64,000 nt of DNA from Acetobacterium sp. KB-1. GTDB lineage: Bacteria; Bacillota; Clostridia; Eubacteriales; Eubacteriaceae. How positions within the stretch are numbered: position 1 is the first letter of the stretch; each line of letters begins with the position of its first letter. The notes below the pieces were generated by a model. The model made no database searches and had not been told where the DNA came from. It saw only the letters and a program-made list of their open reading frames with translations. The position numbers and the translations under genes are program-made. The DNA lies in NCBI RefSeq assembly GCF_003260995.1, contig NZ_CP030040.1, forward strand, positions 1,205,773 through 1,269,772, in the 5' to 3' direction. Shown one piece after another: positions 1-64,000 of this stretch.

Positions 1-506
1 GAGGTACAAAGCATTTCAATCAAGGGATCAATGTGCATGCGGGAGGGGTCGATCTTGTATTCTTTACATTTTGCCATTAAATCAGTAAACACTTCCAGTC
101 GATCTTTGGCGGTTTTAGGGATTCCCTTGTCACTATTTAATAAGGCAACACATTCCCATTTGGTATCGGCCAGTACTTTGAAAGCCTCATCAACCTTACC
201 ACCTTCCAGCGACACCGAGTTAAACAGTCCTGGTTTGTTGCAGTATTTCATCGATTCAATACAGGTATAAACATTGGGGCTGTCCACTGCAATCGGCACG
301 TCAGTAGCATCCTGAACGATGTCAATCAACCATTTCATCGTTTCCAGTTCGATGTCATCATCCACTGAGGCACAGACGTCAATGAAATTCGCTCCGGCTT
401 CGGCCTGCTTAATGGCCAGGTTCCGGATAAATTCGGCATCCTTTGCCGCAATGGCCTTCCCCGTTGAGGGAATCGCTCCGTTAATTTTTTCTCCAATAAT
501 AATCAT
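1..506 (-). CDS. Methyl-THF:corrinoid methyltransferase, MT II type (3' end beyond window)
   Basis: Dihydropteroate-synthase-fold methyltransferase of the AcsE/MtgA/MtvA type. By family it moves a methyl group between a corrinoid protein and tetrahydrofolate in the cytoplasm. The N-terminus MIIIGEKINGAIPSTGKAI is nearly the same as in the copies at 8384-9190 and 11554-12360. The pterin-site signatures FIDVCAS, PIAVDSPN, NSVSLEGGK and the segment IDPSRMHIDPLIEMLCT are all visible. About 168 residues lie in the window; complete copies have 268, so about 100 C-terminal residues lie beyond base 1. The start is fixed by homology and an upstream purine-rich site. It is the last visible gene of a minus-strand operon (URO-D protein, CobW-like GTPase, His-rich protein, MT II). 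The methyl donor is unknown. Confidence 0.9.
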   Translation of the reverse strand, partial: MIIIGEKINGAIPSTGKAIAAKDAEFIRNLAIKQAEAGANFIDVCASVDDDIELETMKWLIDIVQDATDVPIAVDSPNVYTCIESMKYCNKPGLFNSVSLEGGKVDEAFKVLADTKWECVALLNSDKGIPKTAKDRLEVFTDLMAKCKEYKIDPSRMHIDPLIEMLCT

Positions 507-537
507 TTTCTAACTCCTACTTACAATCTGTTTGTTT

Positions 538-930
538 TTATAAAGCGTCAAATAGCCCGGCAATACGGCATTCCAGGCTTTGTGCATTCGTATTGAATAC
601 AATGGCAACAATACTTATCTGAACGGTTGATCCTACCATTTCTTTGACTGTTATATCGACCCCAGTGGTTGAGATCATGGTTACCGGGGCATCGCATTCA
701 ACCAAAGCCTTGACATGACCGATAATCCCGCTCATTTCCTCTATCCACCTGGTCAGGATTTCAATTTCGCCTACCAAATTTTGTTTTATGGTTTCCAAAT
801 CTCCAATAATATCCCGATTGCCGGAGCATACCAATGCATCATCATGCATGTGAGATTCAATCCCATGATGATGGTGACCAGCGTGATGGTGATGGTTACA
901 GGATTCAGCGTGGTCATGCTTTGTTATCAT
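538..930 (-). CDS. His-rich small protein paired with CobW-like GTPase
   Basis: A 130-residue protein I cannot assign to a named family. The N-terminus carries 12 histidines within residues 5-29, including two HHHH runs, plus Cys11, which is a typical metal-chelating tail. The remainder (residues 40-130) matches the protein at 9522-9962, sharing GIIGHVK/GIVGHLK, MISTTG and a SIVAIVF/SIALIVF strand; that paralogue lacks the His tail. The start overlaps the GTPase gene by 17 nt and has a GGAGG site, so the two are probably translationally coupled. His-rich segments next to or inside CobW/HypB/UreG GTPases are known to store or pass metal. I infer a metal-handling partner of the GTPase serving the methyltransferases. 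Its exact role is unknown. Confidence 0.75.
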   Translation of the reverse strand: MITKHDHAESCNHHHHAGHHHHGIESHMHDDALVCSGNRDIIGDLETIKQNLVGEIEILTRWIEEMSGIIGHVKALVECDAPVTMISTTGVDITVKEMVGSTVQISIVAIVFNTNAQSLECRIAGLFDAL

Positions 931-1543
931 ATAAATCCTCCGCTTGATTGACTATTTTTTTTAATATGTCTTCTGGAATTACCGCTTTTGCGGATATTGG
1001 AATGACTTCCGCGGTTTGATTATAGTTTAATATGCTGTGCTCAACTTGTTTAAGTTCGGCACTGCTGATCAGATCCACTTTATTCAGTAATACGATCGAA
1101 GTGTCCTCCAGCTGTCCGGATACCAACAATTCCATGGCGTTAACCAATCGTTGCCAGCGTTTGGCATCAGCGATGATCAGGATTGTAGAGTCAATACCCT
1201 CCTCATCTAAAATTACTTTTCTGATACTGCCTGGATAAGCAACCCCAGTGGCTTCAATGATCAGCCATTGGGGATCAAGTTCGGTCTGGATTTTTTTAAT
1301 ACTGGCAACCAGTTCTCCGGTGAGAGAACAGCAGGCGCATCCACTAAAGAGATTGTTAACAATAAATCCGGCCTTCTTCAGGACTTTGTCATCAATTCCG
1401 ATGGCGCCAATTTCATTTTCCACAATCGCAACTTTTACTTCAGAATGATACTCTTTTTCAAGACTGACGAGATATTCTGCCAGTTGCAGCAATACGCTGG
1501 TTTTACCAGAGCCTAAAAAGCCCCCGAGAATTAATATTTTCAC
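914..1543 (-). CDS. Short CobW/HypB/UreG-type GTPase (COG0523-like)
   Basis: P-loop GTPase of the G3E metallochaperone group, 209 residues. Walker A is GGFLGSGKT (7-15), the ENEIG signature is at 42-46, the metal-binding CxCC motif (GCACC) is at 68-72, and NKVD is at 154-157. COG0523 members usually have a further C-terminal CobW_C domain; this protein ends after the GTPase domain, making it about the size of UreG. It starts with GTG behind an AGGAA site, 23 nt after the URO-D methyltransferase gene, and overlaps the His-rich gene. Known relatives insert Zn, Co or Ni into target enzymes. From context I infer delivery of metal, perhaps the Zn of the HTCGxC site, to the neighbouring methyltransferase. 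The metal is not proven. Confidence 0.88.
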   Translation of the reverse strand: MKILILGGFLGSGKTSVLLQLAEYLVSLEKEYHSEVKVAIVENEIGAIGIDDKVLKKAGFIVNNLFSGCACCSLTGELVASIKKIQTELDPQWLIIEATGVAYPGSIRKVILDEEGIDSTILIIADAKRWQRLVNAMELLVSGQLEDTSIVLLNKVDLISSAELKQVEHSILNYNQTAEVIPISAKAVIPEDILKKIVNQAEDLYDNKA

Positions 1544-1566
1544 AATCGGTTCCTGTTCTGATACTA

Positions 1567-2580
1567 TTATTGTGCTGCCAGCTGATGACTGTAACGGGCC
1601 GCTTCCTGAATAATCGGCATCATTTGTGCCCCGATTTCGGCGGGATCCAGACTGTTGACGAGGACAAATCCAAAGAAGATGAACCCGGGCTGTTGGCCAT
1701 ATTCATCAAAACAGCGGCGCACTTCAGCGATTCGGGTTTCCAGGGTCGCATCGGCAGCACCGGGGGCCCCGTTAGTATCAAAGCCACCCATTAACACAAT
1801 TTTGTCGCCGTATTTTTTCTGCATCCCGGCAATATCATTGGTCGGCTGAACCGACGTCCAGACTGCGGCGCCGGTTTCGATGATATCTTCAATCAGTGGT
1901 TCGCAGTAACCGCAGGTGTGCTGCACCGGGATCATCCCCAGTTCTCTGACGGCGTCGTTAAGCCGTTTGTGATGGGGTTTAATCAGTTCACGATAAGTCG
2001 GCGGCGACATGAACAGCCCTCTTTCAGTGGCAATATCATCGTAATTGGTAAATAGATCCGGATTGTAATATTGTTTTACTTTTTTGGCAAACTCAATTTT
2101 GTAATCAGTAATCGCGGTCATTAAATCGTTACAGGCTTCCGGTTCTTCGGCCAGTGCCATCAGCGCTTCTTCAAAACCCATTAACGCCGCCAACCGCTCA
2201 AAGACGCCATTGCCACAGCCAAATTCAATGGCTTTCAGAGTTCGGTCCACCGGCATCATGCTTATTTCGGTGTCCACCATGGCCTGCCAGTCGATGGCTT
2301 CCAGATCGGGAAATTTGACAATCTTTTGCCAATCTGTAATGGTCTCACTATCCATAATATGTTCATTGGGGGCCGGAATCGGTGCGCCGCCGCCAGAAGC
2401 TGGGGTAATCCAGCGAATACCAAAGCCATCGTAACCGCCGCCCAGTGGTCCTTTTTCAATCCAGGGTCCTGGCAGGGCGCCAAATCCCAGCACGTCACAG
2501 TCGGCAATGTGGACCGGGGTCCATTCGGTTTTTTTGTGATTGATAGCGTTTAAATAATTTTCCTTCGGGGTTAATGCCAT
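1567..2580 (-). CDS. URO-D-fold corrinoid methyltransferase (MT I type)
   Basis: A 337-residue member of the uroporphyrinogen decarboxylase superfamily, in the branch used for methyl transfer (MtaA, and O-demethylase component MT I of acetogens) rather than haem synthesis. The Zn-binding motif HTCGYC (H221, C223, C226) is intact, and LFMSPPTYRELIKPHHKR resembles the catalytic-barrel segment of that branch. The ribosome site is a good AAGGAGG. It heads the operon that continues with CobW-like GTPase, His-rich protein and MT II, and is divergent from the PucR regulator. It probably takes a methyl group from an O- or N-methyl substrate and gives it to a corrinoid protein. The substrate cannot be read from sequence. 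Confidence 0.88.
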   Translation of the reverse strand: MALTPKENYLNAINHKKTEWTPVHIADCDVLGFGALPGPWIEKGPLGGGYDGFGIRWITPASGGGAPIPAPNEHIMDSETITDWQKIVKFPDLEAIDWQAMVDTEISMMPVDRTLKAIEFGCGNGVFERLAALMGFEEALMALAEEPEACNDLMTAITDYKIEFAKKVKQYYNPDLFTNYDDIATERGLFMSPPTYRELIKPHHKRLNDAVRELGMIPVQHTCGYCEPLIEDIIETGAAVWTSVQPTNDIAGMQKKYGDKIVLMGGFDTNGAPGAADATLETRIAEVRRCFDEYGQQPGFIFFGFVLVNSLDPAEIGAQMMPIIQEAARYSHQLAAQ

Positions 2581-2692
2581 ATCAATAATCCTCCTTAAAT
2601 TTGTACTTCGTTGATATTTTTATTCTACGAGATATTTACGAAACTGTAAATTATACAAGCTGATTGACTTTTCTTGTCTTGATCTATACACT
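2581..2692. promoter_or_regulatory. Divergent control region, methyltransferase operon / PucR gene
   Basis: This 112-bp AT-rich gap separates the divergent URO-D methyltransferase operon and the PucR-family regulator, the usual arrangement for a local activator and its target. I could not pick a convincing -35/-10 pair for either direction. Confidence 0.4.
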
Positions 2693-4243
2693 ATGTATAA
2701 GGAGGTGAACAGCGATGAACTGTCTTTAACCCTACTGAAAGAAAAACTGACAACCCTTGTAAAAGATGACAACATTGGTAGCTCAGGATCTTTATTACAC
2801 TTGGCCCATCTGCTTTTTTATGCCGGTCAGACCTGTTTAGATTCCCACACATTATATATATCCAGTGCTGAAAAACTGCCACCCGAGCTGACCTTTATGC
2901 CGGCTTCATCCTTGATCTGCATTGGCGAGCCCCCGCCCAGCTACTATAATGATGCGCTGGAGCTGCTGGTAATTGCCGATACTACCGATATTTTTGAACT
3001 AAGTAATGTCATTCATGAAATTTACGATATTTATGGAAACTGGAATTTAAAACTGCTGCGTTGTCTGCGCGAGAAAAAATCGCTGCAACAGCTGGCGGAT
3101 ATTTCCCAACCAATTTTGGGAAATGATATGTTTGTGATGAACGGTGATTTTTATATGGTTGCCCACTCAACGATGCATGCCTCATATGACTCCCCGAACT
3201 TACATCTTGACGAATCGGGACGGATCCCCATCGAGCAGGTCAACTTGTTTAAAAATGATGCCGTCTACAAGAAAATCAAGAATGAAAAAAATGTTTTTAT
3301 CTATCCAGCCGAAGTGATGCCCTTTCGGACCCTGTGCAAAAACATTTTTCTCAATGACACCTTTCTTTTTCGGATCATTGTCCCCGAAACCGCCCAACCC
3401 TTCTCGGATAGTGACAGCCAGATTTTAGAATATTTATCACAGCAGCTGGTTCAGGATCCTGATTATCTTGCCACCTTTTTGCGCAGTAAGAATAGTCAAT
3501 TGGCGACCCTGCTTGAGCATATTATATTGGGCAACGCCTATAACCAAACTGCTTTTGAGAAAGCATTGCAACAAATGGGTTGGTCGCAAACCAATCGTTA
3601 TTGTGTGGTCCATATCAAACCCAGCTCTCAGGATCTTTACCACACCACGACCACCTATTTTTGCAATGTGATCATGCAGGATTTTCGCCAGACCTTTGCC
3701 TTTTCCCACAACCACAGTATTCTGGTAATCATCAACCTCGATCACCTTGAGGAATCCCGGGATGGGTATTTTAAGAAATTCAATCGGCTGGTCAAAGAAG
3801 GTAATTTTAAAGTAGGCTACAGCAATTACACGGTTGGCTTAAGCCAACTGAAAGAATATTTTCGCGAGGCCGAAATCGCCCTGGAAATCGGCACCCGCAC
3901 CGATCCCACGAAAGCGATCCATAAATTCTGTGACGCAGTACTGCCCTACATGCTCAATCAGATCACCGCCGAATTGCCGAGCCAATTGCTGCTTTCGCCT
4001 ATCCTCACGCGGCTTCTTGATTATGATCAAAAGAATCATAGCGACTATGTCCACACCCTGCGCGTGTTTCTCAATAACAATCACAATGCGGTTCAGACTG
4101 CCAAAGACTTGTTTATTCACCGCGCTACGATTGTATACCGGTTGGAACGGATCAAAGAAATCGGTCAAACTGACTTGAAAAACAAAGATGATCTGCTGCA
4201 CCTGGATCTTTCATTTGAACTGATCCAGCTGGCTGAAAACTGA
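2693..4243 (+). CDS. PucR-family transcriptional regulator
   Basis: A 516-residue cytoplasmic regulator. The C-terminal 75 residues (DYVHTLRVFLNNNHNAVQTA, then RATIVYRLERIKEI) form the PucR C-terminal helix-turn-helix. The segment before it resembles the GGDEF-like/CdaR domain of that family. The N-terminal half (about 1-280) is an unassigned sensory region. Such proteins often control catabolic genes in response to their substrate. Being divergent from the methyltransferase operon at 2580, it is the likely regulator of that operon. The start is uncertain: ATG 2693 has no upstream ribosome site, and a perfect AAGGAGGTG lies inside the reading frame at 2699-2707, pointing to an out-of-frame ATG at 2715. 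A downstream CTG (2720) is a possible alternative. Confidence 0.85.
   Translation: MYKEVNSDELSLTLLKEKLTTLVKDDNIGSSGSLLHLAHLLFYAGQTCLDSHTLYISSAEKLPPELTFMPASSLICIGEPPPSYYNDALELLVIADTTDIFELSNVIHEIYDIYGNWNLKLLRCLREKKSLQQLADISQPILGNDMFVMNGDFYMVAHSTMHASYDSPNLHLDESGRIPIEQVNLFKNDAVYKKIKNEKNVFIYPAEVMPFRTLCKNIFLNDTFLFRIIVPETAQPFSDSDSQILEYLSQQLVQDPDYLATFLRSKNSQLATLLEHIILGNAYNQTAFEKALQQMGWSQTNRYCVVHIKPSSQDLYHTTTTYFCNVIMQDFRQTFAFSHNHSILVIINLDHLEESRDGYFKKFNRLVKEGNFKVGYSNYTVGLSQLKEYFREAEIALEIGTRTDPTKAIHKFCDAVLPYMLNQITAELPSQLLLSPILTRLLDYDQKNHSDYVHTLRVFLNNNHNAVQTAKDLFIHRATIVYRLERIKEIGQTDLKNKDDLLHLDLSFELIQLAEN
2699..2729 (+). promoter_or_regulatory. Strong ribosome site with 4-codon ORF inside the PucR 5' end
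   Basis: AAGGAGGTG at 2699-2707 is ideally spaced for ATG 2715, which opens a 4-codon reading frame (Met-Asn-Cys-Leu-stop, 2715-2729) in a different frame from the PucR ORF. Either the true PucR start is downstream, or this minigene competes with or couples to PucR translation. Confidence 0.4.
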
Positions 4244-4290
4244 AAAAAGGGTGGTCACTAACCAAAAATTGATTAGTGACCACCCTTTTG
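4244..4290. terminator. Intrinsic terminator between PucR and corrinoid protein genes
   Basis: A perfect 15-bp inverted repeat (arms 4247-4261 and 4273-4287) is flanked by A6 on the left and T4 on the right. It can therefore terminate the plus-strand PucR transcript and, less strongly, the converging minus-strand operon ending at 4338. Confidence 0.85.
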
Positions 4291-4337
4291 TTGTGATAAC
4301 TGACTGTTGTGCCTGCCCTTACTCAAAAAAGCGCCAT

Positions 4338-4997
4338 TCAGACGGCATACTTCCCAATCCGATTCTTAACCAGATCCGCTACCGCCTCGGTGGCTTCAAA
4401 CAGGTCGTTGGCGTAGGCATCGGCTTTGATCCGGCCGGCATATTCAGCCGTCACCGGGGCTCCGCCGATGATCACCTTGACCTGGGCGCGCAGTCCCGCC
4501 GCTTCAAGGGCATCGATCATATTATCCAACTCCGGCAGGGTGGTGGTCAGCAACGAGGATAAGGCCAGCACATCGGGTTTATGCATCCGGACGGCGGCAA
4601 TAAAGGTTTCTGTCGGTACATCAATGCCCAGATCAATGACCGTGTAACCACTGCCCTGAAGCATCATGATAACCAGGTTTTTGCCGATGTCGTGGAGATC
4701 CCCAGCCACCGTGCCAATCGCCACAATCCCTTTGGAGGAGCCGGTTGAACGGGACAGAATCGGTTCCATCACATACATCGCTGCGTGCGCAGCCCGGGAG
4801 GCCATCAGCACATCGGTGACATAGATCTCGCCGTCAAACATTTTCTGACCGAGATCCTTAAAAGCCGGGTTGATCGCAGTCTGGATAATCTTATCAGTGC
4901 GGATGCCATAATTCAGGGCTTCCTTGGTTTTATTCATGGCGATCTGGGTTTCCCCGTTTTCGATGGCCTGCTGTAATTCGATTAATACTTTTTCCAT
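4338..4997 (-). CDS. Corrinoid (B12-binding) protein
   Basis: A 219-residue corrinoid protein of the MtaC/MtvC/MttC type. It has an N-terminal helical cap (about 1-85) and then a Rossmann B12 domain with the base-off signature D100-L-H102-D-I-G105; His102 supplies the lower Co ligand. Further B12-fold motifs are SSLLTTTLPE and IIGGAPVT. It carries methyl groups between an MT I and an MT II enzyme. The start at 4997 is chosen over longer frames because the family begins here and AAGAGG precedes it. It lies 10 nt after the AraC/PocR regulator gene with no methyltransferase attached, which is unusual: it may serve several methyltransferases or take part in sensing methylation state. Confidence 0.9.
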   Translation of the reverse strand: MEKVLIELQQAIENGETQIAMNKTKEALNYGIRTDKIIQTAINPAFKDLGQKMFDGEIYVTDVLMASRAAHAAMYVMEPILSRSTGSSKGIVAIGTVAGDLHDIGKNLVIMMLQGSGYTVIDLGIDVPTETFIAAVRMHKPDVLALSSLLTTTLPELDNMIDALEAAGLRAQVKVIIGGAPVTAEYAGRIKADAYANDLFEATEAVADLVKNRIGKYAV

Positions 4998-5007
4998 ATT
5001 CGGCCTC

Positions 5008-6312
5008 TTATCGTTTGTGTATTTTCCGGAACTGCGTCGGGGTGATTCCTTCAAATTTACGGAACACCTTGGTGAAATAGCCGGCATCCCCATAGCCGAC
5101 CTTTTCGGCAATGGCCTGAATCTGATAGTGGGGATTAAGCAGCAGTTTCTTGGATTTGTCAATCCGAACTTTTAAGACATAATCCATGATCGACAACCCC
5201 AGCTGCTCTTTAAAGATCCGGCCAGCATAACCGGGACTGAGACAGGCAGCGTCGGCGATCGCCTCCACGGTCAGGTTGTCGGGGTAATGCTTGTCAATGT
5301 AGTCGGTCATCAAGCTGATATTGGGGTTTTCCGGTTTGACTGCTGCGGCCTCAAGCTGTTCCAGATAAGCATCAACGGCCTTGGACGTGATGACCGAGAT
5401 GTTTTCTTGCGAAGTGGTCTGATAGATCTGGCCGATGGCCTGATCGTTGATGTGCAGAAACGGTGCCATTGCCAGCCCGATCCGGTTGACTACCCGGGAC
5501 AGTACCACCAGCAGCTCGGTCATTTTGGCCCGCAACTGGGCCAGATTCTGGTGGGCTTCATAGCGCAGTCCGGAGATCAGCCCCTCCAGATAAGCTTTCG
5601 CTTTTTTACGGTTTTGCTGCAGCTGGACGATGATTTCATCCTCATCAAGCAGCGACCGGCGATCGCTTTTGTCCGCTTGTTCTTCCCGACTTTTATGGTT
5701 TTCGATTTCGGCATGGTAGAGCGTGCGCTGGCGGGCAAACTCCCGGGACTGTTCAAAATTTTCCCAGCCGGCTTTCATAATATAGTTGGCCACTACATAC
5801 AACAGGTAGGCCGAGGCCTGGACCTGATTGCCGGTAACAATGGCCAGCTCCCCCACCGCTTCAAACAATTCCTCAAAATCATCAGTGATTGCCTGGTTCA
5901 TCTTCCTGAGTTCAATCCAGAAAAACTCCTCCGGCTCCCACATCAGCACCTGGCCGCAGATAATCGTGCCGACATGCTCACCATTTAAGACAATCGGCGC
6001 CGCCCACTCAATCAAGCCTGAGGGACAACGGAAAATATAGGGCTCACCAAACAGCGCCGCCTGCTTGCCGGCCCGTTTGTAAGCCGCCTGACAGCGGTTC
6101 TTGCCGCCTTCCAGACTGTAGATAATACGGCAGAATTTACAGCATTTCTTAATTCCCTTGCGCGGAAAGATTGAAACCCCTTCGCCATCGACAATATTGG
6201 CCATCAGGCCGGTAGTGGTAGTGAAGGCGTCGAGAATTTCCTGGAGGGTTTTGATGTCAACCAGGTCGCTGAGGCGTTTTTGTGTTGGTTGGAGGGTTTC
6301 GGATTGATCCAT
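5008..6312 (-). CDS. AraC-family regulator with PocR sensory domain
   Basis: A 434-residue transcription factor. Residues about 8-165 form a PocR-type ligand-binding domain, with cysteines in KKCCKFCRI and KNRCQAAYKRAGK and then FRCPSGLIEWAAPI. PocR domains are common in regulators of cobalamin-dependent and diol/methyl catabolism. A helical linker (about 190-300) follows. The C-terminal about 100 residues carry two AraC helix-turn-helix motifs (LTVEAIADAACLSPGYAGRI and YQIQAIAEKVGYGDAGYFTK). The start has CAGGTGA upstream. The gene is co-transcribed with the corrinoid protein gene and probably activates one of the nearby methyltransferase operons. The cysteine group may bind a metal or cluster; the ligand is unknown. 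Confidence 0.9.
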   Translation of the reverse strand: MDQSETLQPTQKRLSDLVDIKTLQEILDAFTTTTGLMANIVDGEGVSIFPRKGIKKCCKFCRIIYSLEGGKNRCQAAYKRAGKQAALFGEPYIFRCPSGLIEWAAPIVLNGEHVGTIICGQVLMWEPEEFFWIELRKMNQAITDDFEELFEAVGELAIVTGNQVQASAYLLYVVANYIMKAGWENFEQSREFARQRTLYHAEIENHKSREEQADKSDRRSLLDEDEIIVQLQQNRKKAKAYLEGLISGLRYEAHQNLAQLRAKMTELLVVLSRVVNRIGLAMAPFLHINDQAIGQIYQTTSQENISVITSKAVDAYLEQLEAAAVKPENPNISLMTDYIDKHYPDNLTVEAIADAACLSPGYAGRIFKEQLGLSIMDYVLKVRIDKSKKLLLNPHYQIQAIAEKVGYGDAGYFTKVFRKFEGITPTQFRKIHKR

Positions 6313-6406
6313 TGCTTCACCTGTTTAGTTTAATCTGTTATTTTTATCAGTATAGCATGATTTTTTTAAAAACAATATTAAAATAAAAACGTTGTTTTTT
6401 GTAAAG

Positions 6407-6442
6407 ATGAAAACAACACAGCGGGTTGGAAGCGCTGTGTTG
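6407..6442 (-). terminator. Intrinsic terminator of the 6464-10554 operon
   Basis: A 10-bp perfect stem (6414-6423 with 6433-6442, 9-nt loop) is followed on the minus strand by TTTTC. It separates the methyltransferase operon from the AraC/corrinoid operon. Confidence 0.7.
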
Positions 6443-6463
6443 CTGTCGTTTTTTAGAATGTGA

Positions 6464-6694
6464 TTATTTTTCTGGCACCGTGCCTTTTTTCATATACATC
6501 AGCAACCCGATAAAACCACCCATAAACCCGCTGAGCAAGCCGCTGATGCCGTTGCCAATGGCGTTTGCCAGCACTGTTTCGGGGATTGGAACCCGTAACC
6601 AGTTCATCAGAAAACTCATGATCAAACCCATGACCCCACCGATTAGTCCAGTCAGTATCGCCTGTTTCATGCGAGTTTTTCGACTCTGTGCCAT
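6464..6694 (-). CDS. Small membrane protein, unknown function
   Basis: A 76-residue hydrophobic protein with two predicted membrane helices (about 13-31 and 45-67), rich in Gly/Leu/Met (GLIGGVMGLIMSFLMNW and GISGLLSGFMGGFIGLLMYM). It has a basic N-terminus and a KKGTVPEK tail. It overlaps the end of the URO-D gene by 28 nt and has only a weak ribosome site (GAAG), so translational coupling is likely. An overlapping frame (6453-6701) is less protein-like. The glycine zipper-like pattern suggests helix packing or a small channel. I recognise no family. Confidence 0.55.
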   Translation of the reverse strand: MAQSRKTRMKQAILTGLIGGVMGLIMSFLMNWLRVPIPETVLANAIGNGISGLLSGFMGGFIGLLMYMKKGTVPEK

Positions 6695-7635
6695 GCTTCA
6701 ATCATCGAGCCTAACCGTGAATCGCCAACAAATAGAGAGTTTCCATTTTCATTCAGCAAAGTTGGAAAGAGTATGAAATTCCCGTATTTTCCATACTGTT
6801 TGGCACAGCGGATAGTCTCTGTGACAACTTCTTCTGTTGAAGCGCCAATATAGCTGGCTGGACCTGATGAATCCCAGCCACCTTCGACAATGAGTTGACC
6901 TTGATACTTTTTCATAATCCCTTCCAGATCATTACTGATCTGGGCCGAACTCCAGATTTTTGCCCCCATTTCCACGTAATCTTCAATAATCTTTTCACAT
7001 TTTCCGCAGGTGTGCTGACAAAATATTACACCTCTGGACGTCACTGCCTCGACAATCCGTTGATGAGCAGGTTTGATGACTTCACGATAAACTTTTGGTG
7101 ACATAAATAGTCCGTTGGCAGTCGCTAAATCATCTAGATAGGTAATGACATCTGGCTGATAAGCATCAATAAAACGATTCATACAGGCAATTTTATAGTC
7201 GGCAAAAGCTTCGAAAAATTCCCGACAGGAATCAGGATCTTCAACCAGTGAACAAAGCGTATTTTCAAAGCCCATAAAAGCAGCCAGTCGCTCAAATAAT
7301 CCGGTTGGACTATAAACATTAATAATCACCTCGTCCCGGTTCACACCCTCCAGTTCCATTTTGGCTGCTTGTTCAATACCTAAAGTATTCACATCTGGAA
7401 AACTGACATATTCTTTCCAGTCGGCGATATCATCAAATAAAAATTTATTTGGCTCAGGCATTTCGCCTTCTTTTGTCAAAATCCAATTGACACCAAAAAC
7501 ATCTATGCCTCCCATTGTTGGCTGATCAGCACAATCAGCTCCACCAACACAGATTTTATATAGTTCCATGATATTCGGTATAAACTCCGGCTTTTTTCCC
7601 TCGATCATCGCAAAAAAATTCTCTCTCTGATTCAT
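6667..7635 (-). CDS. URO-D-fold corrinoid methyltransferase (MT I type)
   Basis: A 322-residue paralogue of the 1567-2580 enzyme. The Zn motif HTCGKC (H208, C210, C213) is intact. LFMSPKVYREVIKPAHQR, the FERLAAFMGFE segment and the GGWDSSGP region match its paralogue. It lies 53 nt after the corrinoid protein gene and is the methyl-accepting component of a full set (MT II, corrinoid protein, MT I) typical of acetogen O-demethylase systems. It is expected to cleave a methylated substrate and methylate the corrinoid protein encoded at 7689. The substrate is unknown. Confidence 0.88.
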   Translation of the reverse strand: MNQRENFFAMIEGKKPEFIPNIMELYKICVGGADCADQPTMGGIDVFGVNWILTKEGEMPEPNKFLFDDIADWKEYVSFPDVNTLGIEQAAKMELEGVNRDEVIINVYSPTGLFERLAAFMGFENTLCSLVEDPDSCREFFEAFADYKIACMNRFIDAYQPDVITYLDDLATANGLFMSPKVYREVIKPAHQRIVEAVTSRGVIFCQHTCGKCEKIIEDYVEMGAKIWSSAQISNDLEGIMKKYQGQLIVEGGWDSSGPASYIGASTEEVVTETIRCAKQYGKYGNFILFPTLLNENGNSLFVGDSRLGSMIEAWHRVEKLA

Positions 7636-7688
7636 CTTGTATCCTCCCCTTATTTATGCTTTTATTTTTAGTTCTTAGCAATTAATTC

Positions 7689-8318
7689 TTACTTAACCAG
7701 TTCTTTAGCCTTAACCGCCGCCGATCCGGCGTCAGCGGCATAACCATCAGCCCCGATTTCCGCGGCGAATTCCGGCGTTACCGGGGCACCGCCGACAATT
7801 ACTTTGCAGTCACTCAGGCCACTGGCTTTAATGGTGGCAACCGCTTCTTTTAAGGCGGGCATGGTAGTGGTCAAAAGTCCCGAGCAGGCGATTAAGGTCA
7901 CATTGTCATTTTCTCTGGCCGCTTCCACAAATTTTTTAGCAGGTACATCCACACCCAGATCCACCATCGTAAAGCCGGCACTTTCAATCATCATCGAAAC
8001 CAGGTTTTTACCGATATCATGAAGATCCCCAGCGACCGTTCCGATGACGCAGGTTCCCAGTGAAGCGGCGTTGTCACCGGTCATCAAGGGCCGTAACACA
8101 TCCACCCCTTTGGACATCGCCTTGGCGGCAATCAGCATTTCCGGTACGAAAATTTCACCAGCCGAGAACTTATCCCCGACTACGCTCATCGAATCCACCA
8201 TCGCCTGGAGAATTTCGGCTGGCTGGCCACCAGCGTCCAACGCTTCCTGGACCGCTGCCCCGATCTTCTTGGACTTCCCTGCTTCCACCAATTCTTTCAC
8301 TTCTGTAATTTTTGACAT
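7689..8318 (-). CDS. Corrinoid (B12-binding) protein
   Basis: A 209-residue corrinoid protein with helical cap (1-85) and B12 domain. The DxHxxG signature is D98-L-H100-D-I-G103, followed by LVSMMIESAGFTMVDLGVDV, SGLLTTTMPALKEA and IVGGAPVTPEFA. It shuttles the methyl group, as methyl-Co(III)/Co(I), between the MT I at 6667 and the MT II encoded immediately upstream. Start ATG 8318 follows a GGAGGAA site. Re-reduction of oxidised Co(II) would need a RACo-type activator, which I do not see in this window. Confidence 0.92.
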   Translation of the reverse strand: MSKITEVKELVEAGKSKKIGAAVQEALDAGGQPAEILQAMVDSMSVVGDKFSAGEIFVPEMLIAAKAMSKGVDVLRPLMTGDNAASLGTCVIGTVAGDLHDIGKNLVSMMIESAGFTMVDLGVDVPAKKFVEAARENDNVTLIACSGLLTTTMPALKEAVATIKASGLSDCKVIVGGAPVTPEFAAEIGADGYAADAGSAAVKAKELVK

Positions 8319-8383
8319 GTTTTCTTCCTCCTATTATAGTCGATTTTATATAAATGTGTGATTAACACGTTAACCCTAAACTG

Positions 8384-9532
8384 TTATTTTTTTACCGCGC
8401 CGTGAATTCCCTGGCGGTAAGCCCGGATATATTCGACGCAATATTCGTCTTCCCCCATCAAGGCCTCGGTGGCAAAGATGATCCCCATTAAATCCCGATC
8501 AGTGGGATCAAGGATAGCACTGTCCAACCCGGCCATCATCGCCATGACAGTAAAGCCCATATTAACCGTTTTGCGGGCCGGCAGATTAAAAGAAATGTTG
8601 CTGATCGCCCCGGTAACGTGGATGGTCGGGTATTGATTCTTGATCTCCCGGATCACATCCGTCACCACCGCGATTCCCTCTTCCGAGGTGCAGAGCATTT
8701 CCACCAGTGGGTCGATATGCAGTCGCGAGGGGTCAATCCCGTATGCTTTAGCTTTGGCCATAATATCGGCAAACACATCCAGCCGATCCTTGGCGGTTTT
8801 GGGGATGCCCTTGTCGCTGTTCAACAGTGCCACACATTCCCAGCTGGTGTCGGCAATGGCCGCAAATCCGACATCGACCTTGTTGCCTTCCATCGAAACC
8901 GAGTTAAAGAGCCCCGGTTTGTTGCAGTAGTTCATGGTCGCAATGCAGGTCTGTTCGTTGGGGCTGTCCACTGCAATCGGGGTCTCGGTGACTTCCTGGA
9001 CGATGTCGATCAGCCATTTCATGGTCTCCAGCTCAACGTTATTCTCGACTGAAGCGCAGACATCGATATAGTCCACCCCGGCCGCCGTCTGAATCCGGGC
9101 CATATGCGTAATATACTCGGCATCCCGCGCCGCAATGGCTTTAGCCGTGGCGGGAATGGCGCCGTTGATTTTTTCTCCGATGATGATCATGCTTTGTTCT
9201 CCTAATTTCTCTTCATTATTTTTAATTTCCAGCCCGGCCAGAAAGGGCTCCAATGCCTTAAGGGTTGCCTCGCTGACCGCCAGCAGGGCTGGGCCGTCAG
9301 GTCCATCACACCATTCAAAAACATAGAGATCTTCGTTGGCGGTTTCGGCCGGTTGGTGATGGTGATCATGGCAATCACAGCTTTCGTCATGATGGTGGTG
9401 GAGTCGCTGCTCCCGGGTCAATACATACTGTTTATCACCAAAGCTGAAATGCTTTATCACATCCATTTTAAATTGGTTGCCGTGTTCATCGCTATAGATC
9501 CGGCTTTCGGCTGGCTGGTTTTTATCGGTCAT
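8384..9532 (-). CDS. DUF1292-like His-rich domain fused in frame to MT II methyltransferase
   Basis: One 382-residue frame. Residues 1-114 form a small beta domain resembling DUF1292/YrzB (SDEHGNQFKMDVIKHFSFG, then LYVFEWCDG) with an inserted metal-binding loop at 45-59 (HHHH, then CDCHDHHH). Residues 115-382 are a complete 268-residue dihydropteroate-synthase-fold methyl-THF methyltransferase matching the copies at 1-506 and 11554-12360. Start 9532 follows AAAGGAG and overlaps the preceding gene by 11 nt. Met115 (ATG at 9188-9190) has its own AGGAG 8 nt upstream, so a free methyltransferase is probably also made. Without the internal start it would be a true fusion tying the metal-binding domain to MT II. 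Confidence 0.85.
   Translation of the reverse strand: MTDKNQPAESRIYSDEHGNQFKMDVIKHFSFGDKQYVLTREQRLHHHHDESCDCHDHHHQPAETANEDLYVFEWCDGPDGPALLAVSEATLKALEPFLAGLEIKNNEEKLGEQSMIIIGEKINGAIPATAKAIAARDAEYITHMARIQTAAGVDYIDVCASVENNVELETMKWLIDIVQEVTETPIAVDSPNEQTCIATMNYCNKPGLFNSVSMEGNKVDVGFAAIADTSWECVALLNSDKGIPKTAKDRLDVFADIMAKAKAYGIDPSRLHIDPLVEMLCTSEEGIAVVTDVIREIKNQYPTIHVTGAISNISFNLPARKTVNMGFTVMAMMAGLDSAILDPTDRDLMGIIFATEALMGEDEYCVEYIRAYRQGIHGAVKK
9188..9203 (-). promoter_or_regulatory. Internal ribosome site and start codon for free MT II
   Basis: TTAGGAGAACAAAGC immediately precedes ATG 9190. It encodes Leu-Gly-Glu-Gln-Ser of the longer frame while forming a well-spaced AGGAG site. The start it sets matches exactly the N-terminus (MIIIGEKING) of the free-standing paralogues. 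Confidence 0.75.
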
Positions 9533-9962
9533 GGCTTTCTCCTTTTTTCTGGGCGTATTCCAGTTGCTCAAAAAGATCAATCAGCCGCGCTTCCAAATCA
9601 TTCGGGGGAATAGCAAAAACGATCAGCGCAATACTGACTAAAACCCCATTGCTGCCGTCTGCGGCGGCTGGCTGCAGGCGACAAATTACCTGATCACCGG
9701 TTGTCGAGATCATCGCGGTCTGTCCCGTTGTTGCAAGAAAGCTTTTGAGATGACCAACAATCCCACCGCGCGCGGCAATCCATTGATTGATTGCCGCAAA
9801 TTCTTCCTGGATGACGGTATTTAGGGCCTTAAAAGATTTCTCCTGAAACACAGTTTCCCCGGCCATGGCCACCGCTCCTTCATGCAAAGTGGTCACAATC
9901 TGATAGCTTTTGCGTTTGCTCAGTTGCTCACTATTTCTGATTTTGATCTTGTAGTCAGCCAT
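9522..9962 (-). CDS. CobW-partner small protein (paralogue of 538-930)
   Basis: A 146-residue protein with no family I recognise. Its central and C-terminal parts align with residues 40-130 of the His-rich protein at 538-930 (GGIVGHLKS, MISTTGDQV, VSIALIVFAI), but its N-terminus has no His cluster. In this operon the His cluster lies on the next protein. It starts at ATG 9962, overlapping the GTPase gene by 8 nt, and ends 11 nt inside the next gene, so the three are tightly coupled. The order GTPase then partner is the same as in the first set, supporting a physical complex. Function is unknown; a scaffold or target-recognition subunit is possible. Confidence 0.75.
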   Translation of the reverse strand: MADYKIKIRNSEQLSKRKSYQIVTTLHEGAVAMAGETVFQEKSFKALNTVIQEEFAAINQWIAARGGIVGHLKSFLATTGQTAMISTTGDQVICRLQPAAADGSNGVLVSIALIVFAIPPNDLEARLIDLFEQLEYAQKKGESHDR

Positions 9963-10554
9963 TCTGGATCACCTTAAGCAGCCGTTCATCAATGGGTTTA
10001 ATTCCGCTGATCAGATAGATTGCCGCATCTGAATTCAGTTCCCAGAGGTCAGCTTCAACCTCCCGCAATACGGTTTCCTCCACCAGATCAGTTTTATTAA
10101 TCAGAATCAGGTGGGCATCATTTAGCTGTCCTTCAATCAGATTTGCCAGCGGCATCCGAATCCGCTGCCAGCGACTGGCGTCAACAAGGGTGACAATCTG
10201 GGCGGCAATCCCCAGGTTAGTAAACAGTGATTCGGCGATCTTATCGGGAAAGGCCACTCCGGTCGCTTCGATGATCAGCCATTCCGGATCAATCGTGCTT
10301 TTTATTTCCTGCACGCCTGACAGCAAATCGCTGTTAAGACTACAGCAGACGCATCCGGAGAAAATATCCCGGACCGTATAGCCATTGCCCCGCAGCAACT
10401 TGTCGTCAATGCCGATCTGACCAATTTCATTTTCAATGATCGCCACCTGACTCATTTGACTGCCGGGATATTGCTGCACCAGATATTGAGCCAGCTGGAG
10501 CAGCACCGATGTTTTTCCGGAACCCAGAAAACCACCCAGTATCAATATTTTCAA
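9955..10554 (-). CDS. Short CobW/HypB/UreG-type GTPase (COG0523-like)
   Basis: A 199-residue G3E GTPase, close paralogue of 914-1543. Walker A GGFLGSGKT is at 7-15, ENEIG at 41-45, CxCC (GCVCC) at 67-71 and NKTD at 153-156. It lacks the CobW_C domain. It begins with TTG behind AGGAGGAG and is the first gene of the operon that continues through partner protein, His-rich/MT II fusion, corrinoid protein, MT I and a small membrane protein. I infer GTP-driven metal insertion into one of the operon's methyltransferases. A cobalamin-related role is the alternative, since CobW was first linked to B12 synthesis. Confidence 0.88.
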   Translation of the reverse strand: MKILILGGFLGSGKTSVLLQLAQYLVQQYPGSQMSQVAIIENEIGQIGIDDKLLRGNGYTVRDIFSGCVCCSLNSDLLSGVQEIKSTIDPEWLIIEATGVAFPDKIAESLFTNLGIAAQIVTLVDASRWQRIRMPLANLIEGQLNDAHLILINKTDLVEETVLREVEADLWELNSDAAIYLISGIKPIDERLLKVIQNG

Positions 10555-10560
10555 AGCCTT

Positions 10561-11042
10561 CTCCTCCTGTTCTCAATCCTTTGGTATCGTTTAAAATGTG
10601 TTCTCGTCTCAACTCCTTCGTTTTTGTAATATCTGTATTATATCCGAATAAAATTATTGAAGATATGGACGAAATCGCATCATTTTATGAATATTCCCGC
10701 TTGTTTTCCAACACTACCGCCTGCGATTTCATCAAATGGTAAAATCCCGTCATCGACTCGGTTGAAAATAGTATTATTCTAACATCGCTGGCAATAAAAA
10801 AAGACCTGCTATTCAAACTGACTTTTCCAATAATCTGAGAAAAACGGCAAATTTTAGATATTAATCTTTTTCAAATAGCACAAACAACGCACAGATCATT
10901 AAACTGAATCGGCAATATCGCAATCGTCAAAAATTAAATCGTGATTATTTTAATCTCCATAATTTCTACACAACATCATGATAAGCTAAACGTACAGAAT
11001 GATATACTTAGCTACAAAAATTGAGAAAGCAGGTGAAATAAA
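10561..11042. other. Gene-poor intergenic stretch
   Basis: About 480 bp between divergent operons, AT-rich, presumably holding both promoters. An open frame at 10509-10742 (+) has no ribosome site and overlaps the GTPase start, so I do not call it. I see no riboswitch or strong hairpin here. Confidence 0.5.
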
Positions 11043-11336
11043 ATGATGGGATTAAATCCCTTTAATTGGTGCGGCCTCGGTCTGTTTGGGTCCTCACATG
11101 GATTTGGATTGATGGGCATGGCAGGAGGTGGTATTATGTTTATGCTTTTACTAATTGTATTAATTGTCGTCGCTATTGTCTGGTTCTCAAAAAATGGAAT
11201 TCACCATTCAGCGAGCTATACAAATCAGCCGCCTGCTGATCGTTCTTTAGAGATATTAAATGAACGTTACGTTTTAGGCGAAATTGATGATGACGAGTAT
11301 TCAAAGAAAAAACTGGAACTGAGAAAGCTTCATTAA
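11043..11336 (+). CDS. SHOCT-domain small membrane protein
   Basis: A 97-residue protein. A Gly/Met-rich N-terminus is followed by one strong membrane helix (about 32-50, IMFMLLLIVLIVVAIVWF). A short C-terminal domain (SLEILNERYVLGEIDDDEYS, then KKKLELRKL) matches the SHOCT consensus, a roughly 30-residue helical oligomerisation module often found at protein ends. AGGTGA lies before the ATG. It stands alone between two methyltransferase operons and has its own terminator. Its role is unknown. Confidence 0.8.
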   Translation: MMGLNPFNWCGLGLFGSSHGFGLMGMAGGGIMFMLLLIVLIVVAIVWFSKNGIHHSASYTNQPPADRSLEILNERYVLGEIDDDEYSKKKLELRKLH

Positions 11337-11426
11337 CCTAAAAGAGTGCACACGAATTTTTATTTACTTTAGCGACTGGCAGCTTTAAACAATGTGATCG
11401 ACGGTTATGAAGTACTAAAATGACTA

Positions 11427-11478
11427 AAAGAATCGGCTTCTACCAGCGACATTAGCTGGCGGAAGCCGATTCTTTTTT
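11427..11478 (+). terminator. Intrinsic terminator after SHOCT gene
   Basis: A long stem with outer arms AAGAATCGGCTTC and GAAGCCGATTCTT is followed by T7 on the plus strand. The reverse direction has only TTT, so it mainly serves the plus strand. Confidence 0.85.
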
Positions 11479-11553
11479 TGAAAAATTCGCTTGTGAGCGA
11501 GGACCATCCCGGCTCTTTATTAAAAAGGGCGCCTTTGTTTAAAACTGTGTAAC

Positions 11554-12360
11554 TTATTTTACTACCGCCCCAATCACCCCGGCCCGGTAGGCCTTGCTGT
11601 ATTTACGGCAATGTCTATCCTGCCCCAGCAGGGCATAGGTGGCAAGGATGGTGCCCATCATGTCCCGGTTCAACGGGTCCAGTACGGCCGAGTCCATTCC
11701 CGCGGCAATGGCGAAGGCCATCGCGGTTTTGTTGAGCAGCGGCCGCAGTGGCAAACCAAAGGAGATATTGCTGATGGCACCAGTTACATGGATGGTCGGA
11801 TAGAGGGCTTTGATGGCCCGGATTTCCGCCTCCAGATTCAGCAGCGAATTGTTTTCCGTCGACAGCGCCATCACGCACGGATCAATATGGATCCGATCCG
11901 GGGTGATGCCAAATTTGTCCGCCTTTTCGACCATACTCACCGTGATTTTGAGCTTTGTTTCCAGATCGCAGGGAATCCCGTTATTGTCACAGGTCAGCCC
12001 CACCACCTCCCAGCTGTTGCCAGCCAGTAGCGGTAACAGCACGGCGCACTTGTCCCCTTCTTCTGAGATGGAGTTGAGCAGCCCTGGTTTATTGGCGTAT
12101 TGAAACACCGCCTCAATCGCCCGGGGATTGGGACTATCAATACACAGCGGCGTTTCCACGGTCTCCTGAACCACTTCGATCAGCCATTTCAGGGTCTGTA
12201 TCTCCAGCTCCGGAGTGGTGCTGGCGCAGACATCAATAAAATCCGCCCCTGCTGCCGCCTGTTTGACCGCCCGGTCGGCAATAAAAGCGGCATCACGCTT
12301 GTCGATCGCCTCCTTAACCGCCGGAATACTGCCATTAATTTTTTCTCCGATTATAATCAT
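11554..12360 (-). CDS. Methyl-THF:corrinoid methyltransferase, MT II type
   Basis: A complete 268-residue dihydropteroate-synthase-fold methyltransferase. Visible motifs are MIIIGEKINGSIPAVKEAI, FIDVCASTTPELE, PLCIDSPNPRAIEA, DRIHIDPCVMAL and HVTGAISNISFGLPLR. Length and all core motifs agree with the AcsE/MtgA family, so it should produce or use methyl-THF for the Wood-Ljungdahl pathway. It lies 22 nt downstream of the 461-residue URO-D-fold gene, with which it forms a two-gene operon. No corrinoid protein lies in that operon, so it must borrow one. Confidence 0.92.
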   Translation of the reverse strand: MIIIGEKINGSIPAVKEAIDKRDAAFIADRAVKQAAAGADFIDVCASTTPELEIQTLKWLIEVVQETVETPLCIDSPNPRAIEAVFQYANKPGLLNSISEEGDKCAVLLPLLAGNSWEVVGLTCDNNGIPCDLETKLKITVSMVEKADKFGITPDRIHIDPCVMALSTENNSLLNLEAEIRAIKALYPTIHVTGAISNISFGLPLRPLLNKTAMAFAIAAGMDSAVLDPLNRDMMGTILATYALLGQDRHCRKYSKAYRAGVIGAVVK

Positions 12361-12382
12361 AATTGCTCCTTCTTGCTGTGTC

Positions 12383-13768
12383 TTAAATTAACAGGTTCAT
12401 ATAAAAATCAAAGGTTTCATGGCTGAACCGCTCAAAATTGGCCCGGGCAAAATCCGGGGTCAGCGGATAGCTTTGTTTAAATGTTTCCCAGTCAAACAAA
12501 TATTGAGACTTGGGCTTGGGCACCAGGCGCTCATCATAGACAAAGCCTTCGCTGTTCAGCGGTGTACCAAAAGCGGCGCCGGGGGTTTCGTAAGTGGCAT
12601 GGTCGCGGATATACGCGGTTAAGGCGGCCAGGGTTTCCAGATTCACTTCCTTCAGGGTCAGCGGGTTTTTGTCAAAGCCAAACAGATAACCGCCGCCGGG
12701 GAGCATAATATCCAGGAAGGCCTTGGCGCGGTCAACAATCTGGGCCGGCGTATCGGTCTTTAATGAACTGCTGGGGAATAAGCCGGTCAGCAGAAATTTT
12801 TTGCCCAGCTTATCTTTGATGGTCTGGGGATCGCCATATTCAAAAGCCAGCTGACAACCAGCCGGGATTTCCGACTGCAGGATATCCAGATAACGGCTCC
12901 AATCGTGTTCACAAAACATATTAGGACGGGCGCCCACCGCAGCAAACTGTTGCAGCATCGTTTTATAAGAAGGCAGATAAATCTCGACAAAATCCTTTTC
13001 CCGCATAAAGGTCGGCATATGGAGTGGAATAAAGACCGATCCCTGGGGATGGATATTACCCGGCAACCCCCAATGATAGAGCAGCGGCATTACCGCCGCG
13101 GCGGCTTCCTGAAGCTGGGTTTTATGCCGTCGGACATCCATGCTGATGCCGGAAAAGCTGCGCAGTTGATCGGCAATAAAGTCCAGTGGGGCTTCGGTGA
13201 AATTAAAGGAGCCCAAGGGACTGCCGGGATAATAGCCATGAGTCTGGATCAATTCAAAAAAGGTCGGCAGAAAGGCCATTTCGTCATTTTGCAGAGCCAG
13301 CTTGCCCATCTGGATGGCGGTGGCCATTTTAATCGGATTCTGGGGATCAAGGTTTTTATGCTGCCGCGGGATGACGGTCTCGACCAGAAAATCAAAGGGT
13401 TTGTCAATCAATTGCGGATACTCGTCATCCATCATCCCGACCACCTCAGGATGCTGCACAAAACCACCATTCCCCATTACAAAGGACTGGGAGCCATAAA
13501 GCTGATACATCGACGGCGTCCGGGACAACAGAAAATTTGCCGGTGCCACCAGACAGGAATCGGAATAGATTTTTGTACACAGCTCCTGGGCCGGATCAGC
13601 CAGCATCGCATAATTGAATTGAAAATCAAACAGGTTCTGACCACCATATTCTGCGACCAGATGCTGGGGCAGCGTTATCCCGATCGGCATCCGCTCGGGA
13701 ATTGTGTTTGAATAGAAATCACTATACAGTTTACCGCGTTGCTGTTGTAAGGCTTGAACATCGCTCAT
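12383..13768 (-). CDS. Long URO-D-superfamily protein, putative methyltransferase
   Basis: A 461-residue protein of the uroporphyrinogen decarboxylase superfamily in a longer form than the 320-340-residue MT I enzymes. The HTCGxC zinc motif is absent; the corresponding region reads ARPNMFCEHDWSRYLDIL, with possible Cys/Glu/His ligands. The N-terminal extension (1-130) and a C-terminal tail (KSQYLFDWETFKQSYPLTPD) are additional. It is paired with an MT II gene, which supports a methyl-transfer role on an unknown substrate rather than haem synthesis. It starts at ATG 13768 with GGAGGAA upstream. A Crp/Fnr regulator follows upstream on the same strand. Confidence 0.75.
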   Translation of the reverse strand: MSDVQALQQQRGKLYSDFYSNTIPERMPIGITLPQHLVAEYGGQNLFDFQFNYAMLADPAQELCTKIYSDSCLVAPANFLLSRTPSMYQLYGSQSFVMGNGGFVQHPEVVGMMDDEYPQLIDKPFDFLVETVIPRQHKNLDPQNPIKMATAIQMGKLALQNDEMAFLPTFFELIQTHGYYPGSPLGSFNFTEAPLDFIADQLRSFSGISMDVRRHKTQLQEAAAAVMPLLYHWGLPGNIHPQGSVFIPLHMPTFMREKDFVEIYLPSYKTMLQQFAAVGARPNMFCEHDWSRYLDILQSEIPAGCQLAFEYGDPQTIKDKLGKKFLLTGLFPSSSLKTDTPAQIVDRAKAFLDIMLPGGGYLFGFDKNPLTLKEVNLETLAALTAYIRDHATYETPGAAFGTPLNSEGFVYDERLVPKPKSQYLFDWETFKQSYPLTPDFARANFERFSHETFDFYMNLLI

Positions 13769-13874
13769 TTTTTTCCTCCATTATATTAGTTAGATTTTGA
13801 TCAAAAGTAATTTCGCTACCGGGTTCCCCGATCGACCGTTAAAAGTTTCAATCGTTACCGTTATCTTAGCAAAT

Positions 13875-13920
13875 TTTAAAGCGTCCTTCTGTCTCGCAAA
13901 AGACATAAGGACGCTTATTT
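13875..13920 (-). terminator. Intrinsic terminator of Crp/Fnr gene
   Basis: A strong hairpin has outer arms GCGTCCTT (13881-13888) and AAGGACGC (13907-13914), extended by GTCT/AGAC. It is followed on the minus strand by TTTAAAATTT and on the plus strand by TTATTTTT. Confidence 0.7.
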
Positions 13921-13947
13921 TTGTAAATTTTATTATTTTAAGAAAGT

Positions 13948-14610
13948 TTAAATGTTATTTGAGCAAAACCGACGTAGTTTTTCCATATTTATCACAATTA
14001 TATGGTTTCTCTGGGTATCGATAACCTTTTCTTCCCTGAGTACTTTAAGATATTTGGCCACATTGGCCCGGTTCAGACCTACAAATTCGGCAATGGCCTG
14101 CTGCGAAAAGGGAATCCACTGGTTATGATCATTGGTGTTTTTCAAATAGATATAAAAGAAATTGCAGATCTTTTCCATCCCGGTTGAAAATAACTGGTTG
14201 GCTAATTCCTGACCATTTAAAGAAACCAATTTAATATAGGCACGATACATCGCCACGTTCAGGGCCGGATTGGTGTTAACATACCGCTCAAAGCCAATCC
14301 GATTAAAGACATAGACTTCCAGATCAGTCACAGCGGTAAAAGCAAAGGATCGCATCATTTCAATTTCCCCAGGAAAATAAAGGGGTGCCAGATAACCCTT
14401 GCCGTAAAATGACGAAGTTTTGACATTACCAGATTCATGAATAAAGGAACCAGACATCGTGCCGCAGGTGATATAATACATCTCATCCATCGGCTCTCCA
14501 AAGCCGTTGACCGGCTCGTTTTTCTGATAACGCCGGACCGAATTTCTGATCTTGGCAAAATAATCTTCAAACGCCGAAAAATCATCGGCAAAATAATATT
14601 GCAGCTCCAT
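13948..14610 (-). CDS. Crp/Fnr-family transcriptional regulator
   Basis: A 220-residue protein with an N-terminal cyclic-nucleotide-binding-type beta barrel (about 15-120, including YITCGTMSGSF and APLYFPGEIEMMRSF) and a C-terminal winged helix (IPFSQQAIAEFVGLNRANVA, then KYLKVLREE). No N-terminal Fe-S cysteine set as in Fnr is present, so it is not an obvious oxygen sensor. Its effector is unknown; some relatives sense halogenated or aromatic compounds. Being upstream of the 12383-13768/11554-12360 operon, it is the likely regulator of that operon. ATG 14610 follows AGGCAGG. Confidence 0.88.
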   Translation of the reverse strand: MELQYYFADDFSAFEDYFAKIRNSVRRYQKNEPVNGFGEPMDEMYYITCGTMSGSFIHESGNVKTSSFYGKGYLAPLYFPGEIEMMRSFAFTAVTDLEVYVFNRIGFERYVNTNPALNVAMYRAYIKLVSLNGQELANQLFSTGMEKICNFFYIYLKNTNDHNQWIPFSQQAIAEFVGLNRANVAKYLKVLREEKVIDTQRNHIIVINMEKLRRFCSNNI

Positions 14611-14732
14611 AGTGCCTGCCTTTCCATTCTGGATTGTCTCATAAAGCCGTTAGCTGCCTTTAAGTATACCGAAATAATTCGATTTTTTCAATGCGTGTTG
14701 CGTTTTTTTTGCTGCACTCGACAAATTCAATA

Positions 14733-14781
14733 CAAAAAACACTCTTCACTGGGGAAAGTCAATTCCACCGCAAAGAGTGTC
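14733..14781 (-). terminator. Intrinsic terminator of amidohydrolase gene
   Basis: Arms ACACTCTT (14739-14746) and AAGAGTGT (14773-14780) pair; the minus strand continues with T6. Confidence 0.75.
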
Positions 14782-14785
14782 TAAA

Positions 14786-16441
14786 CTATGCTTCGTAAAC
14801 GATCCTGCCGCTTAAAATGGTTTTAGCCACCGTCGTGTTAAGAATTTCTTCCGGCGTAGCTGTTAGTATGGGTGTATCAATTAAGACATAATCGGCCAAA
14901 TTACCGACTTCAATCGAGCCCATTTTATCATCATCATGTGAAAAATAGGCTGAACTTTTTGTCCACATAATCAAAGCTTGCGCCGGTGTCAAAACCTGTT
15001 CGGGACTCCAGACCACGCCGTCAGCCACGCTTAGCCGGGTGATGGCACTATGGATGCCCAAAAACGGATTGCAATCCACAACGGGGCAATCTGAACTACC
15101 GCCGACCAGAACGCCGCCATCCATAAAGGTTTTATACTGCATATATCGTCCTGCCATCTCATCACCGATAATACTTTGTTCGCCCATCAGTGAATTGATG
15201 GTTGGCTGAACCGTAATGGGAATGTTATAGGCTTCAAGCAACGGAATCTGATCGGGCTGCATGACGGCATGGTGAATGATATAGTGTCTGGCATCATTAT
15301 TATTCACCTTGTAGGCTTCAATAAATGCTGCAATGGCGATGTCCGCTGATTTATCGCCGCAGCTATGAACGCCAATCTGCCAATTGTACCGGGCCCCTAA
15401 CTTAGCAACTTCGAACATTTCCGCTGCCGAGATGGTTGTTTCGCCACTTGTTTCCGAAAGATGCTCATAAGGCTTTCGCATCGCCGCGGTGCCGGTTACC
15501 GGAATTCCATCAAAAAGGATCTTGATGCCATTAATCTTGACCATTTCGTTGCCAAACCCGGTTACTGCCGGCATTTCTTCAATGCGCTTTAAATGAAATG
15601 GAATATCTCCGGCCGCCTTGTCCAGGTAAAACATCAGATTGGCCCGGTAGGATAATTTCCCGTTATTGGCAGCTTGTAAGTAGGCCTTCATATCATCGGG
15701 TGTCAGATTGGCATCAATGCAACTGGTGATCCCTGCCGCACTCATCACCTTGCCCATTTCTTCAATGCCTAATAGCCGTTGCGCTTCGGTTAACTCCGGT
15801 ATCATCGACTCAACCATTCCCATTGCCGCCGCTTCATACAAAAGTCCATTGGGATTGCCATCGCTATCGCGCCCAATCTGTCCGCCATCGGGATCTTTTG
15901 TATCGCTATTGATGCCCGCAAGTTCCAGAACTTTTGAATTGACCACACAAACGTGATGACATAATCGACTGCAAACAATGGGATGATCAGTGGTCACCTG
16001 ATCCAGGTCCGCTTTGGTTGGGGCTTCTTTAATCTCCCAGACCAGTTCATTCCATTCGCTGCCGCGGATCCATTCCCCTTTTGGTGTGATGGCGACTCTG
16101 CTTTTTAAAAGTTCGATACATTCCTTCTTGGAATTAGCCTTCTTTAAATTGACATGCATCAGTTCCAGACCAGCATACATCGCGTGCATGTGGGAATCAA
16201 TGAGCCCCGGAATCAGGACCTTGCCACTCCCATCAACAATCTGAGTCTCCGAACCGACCATTTTTTCATCAAAATCCTTGCCTACGGCAATTGTTTTTCC
16301 ATCTTTAGCTGCCACAAAACCATTTTCGATAACCGTAAAATCAGTTTTTCCGCCCCTTATTTCGGAAACTGATAGATCTACAGTATAGACTGTCACATTC
16401 TTTATGACTAGATCTGCTGTTGGTGACCATCTTTTTATCAT
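14786..16441 (-). CDS. YtcJ-type metal-dependent amidohydrolase
   Basis: A 551-residue amidohydrolase-superfamily enzyme of the YtcJ/AepA group. The N-terminal composite beta domain is followed by LIPGLIDSHMHAMYAG with the metal-binding HxH. Further ligands are in GVHSCGDKSA and YIIHHAVMQP, and the catalytic Asp is in GGSSDCPVVDCNPF. YtcJ-like enzymes hydrolyse amides or related bonds; the substrate here is unknown. I start at ATG 16441 because GGAGGG precedes it; the frame is open 45 nt further, but that extension runs up to the terminator hairpin of the upstream operon. It is monocistronic and has its own terminator. Confidence 0.88.
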   Translation of the reverse strand: MIKRWSPTADLVIKNVTVYTVDLSVSEIRGGKTDFTVIENGFVAAKDGKTIAVGKDFDEKMVGSETQIVDGSGKVLIPGLIDSHMHAMYAGLELMHVNLKKANSKKECIELLKSRVAITPKGEWIRGSEWNELVWEIKEAPTKADLDQVTTDHPIVCSRLCHHVCVVNSKVLELAGINSDTKDPDGGQIGRDSDGNPNGLLYEAAAMGMVESMIPELTEAQRLLGIEEMGKVMSAAGITSCIDANLTPDDMKAYLQAANNGKLSYRANLMFYLDKAAGDIPFHLKRIEEMPAVTGFGNEMVKINGIKILFDGIPVTGTAAMRKPYEHLSETSGETTISAAEMFEVAKLGARYNWQIGVHSCGDKSADIAIAAFIEAYKVNNNDARHYIIHHAVMQPDQIPLLEAYNIPITVQPTINSLMGEQSIIGDEMAGRYMQYKTFMDGGVLVGGSSDCPVVDCNPFLGIHSAITRLSVADGVVWSPEQVLTPAQALIMWTKSSAYFSHDDDKMGSIEVGNLADYVLIDTPILTATPEEILNTTVAKTILSGRIVYEA

Positions 16442-16485
16442 TGACCCTGCCCTCCATTTCACTTTTGAGTGTGCGTTTTTAACCA

Positions 16486-16527
16486 AAAAAAGGGCGCTTT
16501 GAATAACTCAAAACGCCTTTGTTTTTT
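16486..16527 (-). terminator. Intrinsic terminator of the crt-like operon
   Basis: An imperfect hairpin (AAAGGCGTTTTGA with TCAAAGCGCCCTTT on the minus strand) is followed by T7. It ends the 20822-16679 operon. Confidence 0.7.
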
Positions 16528-16678
16528 CGATTAAATTAATTCAATCTTACACCATCTCAAACATTAATAATAGTAAAATTCGGAACTCTGCAGAAATTAT
16601 TAACAACATCATTCTTAATACTTGTTAAGCATAACCATCCTTTTATTCAATTAGGTTACACTTATCTCCTCCACTTAT

Positions 16679-17164
16679 TTAAATCCGATCCGCTCTAATA
16701 ATCCGGACAATCCGCGGCCGATTATAGCGCTGGGCAATCACGCAAGGCAGATTAACGGCCAGGGCGAAAATCAACATATAGAGTATTACAATTGGCGGTG
16801 TAAAAAAGCCGAACATCCAGAATGGTAGAATCGCCAACCAGTGAATCATTTCGGCGCGGCAGGATTCTAACAGGTATTTGTCAAGATTATCTTTTTTAAA
16901 ACTGACCAGCTTTTTCTTTTCAAAGCCGCCCTTGACCAGCGAACCGCCATCAGGCAGGTATTTTTTCCAACGCCGCACCCGGAACCACCTTTCATAGATC
17001 TCCCCGTCTTTTTCCCAGGGATGGGCCCGGTAAAACCAGGTGGCATAGTTAAAAAAACGATCCGGCAAGCGAGTACAAATCAAGGCAGCTGCAACCATAA
17101 GAAACGGCCAGACAATAAAACACAGAAGAACTGTCAATCCTTGGGGCAGAAAAATGATTCGCAT
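16679..17164 (-). CDS. crtO: CrtO-like glycosyl-carotenoate acyltransferase
   Basis: A 161-residue membrane protein with two N-terminal-side and two C-terminal-side hydrophobic segments around a polar centre. The centre (YRAHPWEKDGEIYERWFRVR, then RWKKYLPDGG) resembles the signature of the CrtO family, which in staphyloxanthin synthesis acylates the sugar of glycosyl-4,4'-diaponeurosporenoate. AGGAGAAG precedes ATG 17164. It is the last gene of a four-gene operon with CrtQ-like and CrtN/P-like enzymes. Because no dehydrosqualene synthase (crtM) is in the operon, the lipid substrate could differ from staphyloxanthin. Confidence 0.75.
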   Translation of the reverse strand: MRIIFLPQGLTVLLCFIVWPFLMVAAALICTRLPDRFFNYATWFYRAHPWEKDGEIYERWFRVRRWKKYLPDGGSLVKGGFEKKKLVSFKKDNLDKYLLESCRAEMIHWLAILPFWMFGFFTPPIVILYMLIFALAVNLPCVIAQRYNRPRIVRIIRADRI

Positions 17165-17178
17165 GCGCTTCTCCTCTC

Positions 17179-18303
17179 TTATTTATCCAGTCTAATTTCC
17201 CGGTCTTTCCAGATCACCGGGCGACGCAGGATTTTTTTTACCAGCGAACGCAAAAAGATCAGCAGATAAAAAAGCAGCAGTAGCGGATAAGAAACGATAC
17301 TGATCACTGAGAAGCTACCGATATGCCGGGCGATGCGGTTCAGTTCCAGCACCCAGATACCATAGCACAAGGCCATTAACCCGGCCCTGAGCCACTGCTG
17401 CCAGACCAGATTAAGAGCCAGATAAAGCGGCGCCGAGGCTACCGCGGTGATCCAGAAAAAGACCAGCACTAGAATCAGCAGCGGTGTTTTCGCCGCCCCG
17501 ACGGCCTGGTTTTTGGTCCAACCCTGGATCAGCTCTCGTAGCCCACCGCGGTACATCCGATAGGAAACGTCGTGATCCCCCAGAAACAGAGCAAAGGGAA
17601 TTTCTTTTTCGCGGAGTTTTTCACCCAGCGCCATATCATCGACGATGCTGTCTTTAATGGCGACATGACCGCCGACGGCCTGATAATCGGCCCGACTGAT
17701 CATGATCACCGGACCATAGAGGCCGATCTGATAAGGGTGGCTGTTTTTTTTACGCCCCGCCGGCAAGCCCAGGCCATTGGCCCCCATCTGGATGCAATTA
17801 AAAAACAGCGACAACGATTCGGTTTTGCTCTTAATCTGATGATAGGGCATCACTGAGATCACCCAACCGTTTTTTTGATGGGCCTTTAACAGCTTGCCGA
17901 TCCCGGCCGGACTCAGCCGTACATCGGCGTCCAGAAATAGAAGCAGTGCCCCGGTAGCGGCCGCCCCGCCCTGCTGGCAGGCCCAGGACTTGCCCAACCA
18001 GCCAGCTGGTTTGGGGGTCGCTGTAATCAGTCGAGCCCCTAAAACCGTGGCAATGCTGGCGGTTTGATCGGTGGAGCCGTCATCGACGCAGATAATTTCG
18101 TGAATGTCACGCGTCTGCTTTTTTAAATCGCCCAGCAGCAAGACCAGGTTTTGTTCTTCGTTCCGGGCCGGGATAATAATCGAAAGCTGGGGTGTGTTTT
18201 TGCCTGGATCTTGCGGATCACCTCGCTCCAATCCGGGAAAACGATAAAAAAGTATCCAGCTGGCCACCAGCCCCAGCACCATCATGGCCCCGACGATGAT
18301 CAT
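17179..18303 (-). CDS. crtQ: CrtQ-like family 2 glycosyltransferase
   Basis: A 374-residue membrane-bound glycosyltransferase with an N-terminal helix and GT2 catalytic domain. LSIIIPARNEEQNL and CVDDGSTDQTA bind the nucleotide sugar, FLDADVRLSP is the metal-binding DxD, and SIVDDMALGEKLRE supplies the catalytic acid region. Three to four C-terminal helices follow. This is the layout of 4,4'-diaponeurosporenoate glycosyltransferase. Its start overlaps the stop of the upstream desaturase by 4 nt (ATGA), so the two are coupled. It likely glycosylates a carotenoid-like or other lipid carboxylate. Confidence 0.82.
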   Translation of the reverse strand: MIIVGAMMVLGLVASWILFYRFPGLERGDPQDPGKNTPQLSIIIPARNEEQNLVLLLGDLKKQTRDIHEIICVDDGSTDQTASIATVLGARLITATPKPAGWLGKSWACQQGGAAATGALLLFLDADVRLSPAGIGKLLKAHQKNGWVISVMPYHQIKSKTESLSLFFNCIQMGANGLGLPAGRKKNSHPYQIGLYGPVIMISRADYQAVGGHVAIKDSIVDDMALGEKLREKEIPFALFLGDHDVSYRMYRGGLRELIQGWTKNQAVGAAKTPLLILVLVFFWITAVASAPLYLALNLVWQQWLRAGLMALCYGIWVLELNRIARHIGSFSVISIVSYPLLLLFYLLIFLRSLVKKILRRPVIWKDREIRLDK

Positions 18304-20009
18304 CGGCCGGCTCCTGAAGCATCACCGGATTGACCCGCTCGGTCCTGTTTTGCGAGCCGCTTGATCACCGCGTCTGCCGCCAGCTTACCGGTCAGGATCG
18401 AGACCGGCAGTCCTGAGGGACTAAAGGTCCATTGCCCGGCCTGAGAAATATGGGGCAGCGGGGTCGCAATGGTTTTGACAATTTTTCGAAACTGGTTAAC
18501 CGCCGGCAATTTTCCGGCGGTCCCCTCGTCGCAAAAGGCCCAGCCGGTAATAGCCCCGCCGGAATTTCCAGTAATCCGCTCAATCGTTAAGGGGGTGGAA
18601 CTGAAACGCTGCTCAACCTGTTCGGTCAAGCCGCGAAAAACGCTGTTTTCCAGCACCGCCATTATCTGCTCTTCGCATAAGGCTTTAAAGGCCGGATACC
18701 AGCCCGCTTCAAAAGTGGCTTTAACCAGCCGATAATCCATTAAGGTGCTGACAATCACCCCGGTTTTTCCGGCTGGGGCTAGGGCCGGATCGCGGAGCGC
18801 CGGGCAGGAAATCTCGTAGGTGGTCAGTTCCAGATATTCCCGGACCCAGGCTTTCAGAGCACTCTGCAAATCGATCGCCGATCGATTCGGATCTGCCAGC
18901 ACCGCCTGCCAGTGTTCCGACTGGATGGCCGAAAGACCGGCCTTGCTGGGGGTATAAAAACAATGAGGGCCGCAGCGCTGAGCAAAATAAGACGACTCCA
19001 GATTAACCTCCAGGTAGAGGGTGAAAATCGAATCCCCGCCCCTATTTTGGCGGATCTTTTGTTGCTGTTCTCGGACCCGACGGCTGTGTTCCCCTGATTT
19101 TGCAAAATCAACGGCAGTATAAAGCGCCTTCATATCCCCGCACCAGATCAGTTCCCGATAACCAAAGCAGCGGCCATCCCGGGTGGTCACCCGTCGGGCG
19201 CGGACATCGATCTGGCTGATCTCGGTGCCTAGCGCCAGCTCGCCCTGATGGCCAGCAATAAAATCACGCAGCGCGGTAACCAGCCGCCCGGTACCACCGA
19301 TCGGATAGCTATAATCGCTGTATAAGCCAAAATAACTGAGGGCAAAAAAAGTCGGCATCTTTTCAAAAAAATGCTGAATGATGACATCGATCAGCGCTTG
19401 ATTTTTGGTAAAGCGCCGCAAATAATCCTCGATCGGTTCACTGAGTTTCTGGGCTTTGCGAATATTCACCTGGTATTTAAGCAACCATGGCAGCAGGGTT
19501 TTAAACAGATAGTCCTTGTCCATAGTCAAATCCTTAAACAGTGGGTTTTCGATGCCGTAGAGTACATCCATGTACCCGGTTACTTTATGGATCTCACTGA
19601 TTATGGCGGCAATTTCCGCTTGATTTTCGGGAAATTTCGCAATCAACATGGCAGCATAATTAGCTAGACTTTCCACCCCTTTTAAAGTCATATGGGTATC
19701 TTCAATGCCGATCATCACTGGATTTTTGACAAACTCGATAGCAATTCCCAGCTGCGCAAGCATCGGAAAAACAATCCCCGAGTTTTCAAAAGCCCGAATG
19801 CCGGCGTCAAAGGTAAAACCATTGCGACTAAAACTCCCCACCAACCCCCCGGGTTTTTCATTTTTTTCACAGAGCAGGGTCGTATAACCGGCTTTGGCAG
19901 TATAGGCGGCACTGGTCAATCCGGCAATCCCGGCACCAATGACAATCACATCATAATCGTTCCCGTCAGCCACTGTTCCGTTTGCATCGTCTTTTTTAAA
20001 ATCCATCAT
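18300..20009 (-). CDS. CrtN/CrtP/CrtI-type FAD-dependent desaturase or oxidase
   Basis: A 569-residue FAD/NAD(P)-binding amine-oxidase-fold enzyme of the phytoene/diapophytoene desaturase group. The dinucleotide motif is VIVIGAGIAGLTSA (21-34), followed by CEKNEKPGGLVGSF and FTFDAG. The C-terminal FAD segment STPLTIERITGNSGGA lies at about 470-485 and GQWTFSPSGLPVSILTGKLA near the end. I start at 20009 because GGAGG is 8 nt upstream; the frame is open 15 nt further. CrtN-like dehydrogenation or CrtP-like oxidation cannot be told apart from sequence. It follows the deleted paralogue by 15 nt. Confidence 0.82.
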   Translation of the reverse strand: MMDFKKDDANGTVADGNDYDVIVIGAGIAGLTSAAYTAKAGYTTLLCEKNEKPGGLVGSFSRNGFTFDAGIRAFENSGIVFPMLAQLGIAIEFVKNPVMIGIEDTHMTLKGVESLANYAAMLIAKFPENQAEIAAIISEIHKVTGYMDVLYGIENPLFKDLTMDKDYLFKTLLPWLLKYQVNIRKAQKLSEPIEDYLRRFTKNQALIDVIIQHFFEKMPTFFALSYFGLYSDYSYPIGGTGRLVTALRDFIAGHQGELALGTEISQIDVRARRVTTRDGRCFGYRELIWCGDMKALYTAVDFAKSGEHSRRVREQQQKIRQNRGGDSIFTLYLEVNLESSYFAQRCGPHCFYTPSKAGLSAIQSEHWQAVLADPNRSAIDLQSALKAWVREYLELTTYEISCPALRDPALAPAGKTGVIVSTLMDYRLVKATFEAGWYPAFKALCEEQIMAVLENSVFRGLTEQVEQRFSSTPLTIERITGNSGGAITGWAFCDEGTAGKLPAVNQFRKIVKTIATPLPHISQAGQWTFSPSGLPVSILTGKLAADAVIKRLAKQDRAGQSGDASGAGR

Positions 20010-20024
20010 CGCAACCACCTCCAT

Positions 20025-20822
20025 CTACCCCAGCAACCCATCGATCACGGCCTGAATCGCCACCGGCTTACTATTTCTGGTGTTCTGAATACAGCGACTT
20101 TCGCAAAGGGCCAGATCCAACGGTGTTGTTTCAATCCTGATCTGGTGTTCATCGCAATAGGTTTCCAGCCGTTTCCTGGCGCCGACCAGATTTCCCACCG
20201 TGACCCGGCGCATGATGCCACGGATATCCAGATCCCGCCCCCGGGCTTGCATCCCAATCGAGCAATAGGGATGCTCACAGTATTCACAGCGGGAGGCTTT
20301 CTGCATCAGACTCCGAATTTCGGCCGGGACATCGGCATACAGTTTCTCGGCGGTCACCGGTTTGTCTAGGAGCCGCACCATCTTCTTTCGCTTTGGCTGA
20401 TAAACATAGGGCTGCAGGCCCCGTTTCTTGAGCACTATATTTGCCGCCGAAATCCCCGATGTGGTCACGGTTGGGGTGCCGGTGCCCATCACGGTCGATT
20501 CGCCGCAGCAGAACAGATTGTCCCATTCGGTCCGGGTATGAAGCCGCTTAAACATATGCTGCCCCAGCATCTGTTTGGGACCGGCTACCGCTCCACCGTT
20601 TTTATTGGTATAGCGCTCGATCGTCCGGGGCGTGGCCAGTTCGACGTAACGGATCGCCGCGCCAATATCAAAGGTCGCGCCATTACGTTTAAAAATCCCG
20701 CAGGAGCCGCCGGGATTATAGCTTTTTTCAATCACAACCACCTTTAATCGGCTTTTTGCCAACAGACTCGCGGCGGTCAGGCCTGACAATCCCCCACCAA
20801 TAATAATTGCATCATATTCCAT
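20025..20822 (-). CDS. Desaturase-like FAD protein with large internal deletion
   Basis: A 265-residue frame whose two parts correspond to opposite ends of a CrtI-type enzyme. Residues 1-55 carry the N-terminal dinucleotide motif (IIIGGGLSGLTAAS) through GATFDIG. Residues 58-135 match the C-terminal FAD segment (ATPRTIERYT, then CGESTVMGTGTPTVTTSG). In the neighbour at 18300-20009 the same motifs are about 400 residues apart. A C-terminal extension (136-265) has Cys179, Cys182 and Cys187 (CEYCEHPYC) plus Cys223/240/244, possibly metal or Fe-S ligands. The start has AGAGGG. The substrate domain is missing, so it is probably non-functional as a desaturase, although the frame is intact. Confidence 0.65.
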   Translation of the reverse strand: MEYDAIIIGGGLSGLTAASLLAKSRLKVVVIEKSYNPGGSCGIFKRNGATFDIGAAIRYVELATPRTIERYTNKNGGAVAGPKQMLGQHMFKRLHTRTEWDNLFCCGESTVMGTGTPTVTTSGISAANIVLKKRGLQPYVYQPKRKKMVRLLDKPVTAEKLYADVPAEIRSLMQKASRCEYCEHPYCSIGMQARGRDLDIRGIMRRVTVGNLVGARKRLETYCDEHQIRIETTPLDLALCESRCIQNTRNSKPVAIQAVIDGLLG

Positions 20823-20948
20823 AACTTTTCCCTCTTTGCGCTCATTTTTTTGTATTGTTATCTGTTCATACCCCAAATTATTACAATTACGCCCGGAGAA
20901 GTTTTGCTTTTTTTATCATACTCGCTTTTTAATCACCATAAACCGATT

Positions 20949-20975
20949 GAAAAAAGCACCCATTAAAGGTGCTCA
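20949..20975 (-). terminator. Intrinsic terminator of ATP-grasp gene
   Basis: Minus-strand GAGCACC-loop-GGGTGCT is followed by T6. Confidence 0.75.
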
Positions 20976-21019
20976 AACGATCTAAGAGATACCCCTATTC
21001 ATGCCTTATTAGCACCCGT

Positions 21020-22018
21020 TTAAAATCCCAGCAGATCCAACACCTTGTCATCGACATGGCGGTTCTCACCAACAAAGGGATAATTGTGAATATGTAAAGC
21101 CGGGTTAAAATTCAGTTCGATGATACTGTAATTCTTGTCGTCAGGGACTTTTTGAAGATCTTGGATGATGATGTCCGCACCGCAGATTTTAGCCCCCACC
21201 GCCTGAGCAGCTTTAACGGCAATGGCCTTGTAATCAGCGCTGATCGCATCCGTAAAATCAATACTGTCACCACCAGTACTGATGTTGGAATTTTCCCGGA
21301 GATAGACGGTTTCGCCAACCTCAGGAATGGTCTCAATCGATTTATTCTGTTCACTGAGAAAGGCAATTTCAGTGTGATCCAATCGCAGCTTTTCTAGCGG
21401 TGACACATAACCTTTACCCCGGAGCGGATTCTGGTTTTTTTTCACTACCAGCGCGGCAATCGAATGAACTCCGTCACCTACCACATTGGCCGGTACCCGA
21501 TGGAGAATCCCCACCACCTCATCATCAATAACCAGAAAGCGGTACTCTTTGCCTGGCACAAATTCTTCAATCAGCACCGAAGTATCATGGGTAAACGCCT
21601 GATTCACTGCAAGCTGGTAGCATTTTTCACACTGAATATTTTTATGAATCACAATCCCAATCCCAAAATTGGAGGATTTGGGCTTTACCACAATGTCTTT
21701 GCCCCGGAATTCTTGATAGTGAGCCATGGCCTCAGTAGTCGATTTGACCATAATCCCCGCCGGCACCCGGATGCCTTTTTCGCGAAGAACCACCTTGGTG
21801 ACTTCCTTATTCTCCATAATTAGTGGCGCAATATAAGTGTCAGCGGATGTCCGGGTCGCTTGCTTGACATATTCTATTTTATCGCCTTTCTTCAAGCGAA
21901 TAAAATTATCCTCAAGATCCAGGATCTCGACTTGAATCCCTCTGCGCTCGGCCGCATTAATCAACATTAACGTCGACAATTCCAATCCATCCTGATTATT
22001 TGTAAACATAGTGACCAC
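21020..22018 (-). CDS. Stand-alone GshF/GshAB C-terminal-like ATP-grasp ligase
   Basis: A 332-residue ATP-grasp protein that closely resembles the glutathione-synthetase half of bifunctional GshF: GLELSTLMLINAAERRG, YVKQATRTSADTYIAPLIME, VVKPKSSNFGIGI, LIEEFVPGKEYRFLVID, and the Mg/ATP-binding ICGADIIIQD and IIELNFNPALHIHNYP. The gamma-glutamylcysteine ligase half is absent, and a stop codon lies two codons before the start, so the gene is a discrete unit. The start is GTG 22018 or ATG 22009, both with a poor ribosome site. It may ligate an amino acid to a gamma-glutamyl or other peptide. The substrate is unknown, and a remnant of a longer gene is possible. Confidence 0.75.
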   Translation of the reverse strand: MVTMFTNNQDGLELSTLMLINAAERRGIQVEILDLEDNFIRLKKGDKIEYVKQATRTSADTYIAPLIMENKEVTKVVLREKGIRVPAGIMVKSTTEAMAHYQEFRGKDIVVKPKSSNFGIGIVIHKNIQCEKCYQLAVNQAFTHDTSVLIEEFVPGKEYRFLVIDDEVVGILHRVPANVVGDGVHSIAALVVKKNQNPLRGKGYVSPLEKLRLDHTEIAFLSEQNKSIETIPEVGETVYLRENSNISTGGDSIDFTDAISADYKAIAVKAAQAVGAKICGADIIIQDLQKVPDDKNYSIIELNFNPALHIHNYPFVGENRHVDDKVLDLLGF

Positions 22019-22413
22019 TTTCTAAAAGAGACGTTGTCATCTTTTCCTTTTAATATAATTGCTATTATCTCGTAACTCTCCGCCATTGGTTTAAAACCTG
22101 ATCTTGTGTCAGCTCGTAATAGCTCTTACAAGCGATCAAATCACAACCAGACCGAATAACTCTGTAGGAAGGGCATAATACCACTTTCCTGGTTTCCTGC
22201 CATCCCCCCAAGATACTCTGATTCTATTTTCTTAAGCACTACAAAAACGGCAGGGATCCTGGTTTAATTTTTCCCGCGTTCTTTTAAGTCCATGTCACTC
22301 GTCGACTTTGATTACTTTAAGCATTTGTTTTCTTTTATCATACCGCTAATGGCTTTATTTTACTTTTAAATGTCCGGCAGCGAGTAACATTACTACAGCT
22401 TGTATTATTTACT
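22019..22413. other. Intergenic stretch without recognisable gene
   Basis: About 395 bp between the ATP-grasp and dynamin genes. Only short frames with poor ribosome sites occur. I found no riboswitch motif, and no remnant of a GshA domain in frame with the gene downstream. Confidence 0.5.
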
Positions 22414-24093
22414 TTAAAATTCTGATAATATGACGGTTAACTGCTGGCAAACGGTGTCCAGTTCTTTAATTTTTTCACCAAGCGTCTGGCTGCTCGCTTC
22501 TTTGTCGGCAACGACCCGATTCATCAACTCGCTGAGATCCTGTTTCAATGCGTCCGATTCCCGCTCCAGTACCGCCTTAAACTCCCTGACACTCTCGCGG
22601 ATCTTGTACTGATAATTATAGATCATGTTATTGATGTTGTGCTCCACGTCCGTCTGCATCTTATTCTGATAGCGGGCATAGATCTTTTTATTGGCGTAAC
22701 CCCGGGGCAACAGGTAAACCAGATCATTCATATCCAGCAGAAAGGCCGCCGGTTTCTGATTGACCTTCACATAGAAATCATCCCGGGACGACAGCGTATG
22801 CGCCATGGTATCAACCTGATAGCTAATGCCGAAGAGTTCCGCCACCACCTTTACCAGAAACGCCTTCAAGTCATCGATCTTCTGATTGAGAATCTCTGCC
22901 AGATGTTCATACCCTGACGAAAGACTCGCCAGTCCCCGCTCGCTGAGTTCATTGAGATGGGCTGTTAGCTGGTTTTCCAGCAAGGCCATCAACATTTTTT
23001 CCAATTCTTTCGGTTTCGCATTCCGATTCTTTTCATAGACCGCTGCCATTTCCGCAGACAGTACATCCCGAATTCCGGCTGAACCATCCTGTAACTCCGC
23101 CCGGATCTGCTCCAGTAGTTCATCAATATGGCGCAACAAATAAAAGGTGGAATCTCGGGTGATCTGATCCAGACTGCTCAGTTTTTCTTCCAGTTCGCTT
23201 CGTTTTTCCTCCAGGTTTTTTAGGGGCATGCCATAAGCCCGGCGGTATAGCTCCAGGTGGGAAAGGGCCACTCTCAGTACCTCCCGAAACTTGATCTGCA
23301 CCGAATCCATAATAATCCGATCGGCCGAAACCTTAATGTCTTCAGCTATTTTAATAAAAAGCGCATCGATTCCCACTTTGGTTTTGGCACTGATGGCAAA
23401 AAGTTCGATCGCCTCCACGGCCATAATCTCACAAAGAATATCATGACAATAACCCAGATAGGCTTCCAGATCTGATGGACTGATGGTGTCGGTCTTATTA
23501 ATGGCAAAGTAAAACTTGGCGGCGTAGTTTCTGGCTTCTATCAAAAACTCCCGTTCAATTTCGTTAATCGGACTATCCACTGACAGCATAAAAATGATCG
23601 CATCGCTGTCCCTCATAAAGGCATAGGCTTCATCGGTATTATTCTGATGAATCGACCCCACCCCGGGTGTATCCACCAGGGTGATGCCCGCTCTTAGAAA
23701 ATCATCCGGCAAAAAAAGATTGACAAAAGAAACACCTTTCTGGTTGTTGGGGTTTTGCTGTTCAGCAATATACCCCACTAGCTGATCCAGAGCCACTATT
23801 TGGTGGTCTCCGGTTTTAAAATGAACCTCGGCCAACGCTTCACCATACTGAATTTTAGTAGCCACCGAGGTCACCGGAATAATCCCCACCGGCAGCACCG
23901 CCGCTTCCAGCACGGCATTGATAAACGAGGTCTTCCCTCGCTTGAACTGGCCGATGACCGAAATCACCAGCTCCCGGTTTTTTATTTTTGTTTTAAGCAT
24001 TTCAATTTTCCGGATGTCTTCTTCGCATACACCTATTCCCTGAAGCAAAGTTGCCGCATCATCAATTGTTGTCGTTATATTTTTTTTACTCAT
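22414..24093 (-). CDS. Dynamin-family GTPase
   Basis: A 559-residue bacterial dynamin-like protein. The GTPase domain has G1 GQFKRGKTS (48-56), G3 DTPGVGS (141-147) and G4 NKTD (199-202), with a threonine-containing G2 loop (IIPVTSVATK). About 330 residues follow, largely helical with heptad-like segments and one hydrophobic stretch (KAFLVKVVAELFGISYQVD) that could touch membrane. Bacterial dynamins remodel or repair membranes. ATG 24093 follows AGAGAGG. Its 5' leader carries a fluoride riboswitch (24149-24231), so expression is predicted to rise with fluoride; I infer a role in fluoride or acid-type membrane stress. Confidence 0.85.
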   Translation of the reverse strand: MSKKNITTTIDDAATLLQGIGVCEEDIRKIEMLKTKIKNRELVISVIGQFKRGKTSFINAVLEAAVLPVGIIPVTSVATKIQYGEALAEVHFKTGDHQIVALDQLVGYIAEQQNPNNQKGVSFVNLFLPDDFLRAGITLVDTPGVGSIHQNNTDEAYAFMRDSDAIIFMLSVDSPINEIEREFLIEARNYAAKFYFAINKTDTISPSDLEAYLGYCHDILCEIMAVEAIELFAISAKTKVGIDALFIKIAEDIKVSADRIIMDSVQIKFREVLRVALSHLELYRRAYGMPLKNLEEKRSELEEKLSSLDQITRDSTFYLLRHIDELLEQIRAELQDGSAGIRDVLSAEMAAVYEKNRNAKPKELEKMLMALLENQLTAHLNELSERGLASLSSGYEHLAEILNQKIDDLKAFLVKVVAELFGISYQVDTMAHTLSSRDDFYVKVNQKPAAFLLDMNDLVYLLPRGYANKKIYARYQNKMQTDVEHNINNMIYNYQYKIRESVREFKAVLERESDALKQDLSELMNRVVADKEASSQTLGEKIKELDTVCQQLTVILSEF

Positions 24094-24148
24094 TCATAAT
24101 TCCTCTCTTCAACAGATCTTTTGACCAAAGATGATACTTGTTCAAATT

Positions 24149-24231
24149 AAAAAAGCCGATGCTTCTGTCTAATTAACAGAAGTCATCAGCGTGTCAGCAT
24201 TTTGGCCAGTGCCAGGGCGAACTTCATCACC
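24149..24231 (-). ncRNA. Fluoride riboswitch (crcB motif) upstream of dynamin gene
   Basis: Read on the minus strand, GGTGATGAAGTTCGCC opens the aptamer and CTGATGACTTCTG closes it, the conserved halves of the crcB motif. The closing half is also the 5' arm of a hairpin of about 13 bp (pairing with ACAGAAGCATCGGC) followed by T6. Ligand binding should therefore block terminator formation, giving an ON switch. Confidence 0.85.
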
Positions 24232-24239
24232 TAATTGAT

Positions 24240-24268
24240 AGTTTAATCGATTCGCATCAAAATATCAA
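24240..24268 (-). promoter_or_regulatory. Promoter for fluoride riboswitch/dynamin transcript
   Basis: Minus-strand TTGATA, 17-bp spacer, TAAACT, ending 9 nt before the riboswitch. Confidence 0.65.
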
Positions 24269-24327
24269 CGTGAAATGCGACCGCAACTCAGGAAACCTTA
24301 ATTAGAAGTGTCTTAACCGGAATATGC

Positions 24328-24356
24328 TTGACAAATGAATGCCATTTGTCTATACT
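24328..24356 (+). promoter_or_regulatory. Promoter for MutS-like operon
   Basis: TTGACA, 17-bp spacer, TATACT, placed just before the riboswitch at 24363. Confidence 0.8.
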
Positions 24357-24362
24357 CATCAC

Positions 24363-24447
24363 AGGGAATGAAGTTTCCCCTAGCAAATGCTTAAACGCCA
24401 AAAGCTGATAACTTCTGCACGATGTGCGGGATTTGTCAGCTTTTTTT
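24363..24447 (+). ncRNA. Fluoride riboswitch (crcB motif variant) upstream of MutS-like pair
   Basis: GGGAATGAAGTTTCCC forms the first aptamer half and GCTGATAACTTCTGC the second. AAAAGCTGATAA pairs with TTGTCAGCTTTT (12 bp, one G-U) to make a terminator with T7, so aptamer and terminator are mutually exclusive. It differs from the other three copies at some stem positions but keeps the ATGAAG/ACTTC pairing. Confidence 0.8.
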
Positions 24448-24464
24448 GTTATTTAGGAGGCCTT

Positions 24465-26015
24465 ATGGAATTTAAGAGTATTTTATATCAAACCGGTTAT
24501 GAAGAAAAACCTGTTATTGAGGAACCCAGCTATTTCAAGAATCTAAATCTGGACCAGCTCATTAAAGCGATTACCCTGGATAAAGATGACTATGATTTAA
24601 AGTCTTTTTTTTATTCACCCTTAAAACAAATGGAAAACATCCATTTTCGTCAAGCGGTTGTCACTGATTTAGAAAAAGATGATTTCTTTAGGTCAAGCTC
24701 AGCTTTTTCCGAGAAAATTTTCACCCTTAATCAGCAATTCGATCAATGCCTGACCAGTCTCAACCGTTCTGGGGACAAGCATCAGGATTATCTGGAAAAG
24801 GGTCGCTATTTGGACATCATTGAAACCTACTGTGAAGAAGTCAAACGTTATTATGAATGTCTCACGCATAGCGGTTTAAAAGCCTTGGGCTTTTTATCTC
24901 TGGGCGATTTTCTTGGTGACTATATCCATTCCAATGCTTTTGTGAATCTCAGCAAAACAACCAGCCGTCTCAAAGATGAACTGTTTGCACTGGATTATTG
25001 CATCCTGATCAAAGGCGATACCGTCAAGGTGAAAAAGTATGAAGGCGAACCCGATCACAGCAGCGAGGTCATTCAGCTGCTGGAACGTTTTAACCCTAAA
25101 CGTCAATCTACCAAACAGGAAGACAAACTCCATGAAGGATTGGCAACCCATGTGGAAAATAACATCTTAAACCTGGCGGCCAAACTATATCCCCAATCCT
25201 TTGGACAACTGGATGACTATTGCCTGAACCATCACAGCTTTATGAATCCCACGATCCTCATTTTTTCCCGGGAGCTTCAATTCTATATTGCCTATTTTGA
25301 TTACATCAAAGCCATTAAAAAAATGGGTTTATCCTTTAGTCTGCCAGAAATCACCAATTCTAAGACCGACCTCTATAATGATGACGGTTTTGATTTGGCC
25401 TTGGCCGATAAACTGATAAAAACACCAGAGAATATGGTCTGCAATAGCTTTTATCTCAAAAACAATGAACGGATTATTCTTATCTCCGGGCCGAATCAAG
25501 GCGGTAAAACAACCTTTTCTCGTCACTTTGGTCAAATTCATCATCTCGGTTGTCTGGGCCTGCCCATTCAGGGCAGTCGGTCAAGAATTTTCCATTTCGA
25601 TCAGATTTTCACCCATTTCGAACAGGAAGAAAACATCAATTCCCTCCAGGGTAAACTCAGTGATGACCTGATTCGGATGAAAGCGATTTTTGACGCCGCC
25701 ACTCCCAACAGCCTGGTGATCATCAATGAAATCCTGTCCTCAACCACCCTTAATGATGCTATATTAATTGGTACAAATTTCATCACCATGCTGGCCGATC
25801 TGGATCTGATTTGTGTATTTGTTACCTTTATTACCGAACTGGCTTCCTGTCATGAAAAAATTGTCAGTATGGTCAGCATGGTTTCTGAAGTTGACGCCTC
25901 AGAGCGAACCTATACGCTAATCCGCAAAGAACCCGACGGCCTGGCCTATGCCAATCACATTGTCCAGCGCTATCATCTGGACTATTTTTCAATCAATGAA
26001 AGGATTTCTTCATGA
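24465..26015 (+). CDS. MutS-like ATPase, first of a pair
   Basis: A 516-residue protein with a MutS-type core (helical lever/clamp region about 20-320) and ATPase domain V. Walker A is GPNQGGKTT (342-350) and the Walker B region is LVIINEILSSTTLNDA, with Asn-Glu in place of Asp-Glu. The usual Thr-His after Walker B reads TFITELA, so His is missing. The mismatch-recognition domain I (Phe-x-Glu) is absent. AGGAGG precedes ATG 24465; the frame is open further upstream, but only through the riboswitch. It overlaps the next gene by 4 nt (ATGA), suggesting a heteromer. Riboswitch control by fluoride is predicted. Its role in fluoride response is unknown. Confidence 0.82.
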   Translation: MEFKSILYQTGYEEKPVIEEPSYFKNLNLDQLIKAITLDKDDYDLKSFFYSPLKQMENIHFRQAVVTDLEKDDFFRSSSAFSEKIFTLNQQFDQCLTSLNRSGDKHQDYLEKGRYLDIIETYCEEVKRYYECLTHSGLKALGFLSLGDFLGDYIHSNAFVNLSKTTSRLKDELFALDYCILIKGDTVKVKKYEGEPDHSSEVIQLLERFNPKRQSTKQEDKLHEGLATHVENNILNLAAKLYPQSFGQLDDYCLNHHSFMNPTILIFSRELQFYIAYFDYIKAIKKMGLSFSLPEITNSKTDLYNDDGFDLALADKLIKTPENMVCNSFYLKNNERIILISGPNQGGKTTFSRHFGQIHHLGCLGLPIQGSRSRIFHFDQIFTHFEQEENINSLQGKLSDDLIRMKAIFDAATPNSLVIINEILSSTTLNDAILIGTNFITMLADLDLICVFVTFITELASCHEKIVSMVSMVSEVDASERTYTLIRKEPDGLAYANHIVQRYHLDYFSINERISS

Positions 26016-27496
26016 ACGTCTATTTAATGTATAAAGACCGCTGCTTTGATATAAATGAAGCCATTACTCAAGATCAGAAAATCTTGACGCGGGATCTCGG
26101 CATAGAAGGCATCCTCGATGTGATGGCCAATCAGGATCCCTTTATTTATGATGTTTGTAATCAGGCTCTCTTTTTGAGTCTTGATGATCCCGATACGATT
26201 TTCTATCGACAGGCTATTTTAAAAGACTGTATTAAAAACCCAAAAATTGTTAGAACCATGTACGAGTTGGTGACCGAGATACTGGTTAAAAAGAAAGAAT
26301 GGTTCTGGAGTTTTTCCAGTTCCTATCGCTCATCAAATTTAAGCGGTTCGGTAAACCTGCTGAAGTTTTTCGTGAAATATTTTATCTGTTTTAAAGAGAT
26401 TGCCGATAACGAAAATTCCAAATTTAACTCTGATGGTTTTAAAAATTTTTTTGCCATGCTCCGCAAAAACCTTGATGATGCTTTTATTAAAGACCTTGAT
26501 GCAAATTTAAAAGAACTGCAATTTAAGGATGGCGTTCTGATTAGTGCCCAGGTTGGCAAAAAACTGTATGGATACGGCTACGTGCTACGCAAAAAAAATA
26601 AGAATAGTCCCTTGAAGTGGCGTTTTGCCCCCGCCTTTACCCTCCATAGCCGGGATGACCGGGGAGCTATTGATCTGGGTTACCGTAAGGTACGAGCCTG
26701 TGAGCCGATTATTGATCCCATGGTTCAATCCGCCCAGCATATTTTAGATTTCTGGACTATTATTAAAACCGAATTGGCCTTTTATGTGGGTGCGCTCAAT
26801 TTACATGATCAGATGCTTGATACTCCCTATCCAATAACCTTACCATATCCCATGAAGTCAGCAACAAAGGATCTCTGCTGTGAAGGTTTGTACGATCTAG
26901 GACTGGCTCTGCTTAAAACTCAACAAGCCATCGTACCCAATACCCTTGATGCCAACAGAAAAGATCTGCTTATTGTAACTGGTGCCAATCAGGGTGGTAA
27001 AACAACTTTTCTTCGTAGCCTCGGTCAGGCTCAGTTAATGATGCAATGCGGCTTGTTTGTCCCTAGCAAAACCTTTACTGCCAGTCTCTGCACCGGGATC
27101 TTCTCGCATTTCACCAAGGACGAGGATGCCACTATGACCTCGGGAAAACTGGATGAAGAATTAAACCGCATGAGCGCAATTATCGACAAAATCGCGCCCC
27201 AAGCGCTGGTTTTATTCAATGAATCCTTTGCTTCCACCAATGAGCGAGAGGGTTCAGAAATTGCGCGGCAGATTGTCAAAGCCCTGATCTCAAAAGATAT
27301 CCGGGTAGTCTTTGTGACCCATTTTTTTGCCTTTGCCAACAACTTTTATCAGGAAAGTAATCCCCATTACCTGTTTTTAAGAGCTGAACGCAATGAGGAT
27401 GGCCGCCGAACCTTTCAAATTCTGCCGGGTGAGCCCCTTCCCACCAGTTTCGGCAATGATCTATTTGCCCATGTCTTTGACCGTAACGGTTCTTGA
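26012..27496 (+). CDS. MutS-like ATPase, second of a pair
   Basis: A 494-residue paralogue of the preceding protein, made by translational coupling. Walker A is GANQGGKTT, Walker B is LVLFNESFASTNEREG (Asn-Glu), and the Thr-His switch motif is intact (VTHFFAFA). The N-terminal region has the helical core and the phrase FYRQAILKDC that parallels FRQAVVTDL in the first protein. No mismatch-binding domain or MutS2 Smr domain is present. The two proteins differ in the switch His, which suggests an asymmetric ATPase pair. Both may act on nucleic acid or another polymer. It is followed by a promoter and a further fluoride riboswitch. Confidence 0.82.
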   Translation: MNVYLMYKDRCFDINEAITQDQKILTRDLGIEGILDVMANQDPFIYDVCNQALFLSLDDPDTIFYRQAILKDCIKNPKIVRTMYELVTEILVKKKEWFWSFSSSYRSSNLSGSVNLLKFFVKYFICFKEIADNENSKFNSDGFKNFFAMLRKNLDDAFIKDLDANLKELQFKDGVLISAQVGKKLYGYGYVLRKKNKNSPLKWRFAPAFTLHSRDDRGAIDLGYRKVRACEPIIDPMVQSAQHILDFWTIIKTELAFYVGALNLHDQMLDTPYPITLPYPMKSATKDLCCEGLYDLGLALLKTQQAIVPNTLDANRKDLLIVTGANQGGKTTFLRSLGQAQLMMQCGLFVPSKTFTASLCTGIFSHFTKDEDATMTSGKLDEELNRMSAIIDKIAPQALVLFNESFASTNEREGSEIARQIVKALISKDIRVVFVTHFFAFANNFYQESNPHYLFLRAERNEDGRRTFQILPGEPLPTSFGNDLFAHVFDRNGS

Positions 27497-27552
27497 GAAA
27501 AGTTAGCCTTTTATTATTAATATTCTGATTACGATTGCAGACAATCATTTCG

Positions 27553-27581
27553 TTGACACATATTTTACACCGTGTTAAGAT
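27553..27581 (+). promoter_or_regulatory. Promoter for orphan fluoride riboswitch
   Basis: TTGACA, 17-bp spacer, TAAGAT, 16 nt before the aptamer. Confidence 0.7.
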
Positions 27582-27597
27582 AAATTCAAATAAATTA

Positions 27598-27673
27598 GGT
27601 GATGGAGTTCACCACAATTGCTTAGTAGCTAATGACTCCTGCTGTATTGCTTTGCATTTCAGCAGGTTTTTTT
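27598..27673 (+). ncRNA. Fluoride riboswitch (crcB motif), no clear downstream gene
   Basis: GGTGATGGAGTTCACC and TAATGACTCCTGC are exact crcB-type halves, almost identical to the copy at 28235. CCTGCTG/CAGCAGG with T7 makes the terminator. The next 190 bp hold no credible gene. Confidence 0.9.
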
Positions 27674-27863
27674 ATTGCTCAATTTTTCTTATTTGATTTA
27701 GATCGCAGTCTAGTAATCGCTTTTTTGGCAAACCTAATTTGGCCGCTATTTCCCAGCCGCTGCTGATCGAAAAGTTTTTTTCCTGACAATCTTAATCCGC
27801 TTTAACTTATTTATGGGACTCGCTGGTGTTATTTTCACTATCAGTTCATATATATATCCCTTT
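27674..27863 (+). other. Riboswitch-controlled segment with degenerate or tiny ORF
   Basis: This segment lies between a fluoride riboswitch and a terminator. One plus frame reads through a hydrophobic stretch (KVFFLTILIRFNLFMGLAGV, then IFTISSYIYPF) without a start codon backed by a ribosome site. It may be the remains of a membrane protein gene or an untranslated RNA. The minus-strand frame at 27746-27973 is its shadow. Confidence 0.45.
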
Positions 27864-27906
27864 ATTTCAGTGCAATTTTTGTGACGTTGCACTGAAATCT
27901 TTTTTT
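27864..27906 (+). terminator. Intrinsic terminator after orphan segment
   Basis: A perfect 12-bp stem ATTTCAGTGCAA/TTGCACTGAAAT (27864-27875, 27887-27898) is followed by CTTTTTTT. Confidence 0.88.
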
Positions 27907-27908
27907 CT

Positions 27909-28193
27909 TTAAGCATCTCACCCATTACAAAACGACTTTCAAAGATACTGCTTAATGACTTGAGCGAACTCATTGATCTTCTTGAGGCTTTAGAAAAAAT
28001 TCATAAAAAAATGCGTTCCTATTTTATCTTCAGAATTTTGTTCACAACCCTCTCAATCATCATTTATCAGAAATATTCGGACATTTGTTTAACAGAAATT
28101 ATCATGATAGTTACCGTATCCTAATAAAACATTTATTATTTTTGCTTATTTCAAACTTTTTAATTTTGATTTCGATTACAGTGCAGCGTTTGA
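27909..28193. other. Intergenic stretch without recognisable gene
   Basis: About 285 bp, very AT-rich; no frame with a ribosome site and no hairpin seen. Confidence 0.5.
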
Positions 28194-28222
28194 TTGACAC
28201 GATTATTGCGTCATGATAACAT
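28194..28222 (+). promoter_or_regulatory. Promoter for crcB operon
   Basis: TTGACA, 17-bp spacer, TAACAT with an extended -10 TG. Confidence 0.78.
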
Positions 28223-28234
28223 TATTTCATACAA

Positions 28235-28306
28235 GGTGATGGAGTTCACCTGAATTGCTAACCAGCTGATGACTCCTGCAGGATTTTTCAATGCTGCAGG
28301 TTTTTT
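28235..28306 (+). ncRNA. Fluoride riboswitch (crcB motif) upstream of crcB pair
   Basis: GGTGATGGAGTTCACC and GCTGATGACTCCTGC are the conserved crcB halves. CCTGCAG/CTGCAGG plus T6 forms the terminator that overlaps the 3' half. Position before two fluoride channel genes makes this the classical arrangement. Confidence 0.95.
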
Positions 28307-28384
28307 ATTGTCTGAAATACCCAAACCACATATTAAATCCCTTCGTGTCAAACTATTTTTATCACTTAAGTCAGGAGGACTGTT

Positions 28385-28822
28385 ATGAAAAAATATTATT
28401 TTATCGGAGCTGGCGGTGCGATCGGAGCCCTATTACGGTTCGAACTCAAAAACGCTCCCACCCTTTTTCAATCTGCCGATCAACTTATTAATCTGGCCTT
28501 AACCATTCTTGTCATCAACTTGATTGGTTGCCTGTTCCTGGGGATGCTCAATGCCGTTTTCTCTAAAACTGAGCGGATCAGTACTGATATCAAGCTAGGG
28601 CTCACTGCTGGACTGCTGGGTGCCTTTACCACTTTTTCAACCTTCTGCAAAGAAAGCCTTAGTATTCTGGATGCCGGTTATCTGCGTTTTTTTTGTTACT
28701 ATGTAGCGGCCTCCATTACCCTTGGTGTGGGCGCTGTTTACCTTGGCCATCTGATCGGTCATCATATTTTGCATCCGGTTGGCAAAAATCTCATCTCCCG
28801 ATTTAGCATTGATTACAATTAA
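28385..28822 (+). CDS. crcB: Fluoride channel CrcB/FluC, subunit 1
   Basis: A 145-residue four-helix membrane protein of the CrcB/Fluc family, which exports fluoride passively as a dual-topology or paired dimer. Family motifs are GAGGAIGALLRFEL, the Asn-containing helix INLIGCLFLG, and GLLGAFTTFSTFCKE with the Phe-box and Na+-site region TFSTF. AGGAGG lies before ATG 28385. It is under the fluoride riboswitch at 28235 and is followed 12 nt later by a second crcB, the usual layout for a hetero-dimeric channel with opposed subunit orientation. Confidence 0.95.
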   Translation: MKKYYFIGAGGAIGALLRFELKNAPTLFQSADQLINLALTILVINLIGCLFLGMLNAVFSKTERISTDIKLGLTAGLLGAFTTFSTFCKESLSILDAGYLRFFCYYVAASITLGVGAVYLGHLIGHHILHPVGKNLISRFSIDYN

Positions 28823-28834
28823 GGAAAACAGCTC

Positions 28835-29206
28835 ATGGAAATTGTATGCGTTATTGTGGGTGGTGCTTTAGGAAGCACCACCCGTTACTATCTGGGCAAA
28901 CGTTTTGCCTCCCGGCACAAGCACCTACCGGTCGGTACCTTCGTCATCAACGTCTCTGGCGCCTTTCTCTTAGGTATCGTCACTGGTTTTGATATTTCAA
29001 CCCTGCTTTATGGTTTATTTGCAGAAGGATTTTTGGGGGCCTACACGACCTTTTCCACCTTTATGTTTGAAGACTTCGTGCTGCTTCAAAATAACCGGAT
29101 CCTCAGTGCCGTAATCTATGTGCTGGCAACGCTTGTTTTGAGCTTTCTAGCTTTCTATCTGGGTTTTATTCTGGTTTCGACATTCTATCCTAGTGTAACG
29201 TATTAA
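28835..29206 (+). CDS. crcB: Fluoride channel CrcB/FluC, subunit 2
   Basis: A 123-residue CrcB/Fluc protein: GGALGSTTRYYLGKR, TFVINVSGAFLLG and FLGAYTTFSTFMFED. It is shorter than subunit 1 and has fewer charged loop residues, as expected for the opposite-topology partner. AAGGAAAA precedes ATG 28835. The operon ends at the hairpin at 29212. Confidence 0.95.
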   Translation: MEIVCVIVGGALGSTTRYYLGKRFASRHKHLPVGTFVINVSGAFLLGIVTGFDISTLLYGLFAEGFLGAYTTFSTFMFEDFVLLQNNRILSAVIYVLATLVLSFLAFYLGFILVSTFYPSVTY

Positions 29207-29211
29207 TAAAA

Positions 29212-29254
29212 AAAAATAGCCTTGAATCCTTTGTGATTCAAGGCTATTTTTTTA
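29212..29254. terminator. Bidirectional intrinsic terminator
   Basis: AATAGCCTTGAATC pairs perfectly with GATTCAAGGCTATT, with A-rich left and T7 right flanks. It serves the crcB operon (+) and the ferredoxin operon (-). Confidence 0.9.
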
Positions 29255-29536
29255 GTCTTCGATAACTTGGCGTTCAACATTCAGACTGGAAATCCGCTGA
29301 TTAATGGATTCCAATTGCTTTTCATAGTATTCGGCCTGATTTTTCAGCATCGACACATCATTCGGGTTGCTGTTATCCCATCTGCGACAATAGGGATCGC
29401 CAAACCGATTATTGACAAAGCGATTATTTTTTCCGCCGCCATTTCTGCATCCACCCCGGCCCCGGCCACTACCTGACCCGCCTCTGCTACCAACTGATCC
29501 ATCACCGATCGGGCCTGTTCCATCTCTTCCTGGCAT
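29252..29536 (-). CDS. Gly-rich small protein, DUF5320-like
   Basis: A 94-residue protein. The N-terminus MPGRDGTGPIGDGSVGSRGG is followed by a Gly/Arg/Asn-rich low-complexity middle and a C-terminal coiled coil (MLKNQAEYYEKQLESINQRI). The MPxxDGTGPxG start and coiled-coil end are those of DUF5320-type small proteins found beside Fe-S and dinitrogenase-iron-molybdenum-cofactor-like genes in anaerobes. AGGAGG precedes the ATG. It shares its first 14 residues almost exactly with the next gene upstream. Function is unknown. Confidence 0.72.
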   Translation of the reverse strand: MPGRDGTGPIGDGSVGSRGGSGSGRGRGGCRNGGGKNNRFVNNRFGDPYCRRWDNSNPNDVSMLKNQAEYYEKQLESINQRISSLNVERQVIED

Positions 29537-29559
29537 TTTAATCCTCCTATTCTAATTTG

Positions 29560-29760
29560 TTATTCGCGAATCATTAAAGCTTGACATTTAGGACATTTAA
29601 CCGAAGTGCATGGAAGTCCAGCTTGATGTGCTACCCTTTCTCCGCATTGCGGGCAAATACAATAAGCTGGTGCTCCAAAGCTATTCCCTTGCCCTCTTCG
29701 GCCACCGCCGCCACCAATAGACCCATCACCGATCGGACCTGTTCCATCTTTTCCTGGCAT
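29560..29760 (-). CDS. Small zinc-ribbon protein with shared Gly-rich leader
   Basis: A 66-residue protein. MPGKDGTGPIGDGSIGGGGG is followed by a Cys4 zinc-ribbon-like part (ICPQCGE, then VKCPKCQ) in the C-terminal half. It shares the leader with the 29252-29536 protein. A perfect AAGGAGG is present before the ATG. It is co-transcribed with an 8Fe ferredoxin, suggesting a part in Fe-S or metal handling. I recognise no defined function. Confidence 0.7.
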   Translation of the reverse strand: MPGKDGTGPIGDGSIGGGGGRRGQGNSFGAPAYCICPQCGERVAHQAGLPCTSVKCPKCQALMIRE

Positions 29761-29774
29761 TTTAATCCTCCTTA

Positions 29775-29942
29775 TTATAAATTAATCGCTTCAACCGGAC
29801 ATTCATCAACGCATGCGCCGCAGTCGATACATTCATCACTGACAGTCGCCTTACCTTCTACTACTTTTATTGCTTCAACCGGACACACATCCTCACATTT
29901 ACCACAACCGATGCATTCTTCCTGATTAACTACTGCTGCCAT
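29775..29942 (-). CDS. 2[4Fe-4S] ferredoxin
   Basis: A 55-residue clostridial-type ferredoxin. The two cluster motifs [12 protein letters not shown] and [12 protein letters not shown] sit in the expected pseudo-twofold arrangement. It is a low-potential electron carrier in the cytoplasm, used in acetogens by Rnf, hydrogenase and CO dehydrogenase. GGAGG precedes ATG 29942. It is the first gene of an operon with two small Gly-rich proteins and is preceded by a palindrome-flanked promoter. Confidence 0.95.
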
Positions 29943-29990
29943 CAAATCGCCTCCTTTCTGTATCCTAATCGTTAGACGTCTTATTTATAT

Positions 29991-30038
29991 TTAACATATG
30001 TTATTAACTATAATATCGCTGTTATTAACATATGTCAA
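29991..30038 (-). promoter_or_regulatory. Ferredoxin-operon promoter with paired palindromic operators
   Basis: On the minus strand, TTGACA (30033-30038), 17-bp spacer, TATTAT (30010-30015). The palindrome TTGACATATGTTAA covers the -35 and a second one, TAACATATGTTA (29992-30003), lies at the start of the transcript. The two sites 33 bp apart look like a repressor operator pair. Confidence 0.7.
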
Positions 30039-30147
30039 TAACTCTTTTTAATTTTTTTCTAATCTCTCCCTTTATTATCAAAATTTCACTTCCCATCGTT
30101 ATTAATCGTGATCTGCTTCGCGTTACTTTTTACCATTTATCAACCTT

Positions 30148-30199
30148 AAAAAAGCACACTTTGTTTTCAATAGTCTGAAAACAAAGTGTGCTTTTTTTT
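30148..30199 (-). terminator. Intrinsic terminator of hydroxyacid dehydrogenase gene
   Basis: A perfect stem of about 20 bp (AAAAGCACACTTTGTTTTCA with its complement) with T-rich ends on both strands. Confidence 0.9.
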
Positions 30200-30204
30200 A
30201 AACT

Positions 30205-31173
30205 CTAACGACTCACTACATTTCTTTTATTACCTTTTAGATAGCAAGCCAAATTATCCACGGCAATGTCCATCAGCCGCTGCCGACTCTCCTGGGGCGC
30301 CCAGGAAATATGCGGTGTGATAATGATATTTTTAGCCTGGATTAGCGGGTTGGTTAGTTTAATGGGCTCCGTGGATACGACATCCACTGCTGCACCCCCC
30401 ACCTTGCCGCTGTTGAGGGCATCCCGCAGATCATCTTCAACAATCAGCTGGCCGCGGGAGTTATTGATAATCAAAACCCCATTTTTCATCTTCGCAATAT
30501 TTTTCGCGTTGATGATCCCCCGGGTCTCGTCAAAAAGTGGGCAATGAAGGATGATCACATCGGCTGCTGCAAACAGTTCATCCTGCGTTACATACTGACA
30601 GGTTTCTGATTCCAGCTCCGGGTACTTATTGATGTCACTGGCCAGCACCTTCATCCCCAGAGCCTGAGCAATGTGCCCGGTGCGCTGGCCGATTTTTCCA
30701 AAGCCAATGATCCCCATGGTTTTTCCACTTAGTTCAATCTGCGGGTAATTCCAGTAGCACCAATCTGGGTTATTGGCCCAGTCACCAGAAAACACCGAAC
30801 GGGAATGATCGCCAATACGATGACACAATTCCATCAACAAAGCAATCGCAAACTGAGAGACCGCATCAGTACCATAGGTGGGAATATTGGTCACTGTGAT
30901 GCCCCGCTCTGCGGCTGCAACTACATCCACGACATTATAGCCGGTAGCCAACACCCCAATGTATTTGATCTGTTGGCAGACTGTCAGGATTTCTTTCGTG
31001 ATGGCGGTCTTATTGGTGATAACTATTTCTGCATCCCCGATCCGCTGGATCACATCGGCTTTGGTCGTCCGATCATAAACCGTTACCTTCCCTAATTTTT
31101 CCAGACCATCCCAACTGAGATCGCCGGGATTTAATGTATGGCCATCTAAAACGATTATTTTCATTTTTGTCAC
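30205..31173 (-). CDS. D-2-hydroxyacid dehydrogenase (NAD)
   Basis: A 322-residue enzyme of the D-isomer-specific 2-hydroxyacid dehydrogenase family. The nucleotide-binding motif is GIIGFGKIGQRTGHIAQALG, with Asp179-region (VLASDIN) favouring NAD. Catalytic Arg is in NNSRGQLIVE, Glu in VVSTEPIKL and His in TPHISWAPQE. By sequence style it is nearest to glycerate/hydroxypyruvate reductases, but 2-oxoacid specificity cannot be set. It lies 45 nt after the cupin gene on the same strand and has its own strong terminator. Confidence 0.88.
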   Translation of the reverse strand: MTKMKIIVLDGHTLNPGDLSWDGLEKLGKVTVYDRTTKADVIQRIGDAEIVITNKTAITKEILTVCQQIKYIGVLATGYNVVDVVAAAERGITVTNIPTYGTDAVSQFAIALLMELCHRIGDHSRSVFSGDWANNPDWCYWNYPQIELSGKTMGIIGFGKIGQRTGHIAQALGMKVLASDINKYPELESETCQYVTQDELFAAADVIILHCPLFDETRGIINAKNIAKMKNGVLIINNSRGQLIVEDDLRDALNSGKVGGAAVDVVSTEPIKLTNPLIQAKNIIITPHISWAPQESRQRLMDIAVDNLACYLKGNKRNVVSR

Positions 31174-31218
31174 CTGTTTCTATATGATTTCATATTTCTC
31201 TTTTGTCTATTTCTTACT

Positions 31219-31542
31219 TTATTCAGGCAGTTCTTCTGGTGGCGGGGCTTTGATCAGGATTAGCTCAAGGGTTTCCGGATTAAAGTTATTAAGAATCATT
31301 TTGGTATTAAAGGGTATTTTCAAAACAGTGCCCGTTGGATAGGCATAGTAATCCTGTTCATCCAGCTGTAGGGAGACAATTCCTCTTATTACCGTCATAT
31401 AAACAACGGCGTTGGTATAATGCTCGGGAAATCCGTCACTCTGATTAATAATCGCATGTATATAATGGAGATTTTCATCTAGAATAACTTTTTCGACGAT
31501 TTTATCATCTCCACCAGTTAGTTTAAATAATTGTTCTACCAT
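31219..31542 (-). CDS. Cupin-domain protein
   Basis: A 107-residue single-domain cupin. The region from FPEHYTNAVVYMTVIRGIVS through FNTKMILNNFNPETLELILI gives the two cupin half motifs, with His41 as a possible metal ligand; the usual HxH pair is reduced. Small cupins of this kind bind ligands or metals and are often of unknown function. GGAGAAAA precedes the ATG. It lies upstream of the hydroxyacid dehydrogenase gene on the same strand. Confidence 0.7.
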   Translation of the reverse strand: MVEQLFKLTGGDDKIVEKVILDENLHYIHAIINQSDGFPEHYTNAVVYMTVIRGIVSLQLDEQDYYAYPTGTVLKIPFNTKMILNNFNPETLELILIKAPPPEELPE

Positions 31543-31643
31543 TTAGTTTTCTCCTCTCATTGAACGTGTCTTGATTTATTAGACTGATGTTTATTTATAT
31601 ACCCTCTCTTTTCTGACTTAACAACAATATTATTAATCGCATT

Positions 31644-31673
31644 AAAAAAGGTGACCTTCCGATCAGGCAACCT
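31644..31673 (-). terminator. Intrinsic terminator of HlyC/CorC gene
   Basis: Minus-strand AGGTTGCCT and AGGTCACCT arms, then T6. Confidence 0.65.
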
Positions 31674-31713
31674 CAATGATTATTCATAATTTTTTTGTAT
31701 AAACAGCCGATAC

Positions 31714-33021
31714 CTACTTTTTTTTAGTTCCCATATAAACAATCACCTTTTCAATTCGCTTATCCGATACCTCTAGAATTTTGATCCTTAAATTCTCGTA
31801 TACTATTTCCAAAACAGCTCCCTGCGGTGGGATATTACCAATAAGACCGATAAGAAACCCGCTGAATGTTTCATACTCATCAACCGGCAATTCCACATCG
31901 ATCAGTTTATCCAGATCGTCAAGACTAATCATACCGCTGACTTCATAGATATGATCTTCAATTTTTCTGAATTCATATTCCTCTTCATCAAATTCATCAT
32001 AGATATCGCCCACAATTTCTTCAATGAGATCTTCAATCGTTACGATCCCCGCGGTTCCACCATATTCGTCGATAACCACCGCTATATGTGTTTTAGCTTT
32101 CTGCAGATCGACAAATAATTCATCAATTTTCTTACCTGTGGAAACATAGTAGGGCTTTCTAATATTCTCACGAATACTAAAATCACAGGTCTCATCGGCA
32201 TTAATCAGAAAAATCAGGTCTTTGACATGTAAAATCCCAATGATATTGTCCACTGTTTCTTCGTACACAGGAATTCGGGTGTATTTTTCATCTTTAACAC
32301 AGTTGATGAGTTCTTTAAGGTCAATGTCAACCGATACACAAAAGAGATCCATCCGGTGTGTCATAATATCAGAAACGGTTTTATTATTGAACTCGAAAAC
32401 GTTGTTGATCATCGTCTTTTCCCGTTCGTTGATTGTGCCTCTTTCTCCACCTACATCTACCATCATTCGAATTTCTTCTTCAGTAACATTATCTTCTTCC
32501 GAATTAGGGTCGATTCCGGCCAAGCGGACAAAAAAGTTGGTCGAAACGGTTAAGAGTTTAACAATTGGTGCTGTAATTACTGATATAACTGATAATATTC
32601 CTACCGCAAAGAATGCAATGCTTTCGGATTTTTTCATGGCAATTCGTTTAGGTACCAGTTCACCCAAAACTAAAGTAAAATATGAAAGGATCAACGTAAT
32701 CAGCACCAAAGTGGTAACTTTTAATACCCCGTCTGAAACGGGAATGTTGTACTGTTTTATAACCAACACAATCGGACCAGCAAAACTCTCTGCAGCAAAA
32801 GCACTGGCCATAAAGCCGGCTAAAGTAATGCCAATTTGAATGGTCGCCAGAAATCGGCTCGGTTCTCCCAGCAACTTAACAAGCAGTTGGGCTTTTTTAT
32901 TGCCACCTTCCGCCATCAGTTTTATTTTGTTGTCATTTAATGAGATCAGGGCAATTTCTGACGCTGCGAAAAAAGCATTTACCAGAACTAATGCAAGTAA
33001 AAATATAATCTTTGTGATCAA
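31714..33021 (-). CDS. CNNM/CorC-HlyC family membrane protein, likely Mg2+ efflux
   Basis: A 435-residue protein with three to four N-terminal membrane helices forming a DUF21/CNNM domain (AFFAASEIALISLN, ATIQIGITLAGFMASAF, LVLGELVPKRIAMKKSE). A CBS pair follows (about 200-330, VSDIMTHRMD, then TRIPVYEETVDNIIG), with an acidic CorC_HlyC domain at the C-terminus. B. subtilis MpfA/YhdP of this family exports Mg2+. It starts with TTG 33021 behind AGGAGG. Its transcript is preceded by a 41-codon leader ORF and an intrinsic terminator, indicating attenuation control. Confidence 0.88.
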   Translation of the reverse strand: MITKIIFLLALVLVNAFFAASEIALISLNDNKIKLMAEGGNKKAQLLVKLLGEPSRFLATIQIGITLAGFMASAFAAESFAGPIVLVIKQYNIPVSDGVLKVTTLVLITLILSYFTLVLGELVPKRIAMKKSESIAFFAVGILSVISVITAPIVKLLTVSTNFFVRLAGIDPNSEEDNVTEEEIRMMVDVGGERGTINEREKTMINNVFEFNNKTVSDIMTHRMDLFCVSVDIDLKELINCVKDEKYTRIPVYEETVDNIIGILHVKDLIFLINADETCDFSIRENIRKPYYVSTGKKIDELFVDLQKAKTHIAVVIDEYGGTAGIVTIEDLIEEIVGDIYDEFDEEEYEFRKIEDHIYEVSGMISLDDLDKLIDVELPVDEYETFSGFLIGLIGNIPPQGAVLEIVYENLRIKILEVSDKRIEKVIVYMGTKKK

Positions 33022-33047
33022 TCGTTTATCCTCCTAATTTTAACTAC

Positions 33048-33086
33048 AAAAAAAGACGCACTAATATCTCTTCTTGAGATATTGCG
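33048..33086 (-). terminator. Attenuator terminator overlapping leader ORF stop
   Basis: Minus-strand AATATCTC-loop-GAGATATT (8 bp, extended by CGC/GCG across a bulge) is followed by TCTTTTTTT. The leader ORF stop codon (33061-33063) lies at the 3' foot of the stem, so a ribosome finishing the leader would prevent folding. Confidence 0.72.
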
Positions 33087-33186
33087 GCCTCAAATAGTAA
33101 GAAAAACGATTGAAAACGATGAGATTAACACGATACATTTTAAAATTCTTTATGCACTTCTCAGTTTCCCCAGGTTCGTCGTCCAT
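33061..33186 (-). CDS. 41-residue leader peptide, putative Mg2+-sensing attenuator
   Basis: A short reading frame with a good GAAAGGAAAT site before ATG 33186. The peptide starts MDDEPGETEKC and continues with a basic/aromatic half ending RPQYLKKRY. The acidic plus proline start resembles sequences known to destabilise translating ribosomes (intrinsic ribosome destabilisation), as in enterobacterial MgtL, whose effect is stronger at low Mg2+. The stop codon is inside the terminator stem before a CorC/HlyC-family gene. I infer that full translation at adequate Mg2+ blocks the terminator and allows exporter synthesis, while early ribosome loss at low Mg2+ stops it. The role is inferred; the ORF and hairpin are seen directly. 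Confidence 0.6.
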   Translation of the reverse strand: MDDEPGETEKCIKNFKMYRVNLIVFNRFSYYLRPQYLKKRY

Positions 33187-33226
33187 TTTTATTTCCTTTC
33201 GTAAAAACTTACTCGATAATGGATAA

Positions 33227-33255
33227 AGCTTATATCATTTCGCAAAATTTGTCAA
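33227..33255 (-). promoter_or_regulatory. Promoter of leader/HlyC transcript
   Basis: Minus-strand TTGACA (33250-33255) with either an extended -10 TGATATAAG at 15-bp spacing or TAAGCT at 17 bp. The start would be about 35-40 nt before the leader ATG. Confidence 0.6.
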
Positions 33256-33301
33256 CTTGAATAGCTTTTTTTAGTAGGTCCATTTTTAATAAAATCACCT
33301 C

Positions 33302-33322
33302 CTGGTTGATCTTATCAACCAG
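33302..33322. repeat. Palindrome between divergent promoters
   Basis: CTGGTTGAT and ATCAACCAG form a perfect 9-bp inverted repeat around CTT, located between the HlyC and CPBP promoters; a possible operator. Confidence 0.4.
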
Positions 33323-33339
33323 AATCAACCGTAAATCCA

Positions 33340-33368
33340 TTGAGTTTTTTTGTGAAAGGTTCTATAAT
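33340..33368 (+). promoter_or_regulatory. Promoter of CPBP protease gene
   Basis: TTGAGT, 17-bp spacer, TATAAT. Confidence 0.75.
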
Positions 33369-33417
33369 CATGAGAAGGTAACAATTAAAACCATTTAAAT
33401 AACAAAGGAGATACTCA

Positions 33418-34293
33418 ATGAAACGAATTGGAATTTTTTTAGGAATAACTTTTTTTCTGACCTGGACCCTGGAATTTGCTTTGATGGCCAATGGTGGACT
33501 AACGAGCAGCTACGCCATCTTCGTGCTATCGGTCGTGATGTTGATGCCCGCCATTTCGGTGGTGGCCACCCGACTCATTACGAAGGAAGGGTTTAAGGAT
33601 TTTGGTCTTAAGCCGCATTTAAAAGGCAATGTCCGTTACTATCTGGCAGCCTGGTTTGGCCCAGCTTTTTTGATTATCCTGGGAGCACTCTTCTATTTTT
33701 TGATTTTCCCCAGTCAGTTTGACCCCACGATGAGCCAAATGGCTGAGGTCTATGTGGCTCAAGGCCTTTCTCTTCCAGAAGGCACCCTGCTTACTATCTT
33801 TATAACTCAGTTGGCAATGGGGATTTTCATCAGCCCGATTCTTAACATTATCACTACCTCCGGTGAGGAAATCGGCTGGCGGGGTTATTTGCTGCCAAAA
33901 CTGATGAAAATGTACAGCCCCCGGGTTTCCATTGTTATTTCTGGTATCATTTGGGGTTTATGGCATGCACCCATTATTGCAATGGGTCATAATTACGGCA
34001 CGGGTTATCCCTCCGCTCCCTGGGGCGGTATTCTGGCGATGGTTGTCTTTTGTTTATTTGTCGGTTCTTTCTTCTCTTATCTGGCCATAAAAACCAAAAG
34101 CTTTCTTCCCGCTTCAATCGCCCATGGCTCCCTGAATGGCATGGCAGCAGTTTCTGTTTTTGTCACAATGGGAAACCCCAGCCCCTTTATTGGACCACTA
34201 CCTGTTGGCATTATCGGCGGTATAGGATTTATCCTAACTGGAGCCCTCTGTTTTATATCGATCGGGAGACAACAATCACAACGACAAGAGTAA
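33418..34293 (+). CDS. CPBP-family intramembrane metalloprotease
   Basis: A 291-residue protein with about seven to eight membrane helices. The CPBP (CAAX protease/bacteriocin-processing) motifs are complete: GEEIGWRGYLLPKL (EExxxR), then GIIWGLWHAPII (His) and SIAHGSLNGM (His/Asn), which together form the glutamate-protease-type active site. Bacterial members process peptides or give bacteriocin self-immunity; the target here is unknown. GGAGAT precedes ATG 33418, and the gene is monocistronic. Confidence 0.9.
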   Translation: MKRIGIFLGITFFLTWTLEFALMANGGLTSSYAIFVLSVVMLMPAISVVATRLITKEGFKDFGLKPHLKGNVRYYLAAWFGPAFLIILGALFYFLIFPSQFDPTMSQMAEVYVAQGLSLPEGTLLTIFITQLAMGIFISPILNIITTSGEEIGWRGYLLPKLMKMYSPRVSIVISGIIWGLWHAPIIAMGHNYGTGYPSAPWGGILAMVVFCLFVGSFFSYLAIKTKSFLPASIAHGSLNGMAAVSVFVTMGNPSPFIGPLPVGIIGGIGFILTGALCFISIGRQQSQRQE

Positions 34294-34418
34294 CCTCAGC
34301 GAAAACGTGTTCTCGATTTCTTTGCTGAATTTACGCTGACTAAACATACATTTTGAAGAACTAAGCCCTATTTAATATTCGAACTTTCCGTGAGATCAAG
34401 CTAAATACTGATTTTAAG

Positions 34419-34447
34419 TTGACATAATCATAGAGATTTGATATAAT
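34419..34447 (+). promoter_or_regulatory. Consensus sigma-A promoter of structured RNA
   Basis: TTGACA, 17-bp spacer, TATAAT: a perfect match, expected to give very strong transcription. Confidence 0.9.
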
Positions 34448-34452
34448 ATACT

Positions 34453-34718
34453 CAATAAAGTTGTGAAGTATGTACTTTGAGTAGTTTTTTTGGTGAGCTT
34501 ATTTACGTGTTCTAAAACGTGGAAATATGTAAGCTAAGAGTTTAATAAATGAAATCTGTATCGAAAAACATTTTATGGAACTGGGGCTTGTGTAGGATCG
34601 TGAGGTCATACACTATACTATTGGGCAATTTTGCCATAAATGGTATATTGTGAGTTATTTTATAGCGAAGCTAGGGCACTCTAACTCTGTATTAACAGAG
34701 TTAGAGTGCCCTTTTTTT
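34453..34718 (+). ncRNA. Structured non-coding RNA, family not assigned
   Basis: About 266 nt from a perfect consensus promoter to a perfect 17-bp terminator (GGGCACTCTAACTCTGT arm, then T7). Several nested hairpins can be drawn: ACTC-AAAGT/ACTTTGAGT followed by T7, AGCTTA/TAAGCT enclosing ACGT/ACGT, GTGTAGGATC/GGTCATACAC, and an ATAC/GTAT-closed GGGCAA/TTGCC. No reading frame with a ribosome site is present. Candidates are a 6S-like or raiA-motif-like abundant RNA, or a leader for the amino-acid transporter 180 nt downstream. I could not match a known consensus. Confidence 0.65.
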
Positions 34719-34896
34719 ATATCAATTTATTGACACACTTATACCAATTGCCCCTAATCCATCTACTCAAGACATTCCGGGCTTTAGTGATCTGTTATTG
34801 GATGTACTAATCCCGTTGAATATAAATCAATACCAACTGGCTATAAAAATATCGAAAAAAACTTTGTTTTCGATTAGCCAAAACAAGGAGGAAGAA

Positions 34897-35688
34897 ATGA
34901 AAAAGAAACAATTAATTATGATGACTGTCGGTGTTTTACTGACCTTAGTTCTCAGCGGATGTACCGGATCATCCGGTGATGAAACCACCTATTCAAAGAT
35001 TATGGACAGTGGTGAAATGACTTTTGCCATGACTGGCGCCTATCCACCATTTAATTATATCGATGAGAATGGTGAACTGGCTGGATTTGATATCGAAATT
35101 GCTCATGCTCTCGCTGAAAAAATGGGCGTTACTGCTAAACCCATTACCGTGGAATGGGACGGCATCATTGGCGGACTTACCGGCAATCGTTTTGATATGA
35201 TCATTGGTAGTATGGCTGTTACTGAAGACCGACTTAAAGAGGTTAGTTTTAGCGATCCGTACTACTATGATGGCGCTCAGTTTTTTGCCAAAGCAGGTTC
35301 TGGATTAAACAGCATTACTGAATTAGAAAATGGCAAGGTTGGAGTCGTTACTGGTACCACCTTCCATGAATATCTGGATGGGATGGAAAATATTGCTGAA
35401 ATTCTTCAATTCCAAAGCGATGTTGATAATTTCAAAAGTGTCGATCAGGGTCGTTCTGATGGACTCGTTACCAGCAAGGTTGTTGGTGCCCGAGCCCCAA
35501 TTGACTATGGGGTAGCGATTGAACCAATCGGGGATTTACTTTATACCGAAAACATTGCCATTGCCATTCGTCAGAATGATACGGAGCTATTGGAAGCAGT
35601 TAATACTGCCCTGGCAGCCATTATTGAAGATGGCACCTATGCAGAAATTAGTAACCGCTGGTTCGGAATGAACATTCTTGAAAAATAA
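34897..35688 (+). CDS. Polar amino-acid ABC transporter, substrate-binding lipoprotein
   Basis: A 263-residue lipoprotein. The signal peptide ends in the lipobox LVLSGC, and the mature part is a family-3 solute-binding protein (ITELENGKVGVVTGTTFHEY, then AIAIRQNDTELLEAVNTALA). GAYPPFNYIDENGELAGFDI is the classical start of the ligand domain. ATG 34897 is chosen because AAGGAGG precedes it and the lipobox then has correct spacing; the frame is open further upstream. It feeds the permease and ATPase encoded at 35892-37310. The substrate is probably a polar amino acid such as Gln, Arg or Cys. Confidence 0.92.
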   Translation: MKKKQLIMMTVGVLLTLVLSGCTGSSGDETTYSKIMDSGEMTFAMTGAYPPFNYIDENGELAGFDIEIAHALAEKMGVTAKPITVEWDGIIGGLTGNRFDMIIGSMAVTEDRLKEVSFSDPYYYDGAQFFAKAGSGLNSITELENGKVGVVTGTTFHEYLDGMENIAEILQFQSDVDNFKSVDQGRSDGLVTSKVVGARAPIDYGVAIEPIGDLLYTENIAIAIRQNDTELLEAVNTALAAIIEDGTYAEISNRWFGMNILEK

Positions 35689-35698
35689 AAATTTTGTA

Positions 35699-35740
35699 GT
35701 CAGGCAGTCCGGAACTCTTCCGAGCTGCCTGACTTCCTTT
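35699..35740 (+). terminator. Hairpin after binding-protein gene (partial terminator)
   Basis: GTCAGGCAG/CTGCCTGAC with CGGAA/TTCCG inside, followed by a weak T-run (TTCCTTT). It may lower expression of permease and ATPase relative to the binding protein. Confidence 0.55.
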
Positions 35741-35799
35741 AAACCCCAGTCCGTATTTAAATAAATTTATAACCAAAATTTAACTAAATTAAAAAACTG

Positions 35800-35838
35800 T
35801 GACATCCGTATTTTTTTGTCGAGAGGATACGGATGTCA
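35800..35838 (+). terminator. Second intergenic hairpin before permease gene
   Basis: TGACATCCGTAT pairs perfectly with ATACGGATGTCA; the downstream TCATTTTAT is only weakly T-rich, so it may be an RNA-stability or attenuation element. Confidence 0.45.
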
Positions 35839-35891
35839 TCATTTTATGGGTATACTAATTAGTACTTATTAAAAAAAACAGGAGGTATCCT

Positions 35892-36581
35892 ATGGATGCG
35901 ATCATAAATCTGGCAAACAATAGTATCGAATTCTTTAAAACCGTTGTCGAATTTGCCCCTAAGTTTATTCCCGGCGTTATATTAACGCTGGAACTGGCGT
36001 TTTTCTCCATCATACTGGGGATGGTCATCGGTCTGGTGGTTGCGGTTTTAAAACTGACCAAATATAAGTGGTTAAAAAAAATAATGGACGTCTATATCAC
36101 CGTTGTTCGGGGAACGCCCCTTTTACTCCAATTGTACTTTATTTTTTATGGGCTCCCCAGTATGGGAATCATGATTGACAGTTTCCCCTCTGCGGTTATT
36201 GCCCTGGCCCTGCATAACGGTGCCTATATCAGTGAAATTTTCCGGGGTTCTATTGAATCCATCGACTATGGTCAGCGGGAAGCTGCCCGGTCTCTGGGAA
36301 TGACCAAATGGCAAGCCATGAAACGGGTTGTGTTACCCCAGGCATTTAAGCGATCAGTACCAGCTTTGGGCAATCAGTTTATCATTGCAGTCAAGGACTC
36401 TTCCCTGGCCAGTGTTATCACGATCACCGAAACCATGCTGCTGGCCCGCCAGTTTGGTGCCGCCACCTTTAATGTATTCCCGATTTATTTCACCGCTGGG
36501 GTGTACTACCTAATTATCACCATGGGACTAACTAAACTCCTTAGTAAAGTCGAACAAAAGTTGAAAGTAAATGAGAGGTAA
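35892..36581 (+). CDS. Polar amino-acid ABC transporter permease
   Basis: A 229-residue HisM/GlnP-type permease with five predicted helices. The ATPase-docking EAA loop is EAARSLGMTKWQAMKRVVLP, and VVRGTPLLLQLYFIFYGLP is the family signature. AGGAGG precedes ATG 35892. It is 4 nt upstream of the ATPase gene and forms the homodimeric membrane core of the importer. Confidence 0.93.
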   Translation: MDAIINLANNSIEFFKTVVEFAPKFIPGVILTLELAFFSIILGMVIGLVVAVLKLTKYKWLKKIMDVYITVVRGTPLLLQLYFIFYGLPSMGIMIDSFPSAVIALALHNGAYISEIFRGSIESIDYGQREAARSLGMTKWQAMKRVVLPQAFKRSVPALGNQFIIAVKDSSLASVITITETMLLARQFGAATFNVFPIYFTAGVYYLIITMGLTKLLSKVEQKLKVNER

Positions 36582-36584
36582 ACA

Positions 36585-37310
36585 ATGAGCATGATCGAAA
36601 TTAAAAACTTACATAAATATTTTGGTGAACTGGAAGTCCTGCGCGGAATCGATTTAACCGTCGACGAAAGCGAGGTCGTCTGTTTGATTGGATCGAGTGG
36701 ATCAGGAAAAAGTACCCTACTGCGCTGTATCAATTTCCTGGAAGAAAAAAACGAGGGTGAAATCTACATCGACGGCGAATTAGTCACATCAAAAGATATC
36801 AATGCCATCCGTCAAAAGGTTGGGATGGTCTTTCAGCGTTTTAACCTTTTTCCCCATATGACGGTTATTCAGAACGTGATGGAAGGCCCCGTCACCGTTA
36901 AAAAAATGGATAAAAAGAAGGCGCGAGGCCTAGCAATGGACCTGCTTGAGAAGGTTAACCTGCTGGATAAGGCCGACGAATACCCAGCGATGCTTTCCGG
37001 TGGACAGCAGCAACGGGTGGCCATTGCCCGCTCCCTGGCGATGGAACCAAAGGTCATCTTATTTGACGAACCCACCTCGGCCCTGGATCCTGAGCTGGTT
37101 GGAGAGGTATTGGGCGTTATGAATGACCTTGCCAAAGAAGGCCGAACCATGATTATTGTTACCCATGAAATGGGATTTGCCAAAGAGGTAGCCGATCGCG
37201 TCATCTTTATTTCTGAAGGTCAAATTGCTGAAGAAGGTCCTCCCGAAGAAATTTTTGATCACCCCCAAAATGAACGGCTACAGAGCTTTCTGGGACAAAT
37301 TTTAGTATAA
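36585..37310 (+). CDS. Polar amino-acid ABC transporter ATPase
   Basis: A 241-residue GlnQ/HisP-type ABC ATPase. Walker A is GSSGSGKST, the Q-loop is in [10 protein letters not shown], the signature LSGGQQQR, Walker [15 protein letters not shown] and the H-loop VTHEMGFA. It starts 4 nt after the permease gene. It powers import of the ligand bound by the lipoprotein at 34897. Confidence 0.94.
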
Positions 37311-37357
37311 ATCGCTTTTTGCCAATACACCTGAGACTACTCTTCAAACTATCTTTT

Positions 37358-37386
37358 TTGATCTGGCAGGGATTAAGTGTTATACT
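37358..37386 (+). promoter_or_regulatory. Promoter of PII-like/antiporter operon
   Basis: TTGATC, 17-bp spacer, TATACT. Confidence 0.68.
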
Positions 37387-37431
37387 GAATGTATCACAAA
37401 TTTTAATCAGAAATATCAGAGGAGGAAATTA

Positions 37432-37785
37432 ATGAAGTTACTTGTTTATGTCTTAAGCCAGCCAGACAAACTGGATTCACTGCTGGCGGCATTGGCGTCT
37501 AAACGAATATGCGGTGCAACAGTGCTGGAAAGCCGGGGCATGGCCCGACAACTCAGCCATCTTCACGACGCTGACGAAATCCCTATTCTTGGTTCACTCC
37601 GTACCTTTCTCAATCCTGATGTGACGCAAGGCAATCTTATTTTTGTCATTCTTGAAGACGAAAAAATAGACCAGGTCATTGAAGTGATTGAAGCCACGGT
37701 ATCAAACCTTGACGAAGCGGATTCGGGGATCGTGTTCACGATACCCGTCGATTTTGCGAAAGGTCTATGTTCAATTGGAAGCTAA
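37432..37785 (+). CDS. Small PII-like regulatory protein
   Basis: A 117-residue ferredoxin-like-fold protein with the beta-alpha-beta pattern of PII/ACT-like regulators (MKLLVYVLSQPDKLDSLLAA, then GATVLESRG and LIFVILEDEKIDQVIEVIEA). No canonical T-loop tyrosine motif is evident, so it is not GlnB. Its end overlaps the antiporter start by 11 nt, as seen for PII-like proteins that gate their neighbour transporter. AGGAGG precedes the ATG. The ligand is unknown; a nucleotide or bicarbonate-type signal is possible. Confidence 0.7.
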   Translation: MKLLVYVLSQPDKLDSLLAALASKRICGATVLESRGMARQLSHLHDADEIPILGSLRTFLNPDVTQGNLIFVILEDEKIDQVIEVIEATVSNLDEADSGIVFTIPVDFAKGLCSIGS

Positions 37786-38989
37786 ACTCATCATTGAAAT
37801 CGCCGTTATGCTTTTTGCCGGCCTCCTGCTGGGACGACTGGCCAAACAATTCAAAATGCCCAATGTCACCGGCTACTTGATTGCCGGACTTATTTTGGGA
37901 CCGTCCTTCCTGAATCTTATCTCCATTGATATGGTCAATGGTTTTATGATCATCTCAGATGTTGCCTTGGGCTTTATCGCCTTTTCCATCGGTAGCCAGT
38001 TTGATCTCAACTATTTCCGGAAGGTCGGTATTGCCCCGATTGTGATTGCTACGGCTGAAGCTCTCATGGCCGTAATTCTGGTAACTCTGGTATTGATGTT
38101 ATTTGGTTTTGACCCCAAGCTTTCGATCATGTTGGGGGCCATTGCGGCAGCAACCGCTCCTGCCCAAACCATTATGGTCATCAAACAATATGATGCCAAA
38201 GGCCCTCTGACTTCAATGTTGATGAGCGTTGTGGCGGCTGATGACGCCATTGCTTTGATCGCCTTTGGATTTGCTGCCACCATCGTTAATGCCATGAACG
38301 CAAGTGTCGAAACCAGTCTAATTCTTTCGATCCTCACCCCTTTTTATGAAGTTATCATTTCATTTATTCTGGGCGCCGCGGCCGGAATCCTGATGAAACT
38401 GTTTTTCCGTTTTTTCAAGAAGCCCTCCAATCAAATCTGCATTGTCATCGCTTTTATCCTGTTGACCTACTGGGTCGCTGATTTACTTCATGGTTCCCCT
38501 TTACTAGCCTGCATGGCCCTTGGTGGGGTACTTGTTAATATTTACCGGGATCAGATTGATGCGCTGCTAAAAGTCACCGATTCCTTTACACCGCCTATTT
38601 TTATGGTCTTTTTTGTCATCTCCGGGGCTGGATTTCAGATCTCGGCACTGCCTGCCATTGGGCTGATCGGCATCATCTATGTCGTTATCCGGGTTGTTGG
38701 CAAAATGGCTGGTGCCTGGTTAGGTGGCCGAGTCACCCATCAAGATAAAAACATCTGTACCTATCTGGGACCCACCCTGATGCCTCAGGCCGGGGTTGCA
38801 CTTGGGTTGGTGGTGGTTGCCGCCAAGCTGGTTCCCCTCTATGCCGAACAGATTCAAGTGGTTATTTTGTGTTCTACCTTCATTTACTCGGTGGTTGGCC
38901 CTATTGCTGCCAAATACGCCCTGGTTAAAGCCGGAGAGATCAGACTCCCGGAATCCAAGCCTCTAGCACCGCATAAAATTCATTCTTAA
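37775..38989 (+). CDS. Kef/NapA-type cation:proton antiporter (CPA2)
   Basis: About 404 residues with 12 or so helices. The start NVTGYLIAGLILGPSFLNLI and the VVAADDAIALIAFG helix with a double Asp are CPA2 signatures for H+-coupled Na+/K+ exchange. No RCK/TrkA_N domain is fused, unlike KefB/C. I place the start at TTG 37775 (GAAAGG upstream, overlap with the PII-like gene). The longer frame from 37688 would read the first 29 residues in the wrong composition. The small upstream protein may supply regulation that RCK domains give elsewhere. Confidence 0.82.
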   Translation: MEAKLIIEIAVMLFAGLLLGRLAKQFKMPNVTGYLIAGLILGPSFLNLISIDMVNGFMIISDVALGFIAFSIGSQFDLNYFRKVGIAPIVIATAEALMAVILVTLVLMLFGFDPKLSIMLGAIAAATAPAQTIMVIKQYDAKGPLTSMLMSVVAADDAIALIAFGFAATIVNAMNASVETSLILSILTPFYEVIISFILGAAAGILMKLFFRFFKKPSNQICIVIAFILLTYWVADLLHGSPLLACMALGGVLVNIYRDQIDALLKVTDSFTPPIFMVFFVISGAGFQISALPAIGLIGIIYVVIRVVGKMAGAWLGGRVTHQDKNICTYLGPTLMPQAGVALGLVVVAAKLVPLYAEQIQVVILCSTFIYSVVGPIAAKYALVKAGEIRLPESKPLAPHKIHS

Positions 38990-38997
38990 ACAAATAT

Positions 38998-39042
38998 TGG
39001 CGAGGATGCCCGGATAAAAACGGGAATCCTCGCCATTTTAGT
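38998..39042. terminator. Hairpin between convergent operons
   Basis: GGCGAGGAT-CCCG with CGGG-ATCCTCGCC, then ATTTTAG. It probably ends the antiporter transcript and also lies downstream of the opu-like operon. Confidence 0.65.
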
Positions 39043-39072
39043 TGCCTTTTGTTTGAAAACCTAACTATCTTA

Positions 39073-40023
39073 TCAGAACGTAAGCCGGGACAAACAGCCC
39101 AGATCAAAAGCACCAACAACCCGACCAGCGGTATCAAGGACACCAACAAGATTAACACCATTTTCCAAACACATCCGAATCCCCACAATCAGGGGATCTG
39201 CCTCCGACACCCAAAGGGACATTTCTTTGGTATTGCCATTGGAACTTTCATTAAAGGAACAAACCACCTGTTTGATTTTGACAATATTTAAATAGGATAA
39301 AAACCCCTTGTTCCCGATAAAATCATCGGCAAAATGACTTTTGTTGTGAAAAACGATGGTATCCCGGGAACCGACTTCCATAATTTCGCCCTGATTCATC
39401 ACTACAATTTTGGTTCCCAGTTTAATGGCTTCTTCGATGTCGTGGGTGACAAAGACAATGGTTTTATTAAGCGTTTGATAAATCCGAATGATTTCATCCT
39501 GGAGCACCGCCCGATTAATTTGATCCACGGCGCCCAAAGGTTCGTCCATTAAAATAATTTCGGGATCTGCCGCCAGTGCCCGGGCAATACCGACTCGCTG
39601 CTTCTGGCCGCCGCTTAATTCGTTGGGGTATTTCCCCAGATAACCTTCTTCTAGCCCGACCAGATTAATTAGCTCCCGGGCCCGTTCCTTTTTTTTGGTT
39701 TCGCTGGTCTTTTGAATATCCAGAGCATAGGCAATATTTTTTTCAATGTTCAGATGAGGAAACAGCCCCACCTGCTGGATCACATAACCGATGTTTCGTT
39801 TTAGGGTAATCGGGTCCCATTCTTTGAGCTCTTTTCCTTTAATTCGGATTTCACCGCTGTTTGGTAAAATCAAACCGTTGATCATTTTTAGCAGGGTCGT
39901 TTTACCGCAGCCGGAAGGCCCGATCAGCACCACAAACTCCCCTTGTGAAACGGTCAGACTCAAATTCCTGATAATTGGCTTCTCTGTTTCATACTGTTGA
40001 CTAACATCACTAAACTCAATCAT
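39073..40023 (-). CDS. OpuCA-like osmolyte ABC transporter ATPase
   Basis: A 316-residue ATPase of the glycine betaine/carnitine/choline group. Walker A is GPSGCGKTT, signature LSGGQKQR, Walker B IILMDEPLGAVD and H-loop VTHDIEEA. After the nucleotide-binding domain (1-240) is a short C-terminal part (about 250-316, LWVSEADPLIVGIRMCLENG) equivalent to a single CBS motif, which in OpuC relatives senses ionic strength or nucleotides. It follows the binding-protein gene by 4 nt. Confidence 0.88.
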   Translation of the reverse strand: MIEFSDVSQQYETEKPIIRNLSLTVSQGEFVVLIGPSGCGKTTLLKMINGLILPNSGEIRIKGKELKEWDPITLKRNIGYVIQQVGLFPHLNIEKNIAYALDIQKTSETKKKERARELINLVGLEEGYLGKYPNELSGGQKQRVGIARALAADPEIILMDEPLGAVDQINRAVLQDEIIRIYQTLNKTIVFVTHDIEEAIKLGTKIVVMNQGEIMEVGSRDTIVFHNKSHFADDFIGNKGFLSYLNIVKIKQVVCSFNESSNGNTKEMSLWVSEADPLIVGIRMCLENGVNLVGVLDTAGRVVGAFDLGCLSRLTF

Positions 40024-40027
40024 CGGG

Positions 40028-40912
40028 TTATAACAAGCCTTTCGCTTTCAGGAATTCGGTGGCCACATCACCGGCATCCCGGTTTTCTTTTTCCACATAA
40101 TAGTTCATCTGCTGCATTTCCTCATCACTAATCTGTCCCGCCAGTTGGTTAAGAATTGCTTCGAGTTCCGGATACTTGTCCAGGGTTTCCTGACGAATGA
40201 CGGTGGCCGCTTCATAGGCCGGAAAAAAGTTCTGATCGTCTTTTAACACCTTTAAGTTATATTCCGCCAATAATCCATCCGTGGAAAAATTATTGATCAC
40301 ATCTACCTGACCCTCACCAATGGCCTTATATTTCAGGCCGATGTCCAGTTCTTTTTTTTCTTTAAAATTAAAACCGTAGGCTGTCACTAAACCCGGATAG
40401 CCATCTTCCCGTTCGTAAAAATCATATTCCGATCCCAACACCAGGCTGGCGCTCTGGGACGCCAAATCCGAGAAGGTATTAATCCCCATACTATCGGCTT
40501 TTGTTTTATCCATGGCCAATGCGTAGGTATCATTAAATCCATAACGATCCAACCAGATAAAATTATATTTCTCCTGATACTGGCTTTTAACCCCTTCGTA
40601 AAGGGCTTGCGAATCGGTAACCAGTTCATTTTTTAGCACAAACAGCCAACCAGTGCCGGTATACTCCGGGTACATATCAATTTCTCCAGATTCCATCGCT
40701 GGTTGAATATTAGCGGTTCCTCCGCCGATGCCCATTTTGTACTCGACTGTGATATCGGAGTTTGCTTCAATCAGTTGGCCCATCATTTCGGCAATGATAT
40801 AGCTTTCTGCCATCGGTTTTGAAGCGATGACCACCTTCTTTTTTTCACTTTGGCAACCAGCCGCTAAAAAAATCAGCGCTGTAATTAATACTAAACTGAT
40901 CCACTTTTTCAT
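40028..40912 (-). CDS. OpuCC-like osmolyte-binding lipoprotein
   Basis: A 294-residue lipoprotein (lipobox FLAAGC). The OpuAC-type domain is seen in VVIASKPMAESYIIAEMMGQ, GGTANIQPAMESGEIDMYPE, then YTGTGW. It should bind quaternary amines (glycine betaine, choline, carnitine), which are both osmolytes and methyl donors for the methyltransferases in this window. ATGA-type overlap with the permease gene shows coupling. Confidence 0.88.
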   Translation of the reverse strand: MKKWISLVLITALIFLAAGCQSEKKKVVIASKPMAESYIIAEMMGQLIEANSDITVEYKMGIGGGTANIQPAMESGEIDMYPEYTGTGWLFVLKNELVTDSQALYEGVKSQYQEKYNFIWLDRYGFNDTYALAMDKTKADSMGINTFSDLASQSASLVLGSEYDFYEREDGYPGLVTAYGFNFKEKKELDIGLKYKAIGEGQVDVINNFSTDGLLAEYNLKVLKDDQNFFPAYEAATVIRQETLDKYPELEAILNQLAGQISDEEMQQMNYYVEKENRDAGDVATEFLKAKGLL

Positions 40913-41550
40913 TTTGTCCTCCTTAATAATCTTTTTTCAATTATTCCCAATAATCCATCCGCAACAAAGGCCAGTAAGGCCACCAACAGACTGCCAGCCA
41001 CCGTCATTTCACCAAAATTAGTGGTAATTCCCCGCCAGATCGCCACTCCCAATCCGCCAGCTCCGATAAACGAAGCAATCCCGGCCAGCGCAATAGTCAT
41101 CACTACCATGTTGCGGATGCCAGCGATGATCACTGGCAGAGCCAGGGGGAACTGGATTTTCGAAAGCAGTTGCCAGGGAGTGCTACCCATCCCCACTGCC
41201 GCCTCCAAAATCTGATCATCCACTTCGATGAGCCCCACATAGGTGTTGCGAATCACCGGTAACAGTCCATAAATCACCAGGGCAATAATCGCTGTGGTAT
41301 TGCCAATGCCGGTGATCGACACAAAAAAACCAAACATTGCAATCGAGGGAATGGTATACAAGACATTAGTCATACCAATCACGATGCTGGCAGCTTTTTT
41401 TGATTTGGAGATTAGAATGCCGGTGGTGATTCCTACCACCGTAATAATTACAATGGCAATTAAACTCAACAAGATGTGCTGCCATAGCAGTTCGATAAAA
41501 AAGTCGCTTCGCGTTTTGAGCAATTCGCCTAAATTTTTGAAAAATTCCAT
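40909..41550 (-). CDS. OpuCB-like osmolyte ABC transporter permease
   Basis: A 213-residue permease with five to six helices. The EAA loop is EAAVGMGSTPWQLLSKIQFP and the N-terminal helix region LLWQHILLSLIAIVI. It is the only permease in the operon, whereas classical opuC has two. It probably works as a homodimer. It heads the three-gene minus-strand operon. A weak TTGACT-type promoter lies just upstream near 41610. Confidence 0.88.
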   Translation of the reverse strand: MEFFKNLGELLKTRSDFFIELLWQHILLSLIAIVIITVVGITTGILISKSKKAASIVIGMTNVLYTIPSIAMFGFFVSITGIGNTTAIIALVIYGLLPVIRNTYVGLIEVDDQILEAAVGMGSTPWQLLSKIQFPLALPVIIAGIRNMVVMTIALAGIASFIGAGGLGVAIWRGITTNFGEMTVAGSLLVALLAFVADGLLGIIEKRLLRRTK

Positions 41551-41651
41551 CGCTGTTCCCGTCTCTTTCCGATTATGTATCTGTAATTATGCTTATTCGA
41601 TATTTTTATAAACTCAGGAGTCAACGACCGTTGCCCATCCGAGCGGTTTTT

Positions 41652-43517
41652 CTAGACATGCTCAATGTCAGTGTGAAGCGCGACCTCGTTGCTGATGGTC
41701 ATTAAATCACTAACAGCCAGCCGGTGAATATCATCCCGGCCATTGGTCCGGGCAAACGCCTTTAGTTCGTTGGCGGTGCCGGTGTAAAAATTTTTAAATT
41801 GGAGCAAGGCTTTTTCTTCGTTAAAGAGGCTCCGTAATACTTTATCCTGGGTGGCGATCCCGGCCGGACATTTGCCGGTATGACAAATCCGGGACTGCAA
41901 ACAGCCGATGGCAATCAGCGAGGCCGTCGCCAGAGCAATGACATCTGCCCCCAGGGCCAGCCCCTTGGCAATGTCCGAACTATCCCGAAACCCACCGGTA
42001 GCACAAAGGGTCACCTCACTGTTTAACTTATCTAAAAAGCGGCGAGCCCGGCGAATGGCAAAAATAGCTGGAATACCGACATTATCTTTGATAAATTTCG
42101 GGGTTGAACCGGTGGCACCACCGCGGCAATCAATGGTGATAAAATCCGGTTCGGCCATCAAAGCCATAGCCAGATCTTCTTCCAGATGACTGGTGGCAAT
42201 TTTAATACCAATCGGAACACCATCGGTTATTTCCCGGATCCGGGCGACCCGCTTAACCAGATCCCGAATCTCATCTATCCCGGCCAACCGTGCGGGCGCC
42301 ACCGCAGCTTCGCCTTTTTCAAGTTTTCTAATCCCGGCAATTTCCGATGTGATTTTTTCCTGGGGTAAATGGCCGCCCAGCCCGGGTTTAACCCCCTGGC
42401 CGATTTTTATTTCTACCGCATCCGCCTGTTTCATAATCGCTTCATCATAGGTAAACGCGGCGGTACCCTGTTCATAAATATAGTGTCTGGCGGCCTGGCG
42501 GGATTCCGGGAGCATGCCTCCTTCACCCGAACACATGGCGGTATCCACCAGGGTACTGCCTTTTGCCAAAGCAACCTTGGCTTCCTTAGATATAGCACCA
42601 TAGGACATATGGGAGACATAAAATGGCAGGGCCAGCGTCAATGGTTTTTTGGCATGCTTCCCGATAACCGTTGTCAGACTGACCGTCACCTCTTCATTTA
42701 AGGGCATCCGATGTAATTGGGTGCCCTTAAAAAGCAGGGTGTTAAAATCCGGAAAGGTCTTAAGCGTTCGCATCGCGGAGTTCTCACTTATGCCCGTTTC
42801 GGCCATCTTTTTAATCGTCGCATATTTGTTATTGAACCGCTCGCCCTCTTGATCCTGATTTTTTAGTTCCCCGACCATTCCCGGATCAACAAATTTTTCG
42901 TACCAATGCTGACCACTGCAGAAGGGTTTATTTTGGGAATGACCGCATCGGCATAAACTACAATGCTCTTTAGATTCGGGCTGTTCTGACTCCGGCGTAT
43001 CGCCCAGATCCAAAGAAATCCCGCCGCGTACATGGTAGGGTCCATCTTCATCTAGCTGAAGCGCTTCCACATCAGTAAAAGTATCCACCCGGACTCCGTC
43101 AATGGAATAGCTCAAGGCTCCGGAAGGACATTTTTTGATCGTTTCAATAATTAATTCTTTAACTTCGGCATCGGGATCAATCCAGGGTTCCACGCCCATC
43201 CGAAAAACTTTGGGCAACCCATCGGTACAGAAACCAGCATGAGAACAAATCCCCCGGTCATCATAAATGGTAATTTCCTGACCCACATAGGTATCCAATT
43301 GACGTGGTACCCGGTCCGGGCTTTTTTCGCCTGAAAAAGCAATTTTTCCATGGGTTCCATCACAAAATGGTTTTGTTTTTGACGCGCCACAACGACACAA
43401 AGCCACCGCCGGATCCGCCACCGTCACACTTCTGGTGGTGGATTCCTTGATCTCCGACAAACCAGTCACCACGTAGGGCCCGTCTTTTGATACCCGAATC
43501 AGCGTTTTTTTAACCAT
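41652..43517 (-). CDS. CDGSH/ferredoxin/glutamate-synthase-domain fusion protein
   Basis: A 621-residue composite. CDGSH motif 1 (CRCGASKTKPFCDGTH, about 41-56) and motif 2 (CRCGHSQNKPFCSGQH, about 188-203) each bind a 2Fe-2S cluster. Between them is a divergent mono-cluster ferredoxin-like segment (GICSHAGFC to KKCPSGALSY). The C-terminal about 380 residues are the FMN-binding glutamate synthase core (GltB-type TIM barrel): YGAISKEAK, IKIGQGVKPGLGGHLP, IDCRGGATGSTPKFI and the Cys-rich IGCLQSRICHTGKCPAGIAT, which binds a 3Fe-4S cluster. The amidotransferase domain is absent. It is likely an Fe-S/FMN oxidoreductase of unknown substrate. Confidence 0.85.
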   Translation of the reverse strand: MVKKTLIRVSKDGPYVVTGLSEIKESTTRSVTVADPAVALCRCGASKTKPFCDGTHGKIAFSGEKSPDRVPRQLDTYVGQEITIYDDRGICSHAGFCTDGLPKVFRMGVEPWIDPDAEVKELIIETIKKCPSGALSYSIDGVRVDTFTDVEALQLDEDGPYHVRGGISLDLGDTPESEQPESKEHCSLCRCGHSQNKPFCSGQHWYEKFVDPGMVGELKNQDQEGERFNNKYATIKKMAETGISENSAMRTLKTFPDFNTLLFKGTQLHRMPLNEEVTVSLTTVIGKHAKKPLTLALPFYVSHMSYGAISKEAKVALAKGSTLVDTAMCSGEGGMLPESRQAARHYIYEQGTAAFTYDEAIMKQADAVEIKIGQGVKPGLGGHLPQEKITSEIAGIRKLEKGEAAVAPARLAGIDEIRDLVKRVARIREITDGVPIGIKIATSHLEEDLAMALMAEPDFITIDCRGGATGSTPKFIKDNVGIPAIFAIRRARRFLDKLNSEVTLCATGGFRDSSDIAKGLALGADVIALATASLIAIGCLQSRICHTGKCPAGIATQDKVLRSLFNEEKALLQFKNFYTGTANELKAFARTNGRDDIHRLAVSDLMTISNEVALHTDIEHV

Positions 43518-43616
43518 CGTATAAATCCCCTCTCATTTTACCTTATGGGTTGATTTATACCCTAAAGTTGCGGGTTCACACAGTGTTACCCCAAGATTTC
43601 AGGTTAAATTCCAAAG

Positions 43617-43648
43617 AAAAAAGGCCTCTACTTCGTAAAGGTCTTTTA
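43617..43648 (-). terminator. Intrinsic terminator of pdxA gene
   Basis: Minus-strand AAAGACCTTTAC-loop-GTAGAGGCCTTT, then T-run; stem with two mismatches. Confidence 0.6.
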
Positions 43649-43771
43649 TTATTCTTCCTTATTAATTAGTTGAGTTGTTAATCATTTTGCCCTATGGACA
43701 TCAAAAAAAGTTCATGTTACTTTGTGCTATCTGAGGTTGCCAAAAAACAGAACGCTTGCCACGTGCCAACA

Positions 43772-44776
43772 TCACCACCTCTGATTAAATAAAGGCGCGT
43801 ATTCCACACCTAAACGAATCGCTTCAATCAGACTCACCGGACTGGCGATTCCCTTCCCGGCAATATCCAGCGCCGTCCCATGATCCACCGAGGTTCTTAG
43901 GAATGGCATGCCAAGTGTAATGGAAATCGTCTTTTCGAAATCGACCATTTTGGTAGCGATATGACCCTGATCGTGATAAAGTGATAAGACCGCATCGTAT
44001 TTGCCATTTAAAGCCAAGTAAAAGACACTGTCAGCTCCAATCGGTCCATCAACATTGATGCCTCTATTTCGGGCCTCTACTACCGCTGGCATCACCCCTT
44101 CCACCTCTTCCCGGCCGAATAGCCCGTGCTCGCCACTGTGAGGGTTAAGACCCGCAACAGCTATCCGGGGATTTTTCACTCCCAAAGTTTTTAGCGCTGC
44201 CACACTCTGATCAATAAAGGCCTCAATATTTTCCCTAGTTACCAGTTTACAAGCCTGCTGTAACGAAACATGACGGCTGAGAAAAAATACCCTAAGGTTA
44301 TGCACCTGAAACATCGTCAGCGGATTTTTAGTTTGAGTTAATGCACCCACCATTTCGGTATGGCCGATATAAGGGACCTTTGCCGCCTTTAGCGATTCCT
44401 TGTTAATGGCGGTAGTTGTCAGCACGTCCGTTTTTTTATCCAGACAAAGACGGGTCGCGACCTCGATGTATTCATAGGCGGCCTTTCCCGTCATCGCCTG
44501 CACGGCTCCCATTTTTAGCTTATTTAAGTAAATATTATCCAAATCAATAAGGTTAAGGACCCCGGGTGAAAAATTTCCATCCTGGGGATCGTTAATACAA
44601 TTGATTAAAAGTGTCACATCAGAAAACGCCAGGGCTTCTTTTAGCACCTTCTTATCCCCCACGATCACCAGGCGGGCCATGTTGCTAACCCGGTCATCTG
44701 CCATTGCTTTGACTGTAATTTCTGGTCCGATGCCGGCGGCATCTCCCATCGGAATTGCCAGTATTGGTTTAGTCAT
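43772..44776 (-). CDS. pdxA: PdxA-family 4-hydroxythreonine-4-phosphate dehydrogenase
   Basis: A 334-residue metal-dependent dehydrogenase/decarboxylase. IPMGDAAGIGPEI is the start motif, GHTEMVGALT the substrate region, AGLNPHSGEHGLFGREE and LYHDQGH the metal-binding His sites, and FLRTSVDHGTALDIAGKG the C-terminal signature. In pyridoxal phosphate synthesis it oxidises 4-phosphohydroxy-L-threonine. Firmicutes often use PdxST instead, so this may be a PdxA2-type enzyme acting on another phosphorylated acid. No other pdx gene is nearby. ATG 44776 follows AGGAGAA. Confidence 0.85.
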   Translation of the reverse strand: MTKPILAIPMGDAAGIGPEITVKAMADDRVSNMARLVIVGDKKVLKEALAFSDVTLLINCINDPQDGNFSPGVLNLIDLDNIYLNKLKMGAVQAMTGKAAYEYIEVATRLCLDKKTDVLTTTAINKESLKAAKVPYIGHTEMVGALTQTKNPLTMFQVHNLRVFFLSRHVSLQQACKLVTRENIEAFIDQSVAALKTLGVKNPRIAVAGLNPHSGEHGLFGREEVEGVMPAVVEARNRGINVDGPIGADSVFYLALNGKYDAVLSLYHDQGHIATKMVDFEKTISITLGMPFLRTSVDHGTALDIAGKGIASPVSLIEAIRLGVEYAPLFNQRW

Positions 44777-44856
44777 CTTATTCTCCTGATTAAATTATTT
44801 AATTACTAAACTAAGTAAAAAGTTAGTCTACTTGGTTTCTACTCGTTTTAGGCGTC

Positions 44857-47193
44857 CTATTTCATCTTTATAAAATAATCCTCCAGTTGATTAGTATCCA
44901 TTGGACGGCTGAAATAATAACCCTGGACGTGGTCACACTGATAGGTTTTTAAGCGATCAAACTGCTCTAATTCCTCAACGCCCTCGACAATTACATCCAT
45001 TTCAAGGGTGTGGGCCATTAAAATAATTGACTCCATCAGATGCTCATTCGATTTGTGTATCAGTAAATCGCGAGTAAAGGCCTGGTCGATTTTTAACGTA
45101 TCAATCGGCAGGTTCTTCAAATAGGCCAGCGACGAGTAGCCCGTTCCAAAATCGTCTAACGACATCTTAATACCAATTGCCTTGAGTCGATCAAATATCT
45201 TAATCGCCACTTCAAACGAATTGATAAACAAATTTTCAGTAATCTCCAGTTCCAAAAGATTCGGGGACAAACCGCTGCGCTTTAATGTCTCTTCGACCAT
45301 CGCCGGAAATTGCTCATTACTGATTTGAACCGGAGAAATGTTAACAGAGATAATCATATTTGATCCCGTCACTCTGTTTAAATCCACCATTTTCTTGCAG
45401 GCCGTTTCCATCACCCATGCTCCAATCGGAACGATCAGTCCCGTTGATTCAGCTATATGGATAAATTCAAGCGGCGATATTTTCCCCAATTGCGGATGTT
45501 CCCAACGGATTAGAGCTTCAAATCCCCGAATTAATCCTGTTCTTACATCAATTTGAGGTTGATAATGAAGGTAGAACTCTTCATTCTTAATCGCCGAACG
45601 CAACGAGTTTTCTAAGGTCATACTTCTAATCAAATTCATTTTCATGCTGCTTTCAAAAAAAGCATATTGGGATTTACCCCGTTGCTTAGCCATATCGGCC
45701 GCAGCATGAGCATATTGAAGAAGCTCTTCCACTGTTTGCGCATCATCAGGATAGAGTGTAATTCCGACATGAAAATGCACATAAACATTATTTTCGTTTA
45801 CGCTGATGCCTTGATTAAATGCCTGTCGCAGTTCTTCAATTTCAATTAGCACATCACTCGGATCTTCTAACTCCTTTATTACCCGGATAAAATTGGAGCC
45901 CGTGATTCTAGCCATAAATCCATTTGTCAACTTCATATTCAGAATCCGTTCGCCCATTATTTTGAGGAGTTGATCTCCAAACGACGGTCCATAGGTATCA
46001 TTGATTCGTTTAAAGTTTTCAATATCATAACAGATTACCGCAATTTTTTTTCTATTCGTCATAATAAGCTGATTTAATTGTTCCGTCAGATAAACAGCAT
46101 TGGGCAGTTGCGTTTGAGGGTCATAATAAGCCAGAGTTTTTAACGCTTCATCCCGCTCTTTGATCGATATCACCATTTCATTAAAATTCTCAGTCAGGGT
46201 GTTAAATTCATCAAAACGATTATCTTCATCAATCCGGTGATAATCCCCTGCGGCAGTTTCTCTGGTTTGCTTATTGAGTTCATAAAAAGAGTGGCTAATG
46301 TCTTTAAAAACATAGTTGGAAACAAACCTTGAAAACACGATCAATAAACAAACAAATAAAAGTACAATCCATAAGAGCGGTCTAAATGCAATCAGAATCG
46401 AATCATAGGCTTGGTAAACAAAAACATGCCAATCGCCATTTGTTACATCAGCATGACTAACCACAGTTCTTTGGCCGTCGTAAATGGCTGTAATGATTTG
46501 ACGCTCTGGTTCCTGATGAATGGTATCAAAGTGACCTTCAATTTCGCGTTGATAAACCTTAGCCATATCTTTATTTGAGATAAAAACACCATTGCCATCG
46601 GTAACCGCCACAGTCACCTGATCACCAAAGGTCTGACTAAGATTAAGCGAAAGCAAACTGATCTCCTTTAGATTCAAATAGGCCACCAGGACTCCATCGC
46701 GATGAGGGATGGCAATTGTGATCGTCGGCTGTCCTGTTTGTTGAGAGATAAAAGTTTTTGATAGCGTCGGCTGCTGGCTGGCTTTTGTTTCAGAAAAAAA
46801 ATCCTGACTGGCTCGGTTCGCGCCCTGGATATTGTTGTTTTCCGGAACAACCGTAGTTACAAACCCGTTTGCATCAAGCAGTTCAAATCCTTCGATGATA
46901 TTAGCACTCTCGGTCACGGTGTTTAAATAGACCCGGATGTCCTCCTCATCCTTAAGAGCGCCGCCATCAAGTAACTCACTCAACTGTGTTAGTATCAGAA
47001 AGGACTCATTAAGAAAATCTGCCATGCGATGCGCAATGGTGGTAGCGATGAGGGTGTTTTTTTCTTGAATATCTTTGACCGCAACATTAAGAATCAATGG
47101 CGCTATTAACAACACCACTAGAATCAGGGGTATGGCAATGGAAAGCATGTTATTAACCTGGATGAAATTTTTCAGCTTTTTTATCCTTTTCAT
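44857..47193 (-). CDS. Cache/HAMP/GGDEF(degenerate)/EAL c-di-GMP phosphodiesterase
   Basis: A 778-residue membrane sensor. It has an N-terminal helix, extracytoplasmic dCache domain (about 40-280), second helix (about 283-305), HAMP-like linker, GGDEF-fold domain (about 365-520) and EAL domain (about 530-775). The GGDEF active site is replaced by GSNFI, so cyclase activity should be lost. The EAL residues are present (EALIRWEHP, NISPVQ, LEITEN, DDFGTGYSS and VEGVEE), so c-di-GMP hydrolysis is likely. The gene starts 3 nt after a ligand-binding lipoprotein gene that is disrupted by a tandem repeat, suggesting the two formed one sensory unit. Confidence 0.88.
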   Translation of the reverse strand: MKRIKKLKNFIQVNNMLSIAIPLILVVLLIAPLILNVAVKDIQEKNTLIATTIAHRMADFLNESFLILTQLSELLDGGALKDEEDIRVYLNTVTESANIIEGFELLDANGFVTTVVPENNNIQGANRASQDFFSETKASQQPTLSKTFISQQTGQPTITIAIPHRDGVLVAYLNLKEISLLSLNLSQTFGDQVTVAVTDGNGVFISNKDMAKVYQREIEGHFDTIHQEPERQIITAIYDGQRTVVSHADVTNGDWHVFVYQAYDSILIAFRPLLWIVLLFVCLLIVFSRFVSNYVFKDISHSFYELNKQTRETAAGDYHRIDEDNRFDEFNTLTENFNEMVISIKERDEALKTLAYYDPQTQLPNAVYLTEQLNQLIMTNRKKIAVICYDIENFKRINDTYGPSFGDQLLKIMGERILNMKLTNGFMARITGSNFIRVIKELEDPSDVLIEIEELRQAFNQGISVNENNVYVHFHVGITLYPDDAQTVEELLQYAHAAADMAKQRGKSQYAFFESSMKMNLIRSMTLENSLRSAIKNEEFYLHYQPQIDVRTGLIRGFEALIRWEHPQLGKISPLEFIHIAESTGLIVPIGAWVMETACKKMVDLNRVTGSNMIISVNISPVQISNEQFPAMVEETLKRSGLSPNLLELEITENLFINSFEVAIKIFDRLKAIGIKMSLDDFGTGYSSLAYLKNLPIDTLKIDQAFTRDLLIHKSNEHLMESIILMAHTLEMDVIVEGVEELEQFDRLKTYQCDHVQGYYFSRPMDTNQLEDYFIKMK

Positions 47194-47196
47194 TGT

Positions 47197-48385
47197 CTAA
47201 TCCACCTTTTTAAATTGACCATCCTGAATGATATAGTGGTACAGCGTTCGGCTGGCATCTCCGTATTGATCAATAATGATCTTATCCTGAAGCCCCTGGT
47301 GGGTTTCTTTTTTTATAATGGCCGCCTTGATGGTTTCCGGTTCCAGACTCTTTTCCGTCTCCATCGCGTCAAATAAAATCATCGCAGCTTCGTAAGCATA
47401 GATGGCGGCAAAAGTTGGCTCGGCACCGTATTTTTTAAGATAGGATTCCCTAAAATTAAGGTACGCCGGGTTTTGCGAGTCCGTATCGAGTAAACTGGGA
47501 ATGTAAACCCCTTCGACCGAATTACCGCCTTGTAAAATCAGATCATTATTCATGGCCCAAAGGGATAAATAAATGGGCACCTGTTTCCCAGCTTTGTAAA
47601 ACTGTTGACTAAACATGGCAGAATCAAAACTTGAGCCCAAAATTAAAATGGTGTCGGGGTTCGAATTTAAAACCCGTTTGGATATTTCCAGATATTCCGG
47701 GCTCGATCCGGATTGAAAGGATTCTTCATAAATAATGCGACCACCATTTTTTACCAAATCTGCGGCAATCAAATCCTTGATGGTTCCTGTGTAAGCTTTA
47801 TTTTGTCCTTGATGGTTCCTGTGTAAGCTTTATTTTGTCCTTGATGGTTCCTGTGTAAGCTTTATTTTGAGATTCATAGATAACGGCAATCTGCTTTCCA
47901 CCATTTTCAAGGATGTTTTCAACTAAAAATTTTGCTTCAACATCATTGGAAGAGACGACGCTGATAAAGTGATCGTCCTGATCTACCAGCTCATAAGAAC
48001 TCATCGTCGGACTAATCATTAATAAATTATTCTCGTTGACAAAGGGCAGACTCAATTTAGCCATATTACTGGTCATATGACCGATGATAAATGAAACGCC
48101 CTCATCATAAAGTTCCTGATCAACGGCAAGGGCGGTTTCTTGATTGTTCTGATCATCTTTAATCCGAACTTCTACCAGTCGGCCGTTAACCCCACCGCCA
48201 GCATTAATTTCTTCTACCGCCATCATTAAAGCGTTGCGCCCGTTTACTCCCATTTCCGAGGCACTCCCCGTAAGCCCTGCCGAAAAACCAATGATCAGAG
48301 GTTGTTGATGTGAGCAGGACGAAAAAATCAGAGCCCCTATAAAAAAAACGATTAGCCATGAGTGTTTTTTATTGTTTTTCATCAT
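47197..48385 (-). pseudogene. Branched-chain-amino-acid-type binding lipoprotein, frameshifted by tandem repeat
   Basis: Two frames make one Peripla_BP_6 (LivJ-type) lipoprotein. The 5' part (48385-47798) has a signal peptide with lipobox FSSC and LIIGFSAGLTGSASEMG. The 3' part (47772-47197) has the second lobe, including PIYLSLWAMNND. They are separated by three perfect 32-bp repeats (47774-47869). With one copy the frame would read through as SQNKAYTGTIKDLIAADLVK; two extra copies add 64 bp, a shift of one base. ATG 48385 follows GGAGGAG. It would sense a ligand for the GGDEF/EAL protein 3 nt downstream. Loss or gain of one copy could restore or break the frame, so it may be a phase-variable gene rather than a dead one. 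Confidence 0.82.
47774..47869. repeat. Three perfect 32-bp tandem repeats
   Basis: Copies at 47774-47805, 47806-47837 and 47838-47869 are identical and directly abut. Unit length is not a multiple of three. The repeat begins TCCTTGATGG and ends TTTATTTTG. Confidence 0.97.
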
Positions 48386-48745
48386 AGACTCCTCCATTTT
48401 GGGATTAAATAATACCGCCACCGTCCGTAAAACAACTCATAAATGATATACCCGCATTTAAAACCTGCAAACTTACGATCATCAACAAACTGATTGACGT
48501 CTGCTCTTGCCACTAAAATTTCCCATTCGCTTTTTTTCAGACTTTAATCATTAGTTTATTGTTATATGTTTAAATTCAGAGCATAAGGGTAATAATCTTA
48601 AACATAGTGGATCATTAATCCCTTGCTTAATAGTGCTGCTTTATATAAACTATATCAAAGTACGATCCTGCAAACAACTTAATTCTATGTTAAACGATTA
48701 ATATTCTTAAAGCTGCTTGCAAATGATAATAAAAGGAGATATATA
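48386..48745. other. Intergenic region between divergent sensory genes
   Basis: About 360 bp, AT-rich, presumably with both promoters. No convincing sigma-A or sigma-28 site picked out, no hairpin and no further gene. Confidence 0.45.
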
Positions 48746-51700
48746 ATGAATAAGAAAAAAGGGTTACTTGCCAAGATGTTGTTATCAATTGGACTACCAG
48801 TTGCTATTATTTTTGCTGTTGTTTCAGGCATATCGCTCTATATTGTGAACCAGGCCATCACCAGAGTTACCGTTGATGAATTATCATCCCGCTCTCAGGC
48901 GGTTTCAAACGAGATAGACAGTTACTTTACAAGCTATCTGGTAACAGCCAACCAACTATCCACCAATCCTGAGATTCGCAACTTTTTTGAACAGGTTACA
49001 CCGGGAATTGGCATCACCTCAACGACTAATTTTCCTGAGGTCAAACAGGCCCTGGATAATGTGGTTGCTACCGATCCGGAAAACATCCAGGTAGCCTGGA
49101 TTGCCGATGTGGATTCCAGTCAATTTACCCAATCCGACGGTGCTTCATCTGACGGAACCTACGACATTAATACACGCCCCTGGTTTCAGGAATTAGTGGC
49201 CAAAAAAGAAGTTTTTATATCGGAACCCTATTTAGATGTTGTCACCAATCAGATTATTGTGAGTGTCGTTGCCCCAGTTTTTAAGCTGGGCACCCAGGAC
49301 CTTGTCGGGGCAACCTGTGTCGATGTATCAATAGATCGCATCAAAGAAATCATTGCTGAGAATAAGATCGGCGAAACTGGATTCTTTGTCGTTTCAACCA
49401 ACAGCGGTATGGTCTTTGATCATCCCAACCCGGATTTTAACAACGGCCCTCTAAGCGATACTGATCTTTCCCAAAACATCATCGCCGCACTGACTAGTAA
49501 AACCGCTGGCCCGATTTCTTATTCATCTGCCGGCACTGAAAGCCAGGGCTATGTTACCGAGATCGGTGATACCGGTTGGGTTCTGGCCACCGGACTGCCC
49601 CAGACAGAGTTCAACAAATCCTTTGCCACCATTCAGACCACAATGCTGGTTATTTTCGCTTTAGGCCTTTTGGTCACCGTCGGACTCATCATCATTTCCA
49701 CCCGTAGCTTTATCCGGCCGATTACCAAGCTGGGCGAAGCTGCTGACCGTCTGGCGCTGGGCTCCGTTGATATTGACTACACCATGGCTGACAATGCCAG
49801 ATCTGATGAAATCGGTGAACTGACAAAATCTTTTGTCAATATGGCCGAAAATATTCGGGACCAGGCCGAAGTCGCCCAGAATATCGCCTTGGGTGATTTA
49901 AACATTGATATTTTACCCAAGTCAGAAAATGATGTCCTGGGCAATAGTATGGTTTCAATTAAGAGCGCCATTGGCGATTTAGTCGCAGACACCATCATGC
50001 TTTCTGATTCAGCCATACGGGGCGATTTCACCAAACGGGCTGAGGCCGCTAAACATGCCGGAGAGTATGGCAAGGTTATTTCTGGTGTCAATCAGACTTT
50101 AGACACCGTAGTCGACAACATGTTCTGGTATGAAGCCATTATTGACGGCATCCCCTTCCCGGTTCACGTGACCGACATGGACATGAAATGGACCTTTATG
50201 AATCGCGCTTTTGAAGATCTGATGATCAAAAACGGCGTCATTAAAGATCGGAGTTCTGCTTGCGGCATGGATTGCTACAATGCCGGCGCCAGCATTTGTC
50301 AGACTGAAGGCTGTGGCATCCGTCGACTGGTGGATCAGGGCCTGGCAGACTCATATTTTGAATGGGTTGGACGAAACAATAAGCAAGATACCGCTTATCT
50401 CAAAAATAAAAAGGGCGAAAACATTGGTTTTGTCGAAATTGTTACCGATTTAACCCCAATTATCCGAGTCAGTGATTATACCAATGCTGAAGTGACCCGC
50501 TTGGGTGATAACCTGATGCGACTGGCCCAGGGAAATCTTGACTTTGATATGAGCATCAGCGAAGCAGATGAATATACCGTTGACGTCAGCGTCCAGTTCA
50601 ACGAAATTAGTAACAGTTTGACCGCGGTAAAAACCTCGATTGGTGATATGATTGGTGGTGCTGCCATGATCACCAATGCCGTGATTGATGGTAATCTCCA
50701 GACCCGGGCCGATGCCAGCAAATTTAGTGGTGCCTGGGAAGAACTCGTCGGTGGTATGAATGCCATTCTCGATGAAATCAACAAGCCTCTGAGTGAGGTT
50801 CTGGTCGTAATGGATGCCATCTTAAACGGAAATCTTCAGGCCCGTATTACTGGCGACTATAAGGGTGATGTCGATGTACTAAAACAAACAGTCAACACTA
50901 CCGCCACCCGTTTGAATTCGGTCGTCAGCGAAATTACTGAAAAAATCGAGCAATTATCTCAGGGCAACCTGGATATTGACCATGCCCGTGCCTTCCGGGG
51001 TGATTTTATCACCATCTCCAATGCCATTAATGTGATTATCGATTCCTTAAACGATGTGATGGGCGAAATTAATGTGGCTGCCGAACAGGTTGCCTCCGGC
51101 TCAGATCAGGTATCTGCTGGAAGTCAGTCGCTGGCCCAGGGTTCCACCGAGCAAGCCAGCTCGGTTCAGGAATTAACCGCCTCCATTGCAGAAATTGCTG
51201 ATCAGACCAAAAACAATGCCGTGGATGCTAATAAAGCGAAAGAATTAGCTGATACGGTTAAAGGACATGCTGCCAATGGCAATGCTCAAATGGCAAACAT
51301 GCAAACTTCCATGGTCTCCATTAACCAGTCATCCAATGATATTTCCAAAATTATTAAGGTGATTGACGACATTGCCTTCCAGACAAATATTCTGGCCCTC
51401 AATGCCGCAGTGGAAGCAGCCCGAGCCGGTCAACATGGTAAGGGATTTGCTGTTGTTGCTGAGGAAGTGCGTAGCCTGGCGGCCCGAAGTGCCGAAGCTG
51501 CTAAAGAGACGACTGTTTTAATTGAAGGCTCCATCGACAATGTTCAGGAAGGGACAAAAATAGCGGATGATACAGCCGCCGCTCTGGATGACATTGTCGC
51601 CGGCATCGAAAAGGTTACAACGCTGATTGGAAATATCGCCGATGCCTCCAACGAACAGGCATCTGGTATTGCTCAAATTGATACCGGCGTGGAACAGGTA

Positions 51701-51925
51701 GCTCATGTGATTCAACAAAATTCTGCCACGGCAGAAGAAAGCGCCGCCGCCAGCGAAGAGCTTTCCGGACAAGCCGAACTGCTTAAACAACTGGTTGATA
51801 CTTTTAAACTCAGAAACAAATCAAATACTACTACAGTAGTTGCCGCCCCCCCAGCTGAAACGATAGAAAAAACGGCGCCAGAACCAAGTATTGATCTGGG
51901 TGATATGGACATGGATAAATACTAA
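48746..51925 (+). CDS. Methyl-accepting chemotaxis protein with dCache and Cys-PAS domains
   Basis: A 1059-residue receptor. It has an N-terminal helix (about 12-32), periplasmic dCache (about 35-290), second helix (about 297-317), HAMP and repeated HAMP-like helices. A PAS domain (about 458-580) carries the cysteine pattern [19 protein letters not shown]. Further linkers precede the signalling domain (from about 770), whose tip reads [20 protein letters not shown]. It controls CheA through CheW. The C-terminus is a flexible linker ending [10 protein letters not shown], similar to the DKY end of the second receptor. GGAGAT lies before ATG 48746. The ligand is unknown. Confidence 0.92.
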
Positions 51926-51944
51926 TCTTTATCCGCTTATTTAA

Positions 51945-51972
51945 CATACTGGCGCTTATAAGCACCAGTATG
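51945..51972 (+). terminator. Hairpin after first chemoreceptor gene
   Basis: CATACTGG and CCAGTATG arms enclose GCTTATAAGC, itself palindromic; no T-run follows, so termination may be weak. Confidence 0.5.
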
Positions 51973-52060
51973 TTGGCATGTACAAGCGATCTGATTCCGG
52001 TATTGAAGATTCAAATAAAGCTTTAGCCTGATACTATCAGAATATTGTCAGTCTTTTCGC

Positions 52061-52088
52061 TAATCTTAGTTTCTCACTATGTCGATAT
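52061..52088 (+). promoter_or_regulatory. Possible sigma-28-type promoter for second chemoreceptor
   Basis: TAAT, 16-bp spacer, GTCGATAT resembles the motility sigma factor pattern (TAAA-N15-GCCGATAT) but with two differences. Confidence 0.3.
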
Positions 52089-52229
52089 CTTAACTAAGAT
52101 AATAATAAGACCAGGACAACGGCCGCTCTTAATTGTTATGAAAGATTCTATTAACCAACAAGATCTATCGATATTTTATCAAAATATACCTCGCATCATC
52201 ACTCGCAGTATTTAGAAAGGAGCATCATC

Positions 52230-55200
52230 ATGAAACATACACAAGAAAAAGGTGCAACAACGATCAAAATCCGTTTGTCCACCAAATTAATGGCTTTCAC
52301 CACTCTGATTCTGGCCGCCGCGGTTCTCACCCTCGGACTGATTGCCATTAATTTAGGCGCAGCGGCTCTGACTAGTGAATCCAGTACCCAGGAAGAGGTC
52401 TTTGCCATCGAAGGTGCCGGCCATATTGGCGCCGTTGCTTCCGGTAATCTGGGAAAACTGGAAGAAATCGCCCTTCGGGCCCGAACGGTTACGATGGACT
52501 GGAACACCCTGGCCACCTCCATTGCCGGAGACGTGGAACGTTTAGGCTATCAGGATATCGCGGTCATGGATCTAAACGGCAACGCTAAATATATTATTGG
52601 CGGTGGCGAATTCAAATCGGAAGGTCAATTCTGGTACGAAGACGGTTTTGCCGGAAAAACATCTATCTCCGACGTAACCATCAGCGAAGTCACCAATGAG
52701 CCGATCGTCGTTGAAGTCGCCCCCATTAAGAATAATGGTCAGGTAGTCGGTCTCCTGGTGGGACGTCGAGATCCCACCTTCATGCAAGATATCACCAATG
52801 CCATGGGTGATGGTGTCAGAAAGTATGGGATGGTGATCAATGAAGATGGCGCCGTTATGGCTCATCCTAATGATCAGCTGATACTGGATCAGACCAATAT
52901 TTTTGATGAAATTGATGCCAATGGCCCTTTGAAAGAATTTGCCCTGGCCATCAAAGAATTGGGCGTGGGCCAAACCGGTAGTATCGCCTATAACTATCTT
53001 GGTGAAACGAAGCTTGCCTACAATGCCCCGATTCCCGGAACCAACTGGACACTCATCGTTATCAAATTTAAAGATGACGTACTGGCCCCGATTAATAACT
53101 TGAGAAACGTCATTCTAATGACCTCCTTGTTGATTCTATTGGTCGGTGGACTGGCCACCTATATTCTGGCCCGAAGCATTTCAAAACCAATTATTTCGTT
53201 AAACCATATGATTAAAGAAATGACCCTGGGACATCTCGGTGTTCGGCTGGATGTAAAATCCAAAGACGAAGTCGGTGAAATGACCACTTCCATGAACAAA
53301 CTGGCTGATGATCTCCAGAATATGGTCATTGGTACCATGGATCAGATATCTAACGGCGACGTTTCGGCAACGATTGAGGTAACTGATCCTGCTGATGAAA
53401 TTTCACCAGCCCTAAAACGGACCATCGAAACCATCCGCGGGCTCATTAAGGAAGCAACCATGCTATCCCTGGCCGCCGTTCAGGGCCAATGGCAAACCCG
53501 GGGCGATGCTGACGCCTTTAACGGCGGATTTAAAGAAATTGTGGAAGGGGTCAATGCGACTCTGGATACGGTCGTTGATAAAATGGTCTGGTACGAAGCC
53601 ATCATCGATGCGGTCCCCTTCCCAGTTCACGTCACCGATAATGATATGAAATGGACCTTTATGAATAAGGCCTTTGAAGACATGATGGTCAACAATAAGG
53701 TCATCACTGACCGTAAAAGCGGCTATGGAATGGATTGTTTTAATGCTGGTGCTGATATCTGCCAGACCGAAGGATGTGGAATCAGGCGACTGGTTGATAA
53801 AGGTCTGGGGGATAGCTATTTTGAATGGTACGGCCGAAATTACAAACAAGATACCGCTTACCTCAAGGATTCTAAAGGCGAAAATGCCGGTTTTGTGGAA
53901 GTTGTCACTGATTTAACGCCGATGATTCGGGTTAGCGACTATACCCAAAATGAGGTCACCCGACTGGGCCACAACCTCACGCGCTTATCCCAGGGTGATC
54001 TGGCCTTTGATATGGACATTGGCGAAGCCGATGAATACACGACTGAAGTTTCTGCCCAGTTCAATGAAATTAGGGACAGTCTGCAAATGGTTCAGACATC
54101 TATCGATAACCTGATTAGCGACGCCAATATGCTGGCTCAGGCTGGCATTGATGGACAATTAAATACTCGGGCAGATAGCAACAAACACCAGGGCGATTTT
54201 GCTAAAATTGTCGACGGTGTTAATGCCACCCTAGATGCTGTGGTGGCACCGGTTCAGGAAGCCTCGACGACGCTTAATGAATTGGCCAAAGGCAATTTAA
54301 AGACGGGAATGGTCGGAAATTACAACGGCGATTATACCCTGATTAAAGATGCCATGAACCAGACCATTGCCTTCTTGAAACGCTATGTAGATGAAATTAC
54401 CAATACCCTGGAAGAAATGGGTCAGGGCAATTTAAATCTCGAAATCACAGCCGAGTATCTGGGCGACTTCCATGCGATTAAATCTGCACTTAATGGAATT
54501 ACCGCCACCCTCAGCGAAACCATGTCAGAAATCAATGAAGCGGCCGGTCAAGTTGAAACCGGTGCTCGCCAGATTTCCGATGGCGGACAGGCGCTCTCCC
54601 AGGGTACCACCGAGCAAGCCAGTGCCATCGAGCAGCTTAACGCCTCCATTGAAGAAGTAGCTGGCGAAACAAAGACCAACGCATTAAACGCAAATGAAGC
54701 CAACGAACGGGCTCAAGAGGTTCGCAATAATGCCGAGGTTGGCAATAATCAAATGAATAAAATGCTTTCCGCTATGGGTGAAATCAATGAGTCCTCCCAT
54801 AACATATCAAAAATTATCAAGGTGATTGACGATATTGCCTTCCAGACTAATATCTTGGCCCTTAATGCCGCTGTTGAAGCGGCCCGGGCCGGCCAACATG
54901 GCAAGGGTTTTGCTGTTGTTGCCGAAGAAGTACGATCTCTAGCAGCCCGCAGCGCCGAAGCCGCCAAGGAAACCACTGGTTTGATCGAAGGCTCCATTGA
55001 GAGCGTGGATGTCGGGACCAAAATTGCCGATGAAACCTCTGAGAGTTTGAAGGAGATTTTAAGTGAAATCGAAAAGGTAACTGGTTTGGTTGGCAACATT
55101 GCCCGGGCCTCCAACGATCAGGCCACTGAAATCGCCCAGATTACCCAGGGCATTGAACAGGTCTCGACTGTTGTTCAAACAAACTCTGCTACTGCTGAAG

Positions 55201-55391
55201 AAAGTGCCGCTGCCAGCGAAGAACTGTCCGGTCAGGCTGAAATGCTCAAGCAGATGGTGGGTGCTTTTAAAATAAAGAAAAAAGGCTCTGTTCATCATGC
55301 TTCTCCCAAGCCCCCGGTTGAGCAGCCGGTGAAGCAGGAAGCACCAACAACCCGGATTGTGTTGGATGATCTGGAGAGCGATAAGTACTAA
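52230..55391 (+). CDS. Methyl-accepting chemotaxis protein with sCache/dCache-like and Cys-PAS domains
   Basis: A 1053-residue receptor, paralogous to the preceding one from the PAS domain onward. It has an N-terminal helix (about 17-40), an extracytoplasmic Cache-type domain (about 45-285) that differs in sequence from the first receptor, second helix and HAMP. The PAS domain (about 453-575) carries [19 protein letters not shown]. The signalling domain (from about 765) has the same tip [20 protein letters not shown]. The C-terminal tail ends [19 protein letters not shown] precedes ATG 52230. The shared cytoplasmic PAS with different outer domains suggests two inputs converging on one redox or ligand signal. 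Confidence 0.92.
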
Positions 55392-55399
55392 CAAATAAA

Positions 55400-55434
55400 A
55401 AAAACAGGCATCCACAACGGAGCCTGTTTTTTTT
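55400..55434. terminator. Intrinsic terminator, convergent genes
   Basis: AAAACAGGC pairs with GCCTGTTTT, with A- and T-runs on both sides, so it can serve both the chemoreceptor (+) and bactofilin-like (-) genes. Confidence 0.85.
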
Positions 55435-55442
55435 ATTGCAAA

Positions 55443-56735
55443 CTAGTTATTCGGGTCTTCGTCATTCAGCTTGATTGCTTCTGTTGACGCTTCTATCGCT
55501 GTCGTACCTTCTTCCATATTGATAACTTCATCAACGATTAAAATCTCTTCATTGCCCTCATTTCGTTCTTCTTTTAGTTTTCTATTGGTGAACAGCACAT
55601 TGTAACAAATAAAGCCGACACCAACAACATACAAGAAGAGATAGACAATAAAATTAATAATTGGGATGTATCCCAAAAGGATTGCTGCTGCTGCAATAAT
55701 TAGGATGGATACAAATGAGCTAAGCAGCGGTTTCATTTTGTCATCAAAAAACCGCATCAATAATTTTGACAAGACCACTGCCGCTATTGGCATCGCCAAA
55801 ATGGCCAGAGCGATGATCCCACAGGTCATTGCAATTCCAAATGGTGCATAAATAACAAAAGACACGATCAGTAACAATGGTGACAAGAAGAAAAAACCTG
55901 CCCCGATTCCCAATGAAGCCAGAATATGTTTTTTTGCCATAACGGTCGTATTGGCATTAAAGTCTTTGGTTAAGAAGCTAATTAAAACCCAGATCACCAG
56001 GATAAACGCCAGCTTAGTAATAATGGATAAAAGAATGGAGCCAACAGATGGTCCCCGTACTTCATTAACCTCTTTACTTGACACCTTTTCCCAATTAACT
56101 TCAGGCACCTTGGCACTTGGGGCTACAATGGCTTTATTGGTACTGCGATTATTGATGGTTCCCGTGATACTTGCTCCGTCATTGATGGTCAGCTGATCGA
56201 CATCTGTTTCTACAAAACCATTGATCGCACCATTAATTGAGACATCACCAGCACCAACCCGGAGATTTCGTCCCACCGTTCCATCGATATTTACATTGGC
56301 AGCGGCCAGAAAGACATCCCGATTAATGTCAGCAGCTTTGCCAATGATCAGATCGGATCCACCAGCAAATACATCCTGCGTCACTTTGCCATTGATAATG
56401 ACCTGATTGGCGGCAGCGTAAAGATTCCCATTAATTTTGCCGTTAACGGTTACCGTATTCGCTGCTGCAAAAACATCACCGTTATACTCCCCATCAAGGG
56501 TGATGGCGTTTCCGGCAAAAAAGGTAGTGGTATCAAATACCGAATTGGCAGTGATATTTGACCCGGTGAAGGCAAATTTCGTATTGGCCACTGAAGGCCC
56601 TTCGATGTTGATATTTCCTGACGAATCATGGTAGCTGTTGTTGAGATCGCTATTGGTTGCCCCGAATGCCGAGGTGACCGTGAGAAGCAATACCATCACC
56701 ATCATTAAAACCGATACACTTAATTTTTTTAACAT
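55443..56735 (-). CDS. Exported bactofilin-like repeat protein with membrane domain
   Basis: A 430-residue protein with a signal peptide (VLLLTVTSAFGA), then about 170 residues of short beta-helix repeats of bactofilin/polymer-forming type (GDVFAAANTVTVNGKINGN, LYAAANQVIINGKVTQD, VFLAAANVNIDGTVGRN). A linker, four membrane helices (about 240-380) and an acidic cytoplasmic tail follow. Bactofilins are normally cytoplasmic scaffolds; here the beta-helix is outside the membrane. It lies downstream of an ECF sigma factor and its membrane partner (32-nt gap) and is probably their target. Function in surface or envelope stress is inferred. Confidence 0.8.
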   Translation of the reverse strand: MLKKLSVSVLMMVMVLLLTVTSAFGATNSDLNNSYHDSSGNINIEGPSVANTKFAFTGSNITANSVFDTTTFFAGNAITLDGEYNGDVFAAANTVTVNGKINGNLYAAANQVIINGKVTQDVFAGGSDLIIGKAADINRDVFLAAANVNIDGTVGRNLRVGAGDVSINGAINGFVETDVDQLTINDGASITGTINNRSTNKAIVAPSAKVPEVNWEKVSSKEVNEVRGPSVGSILLSIITKLAFILVIWVLISFLTKDFNANTTVMAKKHILASLGIGAGFFFLSPLLLIVSFVIYAPFGIAMTCGIIALAILAMPIAAVVLSKLLMRFFDDKMKPLLSSFVSILIIAAAAILLGYIPIINFIVYLFLYVVGVGFICYNVLFTNRKLKEERNEGNEEILIVDEVINMEEGTTAIEASTEAIKLNDEDPNN

Positions 56736-56767
56736 TTTCTTTCTCCTTCATTTTTTTATTACTTAAC

Positions 56768-57154
56768 CTAACAGAAGCGATTCTCATTTTTAAAATGATT
56801 AATCATCACGCCTATTCCGACACAAACAACCGCAGAAACGATAAACGATATTACGTTGAGATTATTTTGGAGTTGTTGGGAACAACGAATGACAATGCCG
56901 GTAAAAACCGTTATAAAGGGCGAATCACCCGTTTGAGCAAAGACGATAAAGCGCATCACCATCACTGAAAAAGCAATGGAAAAAATATAAAACAAGGCAA
57001 ATAGATCTGAATTTTCAGCTTTTTCAATGCTAACCTGGTTGATCCGACTCATAATTTCCAGTTTTCTGCTGGTAAAAGGAATGGCTTTGCCATAATTTTT
57101 AACGGCTGTTTTATTAAATCCCAGATTGAACATCATTTTATCGAGTTCACTCAT
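56768..57154 (-). CDS. Putative membrane anti-sigma partner
   Basis: A 128-residue protein with two membrane helices (about 51-68 and 98-118) and a cytoplasmic N-terminal 45 residues with helical character. It starts 2 nt after the ECF sigma gene, the standard place for an anti-sigma factor. The HxxxCxxC zinc motif of the ZAS class is absent, so assignment rests on position and topology only. Confidence 0.6.
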   Translation of the reverse strand: MSELDKMMFNLGFNKTAVKNYGKAIPFTSRKLEIMSRINQVSIEKAENSDLFALFYIFSIAFSVMVMRFIVFAQTGDSPFITVFTGIVIRCSQQLQNNLNVISFIVSAVVCVGIGVMINHFKNENRFC

Positions 57155-57156
57155 TG

Positions 57157-57717
57157 TTACATCTCTCCTTTGTATAAGTTTCTAAGTTTTTTACCGGCCC
57201 GGTTCAGCCGGGAAGATAGGGTTCCCATGGGGATATTTAAAAATGCGCAGATTTTTTTATAATCCCAATCATAATAATACCGCAGGATCACCGCCGCTTT
57301 TAACGCATGCGGTAATTGATCCAGAGATTTTTGCATCTCCCCAAAATCCAGGGAATCGATGTTATCATAACTCAGGGCCTCATCAGTAAATAAGCTTTCA
57401 CCATTTTCCTGATCGTCCAGATAAACCATGGTCTTATTTTTTCGTAATAGAGTAAAAGCTTCGTTATGAACGATTTTCAGAAACCAGTTTTTAAAACTGC
57501 TCTCTAGCCGATACTGCCTGATTTTAGTAAACGCTTTTAAAAAACTTTCTGCAACCACATCCTGTGCATCAAATTCGTTTTTAAGCAGAGAATAGGCATA
57601 GACATAGGCATATCGCTCATATCGCTCGACAATGGGCTCAAAATAACCGGAATTACCGGTTACTAAATACTTTTTAATCAGCGCATCATCAGCTTCCCCT
57701 TCTTTTCTTCCCTTCAA
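57157..57717 (-). CDS. ECF-type RNA polymerase sigma factor
   Basis: A 186-residue sigma-70-family factor. Region 2 is YAYVYAYSLLKNEFDAQDVV plus ESFLKAFTKI (about 30-95). Region 4 is LDQLPHALKAAVILRYYYDW plus MGTLSSRLNRAGKKLR (about 130-182). Region 3 is absent, as in ECF factors. It is probably held by the membrane protein encoded 2 nt downstream and drives the bactofilin-like gene, forming an envelope-stress unit. The start is followed by a basic KGRKEGE stretch. The inducing signal is unknown. Confidence 0.88.
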   Translation of the reverse strand: MKGRKEGEADDALIKKYLVTGNSGYFEPIVERYERYAYVYAYSLLKNEFDAQDVVAESFLKAFTKIRQYRLESSFKNWFLKIVHNEAFTLLRKNKTMVYLDDQENGESLFTDEALSYDNIDSLDFGEMQKSLDQLPHALKAAVILRYYYDWDYKKICAFLNIPMGTLSSRLNRAGKKLRNLYKGEM

Positions 57718-57803
57718 TAATTATCACCTCAATTTTTTCTGCCTATCTATATAACGGATGAAGCCCACGTTTTCTTCCCAAAAATAATTATTTTTTTAAT
57801 TTT

Positions 57804-57833
57804 TAAAGCCAAAGTAAAAAAACTTTACTTTGG
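57804..57833 (-). terminator. Intrinsic terminator of P-type ATPase gene
   Basis: GCCAAAGTAAA pairs with TTTACTTTGGC; the minus strand continues TTTAAAAATT. Confidence 0.65.
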
Positions 57834-57854
57834 CCTCTTATCAGTAAGCTATCA

Positions 57855-60503
57855 TTAAATCTTATGCTGCTTTTTTCTTTGAAAGAATTTTACCACTTCA
57901 ACAATTGGGATCACGAGCACTGCCAGACCCATGGCGGCAAAGTATTCGGTCAGACTAATTGCTTCGAATTCAAATGCAGCAGCGATGGGTGGGATGAAGA
58001 TAACCGCTGTTGTCAGAACGAGCGATACCACCATGGCCAGGAACAAAAATTTATTCTGACGTTTCATTTTAAAAATTGATTGACGTCGGCTACGCATATT
58101 CAGAGAATGGAACATTTCTGCCATTGACAAGGTTAAAAACGCCATCGTGATACCATCGGCACTTTCGGCAATTTCCCAGACCCCAGCTTCTAAGTAGTGT
58201 CCCACAAAATAGGCGGCGACGGTAACCAGTGCAACCATCGCACCCTGCCAGATCACATCCACGCCCAGGCCACGGGAAAAAATACCCTCCTGCGATTCTC
58301 TGGGTGGGTTTTTCATGGTGTCTGCTTCTTCACCTTCCATGCCCAGAGCAATGGCTGGAAAGGTGTCCGTAATCAGATTAATCCAGAGCAAATGAACTGG
58401 TTTTAAGATTGTAAATCCCAACAGGGTGGCGACAAAAATAGCAATCACTTCGGACAAATTTGATGACAGTAAGAATTGGATGGCTTTGCGGATATTGTCG
58501 TAAATACGGCGACCTTCCTCCACTGCATTGACAATTGTGGCGAAATTATCATCAGCCAGTACCATATCAGCGACATTTTTCGTCACATCAGTGCCAGTAA
58601 TCCCCATCCCCACACCAATGTCGGCGGTTTTAATCGATGGTGCATCGTTAACGCCATCGCCAGTCATGGCCACAATCATCCCCTGATTTTGCCAGGCTTT
58701 GACAATCCGCACCTTATGTTCCGGCTGTACCCGGGCATACACAGAGTAGTTACCAATATCTTTTTTTAGCTGGTCCTCACTGATCTCATCCAATTGGGCA
58801 CCGGTGATGGCTTCCTTGGGATCAACAATAATCCCCAGTTGGATAGCAATAGCAACGGCCGTATCGCGATGATCACCTGTGATCATCACTGGACGAATAC
58901 CTGCCGACTTGCACTGAGCAATCGCATCTTTGACTTCAGGTCGAACAGGATCGATCATACCAGTTAAACCGGCAAAGCACAAATCATGTTCCAGATAATC
59001 CGGTGACTGATCTTCCGGCATAGTATCCCAGACACGAAAAGCAGCAGCAAGCACCCGGAGTGCCTGATCTGCTAAGTGTTTATTGGCCTGTTTGATTTCT
59101 TGACGGATATCATCAGTAATGGGTCGCTGAACATTGCCATCCCAGTAGGCGGTGCAGCGGGAAATCAGCACATCCGGAGCGCCTTTAACATACTGAGTAA
59201 AAGTACTATCTTCCATTTTGTGAAGCGTACTCATCAGTTTTCGGCCAGAGTCAAAGGGTGCTTCTCCGACTCGAGGGGTCTTTATTTCCAGGTCGCCCTT
59301 TTTCAACCCCAGCGAAAAACCGTAATTGACCAGAGCGGCTTCAGTGGGCTCTCCTTCAGCTTTATTCTCTTCATTTAAATAGGCATCATTACAGAGGGTC
59401 ATGGTTTTACCCAAAAGTTGCTCATCAAAACCGAAATGATCCACCACGGTCATTTTATTCTGGGTCAGGGTTCCGGTTTTATCGGAGCAAATCACCTGAG
59501 TACAACCCAAGGTTTCAACAGCGGTTAGTTTCCTGATCACCGCTTTTTCTTTGGCCATATTGGTTACACCAAGGGAAAGTACAATGGTGACCACCGCCGC
59601 CAGACCTTCGGGAATGGCAGCAACTGCCATGGATACCGCCACCATAAAGGTATTAAGAACGCCAATACCGGTAATTCCTTCGCCCAGATACAACCGCACC
59701 AGACTCAGAGCAAAGATAAAAATACAAATGCCCAATACCAACCAGCTTAGCACCTTGCTTAACTGGTTAAGCTTAAGTTGAAGCGGCGTAGCATGTTCTT
59801 TGGCCTGGGTAATGGCTTCGGCGATCTTCCCCATTTCGGTTTTCATTCCAGTCGCGACAACCGTTGCTGAACCACGACCATAAACCACAGCACTACCCAT
59901 ATAAACCATGTTTTTTCGGTCCCCCAGCGAAATATCTTTTTGATCTCCCAGATTAAGGGCCGTAATCACCTTCCCAACCGGGACACTTTCACCGGTCAGG
60001 GCAGCTTCTTCTATTTTTAGACTGGCACTTTCTAGCAGTCTGGCATCCGCCGGCACTGAATCTCCGGCTTCTAACAGAATCACATCGCCGACTACCAGGT
60101 CTTCGGTTTTAATTTCCTGGATTTTGCCATCTCTGATCACCCGTGAGGTGGCCGCGGAAATCGCCTGAAGGGCTTCGATGGCTTTTTCTGCCTTACTTTC
60201 CTGATAAACACCGAGTATCGAATTGATTAGCACCACTGCCATAATGATAATCACATCGCCAAAGGATTCTCCTGAATAAGCGGCAGTGATCCCCGAAATA
60301 ATGGCGGCCGCAATCAGGATCACAATCATCGGATCTTTTAATTGATTAAAGAGCCGTTTCGCCAATGAATCCTTCTTCGCCTCGTCTAACTTGTTTTTCC
60401 CATTCTTAACGAGTCTTTCTCCGGCTTCGGTCTCAGAAAGCCCCTCTCTTCCGGAGTTTAACTCCTTTAGCACTTCTTCTGAAGTTTGTAAATACGTCTT
60501 CAT
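57855..60503 (-). CDS. P2-type Ca2+/Mn2+-transporting ATPase
   Basis: An 882-residue P-type ATPase with an N-terminal cation_ATPase_N domain, ten helices in P2A order, actuator TGES (ALTGESVPVG), phosphorylation site DKTGTLT (Asp about 340), nucleotide-binding KGAPD and hinge TGDGVNDAPS. Transport-site motifs PEGLAA in helix 4 and NLITDTFPAIALG in helix 6 are of the SERCA/PMCA type. The gene is controlled by a yybP-ykoY riboswitch, which senses Mn2+, so Mn2+ export is the most probable in vivo role; Ca2+ remains possible. GAGGGGG precedes ATG 60503. Confidence 0.92.
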   Translation of the reverse strand: MKTYLQTSEEVLKELNSGREGLSETEAGERLVKNGKNKLDEAKKDSLAKRLFNQLKDPMIVILIAAAIISGITAAYSGESFGDVIIIMAVVLINSILGVYQESKAEKAIEALQAISAATSRVIRDGKIQEIKTEDLVVGDVILLEAGDSVPADARLLESASLKIEEAALTGESVPVGKVITALNLGDQKDISLGDRKNMVYMGSAVVYGRGSATVVATGMKTEMGKIAEAITQAKEHATPLQLKLNQLSKVLSWLVLGICIFIFALSLVRLYLGEGITGIGVLNTFMVAVSMAVAAIPEGLAAVVTIVLSLGVTNMAKEKAVIRKLTAVETLGCTQVICSDKTGTLTQNKMTVVDHFGFDEQLLGKTMTLCNDAYLNEENKAEGEPTEAALVNYGFSLGLKKGDLEIKTPRVGEAPFDSGRKLMSTLHKMEDSTFTQYVKGAPDVLISRCTAYWDGNVQRPITDDIRQEIKQANKHLADQALRVLAAAFRVWDTMPEDQSPDYLEHDLCFAGLTGMIDPVRPEVKDAIAQCKSAGIRPVMITGDHRDTAVAIAIQLGIIVDPKEAITGAQLDEISEDQLKKDIGNYSVYARVQPEHKVRIVKAWQNQGMIVAMTGDGVNDAPSIKTADIGVGMGITGTDVTKNVADMVLADDNFATIVNAVEEGRRIYDNIRKAIQFLLSSNLSEVIAIFVATLLGFTILKPVHLLWINLITDTFPAIALGMEGEEADTMKNPPRESQEGIFSRGLGVDVIWQGAMVALVTVAAYFVGHYLEAGVWEIAESADGITMAFLTLSMAEMFHSLNMRSRRQSIFKMKRQNKFLFLAMVVSLVLTTAVIFIPPIAAAFEFEAISLTEYFAAMGLAVLVIPIVEVVKFFQRKKQHKI

Positions 60504-60533
60504 TCAATCCCCCTCAAAGTTTAATTTTTACAT

Positions 60534-60678
60534 AAAAAAAGCCAGATGCATCTACACCTGGAAAAATAACCCAAGCACAGAAAACTGTACATGAGTCTCA
60601 CTCATTAAGATAAGCCAGGTATTTACTACCATGCATGTTGACTTATCACGCAAATTGCGCAAATTACTCCCTCATAAC
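60534..60678 (-). ncRNA. Manganese riboswitch (yybP-ykoY motif)
   Basis: On the minus strand the conserved elements are GAGGGAGTA near the 5' end, GTCAACATGCATGG in the middle, and AATGAGTGAGACTCAT near the 3' end. A terminator stem (CCAGGTGT with GCATCTGG, T7) follows. The arrangement is that of a transcriptional Mn2+ ON switch for an exporter gene. The aptamer halves match my memory of the consensus well but were not aligned by software. Confidence 0.82.
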
Positions 60679-60684
60679 TTTTTC

Positions 60685-60713
60685 ATTGTATCCTGGCGTA
60701 TTATCTTTGTCAA
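60685..60713 (-). promoter_or_regulatory. Promoter of Mn2+ riboswitch/ATPase transcript
   Basis: Minus-strand TTGACA, 17-bp spacer, TACAAT. Confidence 0.85.
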
Positions 60714-60735
60714 GATAATACACCAGGATTTTTTT
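60690..60735. repeat. 18-bp inverted repeat containing the -35 element
   Basis: ATCCTGGCGTATTATCTT (60690-60707) pairs with 60712-60729 with one mismatch around a 4-nt loop; the TTGACA is at the centre. T6 follows on the plus strand. It could be an operator, or a terminator for plus-strand transcripts. Confidence 0.7.
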
Positions 60736-60749
60736 GTTGTGAATTTCTG

Positions 60750-62654
60750 TCAATTGTTTTCCAGATAGGGTTGTGTCGTGGTACCTGGTGCCTCCGACCC
60801 GGCTGGTCGTAACTGAATCTCAATGGCCTCCAGGCGGTAACCAAATCCTGCGGTGCCAGCTTCCTTGTCATTTTTTGCCCAATCCATCCAGCCTACATTT
60901 TCGGCATGAACCCGATAATATACATCAAACAAATTGGCATCACGACCCGTTAACCTGACCTTAATTGCTTCTAGCCGCAGCGATTCGCCGGAAGTTCCGC
61001 TCATATTGCCATTGCTCTGATAATCCTGCCAGCCCAGGTTTTCCACATGGGTACAGTATTCAATCCCCAGATCATAGCCACTGCTATCTGTCTTGATCTC
61101 GATTCCCTCCAGCCGCAAGGATTGGGCGGATGTGCCGCTAATTCCGCCGTTACTTTGCCAATTCTGCCAGCCTACATTTTGAACATGGGTACGATAAACA
61201 CAATTAGCATAGCTGTCCCGACTTTGAGTAAAGGCCTTAATACAAACATTACTGTCTGCTTTTTTTGACGTGTCATACCAACCGCCAGTTCCGGTATTAC
61301 TGGTAAAACTTTCTCCAGGATTCGCGCTGGCTGCACTACTATAGTTTTCAAAACGACTTTCTACGGGTACTGACTCACTGGTTCCCGGGGTTCTAAATTT
61401 GATCACCACGGCAAACTTCTGTCCAGCCACCAACCCCACTGGATTATCCAAATCAATGGTATAATACCCTCCCTGCACGAAGGTTTCCGTCTGGGTGGTT
61501 CGCAAAGTCCCACTGGATGGCTGGTTATCGTTCACATCAGTATAAATCTTGATCTCTGCGGTTGTCCCGGGTGTTAACGCATAGGTGCTCACAGCGGTCA
61601 GATTATCACTGGCAGCTGCCGTAAAGATATTGGCGCCCCAAGCCGTTTGATCATCATCTGAATAACCCATAGCTGAAATGTTACCCAATGGATCATACTG
61701 ATAAATCTGGCTGTAATTATCGGTTGCCTGAGCATTATGAAAGGCTGTCACATTGCTGCCGGCATAGGTGTCATAATAAGACAAGTAGAAATAGCCACCA
61801 TCACCCCAGTCCTCTCCCCAGCTATTGCGGATAATCCAGGCGCCATCACCTTTAGGTGTTTTACTAAAATTATCGCGGCTGTAATTGTCATCCCAGCCAA
61901 CAATCACTACATCATGATCGGATTCTTCCTCGCCATCGTAGTAAAAAGAGGCGTTTTCACTGTTGTAGTATTCTTCACTATCCAATTGGCCATAGTGTAA
62001 CGAGGTATAAAGTGCCCCTCCATCAATCAGGGCCTGCTTGATCACTGATGGTAATTTTGGGATCGAGACTACTTCCTGGATATGATAAATTGGCGATAGT
62101 CCCGTTTTTTTCGGGGTATCATAAGGGTCACTGCTCTCACTGACCGGACCACTCCAACGCGCCAGATAAGCAGTCGCCATGGTATAATTTCCACCTTCAT
62201 CAGCGGTTCCGTCAAAACCGCTATTCCACATCAGATTGTTTTCTGAAAAATCCACTGTGGTATCTTTCTTTAAATAGGATTCCAGGGAAGCCAGACTGGC
62301 AAACGCCCAGCAGCTGCCATAATCGCCCTGATCACGAACCGCTGTGATACGACCAGTGTCACGGAGATCAAAGGCGGCTGGGAGGGTGGCCGATGGGGTT
62401 ATTGTGGCCTCATCAACTGTTCCTTCATAGCGTTCCAGCGGTGGTGGGATATGTCCCCGAGAATGGCCATCAAAGGTGGAAGTGTTAAGCGTTCCCGACT
62501 TGACCTCTTCCTGGTATTGGACAAAACCCGGATTTAAGGGCGCCACTGTTGGCTCAGTGGTTTCTTCCAAAGCCCAGACCCCGCTTGGGATTAAAACAGT
62601 CAACATTAGGCTTACTAGTAACAATGACAGTGATCGCTTGAAATTTCTTTTCAT
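60750..62654 (-). CDS. Secreted papain-family (C1) protease with ChW repeats
   Basis: A 634-residue exported protein. After the signal peptide (about 1-29) comes a pro-region. The C1 catalytic domain (about 95-300) has Cys in QGDYGSCWAFASL, His in ESDHDVVIVGWDD and Asn in IIRNSWGEDWGDGGYF. A lectin-like beta domain follows (about 310-470). Three C-terminal ChW repeats (THVQNVGWQNWQSNGG, THVENLGWQDYQSNG, VHAENVGWMDWAKND) are of the clostridial hydrophobic-W type, implicated in cell-surface attachment. It probably acts at the cell surface on peptides or host/partner proteins. Confidence 0.93.
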   Translation of the reverse strand: MKRNFKRSLSLLLVSLMLTVLIPSGVWALEETTEPTVAPLNPGFVQYQEEVKSGTLNTSTFDGHSRGHIPPPLERYEGTVDEATITPSATLPAAFDLRDTGRITAVRDQGDYGSCWAFASLASLESYLKKDTTVDFSENNLMWNSGFDGTADEGGNYTMATAYLARWSGPVSESSDPYDTPKKTGLSPIYHIQEVVSIPKLPSVIKQALIDGGALYTSLHYGQLDSEEYYNSENASFYYDGEEESDHDVVIVGWDDNYSRDNFSKTPKGDGAWIIRNSWGEDWGDGGYFYLSYYDTYAGSNVTAFHNAQATDNYSQIYQYDPLGNISAMGYSDDDQTAWGANIFTAAASDNLTAVSTYALTPGTTAEIKIYTDVNDNQPSSGTLRTTQTETFVQGGYYTIDLDNPVGLVAGQKFAVVIKFRTPGTSESVPVESRFENYSSAASANPGESFTSNTGTGGWYDTSKKADSNVCIKAFTQSRDSYANCVYRTHVQNVGWQNWQSNGGISGTSAQSLRLEGIEIKTDSSGYDLGIEYCTHVENLGWQDYQSNGNMSGTSGESLRLEAIKVRLTGRDANLFDVYYRVHAENVGWMDWAKNDKEAGTAGFGYRLEAIEIQLRPAGSEAPGTTTQPYLENN

Positions 62655-62727
62655 TTTCGCTCCTCTTTCTCGTTATTTGCTTTTCTTATCAAAAAGATTA
62701 TACCCGATTCACCTGCTTTTTAACACC

Positions 62728-64000
62728 CTACATAACTTCCCGAATGACATCGTATTTGGCATCATCACTTTCCACAAAGCCTTCCACGGGGGATTTGATA
62801 TTTGGTGCTTTCACATACTCCACAAATGCCTGTCTTAAAAGATCCGAAAATTCTTTTGGCAATTTCGGATTTACGGCAATCGCATCCTTGGGGATGTCCG
62901 GGGTTTTCGCAATGATCCGGAGCTCATCCAGGTTAACGCCGCTTTTTTGTGCCTCTTCCATGGCTTCGTTATAAGTGGCTCCAGCATCATATTCCCGAGA
63001 CAGTACCGCTTTAATTACACTGTCATGACTACCCAGATAAGACGTCTTACTGAAAATCGTCTTGGGATTCAGGCCTTCAGATTTAATACTATGCTGAGCA
63101 TAGAGGTATCCCGAAGCGCTACCCTCATCCACATAAGCAAAGCTTCGGTCTGTTAATCCCCTTAAACTGCTAACCCCGCTGTCTTTGCGGGTAATAATAC
63201 AGCCATTATAAGACACCTTTCCATAGACTCTTGGGGTTACCAATGGCTCGATACCGATTTTTTCATGGGCATTGACATAGGCAAAGGGAGAGAACCAGGC
63301 CACGTCAATGATGCCTTCCTTCATGCCTTCACTCAGGGCATCATAATCCTTGACAATCATGGTACGCACGTTATAGCCGATTTTTTTGAAGACCGCATTT
63401 AAGATCGGCACGTACATGGTTTTAATGTTTTCCGGCGAAGTAAAAGGATTGACCCCAAAAATAATTTCATTCTTATTTTTATTTTTGGCAGTGAGTTTCT
63501 GAACACTACTGGCCATTTCTGAAAGCTTGGTGCAGTAATTCAACAACTCAATATTTTTTGACTTTTGCGTCACAATGGTGCTAATCGTATTGGAGGTTAC
63601 CCGGTGAGTGGTATCCACTGCTTCGGACACCTTGGCGATGGAGGACTGAATGCCATGGGAGGTGTTCACTTGGAGACTGGAAATCTCTTTGATTTCATTC
63701 ATGGAGTGGTTTAACTCAATCAGTACTTTCTGAATTTCTTCGATAACAGCGCCGGATTTCTGGGCAGCATTTTCAATATCTCTGGTTCGGATGGTGCACC
63801 GTTCAATGGATTTATTGGAACGATCAACTTCCACAATGACCTGATTGACAATCTGTTCGATTTCGGTAGCAAAGGTAGAGGTGCTGTCAGATAGCCGTTT
63901 AATTTCTTCTGCCACTACTGAAAATCCTTTACCGGCGGCTCCGGCCCGGGCAGCCTCAATGCTGGCATTTAGAGCCAGAAGATTGGTCTGTCGGGAAATA
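62728..64000 (-). CDS. Chemoreceptor signalling domain fused to PhnD-like binding domain (5' end beyond window)
   Basis: About 424 residues are visible; the frame is open to the window edge. The upstream part [20 protein letters not shown] through [11 protein letters not shown] is a methyl-accepting chemotaxis signalling tip and descending helix. After a linker of about 130 residues comes a PhnD-type family-12 periplasmic-binding domain ([52 protein letters not shown]). The binding domain follows the cytoplasmic signalling domain, the reverse of ordinary receptors. Normal relatives bind phosphonates or phosphite. Whether the binding domain stays cytoplasmic is unknown. Confidence 0.85.

Follow-up and report, generated by a model that had tools for sequence, protein, structure and literature searches.

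The 64,000-nt window of the Acetobacterium sp. KB-1 genome that we analysed contains an island in which a dynamin-like GTPase (Dyn), a tandem pair of MutS-like ATPases (MutA and MutB) and a pair of crcB genes lie behind fluoride riboswitches (Table 1). We consider it reasonably likely (probability roughly 0.7) that this is a multi-transcript fluoride regulon in which CrcB would carry out export, Dyn would have a role at membranes and MutA-MutB, gained by transfer, would form an ATPase clamp, with a fourth switch as a leftover. A fluoride-response island including dynamin and MutS-like genes was put forward in the original prediction and is supported here, since linkage of these genes to fluoride switches recurs in other genomes far beyond the genus, although the density of switches that had drawn attention to it is unexceptional.

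Table 1. Features of the fluoride island, in window coordinates. Cut-offs are 34 bits for Rfam RF01734 and, for Pfam, 27 bits (Dynamin_N), 30.2 bits (MutS_V) and 32.9 bits (PF02537, CRCB). Terminator folding energies were compared with 200 shuffles each; promoter-like sites are scored as matches to the consensus.
Feature	Coordinates	Strand	Score
Dyn, dynamin-like GTPase, 559 aa; P-loop, DTPG and NKxD motifs	22414..24093	-	Dynamin_N 103.2 bits
Terminator overlapping Dyn aptamer	24149..24190	-	-21.2 kcal/mol, z -7.7, 0/200 shuffles as good
Dyn fluoride riboswitch aptamer, extra hairpin	24170..24240	-	RF01734 35.4 bits
Promoter-like site before Dyn switch	24240..24268	-	9/12 matches
Promoter-like site (TTGACA, 17 nt, TATACT) before MutA switch	24328..24356	+	11/12 matches
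MutA-MutB fluoride riboswitch aptamer, extra hairpin	24355..24424	+	RF01734 41.4 bits
Terminator overlapping MutA aptamer	24403..24447	+	-21.7 kcal/mol, z -6.0, 0/200 shuffles as good
MutA, MutS-like ATPase, 516 aa	24465..26015	+	MutS_V 61.7 bits
MutB, MutS-like ATPase, 494 aa, 4-nt overlap with MutA	26012..27496	+	MutS_V 73.7 bits
Promoter-like site before orphan switch	27553..27581	+	10/12 matches
Orphan fluoride riboswitch aptamer	27589..27648	+	RF01734 50.7 bits
Orphan-switch terminator	27638..27673	+	-15.9 kcal/mol, z -2.7, 3/200 shuffles as good
Probable relic of crcB operon 3' flank, terminator hairpin 27864-27898	27819..27907	+	-15.3 kcal/mol, z -5.1
Promoter-like site before crcB switch	28194..28222	+	10/12 matches
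crcB-pair fluoride riboswitch aptamer	28226..28285	+	RF01734 52.5 bits
Terminator overlapping crcB aptamer	28275..28306	+	-14.7 kcal/mol, z -2.6, 6/200 shuffles as good
CrcB1, fluoride channel subunit, 145 aa	28385..28822	+	PF02537 76.7 bits
CrcB2, fluoride channel subunit, 123 aa	28835..29206	+	PF02537 93.7 bits

The original prediction of four crcB-motif aptamers, each with an overlapping terminator, was borne out: an Rfam covariance scan of the whole window placed all four candidates above the RF01734 cut-off (35.4-52.5 bits) and no other RNA family above its own, whilst for each switch a terminator hairpin was folded that reuses the 3' part of the aptamer. The same four were the sole fluoride aptamer matches in a search of the complete assembly. 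The Dyn aptamer lies just 1.4 bits over the cut-off in the window, and the aptamer coordinates given earlier begin 8-9 nt inside the model matches and extend through the terminators. A consensus scan listed none of the four overlapping hairpins, probably because of its loop and mismatch limits. The promoter claimed for each aptamer fared less well, as a promoter-like site does lie immediately 5' of all four switches but the scan overall was only slightly above chance (20 sites versus a shuffle mean of 14.7, sd 3.6). All four would be ‘on’ switches, fluoride binding blocking the overlapping terminators so that polymerase reads into the operons. Four switches in 4.2 kb are not unique, with another genome (G410) carrying four aptamers over the cut-off within 2.4 kb (C32:197241-199684) and Formimonas warabiya (L107) seven aptamer matches, four over the cut-off, in ~10 kb around MutA-MutB.

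A Pfam scan identified five island genes (Dyn, MutA, MutB, CrcB1 and CrcB2). CrcB1 and CrcB2 would together form the export channel; against the NCBIfam crcB model TIGR00494 (cut-off 80.45) CrcB2 scores 95.0 bits and CrcB1 72.9 bits. Each of the four switches had been thought to control something, a view we do not retain because the switch at 27589 looks, on sequence comparison, like a relic of a lost crcB operon. Its leader and that of crcB share 72% identity across 156 nt, and downstream, at 27819..27907, lies a stretch with 75% identity to that just after crcB2 in a related genome (G004) and 80% to the crcB scar in another (G014), where the same kind of crcB loss has spared the 3' end of crcB2. 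This similarity covers only ~90 nt; the exact 17-nt core of the stretch occurs, among 178 loci, only in those of the window, G004 and G014 genomes. As its terminator is present in one copy in this genome, a dispersed repeat was ruled out. Control of a small RNA, or of a short gene absent from the list of frames, is in our view a rather unlikely alternative for the orphan switch, one that the intact aptamer and terminator and the promoter-like site would fit. Between 27497 and 28225 there is no plus-strand frame of at least 60 aa, and the single wholly contained frame of that size, 75 aa on the minus strand, was rejected as a coding gene, having no Pfam match and an NCBIfam match at chance level; the only counterparts of the downstream hairpin, moreover, follow crcB in one relative and a crcB scar in another, and the loss in G014 offers a parallel.

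The Dyn motif residues fall in invariant columns of seven aligned dynamins (the window's included), and its AlphaFold model (pLDDT 84.8) comprises a GTPase domain and a long helical bundle, with the bacterial dynamins BDLP and IniA as best PDB matches. These share that architecture at 14-16% identity across the matched regions, and what distinguishes Dyn from them is its linkage to a fluoride switch. No clear membrane anchor was seen by hydropathy; in the model, the loop 422-463 between long helices might be a membrane tip.

Dyn is present in 9 of 19 genomes of the genus, and in all nine a same-strand aptamer over the cut-off lies 56-98 nt 5' of the gene, including G002 and G017, in which Dyn is on a different contig from crcB or far off. 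A draw of 341 genomes from the class, three of the window's genus being among its matches, yielded seven full-length orthologues (>500 bits), six with a same-strand aptamer upstream. Individual orthologues in that draw vary: the upstream aptamer of G061 is below the cut-off (26.8 bits), that of G172 is 1.3 kb away and G304 has none. Beyond the class, we took the best 80 loci from at least 540 MutB relatives (E 1e-3). Of these, 16 contain dynamin frames, 20 in all, one of which is truncated where its contig ends (fragments in L103 and L135 were excluded). Nine have an aptamer model match within 150 nt and two ~1 kb upstream, four directly follow MutB, and five have neither a model match close by nor MutB adjacency. 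For seven of the nine, RF01734 is over its cut-off at the same place, as positioned by hand from contig ranges; L107 reaches 30.1 bits and L166 has no RF01734 match. A dynamin serving phage defence or general stress, placed beside crcB by chance, is a very improbable reading of Dyn. The PADLOC LeoA model does match Dyn (9e-13), but the NCBIfam LeoA model gives 18.6 against a cut-off of 325, the aptamer stays directly upstream even where crcB is elsewhere, the adjacency is also seen in other phyla, and 11 class-draw genomes with only weaker dynamin matches have none near an aptamer on any contig. A literature search found no dynamin linked to a fluoride riboswitch in print. The present analysis adds a dynamin to the recurrent neighbours of this switch.

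MutA and MutB differ at a conserved position. MutA has the Walker A motif GPNQGGKTT, a Walker B NE and Phe455 where MutB (GANQGGKTT, NE) has His437; N421, E422, T454 and F455 are invariant in 29 aligned MutA proteins, whilst an alignment of 58 MutB proteins shows E404 and H437 throughout and N403 in nearly all. The AlphaFold model of MutB (pLDDT 86.8) has the fold of the MutS core, lever and ATPase domain included, and matches the MutS and MutS2 core, MSH structures matching equally well. On sequence evidence MutA-MutB is distinct from mismatch-repair MutS, the ATPase being the sole MutS domain family detected: at E 0.001, no Pfam family other than MutS_V was found in 58/58 MutB and no other MutS family in 29/29 MutA, and scores for MutA and MutB are far below the NCBIfam cut-offs for mutS1 (61.1 and 59.6 bits versus 641.7) and MutS2 (59.6 and 76.3 bits versus 400). 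MutS, MSH and MutS2 thus differ in their mismatch-domain and Smr families, not found in MutA-MutB, whose own trait is the tandem pair with its Phe/His difference. The best NCBIfam model for the window's MutB is KamC, the lysine 5,6-aminomutase reactivase ATPase (NF052383), but the match is limited to the ATPase part, other family members score at least as well against mutS models, and the scores (MutA 38.2, MutB 80.5 bits) fall below the cut-off of 300, which rules KamC out as the MutB family. Defence genes were likewise rejected, PADLOC matches covering only short ATPase stretches.

The pair and its switch recur together. Amongst the best 80 loci, 77 have a MutA match and 67 of 74 tandem pairs overlap by 4 nt. 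Where at least 200 nt precede MutA (69/80), an aptamer model match lies within 400 nt in 32 loci, within 2.5 kb in 43 and anywhere in the locus in 51, with about 2% per locus expected by chance for the 400-nt case. The other 37 of 69 MutA genes, like the five dynamin frames above, have no match close by to the model used (R1), whose training set came from a single bacterial family and which fails to recover some RF01734 matches. It probably misses the aptamer of L104 (RF01734 31.6 bits at 6332-6399, placed by hand). A fluoride aptamer is carried by 71 of 79 distinct genomes reached through MutB (8/79 have none) and by 75 of the 341 class-draw genomes, two different genome groups of which the latter was searched with stricter filters. 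Within the class draw, the aptamer occurs in 5/5 genomes with MutB above 400 bits (the window's included) versus 70/336 (p = 0.0005), whilst five loci of distant MutS_V proteins had no aptamer match.

MutA-MutB spans many phyla as well as plasmids, often adjoining known fluoride genes; its neighbours include enolase (identified by protein family scan in L086), a Na/H exchanger and CLC, and crcB was found by tblastn in 14 of the best 80 loci. MutB relatives occur in 48 plasmid records at E 1e-40. On a Citrobacter plasmid usp-eno-gpm-crcB and antiporter-usp-MutA-MutB each lie 3' of a separate aptamer, and such plasmid cassettes suggest that MutA-MutB is carried along with fluoride resistance. 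One genome (G023) has a MutA-MutB-Dyn run; MutA and MutB are interrupted in L084, and MutB is only partly retained in L086. Within the genus one of 19 genomes, some only 81-87% complete, yielded MutB, which was therefore probably acquired, MutA-MutB having probably been inserted into an older dynamin-crcB locus. The MutB tree intermixes phyla, needing 30 changes where 14 would be the minimum. We took the tree as no more than a hint of transfer, because 33 of its 81 inner branches are open and the rows of the window and of G023 are long.

Taken as a mechanism, transfer would have added MutA-MutB to a dynamin-crcB unit that the genus already had, Dyn would protect or reseal membranes by GTP-driven assembly, and MutA and MutB, made together by translational coupling, would form an asymmetric MutS-core clamp whose substrate under fluoride might be DNA, a stalled ribosome or a locked enzyme; the two could also act separately. 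Membrane remodelling and a ‘MutS-type machine’, both part of the original prediction, are what we infer from fold and family. A clamp repairing fluoride-related DNA damage is a tentative possibility, in keeping with the predicted MutB fold, its net charge of +8 in residues 100-260 and the suggestion, in the 2010 crcB-motif paper, of a stress able to damage DNA. The same region of MutA has a net charge of -5, however, E. coli MutS aligns with the MutB model only from ~residue 260 onward, MutS_V stands alone in the family scans above, and three annotated plasmid stretches name no MutL product. A MutS2-like action of MutA-MutB on ribosomes that have collided or stalled, perhaps because fluoride-metal complexes lock translational GTPases, is unlikely, as no Smr or KOW family was detected in the 58 MutB and 29 MutA scanned, the MutS2 score is far below the cut-off and MutS and MSH structures fit equally well. 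More speculative still, and doubtful, is a paired NTP-driven fluoride repair in many bacteria, with the dynamin mending HF-damaged membranes and MutA-MutB pulling apart complexes frozen by fluoride-metal-phosphate. There the frozen target might be, for example, enolase, and MutA-MutB would act in a reactivase-like manner rather than on mismatches. The dynamin is sometimes accompanied by DUF6062, a family of unknown function, or has a tail resembling it.

The island shares its aptamer, overlapping terminators and crcB targets with known fluoride riboswitch (crcB motif, RF01734) regulons, and differs in its dynamin and in one of four switches appearing to have lost its genes. A MutS-like link to the crcB RNA, mentioned in the original prediction, is indeed in print, mutS being listed among crcB-motif genes in Weinberg et al. 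(2010). A published riboswitch-controlled fluoride island is likewise multi-gene, and its loss is reported to lower tolerance; the words mutS and GTP are absent from its main text, and the five genes of the island described here include no eno, ppaC or uspA.

The list item ‘mutS’ of 2010 thereby becomes a defined, testable two-gene ATPase distinct from mismatch-repair MutS. Direct tests would be possible in G017, where the dynamin is unlinked, and in G023, with its MutA-MutB-Dyn run, if these are laboratory strains. Both Dyn and MutA-MutB point to damage by fluoride that goes further than enzyme inhibition and export. Their recurrence near fluoride switches in many other bacteria suggests that, besides export, the defence against fluoride comprises two machines that are as yet poorly understood.

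The fluoride island of Acetobacterium sp. KB-1 is real, recurrent and of a partly known kind, and its regulation by fluoride is well supported at the level of sequence. A covariance search recovered exactly the four fluoride aptamers of the original prediction, all above the curated cut-off, and found none beyond these four in the whole 3.99-Mb genome. Each aptamer was also predicted to overlap a terminator; a terminator hairpin does so in all four, and the layout is thus the standard fluoride-'on' arrangement. The lowest-scoring aptamer is that of the dynamin-like GTPase (Dyn), which exceeds the cut-off by 1.4 bits and whose place before the dynamin is occupied by an aptamer across the genus. 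In an alignment of 34 aptamers, those of Dyn and of MutA, the first of two tandem MutS-like ATPases, carry an extra hairpin that is absent from the crcB type.

Protein-coding features of the fluoride island (window positions)
Feature	Position	Strand	Remarks
Dyn, dynamin-like GTPase	22414-24093	-	Predicted structure closest to BDLP and IniA
MutA, MutS-like ATPase	24465-26015		MutS_V the sole MutS family detected
MutB, MutS-like ATPase	26012-27496		MutS_V the sole MutS family detected
crcB pair	28385-29206		

Dyn is present in 9 of the 19 Acetobacterium genomes (E 1e-20), and in all nine a same-strand fluoride aptamer scoring above the cut-off lies 56-98 nt upstream of it; the gene is mostly divergent from crcB and is separate from it in two genomes (G002 and G017). 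Among 341 genomes drawn from the Clostridia, full-length Dyn orthologues (>500 bits) were found in seven, three of them Acetobacterium, with an upstream same-strand aptamer in 6/7. The 80 loci collected through MutB (see below) hold 20 dynamin frames in 16 loci, of which nine lie within 150 nt of a hit to our own aptamer model, two about 1 kb behind one and four directly after MutB, whilst five have neither such a model hit nor MutB directly before them. In one genome, G005, a dynamin reduced to fragments follows a sub-threshold switch (32.5 bits; L038:8619-9228, locus coordinates here and below). A literature search, with most subscription journals outside its scope, returned no paper linking a dynamin to a fluoride riboswitch or crcB; its single hit dealt with breast cancer cells, and such a link may still exist in print.

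A search of 84,980 genomes, each representing a species, gave at least 540 matches to MutB at E 1e-3, not all of which are necessarily true MutB; the analysis used the 80 best of these, which are 43-48% identical. These best 80 belong to Chloroflexota, Bacillota, Pseudomonadota, Actinomycetota, Thermodesulfobacteriota, Spirochaetota and other phyla, and 77 of their loci contain a MutA match, the MutA tabulated lying directly upstream of MutB; the two genes overlap by 4 nt in 67 of the 74 pairs scored. A fluoride aptamer occurs in 71 of the 79 distinct genomes among these best relatives, a count pooled from two aptamer searches with one genome in common, and a model hit lies within 400 nt before MutA in 32 of the 69 loci with enough sequence (expected, about 2% per locus). 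In the Clostridia draw, MutB above 400 bits is present in five genomes, and every one of them has an aptamer at that locus. No aptamer was found at five loci whose MutS_V proteins are distant. In a genome of a neighbouring genus (G023) a switch, MutA, MutB and Dyn form one run. In G122, one of the five genomes of the Clostridia draw, MutA is absent, MutB is cut and an aptamer lies between MutB and Dyn, the order being switch, Dyn, enolase; since the shortened MutB is flanked by a gene whose product has an integrase core (rve) domain (L086:5253-7368), MutA-MutB may have been disrupted by a mobile element. MutB is also found in 48 plasmid records (E 1e-40), and on plasmids of Citrobacter, Rhodococcus and Alicyclobacillus MutA-MutB lies in aptamer-bearing stretches, the sole aptamer of the Rhodococcus stretch being at crcB and not at MutA-MutB. 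The link between MutS and crcB RNA in the original prediction is indeed in print, mutS being among the genes listed by Weinberg 2010 (PMC2864571); in the available text of a 2024 review (PMC11139923) the terms 'muts', 'DNA repair', 'GTPase' and 'ATPase' do not occur.

The predicted model of MutB corresponds to the core of MutS, beginning near residue 260 of the E. coli protein, and matches the MutS2 core equally, without the MutS2 tail. Walker A is kept in both MutA and MutB, and Walker B carries NE in both. His437 of MutB, presumably the MutS active-site histidine, is invariant (58 sequences), and the corresponding MutA residue is an equally invariant Phe455 (29 sequences). This asymmetry, together with the 4-nt overlap, suggests that MutA-MutB forms a heteromer with unequal sites.

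As MutB was found in one of the 19 Acetobacterium genomes, some of them incomplete, MutA-MutB was probably inserted into the island. In five relatives (G003, G004, G015, G016 and G018) Dyn and crcB stand back to back with nothing recognised between them, and there are two switches. The orphan aptamer at 27589 (+) has a leader 72% identical to that of crcB, and the terminator-bearing stretch that starts 171 nt after it is found elsewhere behind crcB (G004) or behind a crcB scar (G014, of the same genus). At this scar (L043:8261-8497) the crcB switch is kept and the last codons of crcB2 follow soon after, with no crcB pair there. We interpret the orphan switch as a remnant of a second crcB operon. 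The crcB site may act as a hot spot for genes related to metals and ions, since NiCo or molybdenum/tungsten riboswitches lie about 0.1-3.6 kb from crcB genes in five relatives (L034, L038, L042, L044 and L045).

Twenty other proteins encoded near switches or within MutB loci were scanned against Pfam; they included enolases, Na/H exchangers, a CLC channel, an NADHdh protein, a DUF6062 protein and IlvD, and four had no match at E 1e-5. In Lucifera butyrica three tandem aptamers precede an NADHdh-family gene (L098:3134-3399, -), with model hits at 3134, 3245 and 3338 and three RF01734 hits at the corresponding place, one marginally below the cut-off. Tandem pairs occur in L084 (12818, 12908) and L113 (1807, 1919), a switch precedes an IlvD/EDD dehydratase in Pelotomaculum (L112:10229-12046), and in G081 two switches upstream of MutA-MutB enclose two genes (L085:11547-13695, -), one without a Pfam match and one of the GGGtGRT family. 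Stand-alone DUF6062 genes, of unknown function, lie downstream of switches in L107:3745-4422 and L083:6759-7190, and the C-terminal helical part of two dynamins (L098:9663-11426 and L164:10299-12017) matches the C-terminal half of DUF6062 at 40.8 and 41.5 bits against 27, a third (L124) being weaker at 28.9. This match may reflect common descent, the fusion of a domain or no more than a resemblance between helices.
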